Notes: generated by a model not told the origin, from the letters alone. A DNA stretch of 64,000 nt from Solirubrobacteraceae bacterium (GCA_031177685.1 JAPSGI010000002.1:62001-126000); one strand, 5' to 3'; positions 1 through 64,000 are shown, counted from the first letter of the stretch. Program-made: numbers and translations.

Positions 1-833
1 TTGACGGCCAGCGGCTGCAGGTCGCCGATGTTCTCCACGCGCCCGCCGCACAGGCGGAACAGCGCGCGGGGGAGGATCAGGCGGAAGATCGCGATCCACT
101 TGACCGCCTCCCACGGGTCCATGAAGTCGCGGTCGCCGAACTTCGTGCCGGGCCGCGGGTTGAGCAGGTTGATCGGGACGGAGTCGGGGTCGATCTCGGA
201 CAGCTCGAAGGCCATCTCCACCCGCTGCTCGGGCGTCTCGCCGAGGTTGAGGATCCCGCCCACGCACGTCTCCAGGCCGGCCTCCTTGACCGCCTCGATC
301 GTGCGCAGACGGCCCTCGTAGCGCACGGTGCTGGAGACCTCGGGGTAGTAGGAGCGCGCGGTCTCGACGTTGTGGTGCACGCGCTGGATCCCCGCCTCCT
401 TGAGCGCCTGCGCGCGCGCGACCGACATGTGCCCGATCGACGCGCAGCGCTTGAGGTTGGTGTTCTCCGCCACCAGTCGCGCGCCCGCGAGGATCTTCTC
501 GAAGTCGCGCTTGGACAGGCCCTGGCCCTGCGTGACCATGCAGAAGCGGTGCGCGCCCGCGGCCTCGGCGGCGCGCGCGTGCTCGAGGATCTGCTCGGGG
601 TCCATCATCGCGTGCATGGGCGTTTCGGCCTCGGCGAAGCGCGACTGCGCACAGAAGCCGCAGTCCTCGGCGCAGCCGCCGGACTTGGCGTTGACCAGCG
701 AGCACATGTCGGTGGAGTCGCCGAAGCGCTCGACGCGCGCCTGCCAGGCACGCTCGACCAGCGCCTCGATCGCTTGGGGGTCGCGGAGCAGGCCGAGCTC
801 CAGCGCCTCCTCCCGGGAGATGAGGGGGGGCAT
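1..833 (-). CDS. bioB: Biotin synthase BioB (3' end cut by window edge)
   Basis: Radical-SAM enzyme that inserts sulfur into dethiobiotin, the last step of biotin synthesis in the cytoplasm. About 277 residues are visible from the ATG at 833; the C-terminus lies beyond base 1. The cluster CxxxCxxC reads CAEDCGFC with cysteines near residues 54, 58 and 61, followed by typical BioB stretches such as VHHNVETA and NLLNPRPGT. It is transcribed in the same direction as the genes to its right, with a 31-base gap. The window also holds a biotin carrier (3925-4137) and a biotin-dependent carboxyltransferase (21194-22798), which are natural users of the cofactor. Family assignment is firm; the end is not seen. 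Confidence 0.95.
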   Translation of the reverse strand, partial: MPPLISREEALELGLLRDPQAIEALVERAWQARVERFGDSTDMCSLVNAKSGGCAEDCGFCAQSRFAEAETPMHAMMDPEQILEHARAAEAAGAHRFCMVTQGQGLSKRDFEKILAGARLVAENTNLKRCASIGHMSVARAQALKEAGIQRVHHNVETARSYYPEVSSTVRYEGRLRTIEAVKEAGLETCVGGILNLGETPEQRVEMAFELSEIDPDSVPINLLNPRPGTKFGDRDFMDPWEAVKWIAIFRLILPRALFRLCGGRVENIGDLQPLAV

Positions 834-864
834 GGGCGCGGAGCCTAGGCTCCGCGCCGGACGA

Positions 865-1914
865 CTAGCTCACGCCCGCACCGACCTGCGCGAGCGGCGC
901 CTCGGGCCGCATGCAGTAGGCGCCCTCGGAGTATCCCTCGCCGCGAATTCCCAGCGCCCAGTAGCAGCGAGCCCGGTAGTTCTCCAGCGCGATCGCCGAG
1001 GTCAGCTCGACCAGCTGCGCCTCGTCGAAGTGCTCGCGCAGCTGCGCGAACAGCTCGTCGCTGACCTCCACCGGCGTGCGCGAGATCCCCGCGGCGTAGT
1101 CGAGCACCAGCTTCTCGACCTCGCTGAAGCGGTCGGACTCGCGGTAGTGGGGCAGCGCGCGCATGTCGTCGTCGGAGATGCCGTGGTCGCGCAGCTCCTG
1201 CGAGCCGAAGTCCAGGCACCACTCGCAGCCTGCCAGCGCGGCGGCCTTCATCGCGCCCAGGTCCTTTATCCGCACCGGGACGCGGCGCGAGCGCTCGGTC
1301 GCCAGCTCGAGCAGTCCCCAGCCCGCGAGCAGCGGCGGGTGGTGGGCGAACACGGCCACCGGTGCGGCCACGCGCCCGGTCATGCGCCGGCTCTGGCGGA
1401 AGGCGTAGCGCACGATCGGGTTGCGCGAGCGCTCCACCCGGCGGATCCGGGCGTCGCCGTCGCCTGGCCGCGCACCGGCGGCCGCGGGCCGCCCGGCCCG
1501 CGCCAGCAGCGCAACCAGGACCAAGGGCGCCAGCACCGTGAGCGCGAGCGTCACCACGTTGCCCACCGCGTCCGTCGTGCTGTAGGGCTCCAGCTCGCCC
1601 AGGTGCCAGACCGCGTGCGGGACCGCCCACAGCAGCCACGAGACGAGCGCGATCCACACCAGCGTGCGCCCCAGCAGGACGGCCGCGGCCAGCATCAGCA
1701 GGCCGGTGGCCAGGAACAGCGCGCCCACGTCGGTCAGCAGGTGCTCGTTGTACGCGGGCAGCGCCGACACCCAGCCGCCGCGCCCGGCGGGGAAGTCGTC
1801 GTAGAAGGACTGCGGGAAGAACAGCGCCCAGACGCCGTTCATGGTCTGGATGAGGCCAAGCGACGCCAGCACGGCGCGGAAGGCCAGGGGATGGGGTACG
1901 GGACGCTCAGGCAT
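865..1914 (-). CDS. Four-helix membrane domain fused to a carboxymuconolactone decarboxylase/AhpD domain
   Basis: 349 residues from the ATG at 1914. Residues about 10-150 hold four hydrophobic segments and resemble small DoxX/DUF4345-type membrane proteins. Residues about 175-349 form a carboxymuconolactone decarboxylase (AhpD-like) domain with a CEWC redox pair at C230 and C233 and a downstream EVEKLVLDYA helix. Family members act as alkylhydroperoxidase partners or lactone decarboxylases; the substrate here is unknown. The start overlaps the end of the TetR gene upstream by 8 bases, so the two are probably cotranscribed and coupled. The fusion of a membrane domain to a CMD domain in one frame is uncommon. 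The two domains are clear; the joint function is not. Confidence 0.8.
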   Translation of the reverse strand: MPERPVPHPLAFRAVLASLGLIQTMNGVWALFFPQSFYDDFPAGRGGWVSALPAYNEHLLTDVGALFLATGLLMLAAAVLLGRTLVWIALVSWLLWAVPHAVWHLGELEPYSTTDAVGNVVTLALTVLAPLVLVALLARAGRPAAAGARPGDGDARIRRVERSRNPIVRYAFRQSRRMTGRVAAPVAVFAHHPPLLAGWGLLELATERSRRVPVRIKDLGAMKAAALAGCEWCLDFGSQELRDHGISDDDMRALPHYRESDRFSEVEKLVLDYAAGISRTPVEVSDELFAQLREHFDEAQLVELTSAIALENYRARCYWALGIRGEGYSEGAYCMRPEAPLAQVGAGVS

Positions 1915-2524
1915 GGGCGGGGCTCCTTTGCTCGACGAGGCGTTCGACCAGGGCGAGGGCTCCCTCGACCCAGGCGGCGACGAAGCGGTCCTCGTCGACG
2001 CCGCCGGGCGCGGGCCCGAACAGCAGCTCCTGGAGGGTGAAGCCGACGAGCGAGTCGGTGAGCAGGGCGCCCGCGGCGGCCGGGTCGTGCACCCGCGCAC
2101 CGTGGCGCGCCGCGAAGCTCTCCACCCACTCGGCGGCCAGCCGGTGGCCGCGGTCCACGATCGCCTCGCGGAACGTCGCGGCCAGCTCGGGGAAGTGGTC
2201 GCCCTCCTTCATCACGATGCGCGTCAGCTCGTGCTCGCGGCGCAGCTCGGCGATGCCCCAGCGGGCGATCAGCGTCAGCTCGGCGCGCAGGTCTCCGAGG
2301 GGGAGCACGGCGATCTGCGCGCGCATCTCGTCGACCACGTCGGCGTGCTGCGCCATCACGGCCTCCAGCACCGCGCGCTTGGAGGGGAAGTGCTTGTACA
2401 GCGCCCCCGAGCGCGGGGAGAGCCCGGCGGCGGCTTCGATGTCGCCGACCGAGGTGCCGCGATAGCCGCGCTGCGCGATCAGCTGCCGCGCCGCGGCGAC
2501 GATGCGCTCGCGTGTCGGGGGCAA
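1907..2524 (-). CDS. TetR-family transcriptional regulator
   Basis: 205 residues. The N-terminal helix-turn-helix is textbook TetR: TRERIVAAARQLIAQRGYRG, then the recognition helix around GLSPRSGALYKHFPSK (residues about 30-48). The C-terminal ligand domain is not diagnostic. The start is a TTG at 2524, because the frame is closed by a stop just upstream and no ATG or GTG lies in between. It overlaps the membrane-CMD gene by 8 bases, so it probably controls that gene and itself. A perfect 18-base palindrome at 2541-2558 lies just upstream and is the likely operator. Ligand unknown. Confidence 0.9.
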   Translation of the reverse strand: MPPTRERIVAAARQLIAQRGYRGTSVGDIEAAAGLSPRSGALYKHFPSKRAVLEAVMAQHADVVDEMRAQIAVLPLGDLRAELTLIARWGIAELRREHELTRIVMKEGDHFPELAATFREAIVDRGHRLAAEWVESFAARHGARVHDPAAAGALLTDSLVGFTLQELLFGPAPGGVDEDRFVAAWVEGALALVERLVEQRSPAHA

Positions 2525-2540
2525 TCCAGCGATTGCGCAA

Positions 2541-2558
2541 GGTAATCATGCGATTACC
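2541..2558. promoter_or_regulatory. Palindromic operator upstream of the TetR gene
   Basis: GGTAATC-ATGC-GATTACC is a perfect 7-base inverted repeat with a 4-base centre, 17 bases upstream of the TetR start codon. Size and symmetry fit a TetR dimer site and suggest autoregulation of the TetR/membrane-CMD pair. Binding itself is inferred. Confidence 0.6.
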
Positions 2559-2598
2559 GTCCGCGCAAGGCCGAACGTCGGCCGGGTGACCGCCGCCG

Positions 2599-3051
2599 CT
2601 ACGCCGGCGTGGCGCTCGCGGCGTCCAGAACCGCCGCGCGGATCTCCGAGAGGGCCGAGCCCTTCTCGACGTAGCGCGTCGCGCCGCGGTCCAGGACCGT
2701 CTGGCGCATCCGGTTCGCCGCGAAGCCGGAGAGCACGACCACCCGCACGCCCGGCGCGCGGCGGCGCAGCTCCTCCAGCACTTCGAGGCCGTCGCGTCCG
2801 GGCATCGAGAGGTCGAGCAGCACGACGTCGGGACGCGACGACTGCACCTTGTCGATGCACTCCAAGCCGTCGGCGGCCTCGCAGACGACCTCGATGACGG
2901 GATCGTCCTCGAGCCCGTAGCGCATCAGCTGGCGAAATTCGCGCACGTCGTCGCACAGGCAGACGCGAACCGTCTGACCCGAGCTTCCTTGCCCATCGGG
3001 GCGCAACGCGGCCATAGCTACACATTCGACCAACCACCCGACAACCGGCAT
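2599..3051 (-). CDS. Stand-alone response-regulator receiver protein
   Basis: 150 residues with only a receiver (CheY-like) domain. The acidic pair is in CLCDD near residues 33-34, the phospho-acceptor aspartate in VVLLDLSMPG, the conserved serine in VVLSG and the conserved lysine in YVEKG. No output domain follows, so it is a single-domain regulator acting by protein contact or in a phosphorelay. No histidine kinase is adjacent. An internal ATG at 3015, giving 138 residues, is an equally good start because the receiver fold begins only at VRVCLCDD. Function beyond phospho-signalling cannot be read from the sequence. Confidence 0.85.
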   Translation of the reverse strand: MPVVGWLVECVAMAALRPDGQGSSGQTVRVCLCDDVREFRQLMRYGLEDDPVIEVVCEAADGLECIDKVQSSRPDVVLLDLSMPGRDGLEVLEELRRRAPGVRVVVLSGFAANRMRQTVLDRGATRYVEKGSALSEIRAAVLDAASATPA

Positions 3052-3123
3052 CCCCGCGTCACCCGGACCCGCGCTGAGCCGGCCTCCTCCAATTGTGCCT
3101 AGTGCAAACGAAGGAGGCGGTGG

Positions 3124-3918
3124 CTAGCGCCCCTGCCAGCGCGGCGGGCGCTTCTCGGTGAACGCGCGCACGCCCTCCTGGAAGTCCTCGGAGGCAAAGC
3201 ACGCGCGCCGCAGCTCCACCAGCTCGGCCTCCACCGCCGGGTCCAGCGCCCCGCGCGCCGAGAGCAGCTCGCGGATCACGCGCTTGTTGCCGCGCAGCGA
3301 GAGCGGCGCGTTGGCGGCGATCTCGGCGGCCAGGGCGAGCGCGCGCTCCTCCAGCTCGTCCTCCGCGACCACGGCGTTGACCAGTCCCCACGTCCGCGCC
3401 TCCTCGACGGTCACGTTGCGTCCTACCAGGAACAGCTCGCGCGTCCGCGCGGCACCCACCACGTCGAGGAACTTCTGGATGCCGGTGTGCGAGTAGACGA
3501 GGCCGAGCTTGGCCGGCGGCATCCCCACGCGGATGCCCGCCGCGGCGATGCGCAGGTCGCAGGAGATCGCCACCTCCAGCCCACCTCCGATGGCGTGCCC
3601 GTTGAGCGCCGCGACGACCGGGAAGGGGTGCGCCTCCAGCGCCTCGATCGCGCCCGCGAAGGGGTGGGCGACCAGCTTCTCCGCCTCCTCGGCGAACGTG
3701 TCGCCGGGCATGTCCCCGATGTCGTAGCCGGCGGAGAACATCCCCTCCGACCCCGTGAGCAGCACGCAGCGCGCGTCCAGCCGGGGCAGCGTAGCGGCGA
3801 TCGCGTCGAGGATCTCCTGGTCCAGGGCGTTGCGCTTGCCCGGGTTGGCGATGGTCAGCCGGGCCACCGACTCCGCCGGCTCGTCGAGGCGCAGCTTGCC
3901 GCCGGCGAGGTCGGACAC
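3124..3918 (-). CDS. Enoyl-CoA hydratase/isomerase (crotonase) family protein
   Basis: 264 residues from a GTG start. It has the crotonase fold: oxyanion-hole segments FSAGYDIGD (about residue 62) and NGHAIGGGLEVAISCDLRIA (about residue 105). The usual catalytic glutamate motif (GxPE) reads GMPPAKLGLVYS, so the classical hydratase Glu is not in its normal place; isomerase, thioesterase or decarboxylase chemistry is possible. It lies 6 bases downstream of the biotin-carrier gene on the same strand, suggesting one transcript and a role in acyl-CoA metabolism. Exact substrate unknown. Confidence 0.85.
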   Translation of the reverse strand: MSDLAGGKLRLDEPAESVARLTIANPGKRNALDQEILDAIAATLPRLDARCVLLTGSEGMFSAGYDIGDMPGDTFAEEAEKLVAHPFAGAIEALEAHPFPVVAALNGHAIGGGLEVAISCDLRIAAAGIRVGMPPAKLGLVYSHTGIQKFLDVVGAARTRELFLVGRNVTVEEARTWGLVNAVVAEDELEERALALAAEIAANAPLSLRGNKRVIRELLSARGALDPAVEAELVELRRACFASEDFQEGVRAFTEKRPPRWQGR

Positions 3919-3924
3919 GAGAGG

Positions 3925-4137
3925 TCAGTCGAGGACGACCAGCGAGTCGCCCTCGTTCACGGCCTGGCCCTCCTCGCAGAGGATCTCCTTGACGGTGCCG
4001 CCGTCCTCGGCCTCCACCGGCATCTCCATCTTCATCGACTCGAGGATCACGACGGTGTCGCCCTCGTCCACGGTGTCGCCCACGCTGACCTCGATCTTCC
4101 AGACCGTGCCGGTGATGTGAGCCTCGACGTCGGGCAA
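3925..4137 (-). CDS. Short biotin/lipoyl-attachment carrier protein (BCCP-like)
   Basis: About 70 residues forming one biotinyl domain, with the modified lysine in the ESMKME motif about 35 residues from the C-terminus. Stand-alone carriers of about 70 residues serve biotin-dependent acyl-CoA carboxylases. The chosen start is TTG at 4137, preceded by GAGGAGG at good spacing. A start at the ATG at 4206 would add an unlike N-terminus and overlap the divergent glycosyltransferase gene. It is upstream of, and nearly abuts, the crotonase gene. It may serve the carboxyltransferase at 21194-22798, which has no fused biotin domain; that partnership is inferred. Confidence 0.85.
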   Translation of the reverse strand: MPDVEAHITGTVWKIEVSVGDTVDEGDTVVILESMKMEMPVEAEDGGTVKEILCEEGQAVNEGDSLVVLD

Positions 4138-4183
4138 GCGGACCTCCTCGAATCGGGTGCGGGCGGCAGAATAGCCGCCGCCC

Positions 4184-4867
4184 ATGACACGGGAAGCCAT
4201 CGTCATCGTCTCCGCCTACAACGAGGCCGACCGCCTGCCGGACACCCTGGCCGCGCTGGCCGGGGCCTTTCCGGGCGCGCGCGTGCTCGTGGCCGACGAC
4301 GGCTCGACCGACGGCACGGCGCACGCCGCGCTGCAGGCGGGCGCCGAGGTCGTGCGCTCGCCGCGCACCGTCGGCAAGGGCGGCGCGACGACGCTGGCGG
4401 CCGAGCGCGTCCTGGCCCGCGCGCTGGAGCCCGACCCACCCACGATCGTGCTGTGCGACGGCGACCTGGGGGAGAGCGCGCGCGAGCTGCCGGCCCTGGT
4501 CGACGCCGTGCGCGAGGGCGAGCTGGACCTGGCGATCGCGCGCTTCCGCGTCAAGGTGGGCGGGGGCTTCGGCTTCGCGGTCAACTTCTCGCGCTGGGCG
4601 ACCCGGAGGCTGACCGGCCTGGAGCTGGCGGCGCCCATCTCCGGTCAGCGCGCGATGCGCGGCCCCGTCCTGCCGGTCGTGGTGCCGTTCGCGGCGCGCT
4701 TCGGCATGGAGACGGCGATGAACGTGGATGCCGCCCGCGCCGGGTTTCGGATCGGCGAGGTCGAGCTGGACCTCGCGCACCGGGCGACGGGCAAGACCGT
4801 GCGCGGGTTCGTGCACCGCTTCCGCCAGCTGGCCGACTTCGTCCTGGTCTACCGCGCGCGCCGCTGA
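4184..4867 (+). CDS. Family 2 glycosyltransferase
   Basis: 227 residues of GT-A type. The N-terminus has VIVSAYNEADRL, then VLVADDGSTDGT and the metal/nucleotide motif CDGDLG near residue 90. No transmembrane anchor is evident. Such small GT2 enzymes move sugars to lipid or protein acceptors on the cytoplasmic face. It is divergent from the biotin-carrier gene and is followed by a secreted glycosidase-like gene 47 bases downstream, so the pair may act on the same envelope glycan. Donor and acceptor unknown. Confidence 0.85.
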   Translation: MTREAIVIVSAYNEADRLPDTLAALAGAFPGARVLVADDGSTDGTAHAALQAGAEVVRSPRTVGKGGATTLAAERVLARALEPDPPTIVLCDGDLGESARELPALVDAVREGELDLAIARFRVKVGGGFGFAVNFSRWATRRLTGLELAAPISGQRAMRGPVLPVVVPFAARFGMETAMNVDAARAGFRIGEVELDLAHRATGKTVRGFVHRFRQLADFVLVYRARR

Positions 4868-4914
4868 TCGCCGCGCACAGCAACCGCGCGGCGTGGCGCG
4901 TGTTTGCGGCGGGT

Positions 4915-6078
4915 ATGGTCCACGCGCCCGTGAAGCTCCCGCCGACCGTCCTCGTCGCGCTGCTCGCCGCGGCGGCGACGTCGCTGTCCTCCGCGGTCCC
5001 CGCCGAGGCCGGCGCGCCCCGCGCGCGCGTGGTCCCCTTCGGGTTCATGGGCGTGCTGGCCGACGCGCCCCTGGGCGACGCGGGGTACCGGCGCACCGAC
5101 TCCGAGCTGCGCGCCATGGCCAGCGCCGGCGTGGAGTCGCTGCGCTTCGCCTTCTACTGGCGCGACGCGCAGCCCGACGGCCCGTTCGCCGTCGACTTTT
5201 CGCACAGCGACCGCATCGTGGCCGCCGCCGCGCGCGCGCGGGTCTGGGTCCTGCCGACCGTGCTGGGCACGCCGCGCTGGGCGCGCCTGGACCCCTCCGA
5301 GCTGGACTCACGGCCGCGCGACCCCGCCGACTTCGCGCGCTTCATGGGACTGCTGGTCGACCGCTACGGGCCCGAGGGCTCGTTCTGGGCGGCGAACCCG
5401 TCGCTGCCCAAGCGCCCGATCCGCGCCTGGCAGGTCTGGAACGAGCCCGACCACCGCAACTTCTGGCACGAGCAGCCCTACTACCGCGCGTACGTGGCCA
5501 CGCTGGCCGCGGCGCGCCGCGCAATCCTGGCGCGGGATGCCGGCGCCAAGGTGGTCCTGGCCGGCCTGGTGGGGCGCAGCTGGGACCAGCTGGCGGTCCT
5601 GTACCGGCTCGGCGCGCGGCCGCACTTCGACTACGCGGCGGTGCACCCATTCACGCGGCTGCTGCCCGACGTGCTGCGGATCCTGCGCTACAACCGCACG
5701 ATCATGCGCCGTTACGGCGACGGCGCGAAGCAGATGATCGCCACCGAGGTGACGTGGCCCTCCTCCAAGGGGCGCATCCGCCGGCCGTCCGCGTTCGACC
5801 GCACGGAGCGCAACCAGGCGACGATCCTCTCCGCCGTCTTCCGGGCGCTGGCTCGCGAGCGGCTGCGCCTGCGCCTGCGCTCGGTCTACTGGGCCACGTG
5901 GACCACGCGCGACCGCAGCCGCACCGACGCCTTCGACTACGCGGGGCTCAACGCGCTGCTGCCGGGAGGCCGGATCCGCCGCAAGCCCGCCTTCTACGCC
6001 TACCGCGCCACCGCCCGCGCGCTGCAGGGCTGCCCCAAGGCGACGATCGCCACCGCCTGCGCGCGCCCCTCCGGATAG
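4915..6078 (+). CDS. Secreted glycoside-hydrolase-like (beta/alpha-barrel) protein
   Basis: 387 residues. The N-terminus is a signal peptide (LPPTVLVALLAAAATSLSSAVPAEAG). The rest resembles clan GH-A cellulase/GH39-like barrels: SLRFAFYWRDAQ early, AWQVWNEPDHRNFW with the probable acid/base Glu of the NEP motif near residue 175, and IATEVTWPSS with a candidate nucleophile Glu near residue 280. The start ATG at 4915 is chosen because it places the signal peptide at the N-terminus; upstream sequence in this frame is the shadow of the glycosyltransferase gene. Another NEP-type barrel protein lies at 41664-42827. Substrate unknown. Confidence 0.8.
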   Translation: MVHAPVKLPPTVLVALLAAAATSLSSAVPAEAGAPRARVVPFGFMGVLADAPLGDAGYRRTDSELRAMASAGVESLRFAFYWRDAQPDGPFAVDFSHSDRIVAAAARARVWVLPTVLGTPRWARLDPSELDSRPRDPADFARFMGLLVDRYGPEGSFWAANPSLPKRPIRAWQVWNEPDHRNFWHEQPYYRAYVATLAAARRAILARDAGAKVVLAGLVGRSWDQLAVLYRLGARPHFDYAAVHPFTRLLPDVLRILRYNRTIMRRYGDGAKQMIATEVTWPSSKGRIRRPSAFDRTERNQATILSAVFRALARERLRLRLRSVYWATWTTRDRSRTDAFDYAGLNALLPGGRIRRKPAFYAYRATARALQGCPKATIATACARPSG

Positions 6079-6091
6079 CCTGCGCGCCGGC

Positions 6092-7573
6092 ATGCTGCTG
6101 GCGATCGACCAGGGGACGTCGGGCACGACGTGCCTCGTCTTCGACGAGGACGCCGAGCTGGCCGGTCGCGCGTCGCGCGAGTTCGAGCAGCACTTCCCCC
6201 GCCCGGGCTGGGTCGAGCACGACGCGGCGGAGATCTGGGCGGTCACGCGCGCTGTGGCCGCCGAGGCCCTGGACGACGCGGGCGTCGCGCCGGGCGCGCT
6301 CGCCGCGATCGGCATCGCCAACCAGCGCGAGACCGTGTGCGCCTGGGACCCGGAGTCGGGCGAGCCGCTGCACCGCGCGCTGGTGTGGCAGGACCGGCGC
6401 ACGGCGGCGCGCTGCGACGAGCTGCGCCGGGCGGGTCACGAGGAGCTGGTGCGCGAGCGCACCGGCCTCGTGCTCGACCCCTACTTCGCCGGGACCAAGA
6501 TCGAGTGGATGCTCGACCACGTCGACGGCCTGCGCGAGCGCGCGCAGAGCGGGCGCGCGGTGTTCGGGACGATCGACTCGTGGCTGATCTTCAAGCTCAC
6601 CGGCGAGCACGTGACCGACTCCAGCAACGCCTCGCGCACGCTGCTGTTCGACATCGTGCGCGGGGAGTGGGACGCCGAGCTGTGCGGCCTGCTCGGCGTG
6701 CCGGAGGGCGCGCTGCCGCGGGTGCGCCCGAGCGCCGGCGAGCTGGGGCGCCTGCGCGCGGACGCGCTGCCCGGCTTCGACGGCGTGCCGGTGTCCGGCG
6801 TGGCCGGCGACCAGCAGGCGGCGCTGTTCGGCCAGTCCTGCCTGGATCCCGGCACGGGCAAGAACACCTACGGGACCGGCTCCTTCGTGCTGGTCAACAC
6901 CGGCGCCAAGCCGCCGCCCGTCACCCCTGGGCTGCTGGCCACGATCGCGTGGGGGATCGGCGAGCGCCTGACCTACGCGCTGGAGGCCTCGATCTTCGTG
7001 ACGGGCGCCGCGGTGCAGTGGCTGCGCGACGGGCTGGGGGTGATCGAGCGCGCCGAGGAGACCGCCGCGCTCGCCGGCTCGCTGGAGGGCAACGACGGCG
7101 TCTACTTCGTTCCCGCCCTCACGGGACTGGGCGCGCCGCACTGGGACCCCTACGCGCGCGGGACGATCGTGGGCCTGACGCGAGGCAGCTCCCACGCGCA
7201 CCTGGCGCGGGCCGCGCTGGAGGCCATCGCCTACCAGACGGTGGACGCCGTCCGGGCCATGGAGGAGGCCGGCGGCGAGCCGCTGGCCGAGCTGCGCGCC
7301 GACGGCGGCGCCACCACGAACCCCTGGCTCATGCAGTTCCAGGCCGACGTGCTGGGCGTCCCGGTCGTCGTGCCCGAGGTGTCCGAGACGACCGCGCTCG
7401 GCGCCGCCTATCTGGCCGGCGTGGGCGCCGGCACGCTGACCCTGGATCGCGTCCGCGGCGCCCGGCGCGAGCGCGACCGCTACGAGCCGCGGATGTCGGA
7501 CGACGAGCGCGAGGCGCTGCTGGCCGGCTGGGCCCGCGCGCTGGAGCACGCCCGTGGCTGGGCGGCGGAGTAA
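6092..7573 (+). CDS. glpK: Glycerol kinase
   Basis: 493 residues, the normal length. ATP-dependent phosphorylation of glycerol to sn-glycerol 3-phosphate in the cytoplasm. FGGY-family features: N-terminal AIDQGTSGTTCLVFD, ANQRETVCAWD, the substrate loop WQDRRTAARCDEL, GDQQAALFGQ, KNTYGTGSFV and C-terminal DGGATTNPWLMQFQAD. It starts 13 bases after the glycosidase-like gene and is followed by a PlsC-type acyltransferase, which fits glycerol entering phospholipid synthesis. A TAGCCT hexamer ends 10 bases before the ATG and could be a -10 element, though it also contains the stop codon of the gene before. Confidence 0.96.
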   Translation: MLLAIDQGTSGTTCLVFDEDAELAGRASREFEQHFPRPGWVEHDAAEIWAVTRAVAAEALDDAGVAPGALAAIGIANQRETVCAWDPESGEPLHRALVWQDRRTAARCDELRRAGHEELVRERTGLVLDPYFAGTKIEWMLDHVDGLRERAQSGRAVFGTIDSWLIFKLTGEHVTDSSNASRTLLFDIVRGEWDAELCGLLGVPEGALPRVRPSAGELGRLRADALPGFDGVPVSGVAGDQQAALFGQSCLDPGTGKNTYGTGSFVLVNTGAKPPPVTPGLLATIAWGIGERLTYALEASIFVTGAAVQWLRDGLGVIERAEETAALAGSLEGNDGVYFVPALTGLGAPHWDPYARGTIVGLTRGSSHAHLARAALEAIAYQTVDAVRAMEEAGGEPLAELRADGGATTNPWLMQFQADVLGVPVVVPEVSETTALGAAYLAGVGAGTLTLDRVRGARRERDRYEPRMSDDEREALLAGWARALEHARGWAAE

Positions 7574-7626
7574 CGAGCCGCGCGAAGGTGGGTAGAACCG
7601 ATTCGATGCCGGAGGAGCTGGCGAGC

Positions 7627-8391
7627 ATGAAGGCGCAGGTCTACAAGGACGAGCGCCCCGCGGACTACTTCACGCGCTTCCACGAGCGCACGCGCACCCG
7701 TCCGCCCGACCCGATGTACGAGATCGTGCGGCTGATCATCTCGCCGCTGGTCTGGCTGCTGTGGCGCGGGCGCTCGATCGCCGCCGAGAACGTACCGGCC
7801 ACGGGGCCGGTGATCCTCGCGCCAAACCACTTCTCGTTCCTGGACCACTTCTTCCTCGCGGCGTTCCTGCGGCGCAAGGTGCAGTTCATGGCCAAGTCGC
7901 AGCTCTTCAAGCGCCCGCTGCAGTTCGTCTACTCGCACGGCGGCGTCTTCCCGGTGCGGCGCGGCCACCGCGACGAGGAGGCCTTCATCACGGCGCGCGC
8001 GGTGCTCGACCGCGGCGGCGTCGTGGCCATGTACTGCGAGGGCGGGCGCTCCCGGACCGGGCGCGTGTCGGACGAGGCCAAGCCCGGCATCGGGCGCCTG
8101 GCACTGGAGACCGGCGCGCCGATCGTCCCCGTGGCGATCTTCGGCACCCAGCGCGCGCGCAACTGGAAGCGCTTCCAGTTCCCCAAGGTGACCGTCCAGT
8201 ACAGCGAGCCGCTGCGCTTCGAGGCGGTCGAGAACGCGACGCGCGAGCAGCAGCAGGCGGTGGCCGACGAGGTGCTGGCGGCGATCAAGGAGGTCTACGG
8301 CGGCCTGGAGCGCCACGGCCGCCGGGGAATCCTCCAGCGCGTGCGCGCGCAGCGCCGCGCCGAGCGCGGCGGGCGCGCCGCCACCGCCTGA
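7627..8391 (+). CDS. PlsC-type 1-acyl-sn-glycerol-3-phosphate acyltransferase
   Basis: 254 residues. The acyltransferase signature NHFSFLD (NHxxxxD) is near residue 64, followed by FPVRRG and a CEGGRSRTG block that matches the phosphate-binding motif. A hydrophobic segment (LIISPLVWLLW) near residue 40 suggests membrane association. It would acylate lysophosphatidate to phosphatidate. The start at 7627 has GGAGGAG nine bases upstream; an in-frame ATG at 7606 is the alternative. It follows glpK by 53 bases, consistent with a glycerolipid unit. The C-terminus is arginine-rich. Acyl specificity unknown. Confidence 0.88.
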   Translation: MKAQVYKDERPADYFTRFHERTRTRPPDPMYEIVRLIISPLVWLLWRGRSIAAENVPATGPVILAPNHFSFLDHFFLAAFLRRKVQFMAKSQLFKRPLQFVYSHGGVFPVRRGHRDEEAFITARAVLDRGGVVAMYCEGGRSRTGRVSDEAKPGIGRLALETGAPIVPVAIFGTQRARNWKRFQFPKVTVQYSEPLRFEAVENATREQQQAVADEVLAAIKEVYGGLERHGRRGILQRVRAQRRAERGGRAATA

Positions 8392-8392
8392 G

Positions 8393-9301
8393 TCACTCGT
8401 AGACGTCGTCCAGGCGCGACCAGGTGTCGCCGTCGTGCCCGGGGACGACGACCAGCCCCGGCGTGCGCTGCACGAACCGGCGCACCTCGCGCAGCGAGCG
8501 CCGCCAGCGGTGCTCGTCGTCCATCAGCAGCGGCGTGACGTCCTCGTCGATGGCGCGCCGCGTGTACGCGGCGTCGCCGCACAGCAGCGCCTCGCGGCCG
8601 CGCAGGCGCAGCACCACGGACTGGTGCCCCGCTGAGTGTCCCGGCGTCGCGACCAGGCGCACCGAGCCGTCGCCGAAGAGATCCAGCGACGCGCCGAAGC
8701 TCTCGAACGACTCGACCTCCGCGGCGCCGTAGTCGACCGTGCGCCAGTCGAACCCGTGGTCGAACTGCGCCGTGCGGTAGCCGCGCAGCGTGCCCCGCGG
8801 AGCGGTGGCGGCGTCCCACTCGCGCGCGTCCACGACGAACGTGGCGTCGGGGAGCTCCGACACCCCGCTGGCGTGGTCGGTGTGCAGGTGCGTCATCACC
8901 ACGACGCCCACGTCCGCGGGCTCCAGGCCGCGCGCGCGCAGCTGGGCGGGCACGGACTGCTCCGCCTCGAAGCGGAACGTGTACAGGCGGCCGCCGAGGC
9001 GCCCGAAGCTCTGGCTGGGATCGATCGCCACGCTGGGGTGCAGCCCGGTGTCGACGAGGATCGCGCCGGCGTTGGGGTGCTCGACCAGGAACGCGGGAAC
9101 CGGCAGCCACGGCCAGTCGCGCCGCGAGCGGCTGGCGAACCCGAGGCCGCGCAGCTTGCGGGCCGGCCCCGAGGGACGCTCGAGCAGGCCCGGCGGCGCG
9201 AGGATCTCGCCGCAGCGCAGCGGATGCAGGCGCACCGTCGCCCCCTCGCGCCCGCCCGGAAGCGGAAGCTGGGCCGGCCGCGGCTCCACCGACACGCTCA
9301 C
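8393..9301 (-). CDS. MBL-fold metallohydrolase (lactonase-like)
   Basis: 302 residues from a GTG. The metallo-beta-lactamase signature HLHTDH occurs near residue 140, with later ligands in ATPGHSAGHQS (about residue 220), CGDAAY and VPGHDGD. The arrangement resembles N-acyl homoserine lactonases and related hydrolases, but nothing fixes the substrate. It converges with the acyltransferase gene with a one-base gap and is divergent from the degenerate SDR gene. Quorum quenching is only one possibility. Confidence 0.85.
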   Translation of the reverse strand: MSVSVEPRPAQLPLPGGREGATVRLHPLRCGEILAPPGLLERPSGPARKLRGLGFASRSRRDWPWLPVPAFLVEHPNAGAILVDTGLHPSVAIDPSQSFGRLGGRLYTFRFEAEQSVPAQLRARGLEPADVGVVVMTHLHTDHASGVSELPDATFVVDAREWDAATAPRGTLRGYRTAQFDHGFDWRTVDYGAAEVESFESFGASLDLFGDGSVRLVATPGHSAGHQSVVLRLRGREALLCGDAAYTRRAIDEDVTPLLMDDEHRWRRSLREVRRFVQRTPGLVVVPGHDGDTWSRLDDVYE

Positions 9302-9333
9302 GGGCGCCAGGCTACAGTCCGCCCGCCCCGCTC

Positions 9334-9837
9334 ATGACCGAAGTCCTGCTCCGACCCGGGCTGCTCGCGGGCCGCCGGCTGGCCGTCTTCGGCGCCGGCG
9401 AGCTCGGCGGCGCGGTGACGCAGACCTGCGGATCGCTCGGGGCGCGCGTGGCGCGCGACGAGCTGCCCGACCCGCTGCACGTCCTGGTGGTGGATGCGGC
9501 CGGCCTGTTCGCGGCCGGCGGTCTGCGCGCCGCCCTGGACGGGACGTGGGAGGCCGTGCGCCCCGCTGGCACCGAGCGGATGATCCCGGCGAACGACGGC
9601 CGCGTGCTGCTGCTGGCGCCGCGTCCGGGCGCCGGGGAGCACGCCGGCCCGGCGCGCGACGGCCTGGAGAACCTCGCGCGCACGCTGTCGATCGAGTGGG
9701 CGCGCTACGGCGTGCGCGTGGTGGCGATCCATCCAGCCGACGGCACGGCGGCGACGGACGTCGCCGCACTGGCCGCCTTCCTCGCCTCGCCCGCCGGCGA
9801 CTACTACTCCGGCTGCCGCTTCTCGCTCGGCGGCTGA
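9334..9837 (+). CDS. Shortened, apparently non-catalytic SDR-like protein
   Basis: 167 residues. It begins with a Rossmann-like GRRLAVFGAGELGGAV and later has ENLARTLSIEWARYGVRVVAIHP and a C-terminal DYYSGCRFSLGG, both typical of short-chain dehydrogenases. It is about 90 residues shorter than the family and lacks the NAG region and the YxxxK catalytic pair: the expected segment reads GPARDGLENLART. No shifted frame restores the missing motifs. It may be a decayed paralog or a non-enzymatic NAD-binding protein. A TACAGT hexamer lies 15 bases before the ATG. The 3' end overlaps the convergent CDF gene by 34 bases. Confidence 0.65.
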   Translation: MTEVLLRPGLLAGRRLAVFGAGELGGAVTQTCGSLGARVARDELPDPLHVLVVDAAGLFAAGGLRAALDGTWEAVRPAGTERMIPANDGRVLLLAPRPGAGEHAGPARDGLENLARTLSIEWARYGVRVVAIHPADGTAATDVAALAAFLASPAGDYYSGCRFSLGG

Positions 9838-10739
9838 GCCGGCTCGATCGACAGCAGCCGCGAGTGCTCGTGCTCGATCTGCAGCGTCGTGTGCCGCAGC
9901 CCGAAGCGCTCCTCCAGCAGCCGCTCGAGCTCCACGCGCGTGGCGTGGGCGTCGGCCCGCTCGCCCACCACCACGTGCGCCGAGAGCGCCGGGAACCCCG
10001 ACGTCACCTCCCACACGTGCAGGTCGTGGACCTCGACGACACCGGGCTGGCGCGCCAGCTCGGTGCCGATCGCCTCGGGATCCACGCCCTCCGGCGCCGC
10101 CTCCAGGAACACGCGTCCCGAGGCGCGCAGCAGCGACCAGGCGGAGTGCAGCATCAGCGCCGCGACCACGAGCGACGCGAGCGCGTCGGCGCGGTCGAAC
10201 CCGGTGGCGAGGATGACCGCCGCCGCGACGGCGGTCGCGACGAACGCGTAGAGGTCGGTGAGGACGTGCCGGTAGGAGCCCTCGACGTTGAGGCTCTCGC
10301 GCCCGGCGCCGGCCAGCACGCGCACGGCGACCAGGTTCACCGCGATCCCGACGACCGCGACCGCCAGCACCAGGCCGCCCTCGACGCCGGGCGGGTCGAA
10401 CAGGCGGCGGATCGACTCGTAGACGACGAGCACGCCCAGGACGCCCAGCGTCGCGCCGTTGACCTGGGCCGAGAAGATCTCCACCCGCCCCATCCCGAAG
10501 GTCATCGCGCCGCGGGGCGGGCGCGTCGCGATCCGCGCGGCGGCGAGCGACAGGGCGATGGCGCCGGCGTCGCTGAGCATGTGGGCGGCGTCCGCCAGCA
10601 GGGCCAGCGAGGAGGCGAGGATGCCCACCACGACCTCCACCGCCATGAACCCGACGATGAGGGCCAGCGCCGTCCACAGGCGCCGGCGGTCCGCGTCGGC
10701 GCGCACCACGTGGTGGTGGCCGTGCGCGTGCGCGCTCAC
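9804..10739 (-). CDS. Cation diffusion facilitator (CzcD/ZnT-type) metal exporter
   Basis: 311 residues. The N-terminus is histidine-rich (SAHAHGHHHVV), followed by six predicted membrane spans. Metal-site motifs are LLADAAHMLSDAGAI (span 2, about residue 50) and HVLTDLYAFVA (span 5), both HxxxD-like. The cytoplasmic C-terminal domain ends EHEHSRLL. Proton-driven efflux of Zn, Co or similar from the cytoplasm is expected. The GTG start at 10739 overlaps the TGA of the upstream EEP gene (GTGA), so translation is probably coupled. Confidence 0.92.
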   Translation of the reverse strand: MSAHAHGHHHVVRADADRRRLWTALALIVGFMAVEVVVGILASSLALLADAAHMLSDAGAIALSLAAARIATRPPRGAMTFGMGRVEIFSAQVNGATLGVLGVLVVYESIRRLFDPPGVEGGLVLAVAVVGIAVNLVAVRVLAGAGRESLNVEGSYRHVLTDLYAFVATAVAAAVILATGFDRADALASLVVAALMLHSAWSLLRASGRVFLEAAPEGVDPEAIGTELARQPGVVEVHDLHVWEVTSGFPALSAHVVVGERADAHATRVELERLLEERFGLRHTTLQIEHEHSRLLSIEPAQPPSEKRQPE

Positions 10740-11545
10740 GTACGGTCGAGGCGCAGCCGGACGACGAGCGGCCGGTGGTCGGAGAAGCGGTAGGCGGCGG
10801 AGGAGGGGACGTGGGCGTCCAGGACGGTGATCCCGCGCGAGACGTAGACGTAGTCCACGCGCGCGTTGCCCACCGTCGGGCGGCGCACGCGCTCCAGCAG
10901 CGCCGCGTCGCGCATGCGCCGGCGCAGCTGGCGCATCTCGGGCGCGTTCGGGCGGGCGTTGAGGTCTCCCATGAGCACGAACGGGCCGCGGATGCCGGCG
11001 ACGATCCGCATGATCGCGCGCACCTGCGCGCGGCGGGCGGCGGCGACGTCGCTGAGATGGGTGTTCAGGACGGTGAGGTTGCGACCGCGGACGCTGACGC
11101 CGACCTGCGCCATCCCGCGCGGCTCCTCCGTGCCGATCTGCGGCAGCCGGTAGTCGCGCACGGCGCCCGCGCGCAGCGGGTAACGGCTGAGGAGGGCCGT
11201 CCCGTAGCGGCACTCGCCGTCCTCGTCGAAGTCGAGCGACGAGCAGTCCAGCACGGGGTCGAATTGGAAGCTCATCGCCAGGCGCGACGCCAGCTCGCGC
11301 GCCTGGTCGAGGCTGTCGCTGCGCGACCAGGAGCGGTCGACCTCCTGCAGGCCGACGATCGTGGGGCGGTGGCGCTCGATGTACCCGGCGATCGGCTCCA
11401 GGTAGTTGCCGGTCTGGACGGCGCTGGCGATGTTGTACGTCATGACCGTCAGGGTGCGCGCGGGCGCCGCGCCGGCCGCGGGCGCGCCTGCCAGCAGCGC
11501 GGCCACGGCGAGCGCCGCCACCCCCAAGAGCCTCCGTGCGTCCAT
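10736..11545 (-). CDS. Secreted endonuclease/exonuclease/phosphatase-family protein
   Basis: 269 residues from the ATG at 11545, which places a signal peptide (LLGVAALAVAALLAGAPAAGAAP) first. EEP-superfamily motifs follow: MTYNIASAV, IVGLQEVD, LNTHLS, LMGDLNARPN and SDHRPLVVRL, covering the Glu, Asp-Asn and Asp-His catalytic residues. These enzymes cut phosphodiesters in nucleic acids, inositol phosphates or sphingomyelin. Export suggests an extracellular or membrane-phospholipid substrate. The stop overlaps the start of the CDF gene by GTGA. Substrate not assignable. Confidence 0.88.
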   Translation of the reverse strand: MDARRLLGVAALAVAALLAGAPAAGAAPARTLTVMTYNIASAVQTGNYLEPIAGYIERHRPTIVGLQEVDRSWSRSDSLDQARELASRLAMSFQFDPVLDCSSLDFDEDGECRYGTALLSRYPLRAGAVRDYRLPQIGTEEPRGMAQVGVSVRGRNLTVLNTHLSDVAAARRAQVRAIMRIVAGIRGPFVLMGDLNARPNAPEMRQLRRRMRDAALLERVRRPTVGNARVDYVYVSRGITVLDAHVPSSAAYRFSDHRPLVVRLRLDRT

Positions 11546-11584
11546 CACGCGCACATTGTGGGCGCTGCGCGGGCGCGAGCGCAA

Positions 11585-12412
11585 TCAGGTGGTCATGCCG
11601 CCGAACTGGCCGCCCGTCACGTTGAGGACCTGGCCGTGCACGTAGTTCGACCACGGCGAGCACAAGAAGAAGATCCCGCCGGCCGCCTCCTCCGGGGTGC
11701 CCGGGCGTCCGAGGGGGATGATCGCGGCCGCCAGCTGGCGCAGCTGCTCGGGGATGCCCAGCTGGATCTCGCGCCCGCCGATCTCCATCTTGTTGGCGTC
11801 CTCCTTGGCGGCGGTCAGGCGCGTCTCGATGTAGCCGAAGGCCACGGCGTTGACGTTGATCTTGAACTGGCCCCACTCCTTGGCCAGCGTCTTGGTGAGC
11901 CCGACGACGCCGGCCTTGCCCGAGGAGTAGTTGACCTGGCCGGCGTTGCCCATCGTCCCGGAGATCGAGGAGACGTTGACGACCTTGCGGAACACCTCGC
12001 GACCCTCCTCGCGCTCCTTCTTGGCGGGCTCGCGCAGGTGCGGCGCGGCGGCCCGCAGCACGCGGAAGGGCACGACGTTGTGGATGTCCAGCATGGCCTG
12101 GAACTGCTCGTCGCTCATCTTGTGGATCGGCCCGTCGAAGGTGTAGCCGGCGTTGTTGACGAGGATGTCGAGGCGGCCCCACTCGTCGACGGCGCGCTGG
12201 ACCATCGCGTCGGGCGTGCCCTCGGCGGTCAGGTCGCCGGAGAACGCGACGGTCTCGCCCTGGATGTCGTTCGAGGCCTGTTCGGCCACGTCCCCGTCCA
12301 GGTCGTTGATCAGGACCTTGGCGCCCTGCTCCGCCAGCAGCTCGGCGGTCGCCCGCCCGATCCCGCGCGCGCTGCCGGTGACGATCGCCACCCTGTCGTC
12401 GAGAACTCCCAT
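11585..12412 (-). CDS. Short-chain dehydrogenase/reductase (3-hydroxyacyl-type)
   Basis: 275 residues from the ATG at 12412. TGSARGIGRA is the NAD(P) glycine motif, NNAG is near residue 85, the catalytic serine is in NVSSISG and the Tyr/Lys pair in YSSGKAG. An insertion with EPAKKEREEGREVF follows strand 4. The C-terminus VTGGQFGGMTT is typical. It probably oxidises a hydroxyacyl-CoA or alcohol in the lipid-catabolic cluster. A TAGAGT candidate -10 (about 12463-12468, within the crotonase stop region) and a TTGACC/GGTC-type half-palindrome near 12436-12449 lie upstream. Same strand as the crotonase 50 bases upstream. Confidence 0.9.
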   Translation of the reverse strand: MGVLDDRVAIVTGSARGIGRATAELLAEQGAKVLINDLDGDVAEQASNDIQGETVAFSGDLTAEGTPDAMVQRAVDEWGRLDILVNNAGYTFDGPIHKMSDEQFQAMLDIHNVVPFRVLRAAAPHLREPAKKEREEGREVFRKVVNVSSISGTMGNAGQVNYSSGKAGVVGLTKTLAKEWGQFKINVNAVAFGYIETRLTAAKEDANKMEIGGREIQLGIPEQLRQLAAAIIPLGRPGTPEEAAGGIFFLCSPWSNYVHGQVLNVTGGQFGGMTT

Positions 12413-12435
12413 GCCGTCTGTCTCCTCGTTCTTGG

Positions 12436-12449
12436 TTGACCGGCCAGTC
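12436..12449. promoter_or_regulatory. Imperfect TetR-type operator before the SDR gene
   Basis: TTGACCGGCCAGTC has a 10-of-12 symmetric core (GACCGGCCAGTC) and shares the TTGACC half-site with the perfect palindrome at 35032-35049. It sits between the candidate -10 and the SDR start codon. It could be bound by the TetR protein encoded at 35888-36517 or a relative; this is inference. Confidence 0.4.
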
Positions 12450-12461
12450 GAGCGCGGAACT

Positions 12462-13415
12462 CTATTCGGAGACCAGGTCCACGGCCTCGCCCGCGCGGTA
12501 GCGCGCGAGCGTCGCGCCGGCCTCCTCCGGGGACACCTCACCGGCCCGCTCGACCTCCTCCACGTAGGCGCGCATGGCGCGGACCGCGGCGGGGCGCGCG
12601 GCGATCGCCAGAAAGGCCGCGCGCTCCAGGTGCAGCCCCGCCGGGAGCGGCCGCGTCGACCCGTCGTACACCGCGCGCTTGACCGCGGCGACGGTCGCCG
12701 GGGAGCGCCGGGCCAGGCGCGCCGCCGTGGCGCCGGCCTCCTCCAGCAGCCGCTCCGGCGCCACCACGCGGTGCACCATCCCGTAGCGCTCGGCCTCCTC
12801 GGCGTCGAGCACGCGGCCCTCCAGCATCATCTCCAGCGCGCGGGCCGATCCCACCATGCGCGGCAGCCGCTGGGTCCCGCCCCCGCCGGGCATCAGGCCC
12901 AGGGTGGTCTCCGGAAGCCCGATCCGGGCGCTCGGCTCGGCCGCCATGATGCGCACGTCGCAGGCCAGCGCCAGCTCGCAGCCGCCGCCCATCGCCAGGC
13001 CGTTGATGGCGGCGACGAACACCTTGTCGGAGCGGTTCATGGCCGTGAAGAGCTCGTGGATGCGCTGCAGGTCCTCCACGCCCGCGGCGGGCGAGCGCTC
13101 CAGCGCGCGGCGCGCGGCGGGGAGGCGGCGCAGCGCGCCGGCCACGCGCAGCAGCCCGCGGGCCGCGGGCGCCGGTGCCGCCACGCCCACCGCCTCCGAG
13201 CCGCGCAGGATCTCCGCCACGTCGAAGTGCGTGATGAAGACCCGGTCGACCGCACCCGTGAGCACGACCGCGCCGACGGAGCGCTCGCGCCGCAGGTCGC
13301 GAACGAGCTCCAGCAGCTCGACCACCATCCGGTTCGTCATGAAGTTGCGGGGCGGGTTGGAGAGGCGGACGGTCATGACGCGCCCCTCGCGCTGCACGAT
13401 CAGCTGCGACGACAT
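12462..13415 (-). CDS. Enoyl-CoA hydratase/isomerase, long variant
   Basis: 317 residues, longer than the usual 260. Crotonase core: oxyanion-hole segment [23 protein letters not shown] near residue 135, and [26 protein letters not shown] carrying the catalytic Glu. The first oxyanion segment is unusual: [18 protein letters not shown], then about 40 extra residues rich in Ala and Arg (residues 75-115) that account for the length. It is upstream of and codirectional with the SDR gene, a reasonable beta-oxidation pair. The upstream region contains a CCACTTCCCG box also found before two other acyl-CoA genes. Confidence 0.88.
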
Positions 13416-13483
13416 TTCTCACCTTTCGCGTACGGGAAGTGGCAGCATCGCAGCGCCCGCACGTCCCAGCCCGAGGAGGAGCA

Positions 13484-14143
13484 GTGGAGCGCAGCAGATG
13501 GGAGCGCCTGGCGCCGCTGAGCGGAGTGCTTTTCGTGGCCCTGCTGGTCGCATCGTTCGTGATCAGCGGCGAGCCGCCGGATTCCGACGAGGGCATCTCC
13601 GAGGTCCTCGAGTACTGGCGCGACGACGACAGCAAGGTGATCGCGAGTGCGATCCTCGGCGTCTACGCGCTGATCGCCTTCCTGTGGTTCCTCGGCGCGC
13701 TGCGCAGTGCCCTGCGCGCGGCCGAGGGCAGCACGGGCCGCCTGTCGGCGACCGCCTTCGCGGGCGGGATCGTGCTGGCCGCGGGCGCCGCCGTGGGGCT
13801 CGCGATCCAGTACGCCGCCGCGGAGTCCGCGGGCGACGTGCCGTCGCAGGTGACGCAGACGCTTTCCGTGCTCAACGCCGAGTACTTCATTCCGTTCCCG
13901 GTGGGACTGGGCGTGCTGCTGCTGGCCACGGCGGTCGCCACGATCCGGCACGGCCCGCTGCCCAAGTGGATGGGCTGGATCGCGCTCGTGCTCGGGATCG
14001 CCGCGATCACGCCGGCCGGGTTCGTCGCCTTCCTGGGCTTCCTGCCGTGGGTGGTCGTCGCCAGCATCCTGCTGTACCTGCGACCGCCCGCGACGGCGAT
14101 CGAACCTACAACCCCAGCGTCTTCCCCAGGATCTCCTTCATGA
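13484..14143 (+). CDS. Unrecognised multispanning membrane protein
   Basis: 219 residues from a GTG at 13484 that has GAGGAGGA just upstream. About six hydrophobic segments are seen: residues 12-30, 55-80, 95-120, 140-160, 170-195 and 195-205. A short acidic loop ([20 protein letters not shown]) follows helix 1. It is similar in shape to DUF4386-like membrane proteins, but I do not recognise a family with certainty. It is divergent from the crotonase gene, and its 3' end overlaps the convergent acyl-CoA dehydrogenase gene by 38 bases. No function proposed. Confidence 0.7.
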
Positions 14144-15266
14144 TCTCGTCGGTTCCGCCGCCGATGGGGCCGAGGCGGGTGTCGCGCGCGGCGCGCTCGA
14201 TGCCGTACTCCTTCATGTAGCCGGCGCCGCCGTGGATCTGCAGGCAGGAGTCGGCCACGTCGAAGGCGGCGCGCTGGGTGGCCAGCTTGGCCATCGTGAC
14301 CTCGCGCACCGCGTCGTCGCCGTCCACGAAGCGGCGCAGCGCGTCGTAGGTGATCGCGCGGCCGACCTCGATCGTCGTGGCGATCTCCGCCAGCTTGTGG
14401 CGGATCGCCTGGTGGGAGCCGATGGGCTTGCCGAACGCGCGGCGCTCGCGCGCGAACTCCAGCGTGCGCTCGAAGCTGGCCTGCATGCCGCCGAGCGACC
14501 CCAGCGCCATCAGCAGCCGCTCCCACTGGAAGTTGGCCATGATCAGGTAGAAGCCCTGGTTCTCCTCGCCCAGCAGGTTCTCTTCCGGGACGAAGACGTC
14601 GTCGAAGGAGATCAGCGCGGTGTCCGACGCGTGCCAGCCGAGCTTCTCCAGCGCGCTGGAGTGCACGCCGTCGCCGCGCTCGACCACCAGGAAGGAGAGC
14701 CCGTGATGGCCGCCCTCCTGGCGGGTCTTGACCGCGGTGACGATGAAGTCCGCGCGCACGCCGTTGGTGATGAACGTCTTGGAGCCGTTGACCAGCCAGC
14801 CGCCCTCCACGCGGCGCGCGTGCGTCTTGATCCCGGCCACGTCGGAGCCGGCGTCGGGCTCGGTGATCCCCAGCGCGCCGATCTTCTCGCCCCGAATGCC
14901 GGGCACCAGCCAGCGCTGCTTTTGCTCCTCGGTCCCGAACTTCCAGATCGGCGGCAGCGCGATCGACGTGTGCGCGCCGAGGCCGGCGGCCAGCCCGCCG
15001 GACCCGCAGCGCGCCAGCTCCTCGGTCCACACCGCATCGGCCACGTAGCCGCCGCCCTGGCCGCCGTAGCGCTCCTCGAACTTCAACCCGAGGTAGCCGA
15101 GCTTCCCGCAGCGCGCGAAGACCTCGTTGGGGAACCACTTCGCGTCCTCGTACTCCTGCGCGCGCGGGCGCAGCTCGTTCTCCACGAAGCGCCGCACGAC
15201 CTTGCGGAAGTCCTCGTGCTCCTGTGCGAAGGGCGGAGGGGGGCGCCGGACCGCCGTCGTGCTCAT
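14106..15266 (-). CDS. Acyl-CoA dehydrogenase
   Basis: 386 residues, the usual length. FAD-dependent alpha,beta-dehydrogenation of an acyl-CoA. Motifs: [17 protein letters not shown] (FAD/substrate region, about residue 125), [26 protein letters not shown] and IQIHGG-type [16 protein letters not shown] near residue 345; the catalytic base lies in the [12 protein letters not shown]-terminal region. The ATG at 15266 overlaps the stop of the NTF2-like gene (ATGA). The C-terminus overlaps the convergent membrane-protein gene. Chain-length specificity is not readable. Confidence 0.93.
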
Positions 15267-15709
15267 GGCAGCGTCGTGTGGCCGCGGGCGGCGTGATCGA
15301 AGCCCTGCAGGTCTCCGCCGCGCTCGTTGTAGTAGGCGCGCACCTCGCAGATCAGCCCGCCGCGGAAGGCCAGGAACTCGGCGCCGCGGTCCAGCAGGCG
15401 CCGGCCGTCGCGCGGGTGGTCGAACGCCATCGACCACTCGATCGCCACCTCGTCGGGGCCCTCCACCGCGTGCTCGAGCGTCCAGCGGGCGTTGAGGTGC
15501 CGCACGGCCAGCGCCGCGTTCTCGGCGATCGCCCGCGCGCCCACGTGCGGGTCGCGGCGCGTGTAGTAGTGGACCGCGTCCTGTGTGAAGTGCCGCGCCA
15601 CCGCGCCGGCGTCGCCCGTGTTCAGCGACTCGTAGTACGAGCGGACGTGCTCCAGCCGCGCGCCCATCGCCGCGATGTTGTCACGATTCGTGCTACTCAT
15701 GGGCAACAT
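15263..15709 (-). CDS. NTF2-like/SnoaL-type small protein
   Basis: 148 residues with the cone-fold pattern of nuclear-transport-factor-2-like proteins: HVRSYYESLNTGDAGAVARHFTQDAVHYY at the N-terminus and FRGGLICEVRAYYNE near the C-terminus. Such proteins are isomerases, hydrolases or ligand binders. Overlap ATGA with the acyl-CoA dehydrogenase gene implies coupled translation and a shared pathway, perhaps on a cyclic or branched acyl substrate. Internal ATGs at 15700 and 15667 are alternative starts. Activity unknown. Confidence 0.8.
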   Translation of the reverse strand: MLPMSSTNRDNIAAMGARLEHVRSYYESLNTGDAGAVARHFTQDAVHYYTRRDPHVGARAIAENAALAVRHLNARWTLEHAVEGPDEVAIEWSMAFDHPRDGRRLLDRGAEFLAFRGGLICEVRAYYNERGGDLQGFDHAARGHTTLP

Positions 15710-15720
15710 CGCCTGGCAGA

Positions 15721-16062
15721 ATGCTGGTCATGAAGTGCGCGTGGTCGGGATACGACGTCGAGGCTGAGCTGCGGCGGCTCGACGAGCGCTACGCCGAGCG
15801 AGCTCGCGCCTACGAGGGTCTCGCGGACCGTTACGACCGCCTGACCGAGGACAACCGGCAGTTCACGCGGGACTGCGTGGCGATGATGCAGCGCGCGGCG
15901 AACCGCCAGGAGAAGGCGCTGGACCGCTACTTCGATGAGATGCAGGCGCGGACCGCCGAGATCGCGGCGCGCACTGAGGAGATCGTCGCGGAGGGATGCG
16001 CTCAACGCGAGGCGCTCTTCCGCATGCTCGACCGGCTTCCGCCCGCGCCCGGCGAGGCCTAG
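15721..16062 (+). CDS. Small coiled-coil protein of unknown function
   Basis: 113 residues, almost wholly helical and charged: AELRRLDERYAERARAYEGLADRYDRL, then RQEKALDRYFDEMQARTAEIAARTEEIV. Heptad-like spacing suggests a coiled coil. No signal peptide or membrane span. It starts 11 bases from the divergent NTF2-like gene, and its stop overlaps the convergent acyl-CoA dehydrogenase gene by 4 bases, which fits a real gene packed between neighbours. I do not recognise a family. A second ATG at 15730 could be the start. Confidence 0.6.
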   Translation: MLVMKCAWSGYDVEAELRRLDERYAERARAYEGLADRYDRLTEDNRQFTRDCVAMMQRAANRQEKALDRYFDEMQARTAEIAARTEEIVAEGCAQREALFRMLDRLPPAPGEA

Positions 16063-17246
16063 ATCCCGTAGGACCGGCCGATCACGTCGAGCATGATCTC
16101 GTCGGTCCCGGCCCCGATGCGGTTCAGGCGCATGTCGCGCCACACGCGCTCGACGCCGTACTCGCGCATGTAGCCGGCGCCGCCGTGGATCTGGATGCAT
16201 TCGTCGGCCACCTCGACCGCGACGCGCGCCGCGTGCAGTTTGGCCATCGAGATCTCCCGCACGGGGTACTCCCCGTTGGCGAAGCGCCAGGCCGTCATGT
16301 AGACCAGCTGGCGGGCGGACTCGATCTTGGTCGCCATCTCGGCGAACTTGTGGCGGATGACCTGGAAGTTGCCGATCGGACGCCCGAAGGCGGTGCGCTC
16401 CTTGGCGTACTCCAGCGTGCGATCGAAGCAGCGCTGGGCGCCGGACACGCAGCCGGCGGCGCCGATCATCCGCTCGCCCTGGAGCTCCCACATGATGTGG
16501 TAGAAGCCCTTGCCGACCTCGCCGAGCACGGCGCTCGCCGGGACGCGCACGTCCTGGAAGGCCAGCAGCGCCGTGTCCGAGGCGTGCATGCCGAGCTTCT
16601 CGAGCTTCTTCTCGCGGATCACGCCCGGCGCGTCCATGGGGACGAGGAACAGCGTGAAGCCGTCGTAGCCGGCGTCGGGATCCGTCTTGGTGACCAGCAC
16701 GATCACGTCGGCGCGGTGGCCGTTCGTGATGTAGGTCTTGGACCCGTTGATGACGTAGTCGTCGCCGTCGCGCACCGCGCGCGTCTTGATCCCGGCGACG
16801 TCCGAGCCCGCGTCGGGCTCGGTGATCCCCAGGCAGAGGATCTTCTTGCCGGCGATCGCCGGGACGACCCACTCCTGCTTCTGCTCCTCGGTTCCGAAGG
16901 CCAGGATGGGCGGCATCGCCATGTCGGTGTGGACGGCGATGCCCATGGCCAGCCCGCCCGAGGCGGCCTCGCCGATCGCCTCGGCCAGCACGAGCGCCGA
17001 GTAGTAGTCGCCGCCCTGCCCGCCGTACTCCTCCGGCTTGTCGAGTCCGAGGAAACCCAGCTCGCCCATGCGCTCGAAGACCCAGTTCGGGAAGGTGGTC
17101 TCCTCCCACTCCTCGGCGTGCGGTCGCAGCTCCTTGCGGGCGAAGTTCTCGATCGACTCGCGGAGCTGCTCGTGCTCGTCGGTGAAGATGAAGTGCTTGC
17201 GCTTGGCGCCGAAGTTGGGCTTCAGGACGTTGGCGGCGGTGGCCAT
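16059..17246 (-). CDS. Acyl-CoA dehydrogenase
   Basis: 395 residues from the ATG at 17246, which has GAGGAGA upstream. Close in layout to the enzyme at 14106-15266: [71 protein letters not shown] and C-terminal GAGTDEIMLDVIG. The N-terminal segment (NFGAKRKHFIFTDEHEQLRES) differs, so the two are paralogs with probably distinct acyl substrates. An inverted repeat with GGGAA(A)GTAG arms lies just upstream at 17263-17298. Confidence 0.93.
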   Translation of the reverse strand: MATAANVLKPNFGAKRKHFIFTDEHEQLRESIENFARKELRPHAEEWEETTFPNWVFERMGELGFLGLDKPEEYGGQGGDYYSALVLAEAIGEAASGGLAMGIAVHTDMAMPPILAFGTEEQKQEWVVPAIAGKKILCLGITEPDAGSDVAGIKTRAVRDGDDYVINGSKTYITNGHRADVIVLVTKTDPDAGYDGFTLFLVPMDAPGVIREKKLEKLGMHASDTALLAFQDVRVPASAVLGEVGKGFYHIMWELQGERMIGAAGCVSGAQRCFDRTLEYAKERTAFGRPIGNFQVIRHKFAEMATKIESARQLVYMTAWRFANGEYPVREISMAKLHAARVAVEVADECIQIHGGAGYMREYGVERVWRDMRLNRIGAGTDEIMLDVIGRSYGI

Positions 17247-17262
17247 GCGATCTCTCCTCTGC

Positions 17263-17298
17263 GCGGGAAAGTAGACGGTAACACTTCCTACTTCCCGC
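17263..17298. promoter_or_regulatory. Inverted repeat and CACTTCCYACTTCCC box, acyl-CoA dehydrogenase upstream region
   Basis: GCGGGAAAGTAG (17263-17274) faces CTACTTCCCGC (17288-17298); the arms match apart from one extra A. The stretch 17276-17299 matches 30086-30109, upstream of the BKACE gene, at 21 of 24 positions. It lies 17 bases from the dehydrogenase start codon and about 60 bases before the divergent gene at 17362. Likely a shared operator for acyl-CoA genes; the regulator is unknown. Confidence 0.5.
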
Positions 17299-17361
17299 GA
17301 CACGACATTCGTCCAGAAGCGCCTCGCTGGGCCTTTCCGCGAGCTACCTTGGAGTCGTCGC

Positions 17362-18972
17362 ATGAAGCAAGGACGCATCATCGGCGTGGTTTGCCTGGCC
17401 GTCGCAACGGCCGGTCTGTTGCCCACGGCCGCGGCGGCGGACGACGTGTACGTCGTCACCAGGACGGACGACACTCCCACGTGCGTGCCGCTGGTCGACT
17501 GCTCGCTGCGCGGGGCGATCGCGCTGGCGAACTCCGACGCCGACCACGACATCGTCGCGATCCAGCCCGGCGACCACACGCTCGCGCTCGGGCAGCTGTC
17601 GATCGCCGAGCCCCTGACGCTCGTGAGCACCGGCACGCCGCGCAACTCCTCGGTCCGCGGCGGGGGCAGCCGCGTCTTCAGCGTCTCGGACGACACCGTC
17701 ATGGCGGGCTTCGCCGTCCGTGACGGTGCCGGGCGCGACGACCCGGGCCTGCTCAGCGCGGACAACGCCCGCGGCGGCGGCATCCGCCATCTCGGCGGCA
17801 GCCTCCTGCTGGCCAACGTCCGAATCGCCGGCAACACCGTGGACAACGCCGCCGGGGCGCTCGGCGGCGGGATCTTCCACGCCAAGGAGGCCGGCCCGCT
17901 CCTGCTGGCCGCCGTGCTGATCGACGGCAACGCCGCCAAGGCCGGGACGGCCGCCGGGCAGCTGGCGAGCGGCGGCGGCGTGTTCGCCGAGGGCCCGGGC
18001 GGCGGCGCGGTGAGCGTCGTGAGTGCGACCGTCGCGTCGAACACCGTGTCCGGCGCCGCAGGCACGCAGGGCGGAGGCATCGCCGCCGCGGCCGGTTCGA
18101 CGGTCGCGCTGGTCAACGCCACGGTGGCCGGCAACAGCGCGACGGGAGCCGGGACGCTGGGCGGGAACCTCGCGCCGGCCGGCACGGTGAGCGCGCTCAA
18201 CACGATCTTCTCCGGCGGCAGCGCGCCCGCCGGCGGCAACTGCTCGGGCGTCGTCTCCTCCCAGGGCTACAACCTCGAGCCGGGGACGAGCTGCGGCCTG
18301 GGAGCGGCGGGCGACCGCAACGCGGACCCGGCCCTCGGCCCGCTGGCCGACAACGGCGGCCCCACCGACACGATGGCCATTGCGGCGACCAGCCCGGCGT
18401 TCGACGCCGGCTCGGACGCGGGCTGTCCGGCGATCGACCAGCGAAACGTCTCGCGCCTGCACGGTCGAGCCTGCGACGTCGGCGCCTTCGAGCTCGCGGC
18501 GCCGCGCCCGGCGCCCGCGTCCGGCGGAGGGCCGGCGCCCACCGGTTCGGCCGACGTGCGCCCGCCCGTGCTGGCGCGCCTGTCCCTGGCGCCGCGGGCC
18601 TTCCGGGTGGCCCCCGCGTCCGCCAGCGCGCGCGCCCGGCGCGTACGCGCCGGGGCGACCGTGCGGCACACCCTGTCCGAGCGCGCGACCGTGGCCTACC
18701 TCGTCGAGCGCGCGCGCGGCGGCCGGCGGCGCGGCGCCGCCTGCGTCTCGCGCACCCGCGCCAACCGGCGCGCGCGGACGTGCACGATCTGGCGGGCGCT
18801 GCCCGGCGCGTTCGCGCGCGACGGAGCGCCGGGCGCCAACCGGTTCCGCTTCGGCGGGCGCCTGGGCGGCAAGCGCCTGGCGCCGGGCCGCTACCGCATG
18901 CTGGCCGTTGCCCGCGACGGCGCCGGCAACGTCTCGCCCATCGTCCGCGGCGTTTTCCGAATCGTCCGCTAG
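17362..18972 (+). CDS. Secreted CSLREL-type parallel beta-helix protein
   Basis: 536 residues. A signal peptide (IIGVVCLAVATAGLLPTAAAADD) is followed by VTRTDDTPT and CSLRGAIALAN, the CSLREL-type motif that opens many secreted beta-helix proteins. Residues about 90-330 repeat short G-, N- and V-rich units (GGGIRHLGGSLLLANVRIAGNT, GGGIAAAAGSTVALVNATVAGN), consistent with coils of a right-handed beta-helix, and close with the PAFDAGSDAGCPAIDQRNVSR anchor-type region. The last 160 residues form a separate Arg-rich domain ending in GRYRMLAVARDGAGNVSPIVRG, Ig-like. Surface exposure is expected; ligand unknown. It overlaps the convergent CAP gene by 4 bases. Confidence 0.8.
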   Translation: MKQGRIIGVVCLAVATAGLLPTAAAADDVYVVTRTDDTPTCVPLVDCSLRGAIALANSDADHDIVAIQPGDHTLALGQLSIAEPLTLVSTGTPRNSSVRGGGSRVFSVSDDTVMAGFAVRDGAGRDDPGLLSADNARGGGIRHLGGSLLLANVRIAGNTVDNAAGALGGGIFHAKEAGPLLLAAVLIDGNAAKAGTAAGQLASGGGVFAEGPGGGAVSVVSATVASNTVSGAAGTQGGGIAAAAGSTVALVNATVAGNSATGAGTLGGNLAPAGTVSALNTIFSGGSAPAGGNCSGVVSSQGYNLEPGTSCGLGAAGDRNADPALGPLADNGGPTDTMAIAATSPAFDAGSDAGCPAIDQRNVSRLHGRACDVGAFELAAPRPAPASGGGPAPTGSADVRPPVLARLSLAPRAFRVAPASASARARRVRAGATVRHTLSERATVAYLVERARGGRRRGAACVSRTRANRRARTCTIWRALPGAFARDGAPGANRFRFGGRLGGKRLAPGRYRMLAVARDGAGNVSPIVRGVFRIVR

Positions 18973-19427
18973 CGCCGGCCGAAGTGCCCGACCCAGATGG
19001 TCGCGCGGCGGCCGTGGAACCGGCCGGCCGCGCGGCCGAGCCCGATCCAGTGGAAGCGGCGGCTGAACACGATCGCGCGGTGCGACGGCGAGCGCATCCA
19101 CGCGCGCAGCGTCCCTCCCACCGCGGCGCGGTGGCCGCGGTGCATGGCCAGGACCTCGCCCACCAGCCGGAAGTTCCCCGCCGCGCGGATGCGCGATGCG
19201 TGGCCGAAGCGGTCGCGGCGCATCAGGTAGCGCGCGTAGCGGTACGACGAGCGGTTCAGCGCGCCCGACAGGCGCAGCGGGTGCAATCCGACGTAGGCGC
19301 GGACCGAGTTGATCTGCTGAAGCATCGACTGGCGCGCGCTGCCCGCGGTGGCGGAGGCAGGGAGGACCGCCAGCGCGAGCGCAGCGAGGATGCCGACGGC
19401 GGTGATCTGGATGTGACGCATACTCAC
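18969..19427 (-). CDS. Secreted CAP/SCP-like domain protein
   Basis: 152 residues. A signal peptide (IQITAVGILAALALAVLPASATA) precedes a short CAP (cysteine-rich secretory/PR-1) domain: MLQQINSVRAYVGLHPLRLSGALNRSSYRYARYLMRRDRFGH, then VGEVLAMHRG and AWMRSPSHRAIVFSRRFHWIGLG. The two histidines (FGH, SPSH) and the Glu of VGEV match the usual CAP cavity residues. The domain is highly basic. Bacterial CAP proteins are extracellular and mostly of unknown role. It could start at the second Met (19421). Confidence 0.82.
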   Translation of the reverse strand: MSMRHIQITAVGILAALALAVLPASATAGSARQSMLQQINSVRAYVGLHPLRLSGALNRSSYRYARYLMRRDRFGHASRIRAAGNFRLVGEVLAMHRGHRAAVGGTLRAWMRSPSHRAIVFSRRFHWIGLGRAAGRFHGRRATIWVGHFGRR

Positions 19428-19597
19428 CTCGAAGGTTCGAGCTCTTCCTGCTGCCTACGGGGTGAGCTGACGGGCTCGCGCCGGAAGAGCGGCGCTACGC
19501 GCGATACGACCGCACGATTCGCCCCGGGCCGGAACGTCCGGCCAGATGGGTCCCCCGCCCGCCTCGTGGGTCCAAGGCGGCTCGGCGCGCCGCACTA

Positions 19598-19603
19598 TAC
19601 AGT
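19598..19603 (+). promoter_or_regulatory. Candidate -10 for a leaderless crotonase mRNA
   Basis: TACAGT ends 6 bases before the GTG at 19610, so a start site 6-7 bases downstream would fall on the start codon. No Shine-Dalgarno sequence is present. The same spacing recurs at other genes in the window. Confidence 0.5.
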
Positions 19604-19609
19604 CCGCCC

Positions 19610-20395
19610 GTGTCGTACGAGACCCTCCGGTGGGAGGTGGCGCAGACCGGCGTGGCCACGATCACGCTGGATCAGCCGGAGACCCGCAACGCTCTCTCCG
19701 ACCAGCTCCTGGGCGAGCTGATCGCGGCCTTCGAAGCCGCGCGCGCCGACGACGCGGTCCGCTGCGTGGTGCTCACCTCGTCGCACGACAAGGTGTTCTC
19801 CTCGGGGGCCAACCTGGCCGGATTCGCCGCCGAGGTGCCGCTGGTGCACAAGCACTTCGGGACCGAGGCCTTCCCGCGGCTGTTCCGGCTGATCGGCGAG
19901 CTGGGCAAGCCCACGCTGTGCGCGGCCAACGGCCACGTCCTGGCGGGGGCGCTCGGCATCGCGCTGGCCTGCGACCTGATCGTGGCGCGCGAGGGCGCGG
20001 AGTTCGGCACGCCTGAGATCAGCGTCGGCGCCTTTCCGTTCATGATCATGGCCTTGATCTACCGCAACGTCCCGCGCAAGAAGACCAACGAGCTGCTGCT
20101 GCTCGGCGAGCGGGTGACGGCCGCCGATGCCGAGCGGATCGGCATCGTCAACAAGGTCGTGGCGGCCGACGAGTTCGACGGGGCGGTCCGCGGCTGGGCG
20201 GAGCGGCTGGCCTCGCGGTCGCCCGCGATCATGCGCCTGGGCAAGGACGCGATGTTCCGCCAGCAGGACATGGCGTTCCTCGACGCGCTGGACTACCTGC
20301 GCACCAACCTTTCCCTGGCCCTCTCGACCGACGACATCGTGGAAGGCGTCAAGGCCTTCTTCGAGAAGCGCGAGCCGCAGTGGACGGGGAGGTAG
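19610..20395 (+). CDS. Enoyl-CoA hydratase/isomerase family protein
   Basis: 261 residues, normal length. Oxyanion-hole segments VFSSGANLAGF (about residue 65) and ANGHVLAGALGIALACDLIVA (about residue 105); the catalytic-Glu motif is FGTPEISVGAFPFMIMALIYR. Typical of the enoyl-CoA hydratase group in beta-oxidation. The GTG start has no ribosome-binding site but a TACAGT hexamer six bases upstream. The 3' end overlaps the arginase-like gene by 16 bases, and the carboxyltransferase gene follows, so the three probably form one transcript. Confidence 0.9.
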   Translation: MSYETLRWEVAQTGVATITLDQPETRNALSDQLLGELIAAFEAARADDAVRCVVLTSSHDKVFSSGANLAGFAAEVPLVHKHFGTEAFPRLFRLIGELGKPTLCAANGHVLAGALGIALACDLIVAREGAEFGTPEISVGAFPFMIMALIYRNVPRKKTNELLLLGERVTAADAERIGIVNKVVAADEFDGAVRGWAERLASRSPAIMRLGKDAMFRQQDMAFLDALDYLRTNLSLALSTDDIVEGVKAFFEKREPQWTGR

Positions 20396-21183
20396 GCGAG
20401 CGCTCCGTCATCGGACTGCTCTGCCGGACGTCGGACCAGGCGCCGGACGCGGTCCGCGGAGTCCAGGAGCTGGCGCCCGTGCTGGCGCAGCGGATCGGCG
20501 TCGAGGCGCGGATGATCGGCCGGCCGGGCGAGCCGCGCCAGGCGCGCTGGGAGGAGGACGTCCGCGAGTCGCGCGGCTGCCTGCTGGAAGCCGGCGGGCA
20601 GGTCGACGACGCGCTCGCCGCAGGGCGCTCGCCGGTGCTGGTGGCGGCGGAGTGCTCCGTCGCGCTGACCACGCTGCCGGCGGTGTTCCGCCACCGTCCC
20701 GACGCGCGGATCCTGTGGCTGGACGCGCACGGCGACTTCAACACGCCCGAGACGACGCCCAGCGGCTACCTGGGCGGAATGTGCCTGGCGGGCGCGTGCG
20801 GGCGCTGGGACGCCGGCCTGGGCCAGGAGGCCGTACCGGTCGACCGGCTCGTGATGTGCGGGGTGCGCGACCTGGACCCGGAGGAGCGCTCCGCGCTGGA
20901 GCGGGCCGGCGTGCCGATCATCGGGACGCAGCTGGAGACGCTCGTGCACCTGGTCAACGCGCTCGACGACGCGCCGGTCTACCTGCACCTCGACCTCGAC
21001 GTGCTCGATCCCTCCGAGCTGCGCGCGCGCTACCCGGTCGACGGCGGGCTGACCTACGAGAAGCTCTTCGATTTGCTGGACGCGGTGGTGGAGGCGTGCG
21101 AGCTGGTCGGCTTCGAGGTGACGTGCCTGGAGGAGCCCGACCGCGCCGAGGACATCGGCGAGGTGCTGGACCCCCTCCTGTAA
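20380..21183 (+). CDS. Arginase/ureohydrolase-family protein with altered metal site
   Basis: 267 residues with a ureohydrolase fold. Metal motifs LWLDAHGDFN (DAHxD) near residue 110 and HLDLDVLDPSE (DxDxxDP) near residue 205 are intact, but the first motif, usually GGDHS, reads AECSV, replacing the His ligand with Cys. This variant may change metal occupancy or substrate. Known family reactions release urea or formamide from guanidino or formimino compounds. It overlaps the crotonase gene by 16 bases and lies 10 bases before the carboxyltransferase gene. Substrate not assignable. Confidence 0.82.
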   Translation: MDGEVGERSVIGLLCRTSDQAPDAVRGVQELAPVLAQRIGVEARMIGRPGEPRQARWEEDVRESRGCLLEAGGQVDDALAAGRSPVLVAAECSVALTTLPAVFRHRPDARILWLDAHGDFNTPETTPSGYLGGMCLAGACGRWDAGLGQEAVPVDRLVMCGVRDLDPEERSALERAGVPIIGTQLETLVHLVNALDDAPVYLHLDLDVLDPSELRARYPVDGGLTYEKLFDLLDAVVEACELVGFEVTCLEEPDRAEDIGEVLDPLL

Positions 21184-21193
21184 CACTTGCGAC

Positions 21194-22798
21194 GTGGCGA
21201 CGACCGACGATCGCTCCGCCGTCTCCGCCGACACGCTGGTGGCGCGGCCGTCGCTGCGCTCGCTGGCCGATGACCTGGCGGCCCGCCGCGAGAAGGCGCG
21301 GCTCGGGGGCGGGCCGGAGAAGATCGAGCGCCAGCACGAGCAGGGCAAGCTGACGGCGCGCGAGCGCCTGGCGCTGCTGATCGACGACGGCACCTTCACC
21401 GAGCTCGGCATCCACGGGCGCCCGCACTTCTCCCAGAAGGCGATGGAGGGCAAGGAGGCGCCCGCGGACGGCGTGGTCACCGGCTACGGGAAGGTCGACG
21501 GCCGGCTGGTGGCGGTGGCCGCCTACGACTTCACCGTGATGGCCGGGTCGATGGGCATGACCGGCGAGATGAAGATGGCGCGTCTGCGCGAGCTGGCGCT
21601 GTCCAAGCGCATCCCGCTGATCTGGCTGCTGGACTCCGCCGGCGCGCGCATCCAGGAGGCGGCGGGCTCGCTGTTCGCCGGTTCGGGCCATCTGTTCCGC
21701 GAGGAGGTCGTGATGAGCGGCGTCGTCCCGCAGGTGGCGGCGCTGATGGGCCCGTGCGCGGCGGGGACGGCGTACATCCCCGGACTGGCCGACTTCGTGC
21801 CGATGGTCAAGGGGCGCGGTTCGATGGCGCTCGCCGGCCCTCATCTGACCAAGGCGGTCACCGGCGAGGACGTCACGCAGGAGGAGCTCGGCGGCTCGCG
21901 CGTGCACACGCGCGTGTCCGGCGTGGGCGACCTGGAGGTGGACTCCGACGAGGAGTGCATCCAGGCGATCAAGGACTACCTGTCCTACTTCCCGTCGCAC
22001 TGCGAGGAGCCGCCGCCCCAGCGCGAGCCCTCCGACCCGGTGGACCGCATGGACGAGGAGCTGCTCGACGTGCTGCCCGAGTCCCCGCGCAAGCCCTACG
22101 ACATGTACGACGTGATCCGCCGCATCGTCGACGACGGCGTGTGGTTCGACCTCAAGCCGCGCTTCGCGCGCACGCTGATCACGTGCCTGGCGCGCATGGG
22201 CGGTCGCCCCGTGGGGATCGTGGCCAACCAGCCGCGCCACCTCGGCGGGATCCTGGAGAACGACTCCGCCGACAAGGCCGCGCGCTTCGTGAATCTGTGT
22301 GACGCCTACGGGATCCCGCTGCTGTTCCTGCAGGACGTGCCGGGCTTCATGGTCGGCACCAAGGTGGAGAAGGAGGGCATCATCCGCCACGGCGCCAAGA
22401 TGCTCTACGCGGTCTCGCGCGCCACCGTGCCCAAGGTGACCGTGGTGATCCGCAAGGCCTACGGCGCCGGCTACTACGTGATGTGCGGCAAGGCCTACGA
22501 GCCCGACCTGATCGTCGCCTGGCCCAGCGCGGAGATCTCCGTCATGGGCCCCGAGGGCGCGGTCAACATCATCTTCCGCAAGCAGATCGAGGCCTCCGAG
22601 GACCCCGACGCCACCCGGGCCGAGATGATCGCCGGCATCCAGAAGATCATCGACCCCTACATCGCCGCGGGCAACGCCCTCATCGACGACGTCATCGACC
22701 CCCGCGAGACCCGCCCCACCGTGATCCGCGCGCTGGAGATGGCCTCCACCAAGCGCGTCCAGCGCCCGTGGCGCAAGCACGGCGTCATGCCGGTGTGA
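21194..22798 (+). CDS. Acyl-CoA carboxylase carboxyltransferase (beta) subunit
   Basis: 534 residues, the normal length for actinobacterial AccD/PccB-type subunits. It transfers CO2 from carboxybiotin to acetyl-, propionyl- or longer acyl-CoA. Motifs: KIERQHEQGKLTARERLALLID at the N-terminus, SAGARIQEA with oxyanion glycines, GPCAAGTAYIPGL, and in the second half QDVPGFMVGTKVE, KAYGAGYYVMCGK and SAEISVMGPEGAVNIIF. The GTG start has no clear ribosome-binding site. No biotin carboxylase gene is adjacent; the free biotin carrier at 3925-4137 is a possible partner. Its last 26 bases are repeated at 29464-29489, bounding the islet that follows. Confidence 0.93.
   Translation: MATTDDRSAVSADTLVARPSLRSLADDLAARREKARLGGGPEKIERQHEQGKLTARERLALLIDDGTFTELGIHGRPHFSQKAMEGKEAPADGVVTGYGKVDGRLVAVAAYDFTVMAGSMGMTGEMKMARLRELALSKRIPLIWLLDSAGARIQEAAGSLFAGSGHLFREEVVMSGVVPQVAALMGPCAAGTAYIPGLADFVPMVKGRGSMALAGPHLTKAVTGEDVTQEELGGSRVHTRVSGVGDLEVDSDEECIQAIKDYLSYFPSHCEEPPPQREPSDPVDRMDEELLDVLPESPRKPYDMYDVIRRIVDDGVWFDLKPRFARTLITCLARMGGRPVGIVANQPRHLGGILENDSADKAARFVNLCDAYGIPLLFLQDVPGFMVGTKVEKEGIIRHGAKMLYAVSRATVPKVTVVIRKAYGAGYYVMCGKAYEPDLIVAWPSAEISVMGPEGAVNIIFRKQIEASEDPDATRAEMIAGIQKIIDPYIAAGNALIDDVIDPRETRPTVIRALEMASTKRVQRPWRKHGVMPV
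22773..22798 (+). repeat. Direct repeat copy 1: 3' end of the carboxyltransferase gene
   Basis: 26 bases with core gcaagcacggcgtcatgccg, encoding KHGVMPV-stop. It matches 29464-29489 with one mismatch, which reads KHGVMPL-stop there. Confidence 0.85.
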
Positions 22799-22872
22799 TC
22801 TGACCGAGTAATAAGCCGGCGTTACGTTTTCGTTGTCGTACGCGTTATCCCTGATGGAATGGGAACGCCGAG

Positions 22873-25800
22873 TTGACCTTGCGCGACAGCGGCCATGCCG
22901 TCACGTGCGCCGTCGCGACCGTGTTGGCGCTTGGCGCGCTGATCGTCCCTGCGGTAGCCGGTGCGCAGGAGTCGGCGGGGCCCATGGGGGCGCCGGCGCC
23001 GGCTGGCGCGAGTCCGGGCGATGGCCCGGACGCGGGGGCGATCGGGGAGGCGGCGCGTGAGGGGGAGGAGCGCCGCCGGGCGCGCCGTGAGTGGTTGGGG
23101 AGCGATGAGGCGCGCGAGGAGCGTGTGCGCTCGCGGCGGCGTCATCGCGGGATCGGCGCGGGGGAGTCGCGCGCGCTGTTGTTGGGGACGTTCGGGTGGC
23201 TGCTGGACGGTTTGTCGGGGGAGAGCGCGGGGCTGGCCCGCGACGGGCGCTTCATCGAGTTCTTCGATGACTACACGGCGCGGGTGCGTACGGAGGGGGG
23301 GCCGAAGCTGCTTCGCAGCTGGCTGCCGCTGCGTGTTACGGACGCCAACGGCTACAAGCAGCCGGTCGATCTGACGTTGCGCGAGCACGCGGGAGGATTC
23401 GGGGCGGTGATGCCGCTGGTGCCGGCGACGTTGCCGGCGCGGTTGGGTGAGCCGATCCGTTTCGGCTCGGAGGGCTTGGCGGTGCGCGTCGAGGCGGCGG
23501 CTTCGTCTGTGGCGGCGGGGCGTAGCGGTCCTTCGACGCTCTTCTATGCGAACGCAGACACGGACACGGACGTGGTGCTGGTGCCTGTGACGACGGGGAT
23601 CGAGGTGCTGTGGCAGCTGCGTAGCGAGGAGAGTCCGGAGACCTTCTCGCTGCGCTTCGATTTGCCTGAGGGCGCCGAGCTGCGCCGGTCGTCAACCGGC
23701 GCGGTTGACGTCGTGCGGGGTTCTGACACGTTGGGTTCGCTGCGTCCGCCGCAGGTGGTCGACGCGCAGGGCGAGCCGGTTGCGGCCAGCTCTGCCGTGC
23801 AGGGAGATCGCGTGGTCTTCTCGATCGCGCACCGGGGGGCTGACGTCGCCTATCCGTTGGCGCTGGATCCGGTGATGGAGGACCATCGGGCGTGGTACTG
23901 GGGCGGGGCGAGCGGGATGTGGGACTGGGGCTTCGGCGGGAACTCCGGCATCAAGATGGCGGGCTACTACAGCTGCTGGTGGGGCAATCCGTGCTTCTCG
24001 CAGAGCGGTTTCGGGCTGCACGTTCTGGCTTCTGACAACAACTACTCATACGGCGAGAACGGGTTCTTCCAGTACACGGCGCCGGGCCAGACCGGATACA
24101 TCAGCCGCGCCGAGTTCAGCAACATGGCGTTTCAGTGGGCCGGTCAGTGCTGCGCGAACGCGGCCTCCTGGGACGGGCTGTGGGACCCGTCGCGCGGCTG
24201 GGTCGGCTACCGGGACGTCAACTACCAGTACTGGTATCGCGCCGACACCTTCACGGGCGCGCCGGGAACGCGCTCCGCGTCCTTTGGGGAGGTCTTTTTG
24301 GGCAGCGGGCGGCGCACGCCGGTCACGGTCGCCTATCTGGGCAGCGTGTTGATGTATCTCGATGATCCCGAGGCGCCGTCCGTGGGGCTTGCGGGTGACA
24401 ACCGGCCCGGTGCGGGCACGGGAGGTTGGATGCGCGAGGGCGCCATCTCAATCGCCACGACGAGCTCGGACGCCGGTTTGGGACTTCGGCGCAGCGGTCT
24501 GGCGAGTTCGAGCTCGCTGCCGTCGGACGCCACGCAGCGCACGCTTGTGTGCTGGGGCTCGAAGGCGTTGCCGTGTCCGGGCACGCTCGCGGACTCCTGG
24601 AGCGTGCCGGTCACCTCGTTGCCGGAGGGCGTGAGCGCCATCAGCGCCTACGCCGAGGACGTGCTCGGCAAGCGCACCACCCGCACGCTGGCGCCGGCGC
24701 GCGTGGATCGCAACGCGCCGACGATCGCCCTGTCGGGAACGCTGTATGACCATCGTGACCGCCCGCTCGACGAAGCCGAGTCCTACGGCTTGCGTGTGCG
24801 CGCTCAGGAAGCTTCTTGTACGACCGATGGCCAGCGCTCGGGCGTCGCCAGCATCGAGATCCGCGTCGACGGAGTGCCCAAGGGCACCTATTCGCAAGCA
24901 ACCGTCGGCCGTTGCCTCTACGAAATCGACTGGACCTACCGGCCGGCCGACTACTCGCCCGGCGAGCATGCGGTCACGGTCCTGGTCACAGACCACACAG
25001 GCAACCGCCGTGTGCGCCACCTGCGCCCGCTATACGTCGCGCCCTCCACGTCAGCCGACGCCGGAGAAACAATCGACGGGCTCGCGGCCGCCGCCGGACT
25101 CGGCGACGAGGACATCGAGGCGATCAAGTCCCCGCGCCCCGAGCTTTCGCCCGAGTGGCGCGGGACGGTGTTTCCAGACAAGGGCTACTTCGGATCGGGG
25201 TTCACCCAGCCGCGCGTCGCGGTGGGCGGCGGGCGCATCTACGTGGCCGCCGGCAACGCAGGCGTCAAGAGCTTCGACCTGCGCGAGCCGTCCATGACGG
25301 CGCCCACCACCATCACCACCACCCCCGCGCCCGGAGGGATCGCCTACTACCGCGACGAGCTCTACGTCGCTCGTGAGCGCCATATCGACGTCTACAACCC
25401 AGCCAACCTGCAGGCTCCGCCGCGCCAGATCGGCGCGGCGCCCTGCGGCACAGGCACCACCTGCGACTCCACCGGCCTTGGCCTCAAGCGCCCACAAGGC
25501 CTGGACGCCGCCTGGGGCAAGCTGTTCGTCGCCGACGACGCCACCGACGCCAACGCCGACATCACACGCGTCTACGCCACCGACACCGGCATCCCGCTGG
25601 GCCTGTCCGCCAACGGCGACCCAGCGCCCAGCTTCCGCGACGTCTCCGTCGCCCCCGACCAGAACCTGTACTTCGACGGCAAGCGCGCCAGCACCTGGCT
25701 GGTCGGCGCTGGCATCCCCTGGCTGAACACCGGACCGCTGCTGGACGGTTACGAGCCCGACACGGCGCCGCCCACCAGCGCCGCGGACGCAGACTGGTGC

Positions 25801-27654
25801 GACTGTCCCACCATTCGCGGCACCGACTGGGTCTGGGGCATGAACTGGCTGCTCGCAGCCACCAACAACGGCACCCGCATCGAGGAATTCGGCCCCTCCG
25901 TCCGCAAGCGCACATGGACCCCCAAGCAGACCAACGGCACCGTCAACGACATCGTCTACCACAAGCGCGAAGAGCGTCTGGAAGCCTCAGGCAACCTCAT
26001 GCGCAGCGACTGGATCAACCACGACCAACAGCTGGTCTATATCGTCAGCGACGCCGACATCTACGTCCTCGGCTCCCAGGGCGAGCACTGGTATGAGCAG
26101 GCACGCACTTTCGCGTACCTCGAAGTTTTCGTGAATGACACAAAGGTCCCATTCTCAGTTGACGGGGTGCCGTCAGACGTCAATCGCCGCTCAACGGACC
26201 CAGCGGGCACGCTCACGCTAAATACACACGACATCAGGAGTGGCCCTGCGCACAGCCTCAAGGTAATAGCGACTCTCGAGGATGGACGTGAGTTATTTGC
26301 CGCGAATACTGACCTCCGCATCGATCACTCCGGTCCGGTCGGCAGCATGAGCAAGCTGCCTTACGCGGTGCGCGGTTCTGTGACGCTCATGGGTGAGATC
26401 CAAGACCAGCACAGCGGACCGCTTCGGTGGTCTCCCGAAGCGTCTATGAACGGGGCACCGGCGTGGAGCGAGTTGTGCCGTGTTGATCAGCCGGGTCCCT
26501 TTTCATGCGAGTGGGACACCAGAAACCTTGCCGACGGGAGTTACGCTCTGCGAGCTCGTCTGCTCGATGTTATGACCGATCAGCATGAAAACGTAGCGTG
26601 GTCGGCCGAACAGACAACTATTGTCGACAATACGCCGCCCGACTTGCACCTCACTGGAACCCTGATGGACGCTGGCACGTTCCCACTGGAGCACGGCCAG
26701 CCGGAGTCGCTCGAAGTCTCCGTGAGCGATCCCGCCTCTGGCGCTACCGAGCTGACAATCCTCGTCGACGGAGTTCCCCGAGACGGTGTGGAGACGCCGT
26801 GCCCGTCCGGTGGCTGCTCCTTGCAACGGTCATTTACGCTCTTCCCAGAGCACTATCCCGATGGTGTGCACCGGATAGAGGTCCACGGGCGCGATGGTGC
26901 CGGTAATCAGGCTGTTCGGGGCTTCGATTTCGATGTCGAAATGCCACCTCCACCTGACCCGGAGTCCGCCGAGGATGGCGATGAGGAAATGTCGAGCGCG
27001 TCCGCGGCAAACGCTGGAGCCCTTGACACGTCCTTACGGCTGGGAGTAGATCCGAATGCGGCGACGACAGAGGAATATCTGGCGTGCACGCCGGCCGACG
27101 CGCCGACCAATTTCCAGACCTACTCCCTTGGGCCGCTGTTCGAGGCCCTGCCCGTAACTGCGGTGACCCGTCAGTGCGACCTTCCCTTCCCTGGCGAAGC
27201 AACGCGCAGCAATGACGTTACTTATATCTACGGCACATGCGACTGGGTCCCAGCGTTGGACGACCCGAGCGACCCAGGCGGCTGCTTCCCACCCATTGCC
27301 GTCCAGACTATGCCCGCGTGCGAGACGAACCTTGCGTCGTACTCGGATGGCCCGGGTGTGCCCCCGGAGTACGAGGAGCTGCTCATTCGAGGTGTCCCGG
27401 CGGCCGCGTTCGAGGATGGGCTTCGCCTCGAACTGTATGCCGGCGGAGCGACCATAGTGGTATACGGTGACGATCCCGCGCAGGTCCGAAGAGCGGCCGA
27501 CGAGCTGCAAGCCGAGCCCAGCGGCGAGCCGCCGGACGCCCCTCGCAGTGGCGGCCTTCTTGCCTCTCAGCAGCTGCCCCCACCCGCGTCAGGAGCCATG
27601 CACGGCATGCTCAGCTGTACTGAACAGCTACTACTTCCGGAAGGAACTGGATGA
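22873..27654 (+). CDS. Giant secreted multidomain surface protein (1593 aa)
   Basis: A TTG start gives an N-terminal signal segment (VTCAVATVLALGALIVPAVAGA). Residues about 60-340 are a beta-rich region with DADVAYPLALDP-like text that, as I recall, resembles N-termini of RHS-type giants of related bacteria; no RHS/YD repeats follow. Residues 345-480 are Trp/Tyr/Gly-rich. Two Ig-like repeats share S/TGTL-D, ILVDGVP- and AVTVLVTDHTGN-like text at residues about 616-715 and 1255-1355. Between them, residues about 770-1060 look like an NHL-type propeller. Residues about 1413-1567 are an unnamed Cys-containing domain also present in the lipoprotein at 29491-30054. Base composition changes inside the gene near 26.09 kb, suggesting a swapped C-terminal part. 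Its stop overlaps the next start (ATGA). Confidence 0.75.
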   Translation: MTLRDSGHAVTCAVATVLALGALIVPAVAGAQESAGPMGAPAPAGASPGDGPDAGAIGEAAREGEERRRARREWLGSDEAREERVRSRRRHRGIGAGESRALLLGTFGWLLDGLSGESAGLARDGRFIEFFDDYTARVRTEGGPKLLRSWLPLRVTDANGYKQPVDLTLREHAGGFGAVMPLVPATLPARLGEPIRFGSEGLAVRVEAAASSVAAGRSGPSTLFYANADTDTDVVLVPVTTGIEVLWQLRSEESPETFSLRFDLPEGAELRRSSTGAVDVVRGSDTLGSLRPPQVVDAQGEPVAASSAVQGDRVVFSIAHRGADVAYPLALDPVMEDHRAWYWGGASGMWDWGFGGNSGIKMAGYYSCWWGNPCFSQSGFGLHVLASDNNYSYGENGFFQYTAPGQTGYISRAEFSNMAFQWAGQCCANAASWDGLWDPSRGWVGYRDVNYQYWYRADTFTGAPGTRSASFGEVFLGSGRRTPVTVAYLGSVLMYLDDPEAPSVGLAGDNRPGAGTGGWMREGAISIATTSSDAGLGLRRSGLASSSSLPSDATQRTLVCWGSKALPCPGTLADSWSVPVTSLPEGVSAISAYAEDVLGKRTTRTLAPARVDRNAPTIALSGTLYDHRDRPLDEAESYGLRVRAQEASCTTDGQRSGVASIEIRVDGVPKGTYSQATVGRCLYEIDWTYRPADYSPGEHAVTVLVTDHTGNRRVRHLRPLYVAPSTSADAGETIDGLAAAAGLGDEDIEAIKSPRPELSPEWRGTVFPDKGYFGSGFTQPRVAVGGGRIYVAAGNAGVKSFDLREPSMTAPTTITTTPAPGGIAYYRDELYVARERHIDVYNPANLQAPPRQIGAAPCGTGTTCDSTGLGLKRPQGLDAAWGKLFVADDATDANADITRVYATDTGIPLGLSANGDPAPSFRDVSVAPDQNLYFDGKRASTWLVGAGIPWLNTGPLLDGYEPDTAPPTSAADADWCDCPTIRGTDWVWGMNWLLAATNNGTRIEEFGPSVRKRTWTPKQTNGTVNDIVYHKREERLEASGNLMRSDWINHDQQLVYIVSDADIYVLGSQGEHWYEQARTFAYLEVFVNDTKVPFSVDGVPSDVNRRSTDPAGTLTLNTHDIRSGPAHSLKVIATLEDGRELFAANTDLRIDHSGPVGSMSKLPYAVRGSVTLMGEIQDQHSGPLRWSPEASMNGAPAWSELCRVDQPGPFSCEWDTRNLADGSYALRARLLDVMTDQHENVAWSAEQTTIVDNTPPDLHLTGTLMDAGTFPLEHGQPESLEVSVSDPASGATELTILVDGVPRDGVETPCPSGGCSLQRSFTLFPEHYPDGVHRIEVHGRDGAGNQAVRGFDFDVEMPPPPDPESAEDGDEEMSSASAANAGALDTSLRLGVDPNAATTEEYLACTPADAPTNFQTYSLGPLFEALPVTAVTRQCDLPFPGEATRSNDVTYIYGTCDWVPALDDPSDPGGCFPPIAVQTMPACETNLASYSDGPGVPPEYEELLIRGVPAAAFEDGLRLELYAGGATIVVYGDDPAQVRRAADELQAEPSGEPPDAPRSGGLLASQQLPPPASGAMHGMLSCTEQLLLPEGTG

Positions 27655-28325
27655 CCGTTCGCAACTGGCCTTCACTTCGCGGGGCCGTCTGTAGAGGCGG
27701 TTTGGCAAGTATTTTCATCGTGATGCTCTTTACCTTGAATGCGAATGCTCATTGGGAAAGGGCTAGGTACACCTACAACGCACCCTCGAACGGTAACAGC
27801 GGCTGCACCAGGGGCATTGACCCGATTACTGTCCTGTTCCGCGGATACACGGCTACGTTCAAGCGCGTAAAGTCGCACATCAAGTATCACAGTTGGGGCG
27901 GCAACGAGGGTGGGTCGAAGCAAGCCATCCTCGACCATGGCTTGTGCTTTACGCAGCAAGGGCAGCTCGCGAGTGGGCGAGGGACGCGGTACCATGTGCG
28001 ACTCTGGACGATGGCCCATGGAGACAACGCGGGCCGAATAGCCACTGTTGGCGACGCACATTACGAGCGCCTGACGGACTGCGGACACGCCGTGCCTGGG
28101 CGGATGGAGTACGGGGGCAGCGGCTTCGATGCAGCTCGGCGTCGCATGGTGAGACTGTTTTCAAGCGGCGTAGGCGGCGAGTTCCCGGAGATGCACCGCG
28201 AGCGCTTTCGACATCCAATCACTCACCACAACTGGGGTAACCGGCGGCCGATGTATCAGTGCAACGGGGTGCCAGCCAAGAGCAACGGCGACGTCGCGAT
28301 CATCGGGATGGACCGCCCACGCTGA
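27651..28325 (+). CDS. Secreted protein of unknown family, partner of the giant gene
   Basis: 224 residues. An N-terminal hydrophobic segment (GGLASIFIVMLFTLNANA) is a signal peptide. The mature part has many His, Trp and Tyr residues: HIKYHSWGGNEGG, RYHVRLWTMAHGDN, VGDAHYERLTDCGH and HPITHHNWGN; four cysteines could form two disulfides. Clustered histidines might bind metal or form a hydrolase site, but I do not recognise a family. Both ends overlap neighbours, by ATGA upstream and TGATG downstream, so it is translated with the giant protein and the lipoprotein. GC is markedly below the window average. Confidence 0.75.
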   Translation: MTVRNWPSLRGAVCRGGLASIFIVMLFTLNANAHWERARYTYNAPSNGNSGCTRGIDPITVLFRGYTATFKRVKSHIKYHSWGGNEGGSKQAILDHGLCFTQQGQLASGRGTRYHVRLWTMAHGDNAGRIATVGDAHYERLTDCGHAVPGRMEYGGSGFDAARRRMVRLFSSGVGGEFPEMHRERFRHPITHHNWGNRRPMYQCNGVPAKSNGDVAIIGMDRPR

Positions 28326-29437
28326 TGTCGTGCGAAAACTACGCTTTGAGTCTGCGGGAACTCGCTTTCGTCTGCTCCCTAATGGTCACGGTATTTACGG
28401 TCGCGTGCTCGAGCGACGGCCCGCAGCCGGATACAGATAGGCCGCGCGATGTCGCACAGGGTCCGCAGCCGCGGCTCGCGGTGTTCGCCGTAACCCCAGG
28501 GTATGACATCGCGACGGTTGACGCGAGTGGGCGCCGGATGAGGATTCTGACCGGCGAATCTAAGCCGGAGAGCATCATTCCGCAGCTGTTCACCCGGCTC
28601 ACTTGGTCGCCGAACGGCCGCAGGGTGGCTTTCGCCGGCGTGCGTAGGCGGACAGATCGCTCAGGCAACCGCGCGGACATCTACACGATAAGCCACGAGG
28701 GCGGAGAGTCCCACCGGGTTACGCGGCTGGGCGACGCGGTCGATCCCGCTTGGTCGCCTGATGGGCGAAGCATCGTCTTCACGCGGCTTCAGGCGCGCCC
28801 CGAAGGCGACTTGCTGGAGGTGGCGGGGTCGCTGTGGGCGATAAGCCCACGCGGCGGCGATCTGCGTCGCATTACGCCGACCGTGCGCGGGAGCACTGAC
28901 ACTGCCGGCTCGTTCACGCCCGACGGCACGCGCCTGCTGTTTGCACGTGCGACGTGCGAGCCCGTCGACGGCGACAGTTGTGGACGGCGGTCATCGGTAG
29001 TCATGATCAGCCGTGCGGACGGATCTGACGAGCGCAAGCTCGTGGAGCGGGCCGCTGACCCGGTGGTCTCGCCGAACGGCACTCGGCTCGCCTTCGTGAG
29101 CGACCGTGACGGTAACGGTGCGTTGACCTACGCCGACCGGGTGGTTCCCGCCAACGAGCTGTATGTCGCCGATCTCGACGGGACTGATCCGCGGCGCCTC
29201 ACGCGGACCGATGGGAAGAACGAGGCCGCGCCATCGTGGCTGCCGGGCGGTGCGCGCATCGCTTTTCAACGTGGAGTTGCTTTCGACAATGCGCAGGCGA
29301 CGGGTGTGTACCAGGTCAACGCGGACGGGACATGCGAGCTCGAGATCCTCTCGGGATTGCGCCGCCAGCGCTGGTACGCCAGTCCAGCATGGAGGCCCGG
29401 CGTAAGCCGGCGCGGTGAAGGGCGGCTGAGATGCTAA
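28325..29437 (+). CDS. TolB-like beta-propeller (PD40) lipoprotein
   Basis: 370 residues from the ATG at 28325, which overlaps the stop before it (TGATG). The signal segment ends VFTVACSSD; the cysteine suggests a lipoprotein, although Thr at -3 is not canonical. The rest has WD40-like PD40 repeats: LTWSPNGRRVAFAG, PAWSPDGRSIVFTR, SFTPDGTRLLFARA, VVSPNGTRLAFVSDRDGN and PSWLPGGARIAFQ. Such propellers bind partners at the cell surface. It is the last gene of the islet operon and ends 26 bases before the second accD-tail repeat. Role presumably tied to the giant protein. Confidence 0.85.
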   Translation: MSCENYALSLRELAFVCSLMVTVFTVACSSDGPQPDTDRPRDVAQGPQPRLAVFAVTPGYDIATVDASGRRMRILTGESKPESIIPQLFTRLTWSPNGRRVAFAGVRRRTDRSGNRADIYTISHEGGESHRVTRLGDAVDPAWSPDGRSIVFTRLQARPEGDLLEVAGSLWAISPRGGDLRRITPTVRGSTDTAGSFTPDGTRLLFARATCEPVDGDSCGRRSSVVMISRADGSDERKLVERAADPVVSPNGTRLAFVSDRDGNGALTYADRVVPANELYVADLDGTDPRRLTRTDGKNEAAPSWLPGGARIAFQRGVAFDNAQATGVYQVNADGTCELEILSGLRRQRWYASPAWRPGVSRRGEGRLRC

Positions 29438-29463
29438 TCGCCACGTGATTTCCACCGATGGCG

Positions 29464-29489
29464 GCAAGCACGGCGTCATGCCGTTGTGA
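29464..29489 (+). repeat. Direct repeat copy 2: remnant of an accD 3' end
   Basis: Same 20-base core as 22773-22792, then one mismatch (T for G) and TGTGA. It still reads KHGVMPL-stop, and a TCCACC string also found in the accD tail lies 10 bases upstream. It marks the right boundary of the low-GC islet. Confidence 0.8.
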
Positions 29490-29490
29490 C

Positions 29491-30054
29491 GTGAGCTCGT
29501 TCCGGATCTTGGGTGTCGCCGTCGCCGTCGCGGTGCTCTGGGGCGGCTGCGGTCCGGAGAAGATCCCGCCGCTCCAAGACGACCTCGGGCCCGCCAAGCG
29601 CTTCCGGCCGTTCACGGTATTCCACGCTGGCATGACTTTCGCCGGCCTGCCGATGTCGAGCGACGGGAGCTACGACGTTCGTGACTACCACCGCGGCGAC
29701 CCCGTCACATTCAGTTACGGACAGTGCACACCCTCGGGGGAGCACCAAAACTGCAATCCGCCGGTTGTCATCGCAAACTACCCGGTCTGCCGTTTCCCCG
29801 TGCCGAAGCCGTCTCCTCGCTCGACGAACATCATCCGCGGGGTTCGCGTCGACGTGTACTACGACTACGGGGTCTTCGATTCCGTGGAGATCCGTACCGG
29901 CAAGACCGCGGTGGTGATCCACGCCGAAGACCCGAGGGAGGCGCTGCGCATCGTCCGCCGGCTGCGTGCGGCCAACACGGACCTCGGGGTTGCGGACCGG
30001 CTCCCGCCTCCGCGCAGGGTCACCCCGAAGCTGAGCAGAGCCCTGTGCGGTTGA
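29491..30054 (+). CDS. Putative lipoprotein sharing the C-terminal domain of the giant protein
   Basis: 187 residues from a GTG at 29491, chosen because it yields a clean lipoprotein signal (SSFRILGVAVAVAVLWGGC). An ATG at 29458 would run through the accD-tail repeat. The mature domain (TFAGLPMSSDGSY, PVTFSYGQC, NPPVVIANYPVCRF, IRGVRVDVYYDYG, TAVVIHAEDPREALRIVRRLRA) aligns along its length with the end of the 1593-residue protein (VTYIYGTC, FPPIAVQTMPAC, IRGVPAAAFEDG, TIVVYGDDPAQVRRAADELQA), keeping three cysteines. Unnamed domain, probably extracytoplasmic. It could be an anchor, a decoy or an older paralog of the islet protein's tail. Confidence 0.75.
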   Translation: MSSFRILGVAVAVAVLWGGCGPEKIPPLQDDLGPAKRFRPFTVFHAGMTFAGLPMSSDGSYDVRDYHRGDPVTFSYGQCTPSGEHQNCNPPVVIANYPVCRFPVPKPSPRSTNIIRGVRVDVYYDYGVFDSVEIRTGKTAVVIHAEDPREALRIVRRLRAANTDLGVADRLPPPRRVTPKLSRALCG

Positions 30055-30085
30055 GCAGGGTGGTCCGTGCGGCGAGTAGAGTGGG

Positions 30086-30109
30086 CGGTAGCACTTCCCA
30101 CTTCCCACG
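30086..30109 (+). promoter_or_regulatory. CACTTCCYACTTCCC box upstream of the BKACE operon
   Basis: CGGTAGCACTTCCCACTTCC continues to 30109 and matches 17276-17299 at 21 of 24 positions. GTGGG (30081-30085) and CCCAC form partial symmetry. It ends 8 bases before the BKACE ATG. TAGCAC within it might also act as a -10. Confidence 0.5.
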
Positions 30110-30117
30110 GAGCCGCC

Positions 30118-31026
30118 ATGAGCCTCGACGATCCGGTCGTCATCACCTGCTCGATCTCCGGTGCGATCGCGAATCGCGAGCAGTGCCCGGCGATCCCGTA
30201 TACGCCGGAGGAGTACGCCGCGGAGGCGCGGCGGGCGGTGGACGAGGGGGCGGCGATGCTCCACATCCACGCGCGCACGCCGGATGGGACGCCGTCGTAC
30301 GAGGTCGAGGACTTCCGGGCGATCACGGCGGCAATCCTCGACGCGGTGGACGACGTGATCGTCAACTACTCCACAGGTGCGATCGGGGTCCCGCTGGAGA
30401 AGCGCATCGCCTACCTGCGCGAGCTGCGGCCCGAGATCGGCGCGCTGAACATGGGCTCGATGAACTACGCGAAGTACTCGGCGCGGCGCAAGGACTTCGT
30501 GTTCGCGACGGTGTTCGAGAACTCGTTCGAGACGATCACCACGCTGACCAAGGCGATGGGCGAGCTGGGGATCAAGCCCGAGCACGAGTGCTTCGACTCC
30601 GGCCACGTCGCCAACCTCGATCCGCTGCTGGACATGAGTCTGCTGGAGCCGCCGCTGCAGGTCTCCTGCGTGATGGGGGTGACCGGGGGCATCCGTCCCA
30701 GCGCCAAGAACCTCGCCCACATGGCCGAGCAGATCCCCGACGTGCCGCACGAGTGGGGCGTGATCGGGATCTCGCGCCGCCAGTGGGAGCTGGTGGCCGC
30801 GGCGCTGACGCTGGGCGGCAACGTCCGGGTGGGCCTGGAGGACAACTTCTACCTGCCCGACGGCGAGACCGCGCGCTCCAACGGCGACCTGATCGCCAAG
30901 GCGCGCCAGATGACGCAGGACGTGGGCCGGCGCCCCGCGACGGTGGCGGAGGCGCGCGCGATGCTGAGCCTGCCTGATCCGCGCGCCGCGCGCGCGGAGG
31001 TCTTCGGCGCGGGGGCGGCGGCGTGA
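30118..31026 (+). CDS. BKACE-family beta-keto acid cleavage enzyme (DUF849)
   Basis: 302 residues from the ATG at 30118. Zn-dependent TIM barrel that condenses a beta-keto acid with acetyl-CoA and splits it into acetoacetate and a new CoA ester. Motifs: ITCSISGAIAN, AAMLHIHARTPDGTPS (HxH zinc ligands near residues 47-49), VNYSTGAIG, NMGSMNYAKY, ECFDSGHV and a C-terminal RVGLEDNFYLPDG (catalytic acidic region). It overlaps the CoA-transferase gene by GTGA, forming a coupled operon with a MerR regulator. The exact beta-keto acid is unknown. Confidence 0.9.
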   Translation: MSLDDPVVITCSISGAIANREQCPAIPYTPEEYAAEARRAVDEGAAMLHIHARTPDGTPSYEVEDFRAITAAILDAVDDVIVNYSTGAIGVPLEKRIAYLRELRPEIGALNMGSMNYAKYSARRKDFVFATVFENSFETITTLTKAMGELGIKPEHECFDSGHVANLDPLLDMSLLEPPLQVSCVMGVTGGIRPSAKNLAHMAEQIPDVPHEWGVIGISRRQWELVAAALTLGGNVRVGLEDNFYLPDGETARSNGDLIAKARQMTQDVGRRPATVAEARAMLSLPDPRAARAEVFGAGAAA

Positions 31027-32249
31027 GCGGCCTGCCGCTGGAGGGCGTGCGCGTCCTCGACCTCTCGCGCCTGCTGCCCGGCGGGTTCTGCTCGCTGCTG
31101 CTGGCCGACTTCGGCGCCGAGGTGCTCAAGGTCGAGGACACCGGCGCGGGGGACTACGTCCGCTGGGCGCCGCCGCTGTACGAGGGCGCCGAGCCCAGCG
31201 CGCAGTCGGCGCTCTTCCTCGCGCTGAACCGCAACAAGCGCTCGATCCGCATCAACCTCAAGGAGCCCGACGGCCGCGATGTCCTGCTGCGACTCGCGCG
31301 CGAGTACGACGTGGTGCTCGAGTCCTTCCGCCCCGGCGTGCTCGACCGCCTCGGCGTGGGCTACGACGCCCTGCGCGAGGAGAACCCGGGGATCGTGTGT
31401 TGCGCGATCACCGGCTACGGCCAGGACGGCCCCTACACCGAACGCTCCGGGCACGACATGAACTACCTGGGCCTGGTCGGCCTGCTCGGGCTGACCGGCG
31501 AGCGCGACGGCCCGCCGATCCAGCCGGCCGGCCAGATCGCGGACGTCGGCGGCGGCGCCCTGATGGCCGCGTTCGGCATCCTGGCGGCGCTGCGCGAGCG
31601 CGACCGCTCCGGCGAGGGCCAGCTCGTCGACGTGTCGATGGCCGACGGCGCGCTGTCCTGGCTGGCCATGGTGGCGGCGCGCTACTTCGCGGAGAAGGTC
31701 GTGCCGCACCGCGGCGACCTCGAGCTGGCCGGGCGGCTCGTCTGCTACCGCCCCTATGCCTGCAAGGACGGCTGGGTGACGCTGGGCGCGCTGGAGCCGA
31801 AGTTCTGGCAGGCCTGGTGCCGCGGGGTGGGCCGCGAGGACCTGGTCGAGAAGCAGTTCGAGGCCCCGGGCTCCGAGGCGCACGCCGAAGTCGAGCGCAT
31901 CTTCGTCGGACGCACGCGCGAGGAGTGGCGCGCCTTCGCGTCCGAGCACGACTGCTGCCTGGAGCCGGTGCTCGACCTCGACGAGGCGCTGGGCTCCGAG
32001 CTGGTGCGCGCCCGCGAGATGGTGGTCACGCTCGACCAGCCCGGGACGGGCGGCGTGGAGCAGCTCGGCGTCCCGGTCAAGCTCTCGCGCACCCCGGGCG
32101 GCCCGCGCTCGCCCGGGCCGGTCCTGGGCGAGCACACCCGCGAGGTGCTCGCCGGCGCCGGCTACTCGGACTCCGAGATCGCCGCGCTGGAGCAGACCGG
32201 CGCGGTGGCGGGCCCGGCCGCGGAGGCCACCGGCTCGTTCATGGCGTGA
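31023..32249 (+). CDS. Family III CoA-transferase (CaiB/Frc type)
   Basis: 408 residues, normal length. Moves CoA between carboxylic acids. Motifs: LEGVRVLDLSRLLPGGFCSLLLADFGAEVLKVED at the N-terminus with the catalytic-type Asp in the GHDMNYLGLVGLL region, LNRNKRSIRINLK, and AAFGILAALRERDRSGEGQLVDVSMADG. The GTG start overlaps the BKACE stop (GTGA) and its stop overlaps the MerR start (TGATG). With BKACE it probably activates or recycles the CoA ester of the same acid. Confidence 0.92.
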   Translation: MSGLPLEGVRVLDLSRLLPGGFCSLLLADFGAEVLKVEDTGAGDYVRWAPPLYEGAEPSAQSALFLALNRNKRSIRINLKEPDGRDVLLRLAREYDVVLESFRPGVLDRLGVGYDALREENPGIVCCAITGYGQDGPYTERSGHDMNYLGLVGLLGLTGERDGPPIQPAGQIADVGGGALMAAFGILAALRERDRSGEGQLVDVSMADGALSWLAMVAARYFAEKVVPHRGDLELAGRLVCYRPYACKDGWVTLGALEPKFWQAWCRGVGREDLVEKQFEAPGSEAHAEVERIFVGRTREEWRAFASEHDCCLEPVLDLDEALGSELVRAREMVVTLDQPGTGGVEQLGVPVKLSRTPGGPRSPGPVLGEHTREVLAGAGYSDSEIAALEQTGAVAGPAAEATGSFMA

Positions 32250-32878
32250 TGGCCACGCCCGACGGCCTGCTCAAGATGTCCGAGCTCGCCGAGCGCTCCG
32301 GCGTGAGCGCCGGCACGATCAAGCACTACCTGCGCGAGGGACTGTTGCCCGAGCCGGTCAAGACCTCGCGCAACATGGCGTACTACCCGCCGGAGTTCGT
32401 CGAGCGCATCCGCACGATCAAGCGCCTCCAGGAGGAGCGCTTCATGCCGCTGAAGCTGATCAAGCGCGTGCTCGATGCCGACGACGGCGCGCGCATCTCG
32501 CGCGCCGAGGCGCGCCGGCGCCACGGCGTCCCCGAGGAGGTGCTCGCGCGCCTGGAGAAGCTGGAGGTGCTGACCCCGGGCGGGCGCGGCTACGACGCCG
32601 ACGACGTGGCGATCATCGAGGCCATCGCGCGCTTTCGCGCCGGGGGCTACGACGAGCAGCTCGGCTTCACGGTCTACGACACGCTGCGCTACCGCAAGGC
32701 GCTGGCCCCGCTGGTGGAGGAGGAGGTCCGCACGCTGCTGGACCGCTTAACGGGCGAGGTCGAGGTCGAGCGCGCGGCGGAGATCATCGCCGCCGGGGCC
32801 GAGCCCCTGCGCGAGCTGATCGGCGCGATGCACTCGAAGCTGCTGCTGGCCGAGCTGAGCCGCCGGCGCGCCGGCTGA
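32249..32878 (+). CDS. MerR-family transcriptional regulator
   Basis: 209 residues. The N-terminal winged helix is MerR-type: LKMSELAERSGVSAGTIKHYLREGLLPEPVKTSRNMAYY, followed by a helical stretch ERIRTIKRLQEERFMPLKLIKRVL. No Cys metal site is visible. The C-terminal half is helical and probably binds an organic ligand. Translation is coupled to the CoA-transferase gene (TGATG), so it likely controls this small catabolic operon. Confidence 0.9.
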   Translation: MATPDGLLKMSELAERSGVSAGTIKHYLREGLLPEPVKTSRNMAYYPPEFVERIRTIKRLQEERFMPLKLIKRVLDADDGARISRAEARRRHGVPEEVLARLEKLEVLTPGGRGYDADDVAIIEAIARFRAGGYDEQLGFTVYDTLRYRKALAPLVEEEVRTLLDRLTGEVEVERAAEIIAAGAEPLRELIGAMHSKLLLAELSRRRAG

Positions 32879-32885
32879 GAGCGCC

Positions 32886-33734
32886 TTGACGCGCCCGGTC
32901 CTCCTGGTCCTGGGGGCCGTCGCGTCCGTGCAGCTCGGGGCCGCGCTGGCTGTGACGCTGTTCGACGAGGCCGGCCCCGCCGGGACGGTGCTGCTGCGCC
33001 TCGCCCTCGCCGCGGTCCTGCTGGTCGCGGTGTGGCGGCCGTGGCGCCGCCCGCTCTCGCCCGCCGACCGGCGCGCCGTGCTGCTGTTCGGGCTCGCGCT
33101 TGCCGGGATGAACGGCTTCTACTACGCGGCGCTGGACCGCATCGACCAGGGCGTCGCGGTGACCCTCGAGATGGCCGGCCCGCTGACCGTCGCCGTGGCG
33201 GGCTCGCGGCGCCCCGTGGACCTGCTGTGGGTCGCGCTCGCGGCGGCCGGCGTCCTGCTGCTGATGGGCGGCGGCGGCGACCTCGACCCGCTGGGCGCCG
33301 CCTTCGCGGTGACGGCGGGCGGGTTCTGGGGCGCCTACATCCTGCTCAGCGCGCGGGTCGGGCGCTCGCTGCGGGGCGGCTCGGGCCTGGCGCTGGCCAT
33401 GGTGGCCGGCGCGCTGGTCGTCGCGCCGCCGGGCGTGGCCGGCGGGGGAGCCGACCTGCTGCACGCCGGCGTGCTGGCCACCGGCGCCGCGGTCGCGCTG
33501 CTGTCCTCCGTGATCCCGTACTCGCTGGAGATGGAGGCGCTGCGCGCGATGCCGGCCCACGCGTTCGGCGTGCTGATGAGCCTCGAGCCCGCCGCGGCCG
33601 CCATGGCGGGCTTCGCCGTGCTCGGCCAGCGCCTCGGAACGGCCGAGGTGGCGGCGATCGGCCTCGTCGTCGCCGCCAGCGCCGGCGCCGCCCGGACCGC
33701 CGGCGAGACGCTCCCGCCGCCCGTCGTCGACTAG
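32886..33734 (+). CDS. EamA/DMT-family transporter (RhtA-like)
   Basis: 282 residues with about ten hydrophobic segments in two EamA repeats. Examples are VLLVLGAVASVQLGAALAVTLF, AVLLFGLALAGMNGFYYAALDRIDQGVAVTLEMAGPL and GAFAVTAGGFWGAYILLSARV-like text; the second repeat has SSVIPYSLEMEALRAMPAHAFGVLMSLEPAAAA. These resemble threonine/homoserine exporters RhtA and YddG-like exporters. Start TTG at 32886, 7 bases after the MerR gene, so it may belong to the same transcript and export a pathway compound. Substrate unknown. Confidence 0.85.
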   Translation: MTRPVLLVLGAVASVQLGAALAVTLFDEAGPAGTVLLRLALAAVLLVAVWRPWRRPLSPADRRAVLLFGLALAGMNGFYYAALDRIDQGVAVTLEMAGPLTVAVAGSRRPVDLLWVALAAAGVLLLMGGGGDLDPLGAAFAVTAGGFWGAYILLSARVGRSLRGGSGLALAMVAGALVVAPPGVAGGGADLLHAGVLATGAAVALLSSVIPYSLEMEALRAMPAHAFGVLMSLEPAAAAMAGFAVLGQRLGTAEVAAIGLVVAASAGAARTAGETLPPPVVD

Positions 33735-33737
33735 CGG

Positions 33738-33774
33738 TGTGGAGTTGACCGCGATATACGCGGGAAACTCCACA
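33738..33774. promoter_or_regulatory. Long hairpin immediately before the NYN gene
   Basis: TGTGGAGTT pairs with AACTCCACA (9 bp). An internal GA/GA mismatch is followed by CCGCG/CGCGG (5 bp) and an ATATA loop. It starts 4 bases after the EamA stop and ends 2 bases before the GTG of the next gene. There is no T-tract, so it is not a classical terminator. It may be a leader structure, an operator or an end-processing site. Confidence 0.5.
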
Positions 33775-33776
33775 AC

Positions 33777-34139
33777 GTGCGCTGGCTGGTGGATGGGATG
33801 AACGTGATCGGCTCGCGGCCGACGGGCTGGTGGCGCGACCGGCCCGCAGCGATGCGCGCGCTGGCGCAGCGGCTGGGGCGTTTCGCGACGGAGACGGGCG
33901 ACGACGTCGCCGTGATCTTCGACGGGCGGCCCTTCGAGCTGGACGCGCCCGGCGTCGAGGTGAACTTCGCGACCCGCCGCGGCCGCAACGCCGCCGACGA
34001 CGACATTGCGGCCCGCGCGGAGCCCGGCATCACCGTGGTGACGTCGGATCGCGACCTGGTGGCCCGGGCGCGCGAGCGCGGCGCGGACACGATGGGGGCG
34101 GGGGAGTTCCTGCGGCGGCTGGACGGCGCGGGCGCCTGA
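33777..34139 (+). CDS. NYN-domain (YacP/PIN-like) putative ribonuclease
   Basis: 120 residues from a GTG. It begins WLVDGMNVIGSRPTGWWRDR, the NYN/PIN start with the first metal-binding Asp, then VIFDGRPFE, EVNFATRRGRNAADDDIAARA (Asp pair) and VVTSDRDLVARARERGADTMGAGEFL. This is the compact YacP-type layout of RNA-binding nucleases. The long hairpin directly before the start could be its own RNA target, but that is speculation. Convergent with the DUF2804 gene, with no gap. Confidence 0.88.
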   Translation: MRWLVDGMNVIGSRPTGWWRDRPAAMRALAQRLGRFATETGDDVAVIFDGRPFELDAPGVEVNFATRRGRNAADDDIAARAEPGITVVTSDRDLVARARERGADTMGAGEFLRRLDGAGA

Positions 34140-35000
34140 CTACCAGCGCACGTCGTGGCTCTCCATGACGCCGTAGCCCTCGGCCAGCTCGACGCCGCCG
34201 GGCAGCGTCCCCAAGAAGACGCCGAACGGCTGGGCGTAGCGCGAGCGGATCACCAGCAGGTTGTCGTCGCGCGCCCGCGTCGCCTCGGTCGCGCAGCGCA
34301 GATCGCCGCCCTCGGCGAACGCCACCGACCCCAGGTCGTCCGCGAAGCGCACCGGTCCTACCTCCCGCGGCTCGCCGTCCACCCACACCGTGCGCTCGCT
34401 CGCGCCGAGGGAGTCGTGGATGCCCTCGGCGAGGTTCCACGCCACCGGCGCCCCGCCCACCGCGACGCCCGTCCCTGCGCACCAGCGCCACGAGGTGACG
34501 CGGTCGTGGTAGCCGGCGCTCTCGTCCACGAAGGCGCGCCCCTCCAGCGGCAGCGTGCGCCCCGGCAGCCGCACGGTCCCGCGCGCCGGCACGTCGCCCT
34601 GCTTGCGCGTCCAGATCCACGCGCGCCCCGCGGGCGTCACGGTCTCCACGCCCTCGCCCTCCTCCAGCGCCAGGTCGATCTCCACGTCGCCGTCGCGCAC
34701 GCGCACCCGCCCGGGCGACTCGACCTCCACGCGGCCCCGACCGGCCAGCATGCGCGTGCGCTCGTGCAGGCGGCGCTCGGCACGGTCCCACACCGCCCAC
34801 CAGACCTGCCACGTCGGCCCGACCCGTGCCGAACCGGCGCACAGCATCGCCTCGGGCCCGTAGAGGCCGACGTAGCGCCAGCGCTTGCGCATCCGACCGG
34901 CCCGGAACAGCGGCATGCGCGCGGGCGGCACGACGACGCCGTCGGGCCGGGCCGCGCCCGCGCCGCGCCAGGGAAGCTGGGGAACCGTGGCCGTTTCCAT
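34140..35000 (-). CDS. DUF2804-family protein
   Basis: 286 residues. Beta-rich, Trp-rich protein: KRWRYVGLYGPEAMLCAGSARVGPTWQVWWAVWDR near residue 40, GRAWIWTRKQGD, FVDESAGYHDRVTSWRWCAGTG (about residue 165) and AWNLAEGIHDSLGASERTVWVDG. This matches the DUF2804 pattern as I know it; its barrel-like sequence resembles lipocalin or carotenoid-1,2-hydratase-type folds. No signal peptide. The start at 35000 faces the palindrome 35032-35049 shared with the nitrilase-TetR operon, so it may be in the same regulon. Function unknown. Confidence 0.75.
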   Translation of the reverse strand: METATVPQLPWRGAGAARPDGVVVPPARMPLFRAGRMRKRWRYVGLYGPEAMLCAGSARVGPTWQVWWAVWDRAERRLHERTRMLAGRGRVEVESPGRVRVRDGDVEIDLALEEGEGVETVTPAGRAWIWTRKQGDVPARGTVRLPGRTLPLEGRAFVDESAGYHDRVTSWRWCAGTGVAVGGAPVAWNLAEGIHDSLGASERTVWVDGEPREVGPVRFADDLGSVAFAEGGDLRCATEATRARDDNLLVIRSRYAQPFGVFLGTLPGGVELAEGYGVMESHDVRW

Positions 35001-35031
35001 GGGAATGCGGCGGTATTCTCCCGCGCAGGGC

Positions 35032-35049
35032 ATTGACCGACTGGTCAAT
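35032..35049. promoter_or_regulatory. Perfect palindromic operator between DUF2804 and nitrilase genes
   Basis: ATTGACC-GACT-GGTCAAT, 7-base arms with a 4-base centre. It lies in the 72-base divergent gap, 31 bases from the DUF2804 start and 23 bases before the nitrilase start. TTGACC could serve as a -35 with TACGGG 17 bases downstream. The TetR protein at 35888-36517 is the likely binder. Confidence 0.6.
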
Positions 35050-35072
35050 CGACTTTACGGGAGCTGCTGACG

Positions 35073-35888
35073 CTGCGAGTCGCCGCGATCCAGATCAACT
35101 CTACCGACGACGCGGAGCGCAACCGCGACACCGCGGAGCGCCTGGTCCGCGAGGCGGCGCAGCGCGGCGCGCGCCTCGCCGTGCTGCCCGAGAAGTGGAA
35201 CCGCCTGTGCGAGCCCGAGCGCATGGCGGCGGCCGCCGAGCCGCTCGACGGGCCGTCCACGGAATGGGCGCGGGGCCTGGCGCGCGAGCTGGGCATCGAC
35301 CTGGTCGCCGGCTCCATCGTCGAGCGCGGCCCGCACGGCAACCACAACACCTCCGTGCACGCCGGCCCCGACGGCGAGATTCGCGCTGTCTACCGCAAGC
35401 TGCACATGTTCGACGTCGAGGTGGCCGGCCAGGTCTACCGCGAGTCCGCGCACGAGGCGCCGGGCGAGGAGGTCGTCGAGTCGGCGCTGGAGGACGGCGC
35501 CGGGCTCGGGCTCACCGTCTGCTACGACCTGCGCTTCCCGGAGCTCTACCGCGAGCTGAGCCGGCGCGGCGCGCGCGTGCTGGCCGTGCCGTCGGCCTTC
35601 ACGCTGACCACCACGCGCGACCACTGGGAGGTCCTCCTGCGCGCGCGGGCGATCGAGAACCAGGCGTTCGTGATCGCCGCCAACCAGGTCGGCGAGCACC
35701 CGCCCGGCCTGCGCTCCGGCGGGCGCTCGATGATCGTGGACCCGTGGGGGTTGGTCCTCGCCCAGGCGCCCGACGGCGAGGCCGTCGTGGTCGCCGACCT
35801 CGACTTCGCCGCCCAGGACGCGATCCGCGACAAGCTGCCGGCGCTGCGCCACCGCCGGCCCGAGCTCTACGAGGGGGCGCCGGCCTGA
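35073..35888 (+). CDS. Carbon-nitrogen hydrolase (nitrilase superfamily), probable CTG start
   Basis: 271 residues if begun at CTG 35073. The family N-terminus RVAAIQINSTDDAERN is in frame, but the only stop upstream is at 35034 and there is no ATG, GTG or TTG before the ATG-less segment ends at 35181, so CTG 35073, nine bases after GGGAG, is the best start. The catalytic triad is present: Glu in VLPEKWN, Lys in VYRKLHMFD, Cys in VCYDLRFPEL. These enzymes hydrolyse amides (omega-amidase, N-carbamoyl compounds). The stop overlaps the TetR start (TGATG). Substrate unknown. Confidence 0.88.
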   Translation: MRVAAIQINSTDDAERNRDTAERLVREAAQRGARLAVLPEKWNRLCEPERMAAAAEPLDGPSTEWARGLARELGIDLVAGSIVERGPHGNHNTSVHAGPDGEIRAVYRKLHMFDVEVAGQVYRESAHEAPGEEVVESALEDGAGLGLTVCYDLRFPELYRELSRRGARVLAVPSAFTLTTTRDHWEVLLRARAIENQAFVIAANQVGEHPPGLRSGGRSMIVDPWGLVLAQAPDGEAVVVADLDFAAQDAIRDKLPALRHRRPELYEGAPA

Positions 35889-36517
35889 TGGCCAGCACGG
35901 CCCGGGCCCAGGCGGCCGCGGACAAGCGCCGCCTCATCCTCGACGCCGCCGTGCGCGTGTTCGCGCGCCAGGGCTTCCACCAGTGCCGCGTCTCGGACAT
36001 CGCGGACGAGGCGGGCGTCGCCTACGGCCTCGTCTACCACTACTTCTCCTCCAAGGAGGAGGTGCTCGACACGCTGTTCCTCGAGCGCTGGGACGTGCTG
36101 GTGGCGATGATCGGCGAGGTGGCCGCGCGCGACGGCCTGCATCCGCGCGAGCGCCTGGAGCAGATCGCCTCGTTCATCGTCGACTCCTACCGTCACGACC
36201 CCGAGCTGATGAAGGTGATCATCGTCGAGGTCACGCGGGCGGCGAACTCGTTCGGTCGCACGCACCTGGACAAGATCCGCGAGGCCTACGACGGCATCGC
36301 CGGGATCGTCCGGGACGCGCAGGAGCAAGGGATCTTCAAGTCCGACGTGACGCCGGAGTTCGCCGCCCTGGCCTTCTACGGCGCGATGGAGCAGGTGCTC
36401 ACCGCGTGGATCTTCGACCTCATCCCGCGCAAGGCGCAGGACTACGACCAGGCCAAGCAGTTCGTGGTCGAGACGGTGTGCGGGGGGCTGGACGCGAGCG
36501 CCCCCGCGTCGGAATAG
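35888..36517 (+). CDS. TetR-family regulator
   Basis: 209 residues. The helix-turn-helix reads RRLILDAAVRVFARQGFHQCRVSDIADEAGVAYGLVYHYFSSKEEVLDTLF (residues 14-62 in outline), typical of the FadR/KstR2-like TetR group. The C-terminal domain has helices ERLEQIASFIVDSYRHDPELMKVII and FAALAFYGAMEQVLTAWIF. Coupled to the nitrilase gene by TGATG. It probably binds the palindrome at 35032-35049. An acyl-CoA ligand is plausible, judging from neighbours and family, but not shown. Confidence 0.9.
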   Translation: MASTARAQAAADKRRLILDAAVRVFARQGFHQCRVSDIADEAGVAYGLVYHYFSSKEEVLDTLFLERWDVLVAMIGEVAARDGLHPRERLEQIASFIVDSYRHDPELMKVIIVEVTRAANSFGRTHLDKIREAYDGIAGIVRDAQEQGIFKSDVTPEFAALAFYGAMEQVLTAWIFDLIPRKAQDYDQAKQFVVETVCGGLDASAPASE

Positions 36518-36529
36518 ACTCCGCCGCGA

Positions 36530-36664
36530 ATGGAGAACGACCTGGTCAAGCGCCTGGCGTGGTCCGGGCTCCTCGCCGGCCTGGGAGCCATCGCGAGCAT
36601 CGCCACCCAGCGCGTGGCCGCGGCGATTTGGTATCGCGTCTACGGGGAAGACCCGCCCGAGTGA
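36530..36664 (+). CDS. Tiny membrane protein, DUF4235-like
   Basis: 44 residues: MENDLVKRLAWSG, then a hydrophobic helix LLAGLGAIASIATQRVAAAIW, and a short tail YRVYGEDPPE. The helix plus WxxxxGEDPP tail resembles DUF4235 proteins of actinobacteria, though it is shorter than usual. A TAGACT hexamer ends 9 bases before the ATG. Its stop overlaps the next start (GTGA), and it heads a four-gene cluster of small membrane proteins. Confidence 0.7.
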   Translation: MENDLVKRLAWSGLLAGLGAIASIATQRVAAAIWYRVYGEDPPE

Positions 36665-37065
36665 CCGAGCAGCCCGAAGAGGAACGCGAGCCGCGGCTCC
36701 AGGACACGACGGAGCGCTCCGCGCTGCCGCTGCCGCTGCCCGAGGGCGAGGCGGCACAGGCCGAGCCGCCCCCCGCCGCCGAGCCGGCTCCCCCGGCCGA
36801 CGTGCCGCCCGCCGAGGAGGCGGCGCCGGCGGAGGAGGTCGCCCCGGCGGACAAGTCCGCCGCGGTCGAGCAGCCCGCATCGGCGGACGAGTCGCCCGCG
36901 GTCGAGGAGCCCGTCGCCTCGCCCAACGGCGCGCAGGCCGCGACGCCCCCGCCCTTCGACCCCTACGCCGAGCCGTCCGAGGGGCCGCGCCCCGAGATGC
37001 TGATCGGCGCCGCCTTCGTCGGCGGCCTCGCGCTCGCCTTCCTGATCAAGCGCCTTGGCCGCTGA
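36661..37065 (+). CDS. Acidic Pro/Ala/Glu-rich protein with C-terminal membrane anchor
   Basis: 134 residues from the GTG at 36661. Residues 1-105 are low-complexity (PPAAEPAPPADVPPAEEAAPAEE) and strongly acidic; residues about 112-130 (EMLIGAAFVGGLALAFLIKRLG) form one membrane helix with a basic end, so the long tail faces the cytoplasm. No family recognised. It overlaps both neighbours: GTGA upstream and 11 bases with the holin-like gene downstream. It probably belongs with the holin/DUF3618 envelope cluster. Confidence 0.75.
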   Translation: MTEQPEEEREPRLQDTTERSALPLPLPEGEAAQAEPPPAAEPAPPADVPPAEEAAPAEEVAPADKSAAVEQPASADESPAVEEPVASPNGAQAATPPPFDPYAEPSEGPRPEMLIGAAFVGGLALAFLIKRLGR

Positions 37066-37525
37066 ACCCACACCGACCAACGGCTCGCGCGAGAGCTCGC
37101 CGCAGATCGCCGCGGCGGTCCAGGAGATCTCCGAGCGCGCGTCGCTGCTCGTCCGCGAGGAGATCGAGCTGGCCAAGGCGGAGGTCTCGGAGAAGGTCAA
37201 CAAGCTCATCCGCGGCGCGGTCGTCGGCACGGCGGCCGGCGTGTTCGCGATCTTCGGCGTGGCGATCCTGCTGCAGGGCTTCGCGTGGCTGCTGTACGCG
37301 CTGGTCTTCGACGACATCTACTGGGGGTTCTTCGTCGTCGCCGGCCTGCTGTTCCTGCTGGCCGGCCTGGCCGCGTTTTTGGCGGTGCGCTGGTTCAAGG
37401 GCGGCGCGCCGCCCACGCCCGACATGGCGATCGACGAGGCGCAGCGCATCCGCGACACGCTCACCGGCGAGCCCGGCGGCCAGCTGGATGCCGTGGCCGC
37501 CCGCGCGGAGGCGGACCGCGACTGA
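37055..37525 (+). CDS. Actinobacterial holin-family (DUF1469-type) membrane protein
   Basis: 156 residues from a TTG. An amphipathic N-terminal helix (IAAAVQEISERASLLVREEIELAKAEVSEKV) is followed by two membrane spans (GAVVGTAAGVFAIFGVAILLQGFAWLLYALV and WGFFVVAGLLFLLAGLAAFLAVRW) and a soluble tail. This is the Actinobacterial holin-X/phage-holin III superfamily pattern. In chromosomal clusters with DUF3618 it is a housekeeping envelope protein rather than a prophage lysis gene. The stop overlaps the DUF3618 start (TGATG). Confidence 0.85.
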   Translation: MAAEPTPTNGSRESSPQIAAAVQEISERASLLVREEIELAKAEVSEKVNKLIRGAVVGTAAGVFAIFGVAILLQGFAWLLYALVFDDIYWGFFVVAGLLFLLAGLAAFLAVRWFKGGAPPTPDMAIDEAQRIRDTLTGEPGGQLDAVAARAEADRD

Positions 37526-37752
37526 TGCCGGACCGCTCGCCCGCGGAGATCCGCGCGTCGATCGAGGCCAACCGGGCCGAGCTGGCCGTCTCGATCGAGC
37601 GCCTGCGCGGCGAGGTCGCCGAGCTGACGGACTGGCGCGGATACCTGCGCCGCAACCGCAAGACCGCGCTGGTGGGCGCGGCCGTCGCCGGGTTCGTCGT
37701 GGGCGGCGGGCTCGCCGCGCTGGGCGGCCTGGCCTTCCGCCGCGGCCGCTAG
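37525..37752 (+). CDS. DUF3618 small membrane protein
   Basis: 75 residues. SPAEIRASIEANRAELAVSIERLRGEVAELTDW is the DUF3618 helix, then RRNRKTALVGAAVAGFVVGGGLAALGGLAFRRGR gives one membrane span with basic ends. Last gene of the coupled cluster 36530-37752. It converges on the DegV gene with a 4-base overlap. Function unknown; probably structural in the membrane with the holin-like protein. Confidence 0.85.
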   Translation: MPDRSPAEIRASIEANRAELAVSIERLRGEVAELTDWRGYLRRNRKTALVGAAVAGFVVGGGLAALGGLAFRRGR

Positions 37753-38612
37753 CGCAAAAACGAGCTCGGCACGCCGCCCACGCCGATGAGGCCGGGGCCG
37801 ACGTGCGTCCCGATGACCGGTCCGATCTCGGACACGATCGTCGGCTCGGTGCCGAAGATCTCGCGCCCGCGGTCGACCAGCCGCGCCGCCACGTCCGGTG
37901 CCTGGATGTGCTGGACGACCCAGGCGTCCGCGCCGTCCTCGTGGCAGCTGCGCAGGTAGTCGACCATCCGCTCGAAGGCGCGCCCCGCGGTCCGCACGCG
38001 CTCCACCGGCGTGATCTCGGCCTCCAGCGCCAGGATCGGCTTGATCCGCAGCGTCGTGCCCAGCCAGGCGCTGGCCGAGCCGATGCGCCCGCCGCGGCGC
38101 AGGAACTCCAGCGTGTCGACGCAGAACCAGAGGTTGAGCTCCTCGCGCGCCGCGCGCGCGTGGCGCACGACCGCCTCGACGTCGTCGACCGCCCGCGCCC
38201 GCGCCGCCGCGGCCAGGACCATGAGCCCCAGCCCGCCGCAGGCCGTCGCGGAGTCCATGACCTCGATCCGCCCCTCGCGGCCCTGCTCGTCCAGCCGGGC
38301 CTTGGCGGCGAGGGCGGACTCGTAGGTGCCGGAGATGCCGGCCGACAGGTGGATCGAGACGACGTCGTGGCCGGCGTCCAGCAGCGGCTCGTAGCAGGAC
38401 AGGAAGTCCCCGACCGAGGGCTGGGACGTCGTGGGCAGGTCGGCCGCGGTGCGCAGGTGCTCGTAGTAGCCGTCGAAGTCGGGCAGGTCCGCCTCGCGGT
38501 CGTCCCGACCCTGCCAGTGCACGTAGAGGCTGACCTGGCGCAACTCCTCGGCCGTCACGCGCTCGGAGGGCAGGTAGCACGTGGTGTCCGTGACGACGGC
38601 GACGGGCGGCAT
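37749..38612 (-). CDS. DegV-family fatty-acid-binding protein
   Basis: 287 residues. Starts VAVVTDTTCYLPSERV, and has TSQPSVGDFLSCYEPLLDAGHDVVSIHLSAGISGTYESA (the fatty-acid carboxylate-binding Thr/Ser region) and DSATACGGLGLMVLAAA. C-terminal GPVIGTHVGPGLIGVG is also typical. DegV/FakB proteins bind a fatty acid and, with a FakA-type kinase, present it for phosphorylation; no FakA gene is seen nearby. That link is family knowledge only. Confidence 0.92.
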   Translation of the reverse strand: MPPVAVVTDTTCYLPSERVTAEELRQVSLYVHWQGRDDREADLPDFDGYYEHLRTAADLPTTSQPSVGDFLSCYEPLLDAGHDVVSIHLSAGISGTYESALAAKARLDEQGREGRIEVMDSATACGGLGLMVLAAAARARAVDDVEAVVRHARAAREELNLWFCVDTLEFLRRGGRIGSASAWLGTTLRIKPILALEAEITPVERVRTAGRAFERMVDYLRSCHEDGADAWVVQHIQAPDVAARLVDRGREIFGTEPTIVSEIGPVIGTHVGPGLIGVGGVPSSFLR

Positions 38613-38635
38613 GCCGCAGCCATCCTATGCGGCCC

Positions 38636-38641
38636 TACACT
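38636..38641 (+). promoter_or_regulatory. Candidate -10 for leaderless glutaredoxin-like mRNA
   Basis: TACACT ends 6 bases before the GTG at 38648 with no ribosome-binding site between. This supports the GTG over the in-frame ATG at 38627, which lies upstream of the hexamer. Confidence 0.5.
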
Positions 38642-38647
38642 GCGCGC

Positions 38648-38902
38648 GTGGAACGGGCGACGCTCTATCGCTGCCAGACCCCGACGAACTGGCTGTGCCC
38701 GTGCGGGCGCGTGGCGCGCGAGCTGCGCAAGCACGGGGTCGAGCACGACACGGTCCGCGTCGCGCTGCGCAAGCGCGATCGCGACGAGGTGCAGGAGCTG
38801 ACCGGCCAGCGCCACGTGCCGATGCTGGTCGACGGCGACGAGGCAATCTGCGACTCGCGCCGCATCGTGGAGCACCTCAGCAGGCGCGGAACGTCCGCGT
38901 GA
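38648..38902 (+). CDS. Glutaredoxin/GST N-terminal-like thioredoxin-fold protein
   Basis: 84 residues from the GTG at 38648. It opens ATLYRCQTPTNWLCPCGRVARELRKHGVEHDTVRVALRK, then ELTGQRHVPMLVDGDEAICDSRRIVEHL, which matches a thioredoxin-fold GST-N/glutaredoxin domain with cis-Pro in VPML. Three cysteines (C8, C15, C17) sit in the redox-loop region, with a CPC in place of CPxC. Stand-alone domain with no GST C-terminal part. Its end overlaps the convergent propeller gene by 26 bases. Redox partner unknown. Confidence 0.82.
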   Translation: MERATLYRCQTPTNWLCPCGRVARELRKHGVEHDTVRVALRKRDRDEVQELTGQRHVPMLVDGDEAICDSRRIVEHLSRRGTSA

Positions 38903-40691
38903 GCGCCAGCCGCCGCCCGTCGCGCAGCGTGGCCTGCGCGGTGACGCGGTAGAAGCGCTCGGACTCCAGGAAGCGGGTCCCCAGGCGCAGGTCGAAGGGC
39001 CGCCGCGTGTCGCGGCGCACGCGGCGCAGCCCCGCGCGCGGCCCGTAGAGGAACGTGACCCGGCGGACGTTGCGCTTGTCGCGGCCGGCCACCAGCGCCC
39101 GCACGCGCCGCGGCGCGCAGGTGCGGCGCGGCCTGTCGCGCAGGTGCAGCCCGTAGATGCCGAGCAGCAGCTTGGGCGCCCCCGGGCCCGCGAGGCCGGA
39201 CGGGCGCGTCACGCGGGCCGGCGGCGTGCGGTCGCGCAGCGCGCTCAGGCCGCCCAGCACCCCGACGTAGGCGGTGCCGTCGGGGCCCAGCGTGACCGGC
39301 GCGTAGTTGTTGTTGAAGCCCAGCCCGCGCCCCGACAGCCGCTTCCACACGGTGCGGCCCGTGCGGAAGTCCAGCGCGGTGAGGTACCAGGGGTCGTCGC
39401 CACGGGGGTCCGGCTCCTTCGTGTAGACGTAGACGAGGCCGTTCTCCAGCGACAGCTTGGGCACGACCGTGGGCGAGCGCTCGGCCGAGGTCCACACCTT
39501 GTGGCAGCCGCGCCCGTCGGGGTCCAGGTCCACGCGCTCGACCCCGGGCGCGGTGGCGGCGGAGCCGCTGGTGGCGTTCGGCCCCGTGTAGCCGTAGTTG
39601 TTCTCCACCACCAGCGAGGTCGCCGTGCCGATCAGCGAGTTGTCGGTGGCGCTCTGCCCGCCGGCGAACACGCGCTGCGAGCACACCTCCCGCGAACCGC
39701 TCACCGCCTTCGCGCGGCGGTAGACGATCACGTTCATCGGGTCGGAGTTGTCGGTGATCGCGACGTAGTCGGTGCCCATGAGCGTCGGCGTCGTCCCCGA
39801 CCCGCGCTGGGTCTGTCCCGGCTTCATCTCGCCGGTGTTGGGATAGTTCTGGCGCCACGTGACCTTGGGCGCGCCGGACGCATCGGCGTCGAAGCGGTAC
39901 AGCGCGGCGTCGGTGACGACGTACACGCCGCCGGTCTCGTCCACCGCGTGCGAGTTGCCGATCGGCTCGCGCGTGTCGAGCACCTTGGTCGCGCCGCTCG
40001 CCGGGTCGACTACGCCCACCACGCCGTTGATGCTGGCGTACCAGATGCGCCCCGACCAGTCGGGCAGCGCGGCGATGATCTTGTCGTCGGGGGACAGCGA
40101 CCCCGAGACGTCGTAGTCGCGCTCGAGCCGGAAGCCCGGCTCCGGCGTCTGCGCCACCACGTAGATGTGGCGGCTCGTCGTCGGGACGATCGCCCGGTCG
40201 CGCTCGTCGAGGTAGAAGTAGCCGCCGCCGGCGAAGTCCTGGAAGATGTTCGCGGGGACGCTCTGGCGCGCGGGCAGCTCCATGCTGGCCAGCGGCTCCA
40301 GCGTGTTGGGCGCGAACAGCCGCAGCGTCGGCCGTGCGATCCCGACGCAGATCGTCACCAGCCGGTCGCGCGAGTCGAAGGTGATCGACCCGCACACCCC
40401 GCCCCCCGTGTAGAACGACGTGCGCACCATGTCGCGCCCGAGCGGCCCCTGCCAGTTGGTCGTGTCGGTCTGGTAGGCGTCGTCGTGCAGGTTGGAGCGG
40501 TCGTTGGGCGCCATGTGGGGATGGCGCGGCGGCGGCGGCGCGTCCAGCAGCGACACCGGTTGCGGCGTCCACGGCGCCCCGACGAACTCCGGGACCTCGT
40601 TGGTGGTCGTCCGCTCCGGGATGGGCTCGGCCGCCGCGGGCGCGGCCTGGAGCAGGAGGGCGCCCAGCAGTGCGGCTGCCCCGCGGCCCAC
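38877..40691 (-). CDS. Secreted beta-propeller (PQQ-like/NHL-like) protein
   Basis: 604 residues from a GTG at 40691. A signal peptide (GAAALLGALLLQAAPAAAEP) is followed by propeller-like blades: GSITFDSRDRLVTICVG, YFYLDERDRAIVPTTSRHIYVVAQT, GRIWYASINGVVGVVDPASG, GGVYVVTDAALYRFDA, GLVYVYTKEPDPRGDDPWYLTALDFRTGRTVWKRLSG and GTAYVGVLGGLSAL. The C-terminal 130 residues are Arg-rich (RRTCAPRRVRALVAG, RRVTFLYGP) and Ig-like. Enzymatic PQQ residues cannot be confirmed. It lies 5 bases downstream of the glutaredoxin gene on the same strand. Probably cell-surface. Confidence 0.75.
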   Translation of the reverse strand: MGRGAAALLGALLLQAAPAAAEPIPERTTTNEVPEFVGAPWTPQPVSLLDAPPPPRHPHMAPNDRSNLHDDAYQTDTTNWQGPLGRDMVRTSFYTGGGVCGSITFDSRDRLVTICVGIARPTLRLFAPNTLEPLASMELPARQSVPANIFQDFAGGGYFYLDERDRAIVPTTSRHIYVVAQTPEPGFRLERDYDVSGSLSPDDKIIAALPDWSGRIWYASINGVVGVVDPASGATKVLDTREPIGNSHAVDETGGVYVVTDAALYRFDADASGAPKVTWRQNYPNTGEMKPGQTQRGSGTTPTLMGTDYVAITDNSDPMNVIVYRRAKAVSGSREVCSQRVFAGGQSATDNSLIGTATSLVVENNYGYTGPNATSGSAATAPGVERVDLDPDGRGCHKVWTSAERSPTVVPKLSLENGLVYVYTKEPDPRGDDPWYLTALDFRTGRTVWKRLSGRGLGFNNNYAPVTLGPDGTAYVGVLGGLSALRDRTPPARVTRPSGLAGPGAPKLLLGIYGLHLRDRPRRTCAPRRVRALVAGRDKRNVRRVTFLYGPRAGLRRVRRDTRRPFDLRLGTRFLESERFYRVTAQATLRDGRRLALTRTFRAC

Positions 40692-40696
40692 GAGCG

Positions 40697-41092
40697 CTAG
40701 CTCAGCCGGTTCTCGATCCCCATGGGCGCCGGCCCGGCGTCGGGTGACTCCGGCGCGCGGGCCTCCGGGGGCTGCTCGACGCCCAGCGCCTGCGCCAGCT
40801 CGCCGGACTCGTACATCTCCGTGACGATGTCGCAGCCGCCGACCAGCTCGCGGTCCACGAACAGCTGGGGGATCGTCGGCCAGTTGGAGATCTCCGACAG
40901 CTCCTGGCGGATGCGCGGGTCGGGCAGGATGTCGACCGCGGCGAACGGCGCGCCCAGCTCCTGCAGCGCGGCCACCGTGCGGGCGGAGAACCCGCACGCC
41001 GGCTGGTCGGGCGTCCCCTTCATGAAGAGGATCACGGGGTGCTCGTCGATCGCCTGCTGGATGGCGTCGCGGATGGGATTGGTCTCGGTCAT
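40697..41092 (-). CDS. Monothiol CGFS glutaredoxin (Grx4/GrxD type)
   Basis: 131 residues. The active site CGFS occurs in PDQPACGFSARTVAAL near residue 33, preceded by VILFMKGTPDQ; the glutathione/cluster motifs WPTIPQLFVDRELVGGCDIV follow. CGFS glutaredoxins bind a [2Fe-2S] cluster between two subunits or with BolA and deliver it to targets. The BolA gene is directly upstream and overlaps by ATGA, which supports that complex. The Pro/Ala-rich C-terminal 25 residues are extra. Confidence 0.93.
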   Translation of the reverse strand: MTETNPIRDAIQQAIDEHPVILFMKGTPDQPACGFSARTVAALQELGAPFAAVDILPDPRIRQELSEISNWPTIPQLFVDRELVGGCDIVTEMYESGELAQALGVEQPPEARAPESPDAGPAPMGIENRLS

Positions 41093-41319
41093 TCGGAAGC
41101 CCTCGTAGTGATGGACAGAGCGTGGATCGGCCCGCCCACCTCGTCGCCGAACACGTCGTAGACGAGGCGATGCTGCTCTATGCGGCTCTTGCCCGCGAAC
41201 GCGGAGGAGATAACGGTGGCGCGGAAGTGATCGCCGCCGCCGTTGAGGTCGACCACGTCGGCCTTGGCGTCCGGGATGGTGGCCTCGATGCGCTGCTTGA
41301 GCTCCTCCGCGGTGGGCAC
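41089..41319 (-). CDS. BolA-family protein
   Basis: 76 residues with a full BolA domain: MPTAEELKQRIEATIPDAKADVVDLNGGGDHFRATVISSAFAGKSRIEQHRLVYDVFG. It has the conserved His residues used in cluster binding (DHF and QHR). BolA partners CGFS glutaredoxins in iron-sulfur handling, and here the glutaredoxin gene overlaps by ATGA. The GTG start at 41319 has TAACCT six bases upstream, so the mRNA may be leaderless. Divergent from the HesB/ErpA-like gene. Confidence 0.93.
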   Translation of the reverse strand: MPTAEELKQRIEATIPDAKADVVDLNGGGDHFRATVISSAFAGKSRIEQHRLVYDVFGDEVGGPIHALSITTRASE

Positions 41320-41325
41320 GCCTAC

Positions 41326-41331
41326 AGGTTA
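41326..41331 (-). promoter_or_regulatory. Candidate -10 (TAACCT) of the bolA-grx operon
   Basis: On the minus strand TAACCT ends 6 bases before the GTG at 41319. It is one of a back-to-back pair with TACACT at 41352-41357 in the 48-base gap. Confidence 0.45.
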
Positions 41332-41351
41332 GCGACGCCGGAAGGGGCCGC

Positions 41352-41357
41352 TACACT
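41352..41357 (+). promoter_or_regulatory. Candidate -10 (TACACT) of the HesB/ErpA-like gene
   Basis: TACACT ends 10 bases before the ATG at 41368, giving a leader of only a few bases. It faces away from the bolA hexamer at 41326-41331. Confidence 0.45.
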
Positions 41358-41367
41358 TGATGAAGCG

Positions 41368-41721
41368 ATGATCAAGCTCACCGACAAGGGCGCCGAGAAG
41401 GTCCACGAGTTCCTGGCCTCGCAGCAGTCGCAGGTCGAGACCGCCGGCCTGCGCGTCGGCGTGCGCGGCGGGGGCTGCTCGGGCTTCCAGTACGCGCTCG
41501 CCTTCGACGTGCAGCGCGACGGGGACACGGTGTTCGAGAGCCACGGCATCAAGCTCCTCGTCGACACCCAGAGCCTGGCGTACGTGACGGGCGCCGAAGT
41601 CGACTACGTGGACAGCCTCCAGGGCGCCGGCTTCCAGGTCAACAACCCGAACGTCATCGCCTCGTGCGGCTGCGGGTCCTCCTTCCGCGTCCGCGACGAG
41701 GAAGAGGTCTCCGCGGTCTGA
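41368..41721 (+). CDS. A-type iron-sulfur carrier (HesB/IscA/ErpA-like)
   Basis: 117 residues. LTDKGAEKVHEFLASQ starts the domain; the three cluster cysteines are present in GVRGGGCSGFQYALAF (about residue 37) and NVIASCGCGSSFRV (about residues 101-103). It receives or delivers Fe-S clusters during maturation. It is divergent from bolA-grx, which belong to the same pathway, so the three genes probably respond together. The end overlaps the possible early start of the lipoprotein gene that follows. Confidence 0.95.
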   Translation: MIKLTDKGAEKVHEFLASQQSQVETAGLRVGVRGGGCSGFQYALAFDVQRDGDTVFESHGIKLLVDTQSLAYVTGAEVDYVDSLQGAGFQVNNPNVIASCGCGSSFRVRDEEEVSAV

Positions 41722-42827
41722 GACGCCTGGCGGCCGTGCTGACGGCCGCCGTGCTCCTCTCCGGGTGCGGGGAGGAGGGCCGCGAGCCTTCCGCCTCGCT
41801 CGCGGTCGGACTCACCGAGTTCTCGCCGGCCGCGCTGACGGGTCCGCTCGGACGGGCGCTGCGGCCGCGCTACGCGCGCGTGTACGTGCTGTGGTCGGGC
41901 GTGCAGCGCAGCGCGAGCGCGCGCCTGGACTGGGACGCGCCCGGGACGGCCGGCTTCGGCGTGCGCGAGCAGCTGCGCGCGGCGCGGGACGCCGGCGCCG
42001 AGCCCGTAGTCACGTTCTACTCGACGCCCGCGTGGGCGGCCCAACCGGCGGTCGGCTGCGAGCCGCCGCGCCCCAACGTCAACGCCCGCGCGCCGCGCGC
42101 CGATCGCCTGCCGGCCTACCGGGCGCTCGTCACGGGCTTCCTCGCGATGGCGCGCGCGGAGGGCGTGCGCGTGCGCTACCTCAGCGCCTGGAACGAGCCC
42201 AACAGCGGCCTGTTCCTGGCGCCCCAGCGAGGGACGTGCGCGCCCGGATCGCCCTCGGTGGGCTACGCGCCCTACGCGGCGCTGGTGCGCGAGCTGCGGG
42301 CGGCGCTCGAAGCCGCGCCCGGTGAGCAGGAGATCGTGCTGGGCGAGACGTCGAGCCCCTTCGAGCCGCGGCCCAACATCTCGTCCGCGACCGAGTTCGT
42401 GGAGCGCCTGCCGCGCGACGTGCTGTGCGCGGGGCACGTGTGGGCGCAGCACCAGTACGCCGGCGACGCCGACGGCGTGACCGAGGTGGAGGGGCTGCTG
42501 CGCCGGGTGCCCTGCGCGCCGCGGCGCCTCTGGGTGACCGAGACCGGCGCGGGCGCCCGCCGCCCCGGCGCCGCGATCTCCCGCTCGGCCGTGCGCCGCC
42601 GCGCCGCCTGCCGCGAGCTCGACGCGCTGATGCGCCGCTGGTATCGCGACCCGTGGGTCGAGGTCGCCTTCCAGTACACGCTGCGCGAGGACCCCAACTT
42701 CCCCGTCGGGCTGGCCGCCGTCGCGGGCGCGCCCACGTTCCCCACCTTCGCGCTGTGGCGCGCCTGGGCCGCCCGCGAGCGCCCGACCGACCCGCCGCCG
42801 CCGCTGCCGGCGGCGTGCCGTGCCTAA
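41664..42827 (+). CDS. Lipoprotein with glycoside-hydrolase-like barrel
   Basis: The frame opens at GTG 41664, inside the HesB gene. The most natural signal peptide (RRLAAVLTAAVLLSGC, lipobox LSGC) would begin at CTG 41718, which overlaps the HesB stop (CTGA) and has GAGGAAGAGG upstream; either start is possible. The mature protein, about 350 residues, is a GH-A type barrel: GAEPVVTFYSTPAWA, VRYLSAWNEPNSGLF with a probable acid/base Glu in NEP, and LWVTETGAGARR with a candidate nucleophile Glu. Similar in design to the protein at 4915-6078. Anchored outside the membrane, target glycan unknown. Confidence 0.78.
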   Translation: MRLRVLLPRPRRGRGLRGLRRLAAVLTAAVLLSGCGEEGREPSASLAVGLTEFSPAALTGPLGRALRPRYARVYVLWSGVQRSASARLDWDAPGTAGFGVREQLRAARDAGAEPVVTFYSTPAWAAQPAVGCEPPRPNVNARAPRADRLPAYRALVTGFLAMARAEGVRVRYLSAWNEPNSGLFLAPQRGTCAPGSPSVGYAPYAALVRELRAALEAAPGEQEIVLGETSSPFEPRPNISSATEFVERLPRDVLCAGHVWAQHQYAGDADGVTEVEGLLRRVPCAPRRLWVTETGAGARRPGAAISRSAVRRRAACRELDALMRRWYRDPWVEVAFQYTLREDPNFPVGLAAVAGAPTFPTFALWRAWAARERPTDPPPPLPAACRA

Positions 42828-43474
42828 GCCGGCTCGGCGTCCAGCGAGCGCCAGAGGAAGCGCGCGGCGGTCGAGCGGTACGGGCGCCAGGGCGCCGCGA
42901 TCGACTCCATCTCCGCCGGGCCGGGCAGCTCGTCGAGCGCGTAGACCGTGCGGATCGCGGCGCGCACGCCGAGGTCGCCGACCGGCAGGACGTCGGGGCG
43001 GTCCAGGTGGAAGATCAGGAACATGTGGGCGGTCCACTCGCCGATGCCCTTGACCGCGACCAGCTCGGCGATCACCTCGTCGTCGCGCAGCGCGCCCATG
43101 CGGTCCAGCTCCAGCGAGCCGTCGGTGGCGTGCTCGGCCAGCGAGCGCAGGAACGTCACCTTGGCGCGCGAGAGGCCGATCGCGGCGCGCAGCTCCTCGG
43201 CGTCCTCGGCCAGCACCTCGGCCGGTGCCGGGTAGCGCCCGTCGTAGCGCTCCAGCAGCCGGTCGTTCATCACGCGCGCGACCTTGGCGGACAGCTGCTG
43301 GCCGATGATCGCGCGCACCAGCGCGCCGTAGTGGTCGTCCGGGGAGATCCCGCGCCGTCCGCCGCGCGCGCCCAGCTCGCCCACCGAGTCGATCAGCTCG
43401 CGCAGCACGGGGTCGGACTCGCGCAGGTGAGCCACGGCCCGGTCCAGCCGGGCGGGCCAGCGCCGCGGCGTCAA
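42824..43474 (-). CDS. AlkA-type DNA-3-methyladenine glycosylase (HhH-GPD)
   Basis: 216 residues from a TTG at 43474 that overlaps the upstream stop (TTGA). The hairpin-helix-hairpin reads ELVAVKGIGEWTAHMFLIF (about residue 135), followed by the catalytic Asp in LPVGDLGVRAAIRTVY, and YGALVRAIIGQQLSAKVARVM earlier. It removes alkylated purines from DNA. It is the last gene of an operon with a ferredoxin reductase and HemQ, an odd combination that may reflect oxidative-stress grouping. Converges on the lipoprotein gene with a 4-base overlap. Confidence 0.92.
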   Translation of the reverse strand: MTPRRWPARLDRAVAHLRESDPVLRELIDSVGELGARGGRRGISPDDHYGALVRAIIGQQLSAKVARVMNDRLLERYDGRYPAPAEVLAEDAEELRAAIGLSRAKVTFLRSLAEHATDGSLELDRMGALRDDEVIAELVAVKGIGEWTAHMFLIFHLDRPDVLPVGDLGVRAAIRTVYALDELPGPAEMESIAAPWRPYRSTAARFLWRSLDAEPA

Positions 43475-44538
43475 GCCGACGGCGAGGTCGGGTCGCCCTC
43501 GACGGCGCCGGGCACGCCGGTGTTCGTCGAGTACTTCGGCTGGATCTTCATCTCGGGCCGGATGTGATGGATGGCCTGCGAGATCGCGATCGCCGCCTCG
43601 CCGAACCCCGTGGCGATCAGCTTGAGCTTGCCGTCGAACGTCGTGATGTCGCCGCACGCCCACACGGCGTCCAGGTTGGTCTTCATCAGCGGGTCGACGA
43701 CGATCGCGCCCTTGGAGATCTCCAGGCCCCACTCCTTCAGCGGCCCCAGCGCGGTCTTGAACCCCAGCTGCAGCAGGATCGCGTCCGCCTCCAGCTCGAC
43801 CTCGCGCGACTCGTCCTCGGAGTGGAACAGCCGCACCCGCTCGACGTGCCCGTTGCCCTCGATCGCCTTGATCTGGAACGGCACGTGGAGGTCGATGCGC
43901 CCGCCGGCGTGCGCCTCCATGACCTGCGCCACCGTCGCCTCGTGGGCGCGAAAGCCCTCGCGCCGGTGGACCAGCGAGACGCGCTCGGCCACGTCCAGCA
44001 GGTTGACCACCCAGTCGCAGGCGGAGTCGCCGCCGCCCACGATCAGCACGCGCTTGCCCGCGAACTCCGACTTCTCGCCGACCAGGTAGTACGCGCCGCG
44101 GCCCTCCCACGGGGTCATGTCGTAGCCGGGCAGCTTCTTGGGCTCGAAGGCGCCGTGGCCGCCGGCGATCACGACAGTGCGCGAGCGCAGGTCGCCCTTG
44201 TCGGTGTGCAGGACGACGAGGCCGTCCTCCCAGGAGATGCGCTGCGCGGTCGTCTCCAAATGCACCGGCACGTCGAACTGCTCCAGCGTCTGCCGGCGCA
44301 TCAGCTCCACCAGCTCCTTGGCCAGGACGCGCGGGTGGCCGGGCACGTCGAAGATCCACTTCTCCGGATACAGCGCGGTCAGCTGCCCGCCGAGGTCGGG
44401 CAGCGAGTCGATCACCCGCGAGCTCGCCTCGCGCATGCCGGCCCAGAAGGCGGCGCTGAGGCCCACGGGCCCGGCACCGATGACCGTGACGTCGCGAACC
44501 TCGTCGAAGTCGTCAGTCAGCTCGCTGCGCTCGCTCAC
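43471..44538 (-). CDS. Thioredoxin-reductase-like ferredoxin-NADP(+) reductase (YumC type)
   Basis: 355 residues from a GTG at 44538. FAD motif VIGAGPVGLSAAFWAGMRE, NADP motif LIVGGGDSACDWVVNLL near residue 160 and C-terminal FAD motif WACGDITTFDGKLKLI. The CxxC disulfide of true thioredoxin reductases is absent, which places it with ferredoxin/flavodoxin-NADP reductases. It overlaps HemQ (GTGA) and the glycosylase (TTGA), so all three are coupled. It may supply electrons to heme or Fe-S steps; partner unproven. Confidence 0.9.
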   Translation of the reverse strand: MSERSELTDDFDEVRDVTVIGAGPVGLSAAFWAGMREASSRVIDSLPDLGGQLTALYPEKWIFDVPGHPRVLAKELVELMRRQTLEQFDVPVHLETTAQRISWEDGLVVLHTDKGDLRSRTVVIAGGHGAFEPKKLPGYDMTPWEGRGAYYLVGEKSEFAGKRVLIVGGGDSACDWVVNLLDVAERVSLVHRREGFRAHEATVAQVMEAHAGGRIDLHVPFQIKAIEGNGHVERVRLFHSEDESREVELEADAILLQLGFKTALGPLKEWGLEISKGAIVVDPLMKTNLDAVWACGDITTFDGKLKLIATGFGEAAIAISQAIHHIRPEMKIQPKYSTNTGVPGAVEGDPTSPSA

Positions 44539-45230
44539 GACAGCGCCTCGAGGCTCGCCACGGGCTCCCCGTCCAGCGCGCCCAGCGCCCGCTCCACGCT
44601 GCACGACACGCACGTGAAGGTGGGCGTGTCGCGCTTGGTGTAGCGCGAGGACTCGGTGCCCCGCAGCTTGTGCACCAGGTCGAGGAAGTCGCCGGGCTCG
44701 TCCGTCTCGAACGCCACGACGAACTCCTGGTCGTCGAGGCCGAACGAGTAGGACGTGTTGAGGTCCACGCGGGGGAACTCGCGGCCCACGCGGATGTGCT
44801 CGGCCATGATCCGCTGGCGCTCCTCGCCCGGCAGGCCGTACCACTCGCGCGTCTTGACGAACGGGTAGACGAACAGGTACTTCGCGTGGGCGGGGCGGAC
44901 CTCCAGGCGCGACTCGTCGGAGTACTCGGACTCCTTGGTCATCGCCAGGTAGGAGTACGGCGTCTCGCACCACTTCGCCAGCCCGCTCTGCGCGAGGACG
45001 ACGTGGAACTCGTGGATGCGCTCGAGGTTGCGCGCCTGCGAGAGCAGCATGAGGTCGGCGTCGCCGCGCGTCCCCACGAGCGAGAACGCGCGCAGCAGGT
45101 GGCCGTCGGCGAAGTCGGCGCAGGCGGCCGCGAACTCCTGCTTGTCCCGCGCGCGCTGCTCGGCGGGCAGGCGCCGCCAAGCAGGGTCGACCTTGAAGAA
45201 GGTGTACTTGACGAAATGCCGGCCGGACAT
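44535..45230 (-). CDS. hemQ: Coproheme decarboxylase HemQ (chlorite-dismutase family)
   Basis: 231 residues, normal length. Family text: FVKYTFFKVDPAWRRLP, YSYLAMTKESEYSD, and KYLFVYPFVKTREWYGLPGEERQRIMAEHIRVG with the Tyr and Lys of the coproheme site and the His proximal ligand region. FGLDDQEFVVAFETDEPGDFLDLVHKLRGTESSRYT is the standard C-terminal block. It turns coproheme into heme b in the actinobacterial/firmicute pathway. First gene of an operon with the ferredoxin reductase and DNA glycosylase. Its leader contains a GCCCGCG/CGCGGGC hairpin. Confidence 0.93.
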   Translation of the reverse strand: MSGRHFVKYTFFKVDPAWRRLPAEQRARDKQEFAAACADFADGHLLRAFSLVGTRGDADLMLLSQARNLERIHEFHVVLAQSGLAKWCETPYSYLAMTKESEYSDESRLEVRPAHAKYLFVYPFVKTREWYGLPGEERQRIMAEHIRVGREFPRVDLNTSYSFGLDDQEFVVAFETDEPGDFLDLVHKLRGTESSRYTKRDTPTFTCVSCSVERALGALDGEPVASLEALS

Positions 45231-45236
45231 GGAAAT

Positions 45237-45254
45237 GCCCGCGGAGGCGCGGGC
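45237..45254. promoter_or_regulatory. Short hairpin in the hemQ leader
   Basis: GCCCGCG-gagg-CGCGGGC, a perfect 7-bp stem starting 6 bases upstream of the hemQ ATG. It would cover any ribosome-binding site and could modulate translation. Confidence 0.4.
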
Positions 45255-45260
45255 TCGAAA

Positions 45261-45268
45261 AGTATAGT
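45261..45268. promoter_or_regulatory. Overlapping divergent -10 element (AGTATAGT)
   Basis: On the plus strand TATAGT (45263-45268) ends 7 bases before the ATG at 45276. On the minus strand TATACT (45261-45266) precedes hemQ by about 30 bases. The two hexamers share four base pairs, so one site may fire in both directions or the two may exclude each other. Confidence 0.5.
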
Positions 45269-45275
45269 CCCGTCG

Positions 45276-47357
45276 ATGTTCCGGCCCCGCCGAGTCGCGT
45301 TCGCCTGCGCGCTCGGGCTCCTCGCCGTCCTCGCCGTCGCGCTGCCCGCGCCGGCCGCGGGGCAGGAGCCCGCGCGCGCCGTCATAGCGTTCTGGACCGC
45401 CACCCCCGACCAGAACGCCGACCTGTCCGGGCCCGAGAAGCCCGACGAGCCGCGCGACCGCTTCCTGCGCTGGCTGGACTCCCGCCCGGGGCTCTCGCTG
45501 GGGCTGTGGAGCTCGGTGCTGGGTGAGTACCGCGAAGAGCAGGCGCTCCTGGACGTCTCGCAGGGCACCCGCCACACGCTGTCGCTGTACTCGCCGCGCG
45601 ACCCGCTGCGCCTGGACCTGAACCCGGCCACGGGCGTCATCTCGAACTGGGCGCCCACCGTGCGGCGGGCGGACAAGGTGTCCACGACGCTGCGGCCCGG
45701 CCTGCTGGCCCAGTCGATCCCCGGCGGCGCTGGCTTCGCCGGCGTGACCGGCGGCGACACGCGGCCGGCGATCGTGGCGGCCCGCGAGGACGGGCGCGTG
45801 GCGTCGGTCTCGATGGGGCCCGTGGACACGCTGGCCCGCCGCGCGCAGGCGCTGAGCGCGCAGCGCCGCCTGGTGTCGGTCTCCGTGCCGCCCACGCCGG
45901 CGGGGCAGGCGCAGCTGGACGCGCTGATCTCCGCCCGCCGGCCCGGCGAGCTGCTGATGATCGCCCACCTGCCGCCGACGCCGCTGGACCGCGCGCTGAC
46001 CAAGCCCCCGTCGCGCTTCGTCAAGCAGCCGGCCTTCGCCGTGGCGGGGCTGGGGGACGGCGGCGGAAGCATCACGTCGGCGTCCACGCGCCACGACGGC
46101 CTCGTCTCCGCGATCGACGTCCTGCCCACCGTCCTCGAGCACCTCGGCATCGACGTGCCGAACAAGTCGCGCGGGACCGAGATCGAGACCGCCGGGGGGC
46201 GCAGCGCGCAGGAGCTGGAGGACCAGCGGCGCCGCTGGTCGGACGTGCGCAGCGGCCGGCAGTCCGCCTCCTGGCGCGGCGTGATCGCGTTCGCGCTGGT
46301 CATCTTCCTGCTGATCGGCGCGCTGCGCGGGTTCCGCCCCGCCATCGCCCCTTCGCTGCGCATCGGCGCGCTGGGGCTGATGTGGTGGCCGACCGCGGTC
46401 CTGGCCAGCGCGATCGTCGAGCCCTCCACACGGCTGAACGAGACGATCGTGATAGCCGCCGTCTCCATCGCGCTGGCGGCGGTCACGGACCGGCTGGCCC
46501 CGTGGCCGCGCGGCCCCGTCCTGCCGGCCGCGGTCGGCATCGCCGCGTACACCGTCGACCTCGCGCTCGGAGGCCAGCTGCTGACGAACTCGGTCCTGGG
46601 CCCGAGCGTCGCCTTCGGCGCGCGCTTCTTCGGGGTCTCCAACGAGCTGGAGCCCCTGCTGCCGATCCTGCTGCTGTCCGGGCTGGCCGCCGTCATGACC
46701 GGCCGGGAGATCACGCGGCGCACGACGCTGCTGTACGCGCTGTGCGGATTCGTGCTGGCGGTGATCGTGGGCTGGGGCCGCCTGGGCGCGGACGTGGGCG
46801 GCGTCATCACCGTGGGCATGGGCGTCGCGGTGGCGACGCTGGTGATGCTGCCCGGCGGGATCACGCGCCGCGCGCTCGTCGTCACGGCGTGCGTGCCGTT
46901 CCTGGCCATCGGCGGCCTGATCGCGCTCGACCTGCTGCTGTCGGGCTCCGACCACCTGAGCCGCAACCTGGGGCGCTCTGAGGGCGGCGGCGAGCTGTTC
47001 GAGCTCGTGCAGCGGCGCTACGAGCTCGCCTTCCGGGTGCTCAAGAGCGGCCGCACGCCGGCGTACTTCGTCGGCGCCGGGCTGGCCATCTGGTTCGCCT
47101 GGCGCAACCGCGAGTGGCTCTACGGCCAGATCCCGCACCGCGCCTGGTTCGCCGTGCTGATCGGGGGCCTGGCGGCCGGAGTCGCGGGCATGCTGACCAA
47201 CGACTCGGGCCCCGTGCTGCTGGTCAACGCGGTGCTGTCGCTGGCCACGGTGACCGCGTACCTCGTGGCCGGGACCCGGGCGGTCGTGCCGGAGAACGGG
47301 CCGCGGGAGCCGGAGGCGCCGCCGCCGCGCGCCGCGGACCCCGTCCTGACCAGCTGA
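45276..47357 (+). CDS. Large membrane protein with extracytoplasmic phosphatase-like domain, paralog 1
   Basis: 693 residues. A signal segment (ACALGLLAVLAVALPAPAAGQ) is followed by about 320 extracytoplasmic residues, including REEQALLDVSQGTR, GLLAQSIPGGAGFAGVTGG, SVSMGPVDTLARRAQAL and SAIDVLPTVLEHLGIDVPN, the last like the end of alkaline-phosphatase-superfamily domains. About ten membrane spans follow, with motifs GVSNELEPLLPILL, GRLGADVGGVIT and LTNDSGPVLLVNA. I do not recognise the family. It is followed by a paralog with TGATG overlap and a GT4 fusion gene, so a role in an envelope polymer or lipid is plausible. Confidence 0.75.
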   Translation: MFRPRRVAFACALGLLAVLAVALPAPAAGQEPARAVIAFWTATPDQNADLSGPEKPDEPRDRFLRWLDSRPGLSLGLWSSVLGEYREEQALLDVSQGTRHTLSLYSPRDPLRLDLNPATGVISNWAPTVRRADKVSTTLRPGLLAQSIPGGAGFAGVTGGDTRPAIVAAREDGRVASVSMGPVDTLARRAQALSAQRRLVSVSVPPTPAGQAQLDALISARRPGELLMIAHLPPTPLDRALTKPPSRFVKQPAFAVAGLGDGGGSITSASTRHDGLVSAIDVLPTVLEHLGIDVPNKSRGTEIETAGGRSAQELEDQRRRWSDVRSGRQSASWRGVIAFALVIFLLIGALRGFRPAIAPSLRIGALGLMWWPTAVLASAIVEPSTRLNETIVIAAVSIALAAVTDRLAPWPRGPVLPAAVGIAAYTVDLALGGQLLTNSVLGPSVAFGARFFGVSNELEPLLPILLLSGLAAVMTGREITRRTTLLYALCGFVLAVIVGWGRLGADVGGVITVGMGVAVATLVMLPGGITRRALVVTACVPFLAIGGLIALDLLLSGSDHLSRNLGRSEGGGELFELVQRRYELAFRVLKSGRTPAYFVGAGLAIWFAWRNREWLYGQIPHRAWFAVLIGGLAAGVAGMLTNDSGPVLLVNAVLSLATVTAYLVAGTRAVVPENGPREPEAPPPRAADPVLTS

Positions 47358-49369
47358 TGCTCCGCGCGCCGCGCCCGCGCAGCGCGATCGCGCTCCTGGC
47401 GGCGCTGGCGGCGCTGGCGCTCGCGGGCCCCGCGCACGCCGCGCCGCGGGCGCTGCTCGCCTTCGTCCCGGCCGCGGAGGCGGGCAGCGCCGACGCGCGC
47501 GTGGAGCGGGTCCTGCGCGGGTTCGAGCGGCGTCCCGAACTCGGGGTCGGGCTGGTCAGCGCGACGCAGGGCAACTACAGCGAGGAGCAGGCGCTGCTGG
47601 ACGTCTCCTCGGGCATCCGCGTCTCGCCGACCGCCTACGGGCCGAGCCTCCCGGCCGACCTGCGCCTCGTCCCGCGCGGGCGCGGCGGGATCGTGGCGGG
47701 CTGGCGGGCCGCCGTGGAACGCGCCGACGACGCGCCGGCGACCATTCGCCCGGGCCTGCTGGCCTCGTCGATTCCGGGCGGCGTCGCGTACGCCGGGGTG
47801 GGGGGGCGGCGCAACGTCGACGCGGTCGCGGCCGCGGACCGGGAAGGCCGCGTCGCGGCGGTGTCGCTCGGCCCGGCGGACACGCTGGTCGCGCGCACGC
47901 GCGCGCTGCTGCGCCGCCATCGGCTGGTCATCGCGACGCTGCCGGCGCCGCGCGACCTCGACGCGCTGCTCGCCGCACGAGCCCCGGACGAGCTGGTGAT
48001 CGCCATGCAGCAGCCGCCCGACGAGCACGTGCTGCAGTTCCTGCCGATCGCCGTGGCCGGCGACGGCTTCGGCGGCCGCGGCCTGACCTCCGACACCACG
48101 CACCGCGACGGCGTGGTGACGGGCATCGACCTGATGCCCACCGTCCTGCGCCACCTGCGGCTCGACGTGCCGGGCAACGTGAGCGGCTCGCGCATCGAGC
48201 CGGGCCCCCGGAGGTCGGCCTCGGACCTGCTCGAGCTGCGCGACCGCTACCGCCACGTGGCGCCGCGGCGCATCCGCACGCTGCAGGTGCTGCTCGGCGC
48301 GTGGGCGATCGTGCTGGTGGCGTGTGCGCTGGCCGGGCGCGCGCGCGCGGGGCTGCGCACGGGCGCGCTGGCGTTCCTGTGGGTGCCCGTCATGGTGCTC
48401 GTGCCCGGCGTGGTCGATCCGGCGAGCACGGCGGCCGAGGCCCTGATGGTGGCGGCGCCCGCGTTCCTGCTGGGCGCCCTCACCGACCGGCTGGTGGCGT
48501 GGCCGCGCGCGCCGATGGTGCCGGCCGCGGTCACGCTGGCGGTGTACCTGGCCGACCTGGCGACGGGGTCGAGCCTGCTGACGCTGTCGATGCTCGGGCC
48601 CAATCCGCGCGCCGGGGCGCGCTTCTACGGCGTGGGCAACGAGCTGGAGCCGGCGCTGCCGATCCTGCTCTTCGCGGGCCTGGCCGCCCTGCTCACCGGT
48701 CGCGAGCGCTCGCGGGGCGCCGCGGCGCTGTTCGGCGCGTCGGGGCTCGCGCTGGCCCTGGCCATCGGCTCCGGGCGGCTGGGCGCCGACGTGGGCGGCG
48801 TGATCACGGGCAGCGTCGGGGCCGCCGTGGCGGCGCTGCTCATGCTCCCCGGACACGTCCGCGCGCGCGTGGCCGTGGCGGTGTTCGTGCTGGTTCCCGT
48901 CGCGGCGGTGGGCGCGCTCGCCCTGCTGGACCTGGCCACCGGCGCGCAGAGTCACTTCTCGCGCAACGTGCTGGAGGCGCACGGCGACGTGTCCTTCTGG
49001 GAGACCGTGCGCCGGCGCTACGAGTTCGCCTGGCACGCGCTGATCCGGGGCCGCATGCCGTTCATCGCCGGTTTCGCCGTACTGGCGGCCTCGCTCGCCT
49101 GGGTGTACCGCGACCGCCTGTACGCGCGCCTGCCGGGCGCCGCCTGGCGGGCCGCGCTGGCCGGCGGGCTGGCCGCGGGGGTGGGGGGCGCCCTGACCAA
49201 CGACTCCGGGCCGCTGCTGTTCGTCGTCGCCGTGTTCGTGCTCGGCGTCGTCACGGCGTACCTGAAGGGCGAACCCTCCGCCGTCCGGGGTCCCGGTGCC
49301 CTACACTCGCACGACGCGTCCGGGACCCGCCCTCCTGGCGCCCCCGCCCGCCCGGCCCACGTCGCATGA
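47357..49369 (+). CDS. Large membrane protein, paralog 2 of the 45276 gene
   Basis: 670 residues, same design as its upstream neighbour: signal peptide (IALLAALAALALAGPAHA), ectodomain with SEEQALLDVSSGIR, GLLASSIPGGVAYAGVGG, AVSLGPADTLVARTRAL and TGIDLMPTVLRHLRLDVPG, then a multispan region with GVGNELEPALPILL, GRLGADVGGVIT and LTNDSGPLLFVVA. The conserved N-E-x-E-P, GADVGG and TNDSG strings in membrane regions could be catalytic or transport residues. Start overlaps the first paralog (TGATG); stop overlaps the GT4 fusion gene (ATGA). A tandem duplication retained in one operon suggests a heteromer. Confidence 0.75.
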   Translation: MLRAPRPRSAIALLAALAALALAGPAHAAPRALLAFVPAAEAGSADARVERVLRGFERRPELGVGLVSATQGNYSEEQALLDVSSGIRVSPTAYGPSLPADLRLVPRGRGGIVAGWRAAVERADDAPATIRPGLLASSIPGGVAYAGVGGRRNVDAVAAADREGRVAAVSLGPADTLVARTRALLRRHRLVIATLPAPRDLDALLAARAPDELVIAMQQPPDEHVLQFLPIAVAGDGFGGRGLTSDTTHRDGVVTGIDLMPTVLRHLRLDVPGNVSGSRIEPGPRRSASDLLELRDRYRHVAPRRIRTLQVLLGAWAIVLVACALAGRARAGLRTGALAFLWVPVMVLVPGVVDPASTAAEALMVAAPAFLLGALTDRLVAWPRAPMVPAAVTLAVYLADLATGSSLLTLSMLGPNPRAGARFYGVGNELEPALPILLFAGLAALLTGRERSRGAAALFGASGLALALAIGSGRLGADVGGVITGSVGAAVAALLMLPGHVRARVAVAVFVLVPVAAVGALALLDLATGAQSHFSRNVLEAHGDVSFWETVRRRYEFAWHALIRGRMPFIAGFAVLAASLAWVYRDRLYARLPGAAWRAALAGGLAAGVGGALTNDSGPLLFVVAVFVLGVVTAYLKGEPSAVRGPGALHSHDASGTRPPGAPARPAHVA

Positions 49370-51741
49370 GCAAGAAGATCGCGCTCGTCTCGCCGTACTC
49401 CTGGACCTATCCGGGTGGCGTCATGCGCCATATCGAGGCGCTGGCCGACCAGTTCCTGGCCGCGGGGCACGACGTGCGGATCCTCGCGCCGTACGACCCC
49501 CCGGACCGCCGCGCCGCCCTGATGCACCGCGGGGCGCAGCCGCAGCCTCGGCCCGCGCCCGACCACCTGATCTCGCTGGGGCGGACGATCGGCGTGCCGA
49601 TGAACGGCGCCGTCTCGAACCTCGCGCACACGCCGTACGCGGTGGCCACGCTGCGCCGCGAGCTGCGCACCGGGGGCTACGACGTCGTCCACGTCCACGA
49701 GCCGGTCGCGCCGGTCGTCGCCTTCGACGCCGTCGTCTCCACCCGCGCCCCGGTGGTGGGGACGTTCCACTGCTATTCCGAGAACGTCGTCTCCAACCAC
49801 ATCGCCAACCTGCTCGGCATGCGCCGGCGGCTGAACATGCTGCGCGGGCGGATCGCGGTGTCGCAGGCCGCGGCCTGGACCGGCCGGCGCTTCTTCGGCG
49901 GGCGCTACGAGGTCATCCCCAACGGGGTGGCGGTGCCGGCGCGGCGACCGCCCGTGGTCGCTTCCGACCGCCTGCGGATCGTCTTCGTGGGCCAGGCGGT
50001 GGAGCGCAAGGGCCTGCCCATCCTGCTGCGCGCGTTCGAGGCGCTGCGCGAGCACGTGCCGGTGCGCCTGTCGATCGTGGGCGCGACCGAGGAGGAGGTC
50101 GCGCCGCTGCTGCTCGACGGGCACGGGGTGGAGGTGCTGGGCAAGGTGTCCGACGAGCGCAAGCGCGCGGCGCTGGAGGAGGCCGACGTGCTGTGCGCGC
50201 CGTCGCTGGGCGGCGAGAGCTTCGGCATGGTGCTGACGGAGGCCTTCGCGGCCGGCACCCCGGTCGTCGCCTCCGACATCGCGGGCTACCGCGACGTGGT
50301 GCGCGACGGCGTGGACGGCGTGCTGGTGCCGCGCGGCGACGCGACCGAGCTCGCGGAGGCGCTGCGCGACCTGTGGCTGGAGCCGGCGCGCCGCGAGGCT
50401 ATGAGCGCGGCGGCCTTCGAGCACGCCGGGCGTTACGCCTGGCCGCACGTCGCGCGCGAGGTCCTGGACGTTTACGCGCGCGCGGAGGCGATGCCGGCTC
50501 CGGAGACCCGGACCCGGCGGGCCGCGGTGCGCGCGGGGCTGGTCCCGGCCGACGGCGAGCCGCGCGTGAAGGCGCGGCGGCTGCCTTCGCTGGAGCCGGC
50601 CCTCGCGGCGCGCGGGGACGGCGACGGGCCGCGGCGCGGTCGCGGCGCCGCTGCCACGCCGGGCGCCCCGCCGCGCGCCTTCTCCATTCTGCGACGGCTG
50701 GCGTTCTTCGCGGCCGCCCTGCTCGCGCTCGGGCTGGGCGCGATGGCGCTCGACCGCATCGGCCTCGAGAACATCGGTCGCACGCTGGTGTCGTCGAGCC
50801 CGACGTGGGTGCTGGTCGCCCTCGGGCTGATGTGCTCCTCGATGGTCCTGCGCGCGCTCGCCTGGCACCAGATCCTGCGCGCCGCGCTGCCGGGGGTTGT
50901 CGTCAAGCGCCGCGACGCCATGCAGGGGACGTTCATCGGCGTGCTGATGTCGGCCACGCTGCCGGCGCGCCTCGGCGAGCCTTCGCGCGCGGTGATCGTG
51001 GCCCGGCGCCTGGGCCGCGCCCGCGGCTACCTGCCCGTGGTCCTGGGCACGATCGTGTCGCAGACGCTGCTGAACATCGTCGCGCTGATCGCGCTGGGGG
51101 GCGTGATGTTCGCGACCGTGGGGCTGTTCCAGGGGCGCGAGGGCGCCCTCGTGGCCTTCGCGATGGCTCCGGCGATCATCCTGCTGGTCGTGCTCGCCGC
51201 GCCCGCGCTGCTGCGCTCCGGCAAGCCGTCGCGCTTCAGGCGCGTGGAGGCGTGGCTGCGCCAGGCGCGCGCCGCGCTCGCCCAGGTCCGCCGCGGACTC
51301 GTCGTCTTCCGCCACCCGCGCCGCGCGGCGCTGGCCACGCTGGGACAGCTGTCCGCGTGGGGCGTGCAGTGGCTGTCCTGCTACGTGCTGCTGGTCGCGC
51401 TGGGGCTCGAGCACCAGGCGGGGATCGGCGCCGCGGCGGCCGTGCTGTTCGCCGTCAACGTGACCGCGGTCCTGCCGGCGACGCCGTCCAACCTCGGCGT
51501 CTTCCAGGCCGCCTGCGTGGCGGTGCTGACCGGCGCCTACGGCGTGTCCTCGGCCAGCGCGCTGGGCTACGGGATCATCCTGCAGGCGGTGGAGATCGCC
51601 ACCGCCGTCGCGATGGGCGCCCCGGCGCTGCTCAAGGAGGGGCTGTCCTGGCGCGACGTGCGCCTGCGCGCGCTGTCCGGCGCCCCGGTCCGCCTGTCGC
51701 CGCGCGCCCGCAGCCGCCGCGAGGCCGAAGCCGGCGCCTGA
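49366..51741 (+). CDS. GT4 glycosyltransferase fused to a flippase-like/LPG-synthase-TM domain
   Basis: 791 residues. Residues 1-385 are a GT-B glycosyltransferase of family 4, close in pattern to PimA: PYSWTYPGGVMRHIEALADQFLAAGHDV, VVHVHEPVAPV, FVGQAVERKGLPILLRAFE and the nucleotide-sugar EX7E region GGESFGMVLTEAFAAGTPVVAS. A Pro/Arg-rich linker spans about 386-445. Residues 446-760 hold about eight helices of the UPF0104/LPG_synthase_TM type (SATLPARLGEPSRAVIVARR, LPATPSNLGVFQAACVAVL). The pairing implies a lipid-linked sugar made and handled at the membrane. Third gene of the operon, ATGA overlap. Confidence 0.88.
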   Translation: MSKKIALVSPYSWTYPGGVMRHIEALADQFLAAGHDVRILAPYDPPDRRAALMHRGAQPQPRPAPDHLISLGRTIGVPMNGAVSNLAHTPYAVATLRRELRTGGYDVVHVHEPVAPVVAFDAVVSTRAPVVGTFHCYSENVVSNHIANLLGMRRRLNMLRGRIAVSQAAAWTGRRFFGGRYEVIPNGVAVPARRPPVVASDRLRIVFVGQAVERKGLPILLRAFEALREHVPVRLSIVGATEEEVAPLLLDGHGVEVLGKVSDERKRAALEEADVLCAPSLGGESFGMVLTEAFAAGTPVVASDIAGYRDVVRDGVDGVLVPRGDATELAEALRDLWLEPARREAMSAAAFEHAGRYAWPHVAREVLDVYARAEAMPAPETRTRRAAVRAGLVPADGEPRVKARRLPSLEPALAARGDGDGPRRGRGAAATPGAPPRAFSILRRLAFFAAALLALGLGAMALDRIGLENIGRTLVSSSPTWVLVALGLMCSSMVLRALAWHQILRAALPGVVVKRRDAMQGTFIGVLMSATLPARLGEPSRAVIVARRLGRARGYLPVVLGTIVSQTLLNIVALIALGGVMFATVGLFQGREGALVAFAMAPAIILLVVLAAPALLRSGKPSRFRRVEAWLRQARAALAQVRRGLVVFRHPRRAALATLGQLSAWGVQWLSCYVLLVALGLEHQAGIGAAAAVLFAVNVTAVLPATPSNLGVFQAACVAVLTGAYGVSSASALGYGIILQAVEIATAVAMGAPALLKEGLSWRDVRLRALSGAPVRLSPRARSRREAEAGA

Positions 51742-51747
51742 CCGCGC

Positions 51748-52488
51748 TCAGCGGCCGGTCCACACCACGCCGGGCCGGGCCTTGCCCGTCCACACGCCGG
51801 CGTGACGCCACGTGCGCGGCGGCGGGGTGGGGGAGAGCGCGGCGGCGCGCTCGGCGTAGACGCGGCGGCGCTCCTCCGCGCGCTGGTCGCGCACCCGCGC
51901 GAGCCGCTGCGCCAGCGCGTCGCGCACGTCGCGCAGCTCGGCCGCGGTGAGCAGGCGCCCCGCCGACGGCCGCGTCTCGCGCAGCTCCGCGCCCCGCTCC
52001 AGCCGCACCAGCTGCTCCTCGAGGTCCGCGATCTGCGCCCGCAGGACCCGCCGCACGGCGGGGTCGTCGGCGACTTCATCCTCAGAGGAGCTCGACTCCT
52101 CGGGCGGCGTGTCGGAGGCTTGCGGCGACAGGTCGGCGCCGGAGTACAGCGCGGTCGCGAGCTCGCGGGGGTCGAGTCCGGCGGCGCGTGCGGCGGCGGC
52201 CGCGTCCGCGGCGACGCGGGCGAGGTCGGCGTGCTCGGCGGCGCGCGGGTCCACGAACGTCCCGCGGCCGTGCTCGGAGCGCAGGAGGCCCTGCTCCTCG
52301 AGACGCGCGTAGACGGCCCGGGCCGTGTTGACGTTTACGCCCGCGGACTCCGCCAGCTCGCGCACGCCCGGCAGCCGCTCGCCCGGCGCCAGCCGGCCCG
52401 TCGCGATCAGCGCCCGCAGGCGCCAGGCGAGCTGCGTCCCCAGCGGCACGTCGCTCTCGCGATCGACGATGAGGTCCGAGCGGGTCAT
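51748..52488 (-). CDS. GntR-family regulator with coiled-coil C-terminus
   Basis: 246 residues. The N-terminal winged helix is GntR/YtrA-type: VPLGTQLAWRLRALIATGRLAPGERLPGVRELAESAGVNVNTARAVYARLEEQGLLRSEHGRGTFV (residues 15-80 in outline). No FCD, UTRA or aminotransferase effector domain follows. Residues about 140-225 are charged helices (RRVLRAQIADLEEQLVRLE, LTAAELRDVRDALAQRLARVRDQRAEERRR) that resemble the protein at 54172-54753. It is divergent from the MlaE pair and most likely controls it through the sites at 52506-52517 and 52545-52558. Confidence 0.87.
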   Translation of the reverse strand: MTRSDLIVDRESDVPLGTQLAWRLRALIATGRLAPGERLPGVRELAESAGVNVNTARAVYARLEEQGLLRSEHGRGTFVDPRAAEHADLARVAADAAAAARAAGLDPRELATALYSGADLSPQASDTPPEESSSSEDEVADDPAVRRVLRAQIADLEEQLVRLERGAELRETRPSAGRLLTAAELRDVRDALAQRLARVRDQRAEERRRVYAERAAALSPTPPPRTWRHAGVWTGKARPGVVWTGR

Positions 52489-52505
52489 GAGTAATAAGAG
52501 GTTAG

Positions 52506-52517
52506 CACAGTACAGTG
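52506..52517. promoter_or_regulatory. Imperfect palindrome upstream of the GntR gene
   Basis: CACAGTACAGTG, symmetric at 10 of 12 positions, 18 bases from the GntR start and next to a TAACCT -10 candidate on the minus strand. Likely autoregulatory site. Confidence 0.45.
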
Positions 52518-52521
52518 TCGT

Positions 52522-52558
52522 TTGACAGGCACTTTCGGCGGTGATACAGATAGCTGTA
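52522..52558 (+). promoter_or_regulatory. MlaE operon promoter with operator over the -10
   Basis: TTGACA (52522-52527), a 17-base spacer and TACAGA (52545-52550) form the best promoter in the window. TACAG-ATAG-CTGTA (52545-52558) is a perfect palindrome covering the -10, so a bound repressor would block polymerase. The divergent GntR protein is the obvious candidate. Confidence 0.65.
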
Positions 52559-52577
52559 CTAGCTCACCGGCAGACCT

Positions 52578-53384
52578 ATGATCCGCACCGCCGCCGACCG
52601 CGCCTTCTTCCCCACCAAGAACCTCCTCGAGGAGGTCGGCGACATGATGATCCTGACGGGCAAGACGGTCGTATCCGCGTTGCGGCCGCCCTTCCCGTAC
52701 GGCGGGGAGTTCGTCAGCCAGTTCATGTTCGTCCTGCGGCTGGTGTGGTTCCCCCTGATCGTGTCGACGGTCGCCTTCGGCTACGGCGCGCCGGGTCTGC
52801 AGGCCGCCAACTTCCTGGTGCTGTTCGGTGCGCTGGACCGCCTCGGCGGCTTCTTCGTGCTGGCGTCGATCCGCGAGTTCGCGCCGTTCGTCACGGCCAT
52901 CGTGGTGGCGGGCGTGGCCGGGACCGCCATCACCGCGGACCTGGGCGCGCGCAAGATCCGCGAGGAGCTCGACGCGCTGCAGGTGCTCGGCGTCGACCCG
53001 GTCAAGAACCTCGTCGTCCCGCGCTTCTTGGCGCTGATGCTCGTGACCGGCCTGTTCGACATCTACGCGCTGCTGTTCGGCATCTTCGGCGGGATCCTGG
53101 CCACGCTCGTGAACGGGGCGCCGCTCGGTCCCTTCTGGGCCACCTTCTTCACCAACGCCTCGACGACGGATCTGTGGGGCAGCGTGCTCAAGTGCACGAT
53201 GTTCGGCGCGATCATCGCGATCGTCTGCTGCTACAAGGGCATGACGGCCTCGGGCGGCGCCGAGGGCGTCGGCCGCGCGGTCAACCAGGCGGTGGTCATC
53301 GCGCTGCTCGGCGTGTTCGCGTTCAACTACGTGTTCACGCAGACGCTGCTGGCCACCCACCCCGAGATCACGGTGATCCGATGA
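52578..53384 (+). CDS. MlaE/YrbE-type ABC lipid-transport permease, first of pair
   Basis: 268 residues. Five or six hydrophobic segments and the MlaE signature GVAGTAITADLGARKIREELDALQVLGVDPVKNLVVPRFLALMLVTGLFDIYALLFGIFGG. In Mce and Mla systems two such permeases pair with MCE substrate-binding proteins and an ATPase to move lipids across the envelope. Here the second permease overlaps by ATGA but no MCE or ATPase gene follows, so partners must be elsewhere. The upstream promoter carries a palindromic operator. Confidence 0.93.
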   Translation: MIRTAADRAFFPTKNLLEEVGDMMILTGKTVVSALRPPFPYGGEFVSQFMFVLRLVWFPLIVSTVAFGYGAPGLQAANFLVLFGALDRLGGFFVLASIREFAPFVTAIVVAGVAGTAITADLGARKIREELDALQVLGVDPVKNLVVPRFLALMLVTGLFDIYALLFGIFGGILATLVNGAPLGPFWATFFTNASTTDLWGSVLKCTMFGAIIAIVCCYKGMTASGGAEGVGRAVNQAVVIALLGVFAFNYVFTQTLLATHPEITVIR

Positions 53385-54175
53385 GGGCCGTCGCCGCACC
53401 GCGCTCGTGGCTGGAGTCCGCCGGGGACGTGGGGATGTTCTGTGGCCGCGTCGTCGGCCAGGTCGCCACCGGCCGCGTGCTGCGCTTCACCGGCGAGACG
53501 CTGCGCCAGGCCGGGATCCTCATCCTCTCGTCCGCCCTGGTCATCTGCGGCCTGGTGTTCATCATCGGCCTGCAGTGCGGGATCGAGGGCGCCTACTTCA
53601 CGCGCGCCCAGGGCACCCCCGCCTACGCCGGCGTGTTCTCCGCCTGGTGCGACCTGCGCGAGCTGGTCCCCTACGCGTTCGGCTACATGATGGCCGCCAA
53701 GGTCGGCACCGGCCTGGTGGCGGAGATCGGCTCGATGCGGATCACCGACGAGATCGACGCCATGGAGGTCATGGGGATCCCGTCGATCGCGTTCCTGTGC
53801 GCGACGCGGCTGGTCGCGGCCTGGATCGTGCTCCCGTTCGTCTACATCTCCGCCGTCGGCGCGGGGTTCTTCGCCAGCTACCTGGCGGTGGTCGTGCAGA
53901 TCGGCGAGGTCTCCTCGGGCGGCTTCTTCCTGATCTTCTGGATGTTCCAGAACCCGCCCGACCTGCTGTTCAGCGTGATCAAGGGCATGGCGATGGCCAC
54001 CGCGATCGTCCTGATCGGCCTCTACTACGGCTACCACGCCAGCGGCGGCCCCGTCGGCGTGGGGACCGCCACGGCCAAGTCGATGGTCGTCAACATCGTC
54101 CTGGTGCACCTGATCGGCATGATCGGCACGCAGGTCTTCTGGGGCGCCAACCCGCGAGCCCCGATCGGAGGATGA
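53381..54175 (+). CDS. MlaE/YrbE-type ABC lipid-transport permease, second of pair
   Basis: 264 residues. GYMMAAKVGTGLVAEIGSMRITDEIDAMEVMGIPSIAFLCATRLVAAWIVLPFVY is the MlaE core; helices before and after are clear (GILILSSALVICGLVFIIGLQ, AMATAIVLIGLYYGYHASGG). Start overlaps the first permease (ATGA) and the stop overlaps the next gene (ATGA). YrbE-like pairs are usual in actinobacterial Mce systems. Lipid substrate unknown. Confidence 0.93.
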   Translation: MRAVAAPRSWLESAGDVGMFCGRVVGQVATGRVLRFTGETLRQAGILILSSALVICGLVFIIGLQCGIEGAYFTRAQGTPAYAGVFSAWCDLRELVPYAFGYMMAAKVGTGLVAEIGSMRITDEIDAMEVMGIPSIAFLCATRLVAAWIVLPFVYISAVGAGFFASYLAVVVQIGEVSSGGFFLIFWMFQNPPDLLFSVIKGMAMATAIVLIGLYYGYHASGGPVGVGTATAKSMVVNIVLVHLIGMIGTQVFWGANPRAPIGG

Positions 54176-54753
54176 CCGTGGAGACGCTCACCCGCATTCC
54201 CGAATCCCCTCAGCTCGCCCTCGACTTCCTTTCCGCCCGCCGCGCCCTGCGCGGGCAGATCGCGAAGCTCGAGCAGCGCCTCGCGGCCGTCCCGCCGCAG
54301 CACGTCACGGCTCGACCGGGCCACCAGCCGGCCATGCTCTCCCTCGGCGAGCTCGAGCGAGTTCGCGACGGTCTCCTCGCGACGCTGCAGGCCGCGCAGG
54401 AGGCGGCGGCGCAGGAGGCGGCCGGCCACGCGGCGGCCCGTGCCCGCGTCGAGGCGATGCTCGCCGATCCGGCCGCGCATCGCTGGGAGCGGGTGCGCCG
54501 CGCCGACCTCGGCGAGACGGGCTGCGGCGACTACCGGGTGCGTCCGCGCCTCGGCCTGCTCGGCATGCTGGCCGGCTGGTGGGAGGTCAAGCTATCGTCG
54601 GGGTGTCCGTTAGCCATGATCGACCGCCGCAACCGCCGCCCGGAGAACCCCGTGCTCGAGACGCTGATCACGCTGCTCGTGATCGCCGTGCTGCTGGGGA
54701 CCGTGGTCGTCTTCCTGTTCGTCTACCACGACTTCCCGCTGCGCACGTCCTAG
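54172..54753 (+). CDS. Coiled-coil protein with GWW motif and C-terminal membrane helix
   Basis: 193 residues; overlaps the second permease by ATGA. Residues 18-100 are coiled coil (ALRGQIAKLEQRLAAVP, LGELERVRDGLLATLQAAQEAAAQEA). Residues 110-150 read HRWERVRRADLGETGCGDYRVRP, then RLGLLGMLAGWWEVKLSSGCPLA, which looks like a natural protein end. The frame continues into MIDRRNRRPENPVLETLITLLVIAVLLGTVVVFLFVYHDF, a basic segment plus one membrane span. Either a fusion, or a separate 45-residue protein starts at ATG 54616. The coiled coil resembles the C-terminal part of the GntR protein. Function unknown. Confidence 0.65.
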   Translation: MTVETLTRIPESPQLALDFLSARRALRGQIAKLEQRLAAVPPQHVTARPGHQPAMLSLGELERVRDGLLATLQAAQEAAAQEAAGHAAARARVEAMLADPAAHRWERVRRADLGETGCGDYRVRPRLGLLGMLAGWWEVKLSSGCPLAMIDRRNRRPENPVLETLITLLVIAVLLGTVVVFLFVYHDFPLRTS

Positions 54754-55685
54754 CTCGCGGAGCGGGCCGCGCGCCACGCGTTGGGGTCGGGCAGGGGCGT
54801 CAGGCGCGCCTCGATCTCCGCGCGCCGCGACTCCAGGAAGGGCGGCAGGATCACCTTCGTCCCCAGCTCCTCCAGCGGGACGTCGACGGTGAAGCCGGGG
54901 CCGTCGTCGGCGATCTCGAACAGCACGCCGCTGGGCTCGCGGAAGTAGATCGAGTGGAAGTAGTGGCGGTCGATGATGGGCGTGCTGCACACGCCCGCCT
55001 CGGCCAGGCGCTCGTGCCAGCGCGGGTGCTCGGCGACCGTGGTGCCCCAGGCGACGTGGTGCACCGTCCCGGCGCCCTGGATGCCCGGCGGCTGCGGCGC
55101 CGGCTCGTAGACGATCGTCCCGCCGCGGCGCTCGCCGCGCAGCTCCCAGGTCGCGTCGCCCGCCGGCTCGGCCCCCAGGACGCCCTCCAGCAGCGGGCGG
55201 CTGCGCTCGGGGGCGGCGCTGTACGCGCGCACGGAGTCGAAGCCCTGCAGCGCGTGCTCGGCGGGGACGTCGGGATGCTCGGCGCTCAGCAGCTCGTCGC
55301 CGCCGGCGTAGACGACCAGCTCGTGGCCGAGGCCCTCCGGATCCGCGAAGCGCAGGCGCTCGCCGTCGCGCTCCACCGCCAAGCCCTCGGCCTCCAGGCG
55401 CTGCGCCCAGAAGTCCAGCGCGGCCGGCGCGCCGACCCGCCACACGATCGTGTGCACCATGCCGGCCCCCGCGCGGCCGCGCGCGGCGCCGGGGTACTCG
55501 AAGAAGGTGATGTCGGAGCCCGCGCGGCCGAGCTCGTCGGAGTAGAAGAGGTGGTAGACGGTCGGGTCGTCCTGGTTGACCGACTTCGCCGCCATGCGCA
55601 GGCCCAGCACGCGCGTGTAGAAGTCCACGTTGCCCCGGGCGTCGCCGGTGATGGCGGTTACGTGGTGGATTCCCTCGAGTCGCAT
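54750..55685 (-). CDS. VOC-family ring-cleaving dioxygenase (MhqO-like)
   Basis: 311 residues from the ATG at 55685, with GGAGGGAG upstream. Two vicinal-oxygen-chelate modules: LEGIHHVTAITGDARGNVDFYTRVLGLRMAAKSVNQDDPTVYHLFYSDE at the N-terminus, and GTVHHVAWGTTVAEHPRWHERL plus the YFREPSGVLFEIADDGPGF block in the second. Metal ligands are His in IHHVT and HHVAW and Glu in LFEIA. Family members cleave hydroquinone-type rings and protect against quinones. A perfect palindrome at 55707-55724 lies in the upstream region, as expected for MarR-type control. Confidence 0.9.
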   Translation of the reverse strand: MRLEGIHHVTAITGDARGNVDFYTRVLGLRMAAKSVNQDDPTVYHLFYSDELGRAGSDITFFEYPGAARGRAGAGMVHTIVWRVGAPAALDFWAQRLEAEGLAVERDGERLRFADPEGLGHELVVYAGGDELLSAEHPDVPAEHALQGFDSVRAYSAAPERSRPLLEGVLGAEPAGDATWELRGERRGGTIVYEPAPQPPGIQGAGTVHHVAWGTTVAEHPRWHERLAEAGVCSTPIIDRHYFHSIYFREPSGVLFEIADDGPGFTVDVPLEELGTKVILPPFLESRRAEIEARLTPLPDPNAWRAARSAS

Positions 55686-55706
55686 TCCGGCTCCCTCCGC
55701 GTCAGG

Positions 55707-55724
55707 TAGTTGTATAGACAACTA
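55707..55724. promoter_or_regulatory. Palindromic operator of the VOC dioxygenase gene
   Basis: TAGTTGT-ATAG-ACAACTA, 7-base perfect arms, 22 bases upstream of the ATG. On the minus strand it contains TATAGT and TATACA, so it probably overlaps the promoter. Symmetry and location suit a MarR/DUF24-type repressor; none is encoded next to it. Confidence 0.6.
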
Positions 55725-55760
55725 TAGCGCATCTTCTCATGCCTGGGGTATGCCCACTCC

Positions 55761-56021
55761 ATGGCTACCACCAAGCAGCGCCAGGCGGCCCGGCGCAACG
55801 TCAAGGAGGCGCAGGCCGGCGCCAAGCGCAAGCAGACCCTCAAGAACCTGCCCAAGAGGACCCGCACCGCGCTGGGCAAGGAGGCCACGGCCGTGCGCCG
55901 CGGCGAGTCCCCCACGCGCCGGGAGCTGGAGGACCAGGCCCGGCGGCTGGACGTCCGCGGGCGCTCGAAGATGGGCAAGGCCGAGCTCAAGCGCGCGGTC
56001 GCGCGCGCCAAGCGCGCCTAG
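55761..56021 (+). CDS. Small basic protein with Rho-N/SAP-like motif
   Basis: 86 residues, strongly basic: TKQRQAARRNVKEAQAGAKRKQTLKNLPKRTRTALGKEATAVRRGE, then LEDQARRLDVRGRSKMGKAELKRAVARAKRA, a helix-turn-helix like the N-terminal Rho/SAP motif found in nucleic-acid-binding proteins. No membrane or signal segment. It probably binds DNA or RNA. It is divergent from the VOC gene and its stop overlaps the convergent metH gene by 4 bases. Confidence 0.75.
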   Translation: MATTKQRQAARRNVKEAQAGAKRKQTLKNLPKRTRTALGKEATAVRRGESPTRRELEDQARRLDVRGRSKMGKAELKRAVARAKRA

Positions 56022-59000
56022 GCGGGCTCGGGGAGGTTCCCGCCCCGCTCGGTCCCGGCGATCAGCTCGTCGGGCGACTTGTCCTCGGGCACGCTGCCGG
56101 ACTTCATGCCGAAGTACACGGCCTGGGGGTGGTGGGCGACGATCGCCACCGTGGACTGCTCCGGCTCCACGGCGTAGCCGCCCGACAGCCGCAGTCCGAT
56201 CGACTCGGCGCCCAGCAGGCGGAAGACCTTCTCGTGCTCGGACTGGTCCGGGCACGCCGGATAGCCCCAGGAGTAGCGGCGGCCCTGGTCGAGGTCGATG
56301 CCCAGGTCGCGCCGCACGCCCGCGTGCAGCCACTCGGCCAGGCCCTCGGCGGCCTGCACCCCGAGCCCGTGGACGAAGAGCTGCTCGGCGAACTCGCCCT
56401 CGGTCTCCAGGCGCCCGATCACCTCGGTCACCTCGGGACCGACGGTCACGGCCTGCAGCGCGCACACGTCGACCTCGCCGCTGTCGCGCGGGCGGTAGAA
56501 GTCCGACAGGCAGATGCGGTCGTGGCGCGGCTGGCGCGGGAAGACCAGCCGCTCCAGCTCTCGCTCGCCGGGTGCCTCGGGGTCCCACACGATCAGCTCG
56601 TTGCCTTCCGAGTTGCAGGGGAAGTAGCCCAGCAGCGCGCGCGGGTGCAGGTAGTCCTGCTCGCGCCACATGCGCTCCAGGCGCGGCTGGAAGTCCTCCT
56701 CGATCAGCCGCGCCTTGTCCGCGCGGCTCATCCCGCGACCGCCCCAGTGCAGTGTGAACAGCACGTGGCGGTCGAGGTAGGGATAGACGTCGTCGAGGTC
56801 GATCTCCAGCTCGCGCACGCCCCAGAAGGGCGGGGCCGGCACGGGCGTGTCGACGCGCACGGGCGCGCGCACGGAGTCGTCCGTGGTGGGCGGTGAGTCG
56901 TCGGGCTCCTCGACCTGGTTGCGCAGGGCCGCGGCCTCCTCGCGCACCTTGGCGACCAGCCCCTCGCGCGCGTCCGCCTCCACCAGCTGGTCCATCACGG
57001 CCAGCCCCGCGAAGGCGTCCTTGCAGTAGAAGACGCCGGGCTCGTAGACCTCGTCGGACTCCTTGCCCTTCGGGTACAGGACGCGCCGGCCGAAGTCGCG
57101 GTTGATCGCGGCGCCGCCGATCAGCACGGGGTAGCCCAGGTTGCGCTCGTGCAGCTCCTGCACGCACAGCGGCATCTGCTTGGAGGTCGAGACGAGCAGC
57201 GCGGACAGGCCGATCGCCGTGGCGTCGTGCTCCTGCGCCGCCTCGAGGATGTTGGAGATCGGCACCTGCTTGCCGAGGTCCACCACCGTGTAGCCGTTGT
57301 TGGTCAGGATCGTGTTGACCAGCGACTTGCCGATGTCGTGCACGTCGCCGAACACCGTGGCGATCACCACGGTGCCCTTGGTGTGGCCCTCGATGCGGTC
57401 GAGGTAGTTCTCCAGCTGCGCGACCGCGCGCTTCATGACCTCGGCGGACTGCAGGACGAAGGGCAGGATCAGCTCGCCGGCGCCGAACTTGTCGCCGACC
57501 TCCTTCATCGCCGGCAGCAGGACCTCGTTGAGGGTCGGGACGGCGCCGATCTTCTCCACGGAGCGGTCGATCCAGTCCTCCACGCCGTCCTTCTTGCGCC
57601 GCAGGATGTGCCAGTGCAGCGCCTCCTCGGGCTCCATCCCGGCGGTCGGGTCGGCGCCCTCGGCCTCCTCCTCGGGCCCCTTGGACTCGAAGTGGCCGAT
57701 GAAGCGCTCCAGCGCGTCCTCGCGGCGGTTGAACACGAGGTCGTCGGCGAGATCGCGCTCCTCCTGGGGGATCTCGGAGTACGGCGTGATGTGGTTGGGG
57801 TTGACCATCGCCAGGTCCAGCCCGGCCTCCACGCAGTGGTGCAGGAAGACGGAGTTCAGGACGGCGCGGGCGCCGGGGGACACGCCGAACGAGACGTTGG
57901 AAACGCCCAGCGACGTCTTGACGCCGGGCAGCTCGGCCTTGATGCGGCGGATGCCCTCGATCGTCTCGATCGCGCTGGGCTTCCACTCGTCGTCGCCCGT
58001 GGTCAGCGTGAAGGTCAGCGCGTCGAAGATCAGCGCCTCGGGCTCCAGCCCGTGGTCGTCGCAGGCGATCTCCTTGATCCGCTTGGCGATCTCGACCTTG
58101 CGGTCGGCGGTCTTGGCCATCCCGACCTCGTCGATGGTCAGCGCGATCAGCGCCGCTCCGTGGGCGACGGCCAGCGGGACCACGCGGTCGGCCTTGTCGC
58201 GGCCGGCCTCGAGGTTGATCGAGTTGACGATCGCCCGGCCGGGGATCTGCTCCAGCGCCTTCTCGATGACCTCGGGCTCGGTGGAGTCGACCTGGATCGG
58301 CGCGGGCTGGGTCAGGCTGATGCGCTTGACGACCTCGCGCATCTGCTCGTCCTCGTCCTGGCGCTCGGTCAGCGCGACGCAGACGTCGAGCACGTGGGCA
58401 CCGCCGGTCACCTGGTCCTCGGCGACCGTCACGAGGCCGTCGTAGTCGTCGGCCAGCAGCAGCTCCTTGGCCTTGCGGCTGCCCTGGGAGTTCACGCGCT
58501 CGCCGACCAGCGTGGGGCGCGGGTCCTGCACGAGCGGCGTCGCGGTCATCATCGAGGAGACCGACACGTCGCTCCGCGGCGGCCGGGCCCCGGGCTCGCG
58601 GCCCCGCACCCTCTCCTCGATGGCCGCGATGTGCTCCGGCGTCGTGCCGCAGCAGCCGCCGACGACCGAGACCCCGTAGCGCTCCACGAATTCGCCCAGC
58701 ACGGCGGCGAGCGGCTCGGGCTCCTCGGGGAAGATCGTCTCGCCCTCGGGTCCCTGCAGCGGCAGGCCGGCGTTGGGGATGCAGTGGACGGGCAGGGGGG
58801 AGTGCTCGCCCAGGTAGCGGATCGCGTCGCGCATGTCCTCCGGGCCGGTCGAGCAGTTCAGGCCGATCACGTCGACCTTCAGCGCGTCCAGCGTGGTGAG
58901 GACCGACTGGATGTCCGTGCCCAGCAGCATCTTGCCGCCGTTGGGCAGCAGCGAGACGGAGGTCTGGATCGGCAGCGTCCGGCCGGTGGCCTTGAAGGCC

Positions 59001-59527
59001 TCGCGCGCGCCGAAGATCGCGGCCTTGACCTCGAGGATGTCCTGCGCGGTCTCGATGATGATGAGGTCGGCGCCGCCCTCCACCAGCCCGCGGGCCTGCT
59101 CGGTGAACGTCTCGACCAGCTCGCGGAAGGTGATCTTGCCCAGCGTGGGGTCGTCCGAGGCGGGCAGGTGGCCGGTGGGTCCGATCGAGCCGGCCACGAA
59201 CCGGTGCTCGCCCGCCGCCTTGCGCGCGATCTCCGCGGCGCGGCGGTTGATCTCCAGCGTGTGCTCGCCCAGGCCCCACTCCTCGAGCTTGAGCCGCGAG
59301 CCCTGGAAGGTGTCGGTCTCCACGACCTGCGCGCCCGCGTCGAGCATGGAGGCGTGGACGCCCTCGATCACGTCGGGGCGGTTGAGCACCAGGGCCTCGT
59401 GGCACTTGCCCTGGAGGCCGCCGTAGTCCTCCTGAGTCAGATCGAACTGCTCGAGCGTCGCCCCCATCCCACCGTCGAAGACGACGACGCGCTCGCGGAC
59501 CGCGGCCAGATAGTCGCGCTGCGCCAT
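56018..59527 (-). CDS. metH: Cobalamin-dependent methionine synthase
   Basis: 1169 residues with all four modules. Homocysteine-binding barrel (VVFDGGMGATLEQFDL; zinc cysteines in IGLNCSTGP and GGCCGTTPEH), residues about 1-315. Folate/pterin domain (LVGERVNSQGSRKAKELL, DVCVALTERQDEDEQM, VDSTEPEVIEKALEQIPGRAIVNSINLE), about 335-600. Cobalamin domain with the axial His in VFGDVHDIGKSLVNTIL near residue 730. AdoMet-reactivation domain with SWGYPACPDQSEHEKVF and HHPQAVYFGMKSG at the end. It methylates homocysteine from methyl-tetrahydrofolate. A palindrome lies 24 bases upstream; no cobalamin or SAM riboswitch was seen. Confidence 0.97.
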   Translation of the reverse strand: MAQRDYLAAVRERVVVFDGGMGATLEQFDLTQEDYGGLQGKCHEALVLNRPDVIEGVHASMLDAGAQVVETDTFQGSRLKLEEWGLGEHTLEINRRAAEIARKAAGEHRFVAGSIGPTGHLPASDDPTLGKITFRELVETFTEQARGLVEGGADLIIIETAQDILEVKAAIFGAREAFKATGRTLPIQTSVSLLPNGGKMLLGTDIQSVLTTLDALKVDVIGLNCSTGPEDMRDAIRYLGEHSPLPVHCIPNAGLPLQGPEGETIFPEEPEPLAAVLGEFVERYGVSVVGGCCGTTPEHIAAIEERVRGREPGARPPRSDVSVSSMMTATPLVQDPRPTLVGERVNSQGSRKAKELLLADDYDGLVTVAEDQVTGGAHVLDVCVALTERQDEDEQMREVVKRISLTQPAPIQVDSTEPEVIEKALEQIPGRAIVNSINLEAGRDKADRVVPLAVAHGAALIALTIDEVGMAKTADRKVEIAKRIKEIACDDHGLEPEALIFDALTFTLTTGDDEWKPSAIETIEGIRRIKAELPGVKTSLGVSNVSFGVSPGARAVLNSVFLHHCVEAGLDLAMVNPNHITPYSEIPQEERDLADDLVFNRREDALERFIGHFESKGPEEEAEGADPTAGMEPEEALHWHILRRKKDGVEDWIDRSVEKIGAVPTLNEVLLPAMKEVGDKFGAGELILPFVLQSAEVMKRAVAQLENYLDRIEGHTKGTVVIATVFGDVHDIGKSLVNTILTNNGYTVVDLGKQVPISNILEAAQEHDATAIGLSALLVSTSKQMPLCVQELHERNLGYPVLIGGAAINRDFGRRVLYPKGKESDEVYEPGVFYCKDAFAGLAVMDQLVEADAREGLVAKVREEAAALRNQVEEPDDSPPTTDDSVRAPVRVDTPVPAPPFWGVRELEIDLDDVYPYLDRHVLFTLHWGGRGMSRADKARLIEEDFQPRLERMWREQDYLHPRALLGYFPCNSEGNELIVWDPEAPGERELERLVFPRQPRHDRICLSDFYRPRDSGEVDVCALQAVTVGPEVTEVIGRLETEGEFAEQLFVHGLGVQAAEGLAEWLHAGVRRDLGIDLDQGRRYSWGYPACPDQSEHEKVFRLLGAESIGLRLSGGYAVEPEQSTVAIVAHHPQAVYFGMKSGSVPEDKSPDELIAGTERGGNLPEPA

Positions 59528-59550
59528 CCGAGCGATGCTACCAGCAACCT

Positions 59551-59566
59551 TGACACAACTGTGTCA
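59551..59566. promoter_or_regulatory. Palindrome upstream of metH
   Basis: TGACACA-AC-TGTGTCA, perfect 7-base arms, 24 bases from the metH start. It suits a TetR-type dimer. TAGCAT (minus strand, 59535-59540) close to the ATG could be a -10. Confidence 0.5.
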
Positions 59567-59637
59567 GGGTCTTCGTGGCGTCTGTTCGCCGGGTCCGGGC
59601 CGCGCGGCGGGCGGGTCCTGTCCGTGGTCCCTGGCCC

Positions 59638-59705
59638 GGATTTCGCGGCACAACTCGCGAAATCCGTCAGTAGGACCACGGCCACCCGCCCGAAGGGCGG
59701 CCGTG
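59638..59705. other. Two adjacent hairpins in the metH/NHL intergenic region
   Basis: GGATTTCGCG (59638-59647) pairs with CGCGAAATCC (59656-59665), and CCGCCC-GAA-GGGCGG (59686-59700) is extended by CACGG/CCGTG. No T-tract follows. The 226-base region 59528-59753 otherwise holds the palindrome at 59551-59566 and no gene that I can support. Confidence 0.4.
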
Positions 59706-59753
59706 TCACGGTCGTCGCCGTCACACGGCGTCCGCGCGCGCCGTTGTTCAAGA

Positions 59754-61661
59754 GTGACGAATGCGACGCCGCCCCGCTCCAGGGCCCGAGGCAGGGGCAC
59801 TTGGGAAACGGTGGTCTTGGCGGCGGCGCTTTTGATTGGTGGAAGCGAGATCGCGATGGCTGCAGACGCCGGGCCTGCCGCTGATCGTGTGTTCGTGGTG
59901 GCTGGCAATACATTCCGACCGGTGCCTGGCGGCGACGGAGGTCCCGCCACCGAAGCCGCGTTCGCGTATCCGGTGAGCGTCTCCGGGCTGCCCGACGGGG
60001 GCTTCCTAGTCGTGGATGCCGGCGATCATCGCGTCCGTCGCGTGGATCGCAGCGGGTTCATCTATCCGCTGGCCGGGACGGGCCGCGAAGGATCGGATGG
60101 GGACGGCGGCCCGGCCAGCGCCGCCACGCTCCAAGATCCGCAAGACGCAATCCTCGCCGCCGACGGATCGATACTCATCGCGGACTTCGGTGCCCACCGG
60201 ATCCGCCGGGTCGCGTCAGACGGAACGATCTCGACCTTCGCGGGGACCGGCCGGCGTGGCTACTCGCCGGACGGCATTTCCGCCGATCAGGCTTTCCTCA
60301 ACTCTCCGGGGGGGCTGGCGCTCGGTCCTTCCGGGACCGTGCTCATGACTGAAGGCGGGCGGGTGCGCGAAATCGGACGGGACGGCGCGCTCCGGACCGT
60401 GGCGGGAGGCGGCGCCACCGCACCGGCCGAAGGAGCCCCCGCGACGGAGGCCAAGCTGACGCCCTTCGGCATGGCGGTCCTTCCAAGCGGCGAGCTCGCG
60501 GTTTCCGACCCGGCGAGTCGTCGCGTGTGGCGCGTACGCCATGACGGGACGCTCGCTGTGCTCGCTGGCAACGGTCAGGAGACGGACGACTACACGGCGC
60601 CGCACGGCGACGGCGGGCCGGCGCGGCTCGCGCTCGTGCCCGATCCCGGAGCACTGCTCGCCGAGCCGGACGGGAGCCTGCTGGTGGCGGATGGGAACGC
60701 TCTGCGCCGCGTCACGCCGGACGGCACGATCGTGGAGGTTGCAGGCGGGCACGGACTGAGCAGCTGGGGACCGTTCGCCGAGCCGATGGCCCGGGCGCCC
60801 TTCGCGTCGTTCTTCGACATGGCGCGGACGAGCGACGGCGGAGTCCTGATCGCCGATACGCGAAACAACCGCATCCGCTTCTGGGCTCCCACCGGCGGGA
60901 CGCAAAGACTGCTGATCGCGCCGACACGGCTTGAACGCCTCGGCGAGCCGTTGGACCGGCTGAAGGCAGGGTTCCTCGTAAGCGAGTCCGCCCAGGTCGA
61001 GGTCGAGCTACGGCTACGGGGAGGCCGGACGCTGCGCCAGAGCCGAGCCGCCGCACCTGGCGACAATCGCATCGAGGTGTCGGTTCCGAGACGTCAACCG
61101 GTGTGTCGCCTGAGAATTGCCGCGCGCACGGCCGACGGGAGGGTCGCCACCATGTCCCGGACCCCCTTTTGGGACCGCCCACGGTGGTCCACGGGTGGTG
61201 GACCACCGCCCCAGCCCCTGCGGCTGCCCCCGCCCGTATACGTCAACTACAAGTTCGGCGCCGGGGAACGATACGTCGAGCTGCACGTCGCTCCTGACGG
61301 CAACGCGACGTTCACAGTCTGGCTACCGCGACGGGATCACGCGGATGTCCGGTTTCTGCGGCTTCACTCGCGCGAGCTCCAAGACCTACGGGCTGCGGTG
61401 CGCGCGTTGCGGCCGCGCGATCTGCGCGACCGTCCTGACTTGCGGACGCGAGACGGGCAGGATCACCGGGTTGCCCTGACGACGGGCGAGTTCTCTGCAT
61501 TGACGTTCGACCGCTACGCGACGGCGGTCATGGGTGCGCGGTGCCTGACCCTGCATGACTTCCCCCTCGCGGGTGCGCGGCAATGGCGCCTCATCCGCGT
61601 GCTGAAGCGAGCCGTGGAGCGACGCGTCGCCTGGGTCGCCGCTCTGAGGAGACGGCAGTGA
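59754..61661 (+). CDS. Secreted NHL-repeat beta-propeller protein 1
   Basis: About 635 residues from GTG 59754. This start gives a basic N-region (RSRARGRG) then a signal segment VVLAAALLIGGSEIAMA; it is not certain. NHL repeats fill residues about 45-390, with the recurrent GDGGPATEA-type loop before each blade: GLPDGGFLVVDAGDHRVRRVD, AADGSILIADFGAHRIRRVA, RTSDGGVLIADTRNNRIRFW. The C-terminal 200 residues are a different, Arg-rich domain with YVELHVAPDGNATFTVWLP. Propellers of this kind bind proteins or glycans outside the cell. The stop overlaps the next start (GTGA). Confidence 0.78.
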   Translation: MTNATPPRSRARGRGTWETVVLAAALLIGGSEIAMAADAGPAADRVFVVAGNTFRPVPGGDGGPATEAAFAYPVSVSGLPDGGFLVVDAGDHRVRRVDRSGFIYPLAGTGREGSDGDGGPASAATLQDPQDAILAADGSILIADFGAHRIRRVASDGTISTFAGTGRRGYSPDGISADQAFLNSPGGLALGPSGTVLMTEGGRVREIGRDGALRTVAGGGATAPAEGAPATEAKLTPFGMAVLPSGELAVSDPASRRVWRVRHDGTLAVLAGNGQETDDYTAPHGDGGPARLALVPDPGALLAEPDGSLLVADGNALRRVTPDGTIVEVAGGHGLSSWGPFAEPMARAPFASFFDMARTSDGGVLIADTRNNRIRFWAPTGGTQRLLIAPTRLERLGEPLDRLKAGFLVSESAQVEVELRLRGGRTLRQSRAAAPGDNRIEVSVPRRQPVCRLRIAARTADGRVATMSRTPFWDRPRWSTGGGPPPQPLRLPPPVYVNYKFGAGERYVELHVAPDGNATFTVWLPRRDHADVRFLRLHSRELQDLRAAVRALRPRDLRDRPDLRTRDGQDHRVALTTGEFSALTFDRYATAVMGARCLTLHDFPLAGARQWRLIRVLKRAVERRVAWVAALRRRQ

Positions 61662-63562
61662 TCCTCGGGTCCGGGCTGGCTGCGATGCTGGGGTGTGCCG
61701 CCTTGTGCGGGACAGAGCCGCCCCGGGAGCCGCCCTCCTCGGCCCGGATCTACACGGTGGCGGGGAGCCGCGACGTCCGCCTGCCGGTGCGGGCGGCCGA
61801 GCCGGAGGGAGCCCTGGCGGCCGAGACCGAACTCGTCTATGGGCTGCGTGCGGCTGCCGCACCGGACGGCGGCGTCTTGATCCACGAGCGCGAGGACGCG
61901 AGGGTCCGCCGCGTCGACGCAGCTGGACGCCTGGCCACGGTGGCCGGGACGTTCGCCCGACGGTCACGGCGCCGTAACCACGAGGACGGTGGTGGGTTCC
62001 CCGACCACGTGCCCGCGGCAGGCCGATGGGTCGGGTCCATATCGGATGTCGATGCTCTGGCGAGTGGGGCATTCCTCGTGTCGGTGGACGGGCCCTGCGC
62101 CGTTCGTCGCGTCTTGACCGACGGCACCGTGGTCACGGTCGCGGGCGGCATCCGCTGCGTGCATTTTGGGGACGGTGGCCCGGCGACTCGCGCGGGCCTG
62201 ATCGCCCCCACCGCCGTGGCGGCGTCCGCGGACGGCGGCTTCTACGTCGCCGAGCCGCGTCGCGTTCGGCGCGTTGCTCCGGACGGGACGATCGCCACCG
62301 TCGCCGGTACAGGCGCGGCAGGTTTGGCGGGCGACGGCGGGCCGGCCACCCGCGCCCGGTTCCGTTCGATCGGTGGGCTCGACGTGGCGCCCGACGGTTC
62401 GCTGCTGGTCGCGGATTCGGGGAACCACCGCGTCCGCCGCATCGCGCCCGACGGTCACGTCTCCACCGTGGCGGGATCGACACGGGGCTTCGCGGGCGAC
62501 GGCGGCCTCGCGGCGGCGGCCCGGCTCGACGGCCCGGCCGCCGTGGCCGCACTTCCGGCCGGCGGCTTCGTCATCGCCGACACGGGCAATCACCGCGTAC
62601 GCGAGGTCACGCCGTCGGGTCGCATCTGGACGCTGGCCGGCAGCGAGCTACCGGGCGGAGGAGGCGACGGCGGTCCTGCAGCACGGGCACAGCTTCGTAA
62701 GCCGAGCGACGTGGACGTCACCCCCAATGGCGATGTTCTAGTCGCAGACGACCTAAACCGGGTGGTTCGTCTGATCGACCGGCGCAGCGGAACGCGTCTG
62801 GCCGTCGCCCTGCTCGAGGCTCGCGTTCGAGCGCGCGCCGGAAGGGCGACAGTCGCGTTCGCGCTCACGCGGCCCGCATCCGTGACGGTTGAGGTGCTGG
62901 GGACGCGACAGCGCCATACAGCGAGCGGGCGTACCGGCGTGAACCTGTTGCCGCTCGACGACCTGCGAGCGGGTGAGTATCCGCTACGAATCGTGGCCAC
63001 GGCAGGGAGGGCGACCGCCGCGTCGTCCGGGCGCCTGTCGGTGGGAAGCCCGACGACCCTGCTCGACGAGCGCCGCGGGCGCTTTGCCGGCGTTCGGCTC
63101 GGTGGATCCGCGCGGCGGCTTGTTGAAGGCCGCGCGGAAGTTTGGGAAGGAGATCCTTGGTTCGATCCTCGCAGTGCGTTCTCCCCGCCCTACCGCTCGG
63201 TCGTCGCAACCCCTCGCTCCGGCGCCGAGTACGTGTCGCTGCACACCGCTCATGGGACGTTCATCCTCTACGAGGGGCGGATCCGGGCTGTCCTTGCAGA
63301 GAAGGCGAGCACTGCCGAACACGTGGCGACGGGGGATCCGCTCGACGTGGCGAGGAGTGTCTACGGGTCTGCGCTGCGCTGCGCGGTACGTGCGGTTGGA
63401 CGCTACGACATCGAACCGGCCTGCGCGGGGCGCATCGTTGCCGGGCGGTACCTCTGGCTTGCGGGGGACCCGATCAGGACCATCGCCCTGAGCACGCGTG
63501 ACTTCGCGTGGCCGCCCCAAAAACGTGTGCCCGCGCCGCAACGACGACATTTCTCTGGCTGA
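61658..63562 (+). CDS. Secreted NHL-repeat beta-propeller protein 2
   Basis: 634 residues from GTG 61658, with GAGGAGA upstream and GTGA overlap. The N-terminal hydrophobic segment LGSGLAAMLGCAALC may be a signal or lipoprotein leader, but the lipobox is weak. Six NHL blades follow with GDGGPATRA loops: APDGSLLVADSGNHRVRRIAPDGHVSTVAG and LPAGGFVIADTGNHRVREVTPSG are the clearest. After a beta-sandwich (RPASVTVEVLGT), the last 170 residues form an unnamed domain (YVSLHTAHGTFILYEGRI, TGDPLDVARSVYGSALRC, ACAGRIVAGRYLWLAGDPIRTIALS). Paralog of the preceding gene in the propeller only. Confidence 0.8.
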   Translation: MILGSGLAAMLGCAALCGTEPPREPPSSARIYTVAGSRDVRLPVRAAEPEGALAAETELVYGLRAAAAPDGGVLIHEREDARVRRVDAAGRLATVAGTFARRSRRRNHEDGGGFPDHVPAAGRWVGSISDVDALASGAFLVSVDGPCAVRRVLTDGTVVTVAGGIRCVHFGDGGPATRAGLIAPTAVAASADGGFYVAEPRRVRRVAPDGTIATVAGTGAAGLAGDGGPATRARFRSIGGLDVAPDGSLLVADSGNHRVRRIAPDGHVSTVAGSTRGFAGDGGLAAAARLDGPAAVAALPAGGFVIADTGNHRVREVTPSGRIWTLAGSELPGGGGDGGPAARAQLRKPSDVDVTPNGDVLVADDLNRVVRLIDRRSGTRLAVALLEARVRARAGRATVAFALTRPASVTVEVLGTRQRHTASGRTGVNLLPLDDLRAGEYPLRIVATAGRATAASSGRLSVGSPTTLLDERRGRFAGVRLGGSARRLVEGRAEVWEGDPWFDPRSAFSPPYRSVVATPRSGAEYVSLHTAHGTFILYEGRIRAVLAEKASTAEHVATGDPLDVARSVYGSALRCAVRAVGRYDIEPACAGRIVAGRYLWLAGDPIRTIALSTRDFAWPPQKRVPAPQRRHFSG

Positions 63563-63588
63563 GGTAGAACCGCTTGAATGTCGTGCGG

Positions 63589-64000
63589 TCAGGGTCGTGG
63601 ACAGGGTCCGGGCGGGCCGTCCAGGCGGAAGATCGAGACCGCTTCGCCGCGACGTTCGAGCTCGCGGACGCCGCGCAGCGAGCGCGTCCAGCGCGCCTCC
63701 CGCGGCTCGGTCCTCGCGGCCCCGAACGGGTGCCGGACGGGGGTCGTGACGACGTAGTCGACGTCGCCCTCGACGATCGCCTCGCGCCACTTTTCGCATG
63801 TCGCGAGCAGCCGCACCTCCCGCCCGTTGTTCTCGCTGCGATGCAGGTACCGGACCCGGTTGGACAGGTCGCGGCCGTACAGCGGGTACTGCAGCTGCGT
63901 CCCGAAGACCGCGATCCTCGCGTCTTCGACGCCTCGCGCCCAGGCGTAGACGCGACGCAGGGGCTCGTCGCCGGCGATGCGTGCGTGTGTGGGATCCGTG
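63589..64000 (-). CDS. C-terminal part of a large envelope protein (5' end beyond window)
   Basis: 136 residues are visible, open to the right edge. Text includes RVYAWARGVEDARIAVFGTQLQYPLYGRDLSNRVRYLHR, LLATCEKWREAIVEGDVDYVVTT and REARWTRSLRGVRELERRGEAVSIFRL. Such tails follow the membrane region of GT39/ArnT-like glycosyltransferases in related bacteria, as far as I can recall; the membrane part is not in the window, so this is tentative. It ends 27 bases from the convergent NHL gene. Confidence 0.6.
   Translation of the reverse strand, partial: TDPTHARIAGDEPLRRVYAWARGVEDARIAVFGTQLQYPLYGRDLSNRVRYLHRSENNGREVRLLATCEKWREAIVEGDVDYVVTTPVRHPFGAARTEPREARWTRSLRGVRELERRGEAVSIFRLDGPPGPCPRP

What the first reader, a model, noticed from the sequence alone, without database searches (positions are those of the whole stretch)
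27109..30054. Unnamed three-cysteine domain shared by the islet giant and the neighbouring lipoprotein
Residues about 1413-1567 of the giant protein and most of the 187-residue lipoprotein align: VTYIYGTC/VTFSYGQC, PPIAVQTMPAC/PPVVIANYPVC, IRGVPA/IRGVRV and VVYGDDPAQVRRAADELQA/VIHAEDPREALRIVRRLRA. One copy is inside the repeat-bounded islet, the other just outside. A lipoprotein bearing the same domain could be an anchor, decoy or regulator of the giant protein.
Basis: seen in the sequence. Interest (0 to 1): 0.75.

Follow-up and report, generated by a model that had tools for sequence, protein, structure and literature searches.

The report
Unnamed exported domain with two partners
The tail of a giant secreted protein and a small neighbouring lipoprotein share a real, unnamed exported domain found across the soil actinobacterial class Thermoleophilia, but comparison with other genomes suggests that each copy works with its own neighbour rather than with the other.

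Summary
The shared domain is real. The giant's tail (aa ~1400-1593) and the lipoprotein align at BLASTP E=2e-6. A profile built only from other genomes' proteins picks these two, and no others, out of 312 window ORFs (8e-15 and 3e-28). The family is in neither Pfam nor NCBIfam. It occurs in 62 of 399 sampled genomes of the class, mostly as a free lipoprotein. AlphaFold models of both copies rank the RseB/MucB C-terminal domain first, but weakly (Z about 7). Two cysteines are near-invariant; the third is present in 43 of 70 members.

The proposed anchor, decoy or regulator role for the giant is not supported. The giant's tail is closest to proteins encoded next to homologues of the neighbouring 224-aa protein: 9 of the 10 genomes with that family have it adjacent to the domain gene. 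The lipoprotein follows a PD40 beta-propeller lipoprotein, and the domain is fused to PD40 propellers in six genomes, including a third copy in this genome. The best reading is an exported docking domain with separate neighbouring partners. Binding itself is inferred. The lipoprotein is not really outside: a same-genus genome and eight other relatives lack the whole four-gene block.

The parts
22873..27654 (+). giant exported protein, 1593 aa: signal-peptide-like N-terminus, Ig-like domains (Big_7, Big_13, Big_3_3), a probable NHL-like propeller (about aa 770-1075, judged by eye), acidic linker, shared domain at the C-terminus
   Evidence: propeller region is a reading of the sequence, not a profile hit
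27070..27651 (+). shared domain, giant's copy (aa 1400-1593); two near-invariant Cys (YGTC, CFPP) plus PAC, SC and an extra N-terminal pair (AC, RQC)
27651..28325 (+). P0004, 224-aa exported protein of an unnamed family whose gene lies next to a shared-domain gene in 9 of the 10 genomes that have it; start overlaps the giant's stop (ATGA)
28325..29437 (+). PD40 (TolB-like) beta-propeller lipoprotein; ORF opens at 28259, ATG at 28325 overlaps P0004's stop (TGATG)
   Evidence: (PD40 E=3.6e-26)
29458..30054 (+). P0002, free lipoprotein copy of the shared domain (198 aa from ATG 29458; 187 aa from GTG 29491); lipobox-like LWGGC
   Evidence: signal peptide not tested with a predictor
29548..30051 (+). 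mature part of P0002 from the presumed lipidated Cys; modelled with pLDDT 81.7, pTM 0.80
22773..22803 (+). left copy of the 31-nt direct repeat: last codons and stop of the carboxylase gene
29464..29494 (+). right copy of the repeat (90% identical), over the first codons of P0002's ORF
21194..22798 (+). left flank: acyl-CoA carboxylase-like gene, next to the right flank in nine relatives
   Evidence: gene name by sequence reading
30067..31026 (+). right flank: beta-keto acid cleavage enzyme-like gene
   Evidence: gene name by sequence reading

Best explanation
Both segments are members of one unnamed exported domain of about 130-170 residues, stabilised by disulfides, that serves as a docking or assembly module on the outer side of the cytoplasmic membrane. 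It occurs as a free lipoprotein, as the C-terminal module of PD40 propellers, and after Ig-like domains. I propose that each copy binds the exported protein encoded beside it: the giant's tail binds P0004, and the lipoprotein P0002 holds the PD40 propeller lipoprotein, a two-chain version of what other genomes make as one chain. Shown: homology, export-type sequence features, the conserved P0004 gene pair, and the PD40 fusions. Inferred: physical binding, disulfide formation, location at the cell surface, and the specific P0002-PD40 pairing.
For: Homology. Family spread: 43 of 232 genomes of the order, 62 of 399 of the class. P0004 pair: P0004 alone found one strong relative in 232 genomes (5.6e-12), directly downstream of a shared-domain gene. 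In 399 genomes the P0004 family is in ten, and in nine it lies next to a shared-domain gene, in both gene orders. The giant's tail is 47% identical to, and groups with, such linked members. PD40: shared domain fused behind a PD40 propeller in G000 itself (third copy), G223, G151, G166, G154 and G442. The window's PD40 protein matches the propeller of the G442 fusion at 41% over 304 aa (7e-58), ending just before the fused domain begins. The first three genes overlap by 4 and 1 nt and P0002's first ATG follows 20 nt after the third. Predicted fold.
Against: No binding was measured or modelled. The best relative of the window's PD40 protein (G357, 47%) has no shared domain, and only 2 of 7 close relatives do, so the P0002-PD40 pairing is less secure than the P0004 pairing. 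Most free lipoproteins of genus g18 have neither partner next to them and lie instead near a response regulator and histidine kinase. Fold matches are weak: Z about 7, no significant Foldseek E-value.
Confidence: 0.5

Rival explanations
1. One reading: P0002 is an anchor, decoy or regulator of the giant protein through their shared domain (homotypic contact or competition for the same ligand).
For: Same domain, same four-gene block absent as a whole from nine relatives, same predicted fold.
Against: The copies are 25% identical and appear to belong to different subfamilies. The lipoprotein family is common without any giant. Conserved neighbours differ for the two copies.
Confidence: 0.13
2. 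The domain is an extracytoplasmic ligand- or lipid-sensing module, RseB/MucB-like in mode of action, passing a signal to membrane regulators.
For: Both models rank the RseB/MucB C-terminal domain first (Z 6.8 and 7.2). In genera g17, g18 and G003 the free lipoprotein lies beside an OmpR-type regulator and a HAMP histidine kinase. MucB is known to respond to lipids (PMC7400510).
Against: Z under 8 may mean only a common arrangement. No two-component genes were seen in the window's block. RseB's N-terminal domain is absent: the mature protein is only 168 aa.
Confidence: 0.22
3. Effector-immunity pair: the giant is a secreted effector and P0002 its lipoprotein antidote (the fold list includes the immunity protein Tsi3).
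For: Tsi3 is among the top structural matches (Z 6.5 and 6.6).
Against: The giant's C-terminus is the shared domain itself, not an enzyme. No effector domain was found by Pfam or NCBIfam. The many other loci with the lipoprotein that were read show no such giant beside it.
Confidence: 0.04
4. The similarity is chance or compositional.
For: Pairwise identity is only 25% with several gaps.
Against: Shuffle z=11.7; independent family profile hits only these two ORFs; separate searches converge on one family.
Confidence: 0.01

Closest known systems
RseB/MucB C-terminal domain (E. coli, Pseudomonas)
   Same: Best structural match of both models: Z 6.8 (92 residues, 3.4 A) and 7.2 (94 residues, 3.6 A); exported; some family members lie next to signalling genes
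   Different: No detectable sequence similarity in the PDB-sequence search; the N-terminal LolA-like domain is missing; Z is in the range that may be only a common arrangement
Mog1p/PsbP-like beta-sandwich proteins (PsbP, LpqN, Apa, Tsi3)
   Same: Recurrent in both structure lists at Z 4-6.6; LpqN and Apa are exported actinobacterial proteins
   Different: 4-13% identity; no sequence-profile match; the conserved YGxC...CxxP cysteine pair is this family's own
PD40 (TolB-like) beta-propeller lipoproteins
   Same: The shared domain is fused behind PD40 propellers in six genomes, and the window has a PD40 lipoprotein gene 20 nt upstream of P0002
   Different: Ordinary TolB ends with the propeller and works in the Tol-Pal system; no Tol-Pal genes were seen here, and the C-terminal domain is not part of TolB

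Membership tests
the unnamed domain family itself | profile match with window sequences left out of the model | tested here: met
   P0002 3e-28, giant tail 8e-15, no other of 312 window ORFs
the unnamed domain family itself | cysteine pair YGxC ... CxxP, then RGV, then a C-terminal LPxP | tested here: met
   alignments; Cys 69/71 and 70/70 in 72 rows
P0004-linked subfamily (giant's tail) | P0004-family gene directly adjacent | tested here: met
   met by the giant's tail (4-nt overlap); P0002 is separated from P0004 by the PD40 gene
RseB/MucB | two domains, LolA-like N-terminal plus small C-terminal | tested here: not met
   mature P0002 is 168 aa and is modelled as a single domain that matches RseB residues 218-316 only
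RseB/MucB | binds an anti-sigma factor and is released by lipid | not testable with these tools
   needs biochemistry
Mog1p/PsbP-like fold | same fold by structure comparison | tested here: inconclusive
   Z 4-6.6 for PsbP, LpqN, Apa, Tsi3; Foldseek E not significant
bacterial lipoprotein (P0002) | signal peptide with lipobox Cys | tested here: inconclusive
   hydrophobic stretch ending LWGGC; Cys at this column in 46 of 60 rows; no signal-peptide predictor available
Pfam or NCBIfam family | match to any curated model over the shared domain | tested here: not met
   none for P0002 nor over giant aa 1400-1593; across 21 members only weak HTH matches

The most novel reading that the evidence does not exclude
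The domain and the P0004 family form a previously undescribed two-protein module of the Thermoleophilia cell envelope. The domain serves as an interchangeable tail that attaches different exported machines (Ig giants, PD40 propellers, glycosidase-linked P0004 proteins) to the same kind of partner or surface.
Probability: 0.35. Interest if true: 0.6.

Novelty: new variant of a known kind. Interest (0 to 1): 0.42.

Why it matters
Thermoleophilia are abundant in soil but largely uncultivated, and their large secreted proteins are mostly unannotated. A recognised domain with a conserved partner gene gives a handle on how these proteins are assembled at the cell surface, and a testable pairing (giant tail with P0004, P0002 with PD40). 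It also corrects a tempting inference: two neighbours sharing a domain need not be partners of each other.

Tried and rejected
Single-sequence search of genome contigs with P0002 found nothing; an alignment of g18 members worked. Profile searches of the domain and of the P0004 family against PDB sequences found nothing credible; P0001 found nothing at 0.01. Foldseek alone gave no significant match for either model, so fold statements rest on the VIA-align second look and stay weak. The two models share one alignment, so their agreement is not independent evidence. Whole-giant and half-giant searches of related genomes failed twice on the server, so the spread of the giant's N-terminal parts is untested. 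The idea that the two window copies are a recent duplication was tested: disfavoured (31.8 log-likelihood units) but not rejected (p=0.076). A literature search for this combination (Thermoleophilia, lipoprotein, beta-propeller) returned no paper. Gene names of the flanks and the NHL-like propeller inside the giant are readings of the sequence, not profile hits.

Full report
What was claimed. The finding says that residues about 1413-1567 of a giant protein and most of a nearby lipoprotein share an unnamed three-cysteine domain, and that the lipoprotein could be an anchor, decoy or regulator of the giant.

The similarity is real. BLASTP of the two full proteins gives E=2e-6, and the Smith-Waterman score lies 11.7 standard deviations above shuffles. 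Each segment, searched alone in 146 genomes of the same family, finds the same set of small lipoproteins. The cleanest test leaves both window proteins out: a profile from other genomes only, run on 312 window ORFs, returns exactly two, P0002 at 3e-28 and the giant's tail at 8e-15.

What the domain is. It matches no Pfam or NCBIfam model. It is present in 43 of 232 genomes of the order and 62 of 399 genomes sampled from the class. The first two cysteines are near-invariant (69/71, 70/70), the third is in 43/70, so 'three-cysteine' describes only part of the family. AlphaFold models of P0002 (pLDDT 81.7, pTM 0.80) and the giant's tail (74.1, 0.71) both place the RseB/MucB C-terminal domain first, with Tsi3 and PsbP/LpqN/Apa-like proteins below. 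Z is about 7 and Foldseek E-values are not significant, so the fold assignment is a lead. Published work describes Tsi3 itself as resembling Mog1p and PsbP in topology (PMC3792639).

Partner of the giant's tail. The gene after the giant, P0004, overlaps it by four bases. P0004 has no Pfam match. Searched alone in 232 genomes it finds one strong relative, in G146 (5.6e-12), and that gene lies directly downstream of a shared-domain gene. In G167 a gene coding for Ig-like plus shared domain overlaps a gene whose N-terminus is P0004-like and whose C-terminus is a GH5/39-type glycosidase. In six more distant genomes of the class a P0004-family gene lies directly upstream of the shared-domain gene; in one of these, G363, the P0004-family gene is interrupted by stops. 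A search of 399 genomes with the P0004 family finds it in ten, nine of them with this adjacency; the tenth, G171, has it fused between Ig-like and glycosidase parts on short contigs. The query alignment was built from eight of these nine, and only eight candidates per genome were scored, so unlinked distant copies could have been missed. In the tree the giant's tail groups with these linked members, closest to G167 at 47% identity, with moderate support.

Partner of the lipoprotein. The gene 20 bases upstream of P0002's first ATG is a PD40 propeller lipoprotein. The shared domain is fused behind such propellers in six genomes: this one (third copy, G000 contig 16), G223, G151, G166, G154 and G442 (PD40 confirmed by Pfam for G000, G442 and a G151 protein). 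The window's PD40 protein aligns with the G442 propeller at 41% over 304 aa, ending about 22 residues before the fused domain starts. This is a fusion argument for pairing PD40 with the domain. It is weaker than the P0004 case, because the closest relative of the window's PD40 protein lacks the domain and only two of seven close relatives have it. P0002 sits in the part of the tree that holds most PD40 fusions (85/88 support).

The islet. The left repeat is the end of the carboxylase gene, and the right repeat overlaps the first codons of P0002's ORF. In the same-genus genome G001 and eight more distant relatives the two flanking genes are neighbours, with at most about 530 bases between them and none of the four genes. 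All four genes also have lower third-position GC (0.72-0.83) than most neighbours. So P0002 was probably gained with, or next to, the giant; being outside the repeats does not make it native.

Mechanism. The best-supported reading is an exported docking module, with the giant's tail serving P0004 and P0002 serving the PD40 propeller. Binding, disulfides and surface location are inferred. A sensing role is a serious rival, because in three lineages the free lipoprotein lies beside a response regulator and HAMP histidine kinase and the best structural match is a lipid-responsive regulator domain (PMC7400510).

Verdict. Observation confirmed; interpretation partly supported. A new, unnamed domain family with a conserved partner gene, of moderate interest.

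Noticed in passing
L207:5634-7205, L161:8298-8948, L157:1905-2606, L156:588-1211, L159:8361-9134: Several exported members carry a C-terminal tail that looks like a helix-turn-helix (e.g. VDAVHRRLHVSRSTVRGRLRLA), odd for an extracytoplasmic protein. Pfam HTH models match three of five tails, all below their cut-offs (best HTH_1 5e-4, HTH_30 5e-3).
   Followed up: partly
L160:8490-10241, L260, L261: The P0004-like domain is fused in front of GH5/39-type glycosidases in G167 and G171, hinting at a role in extracellular polysaccharide work.
   Followed up: partly
L081:9944-12789, L153:3383-8289, L074:6604-10734: In genera g17, g18 and in G003 the free lipoprotein gene lies beside an OmpR-type response regulator and a HAMP histidine kinase.
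   Followed up: partly
window 22798-30067; L143:559-1023; L144:3535-4028; L147:3070-3584: The carboxylase-to-cleavage-enzyme junction holds different small inserts in different relatives; the one in L144 is edged by inverted GTGACTG repeats.
   Followed up: no
L153:8296-10389: A GH2-type glycosidase gene lies directly upstream of the free lipoprotein in G003.
   Followed up: no
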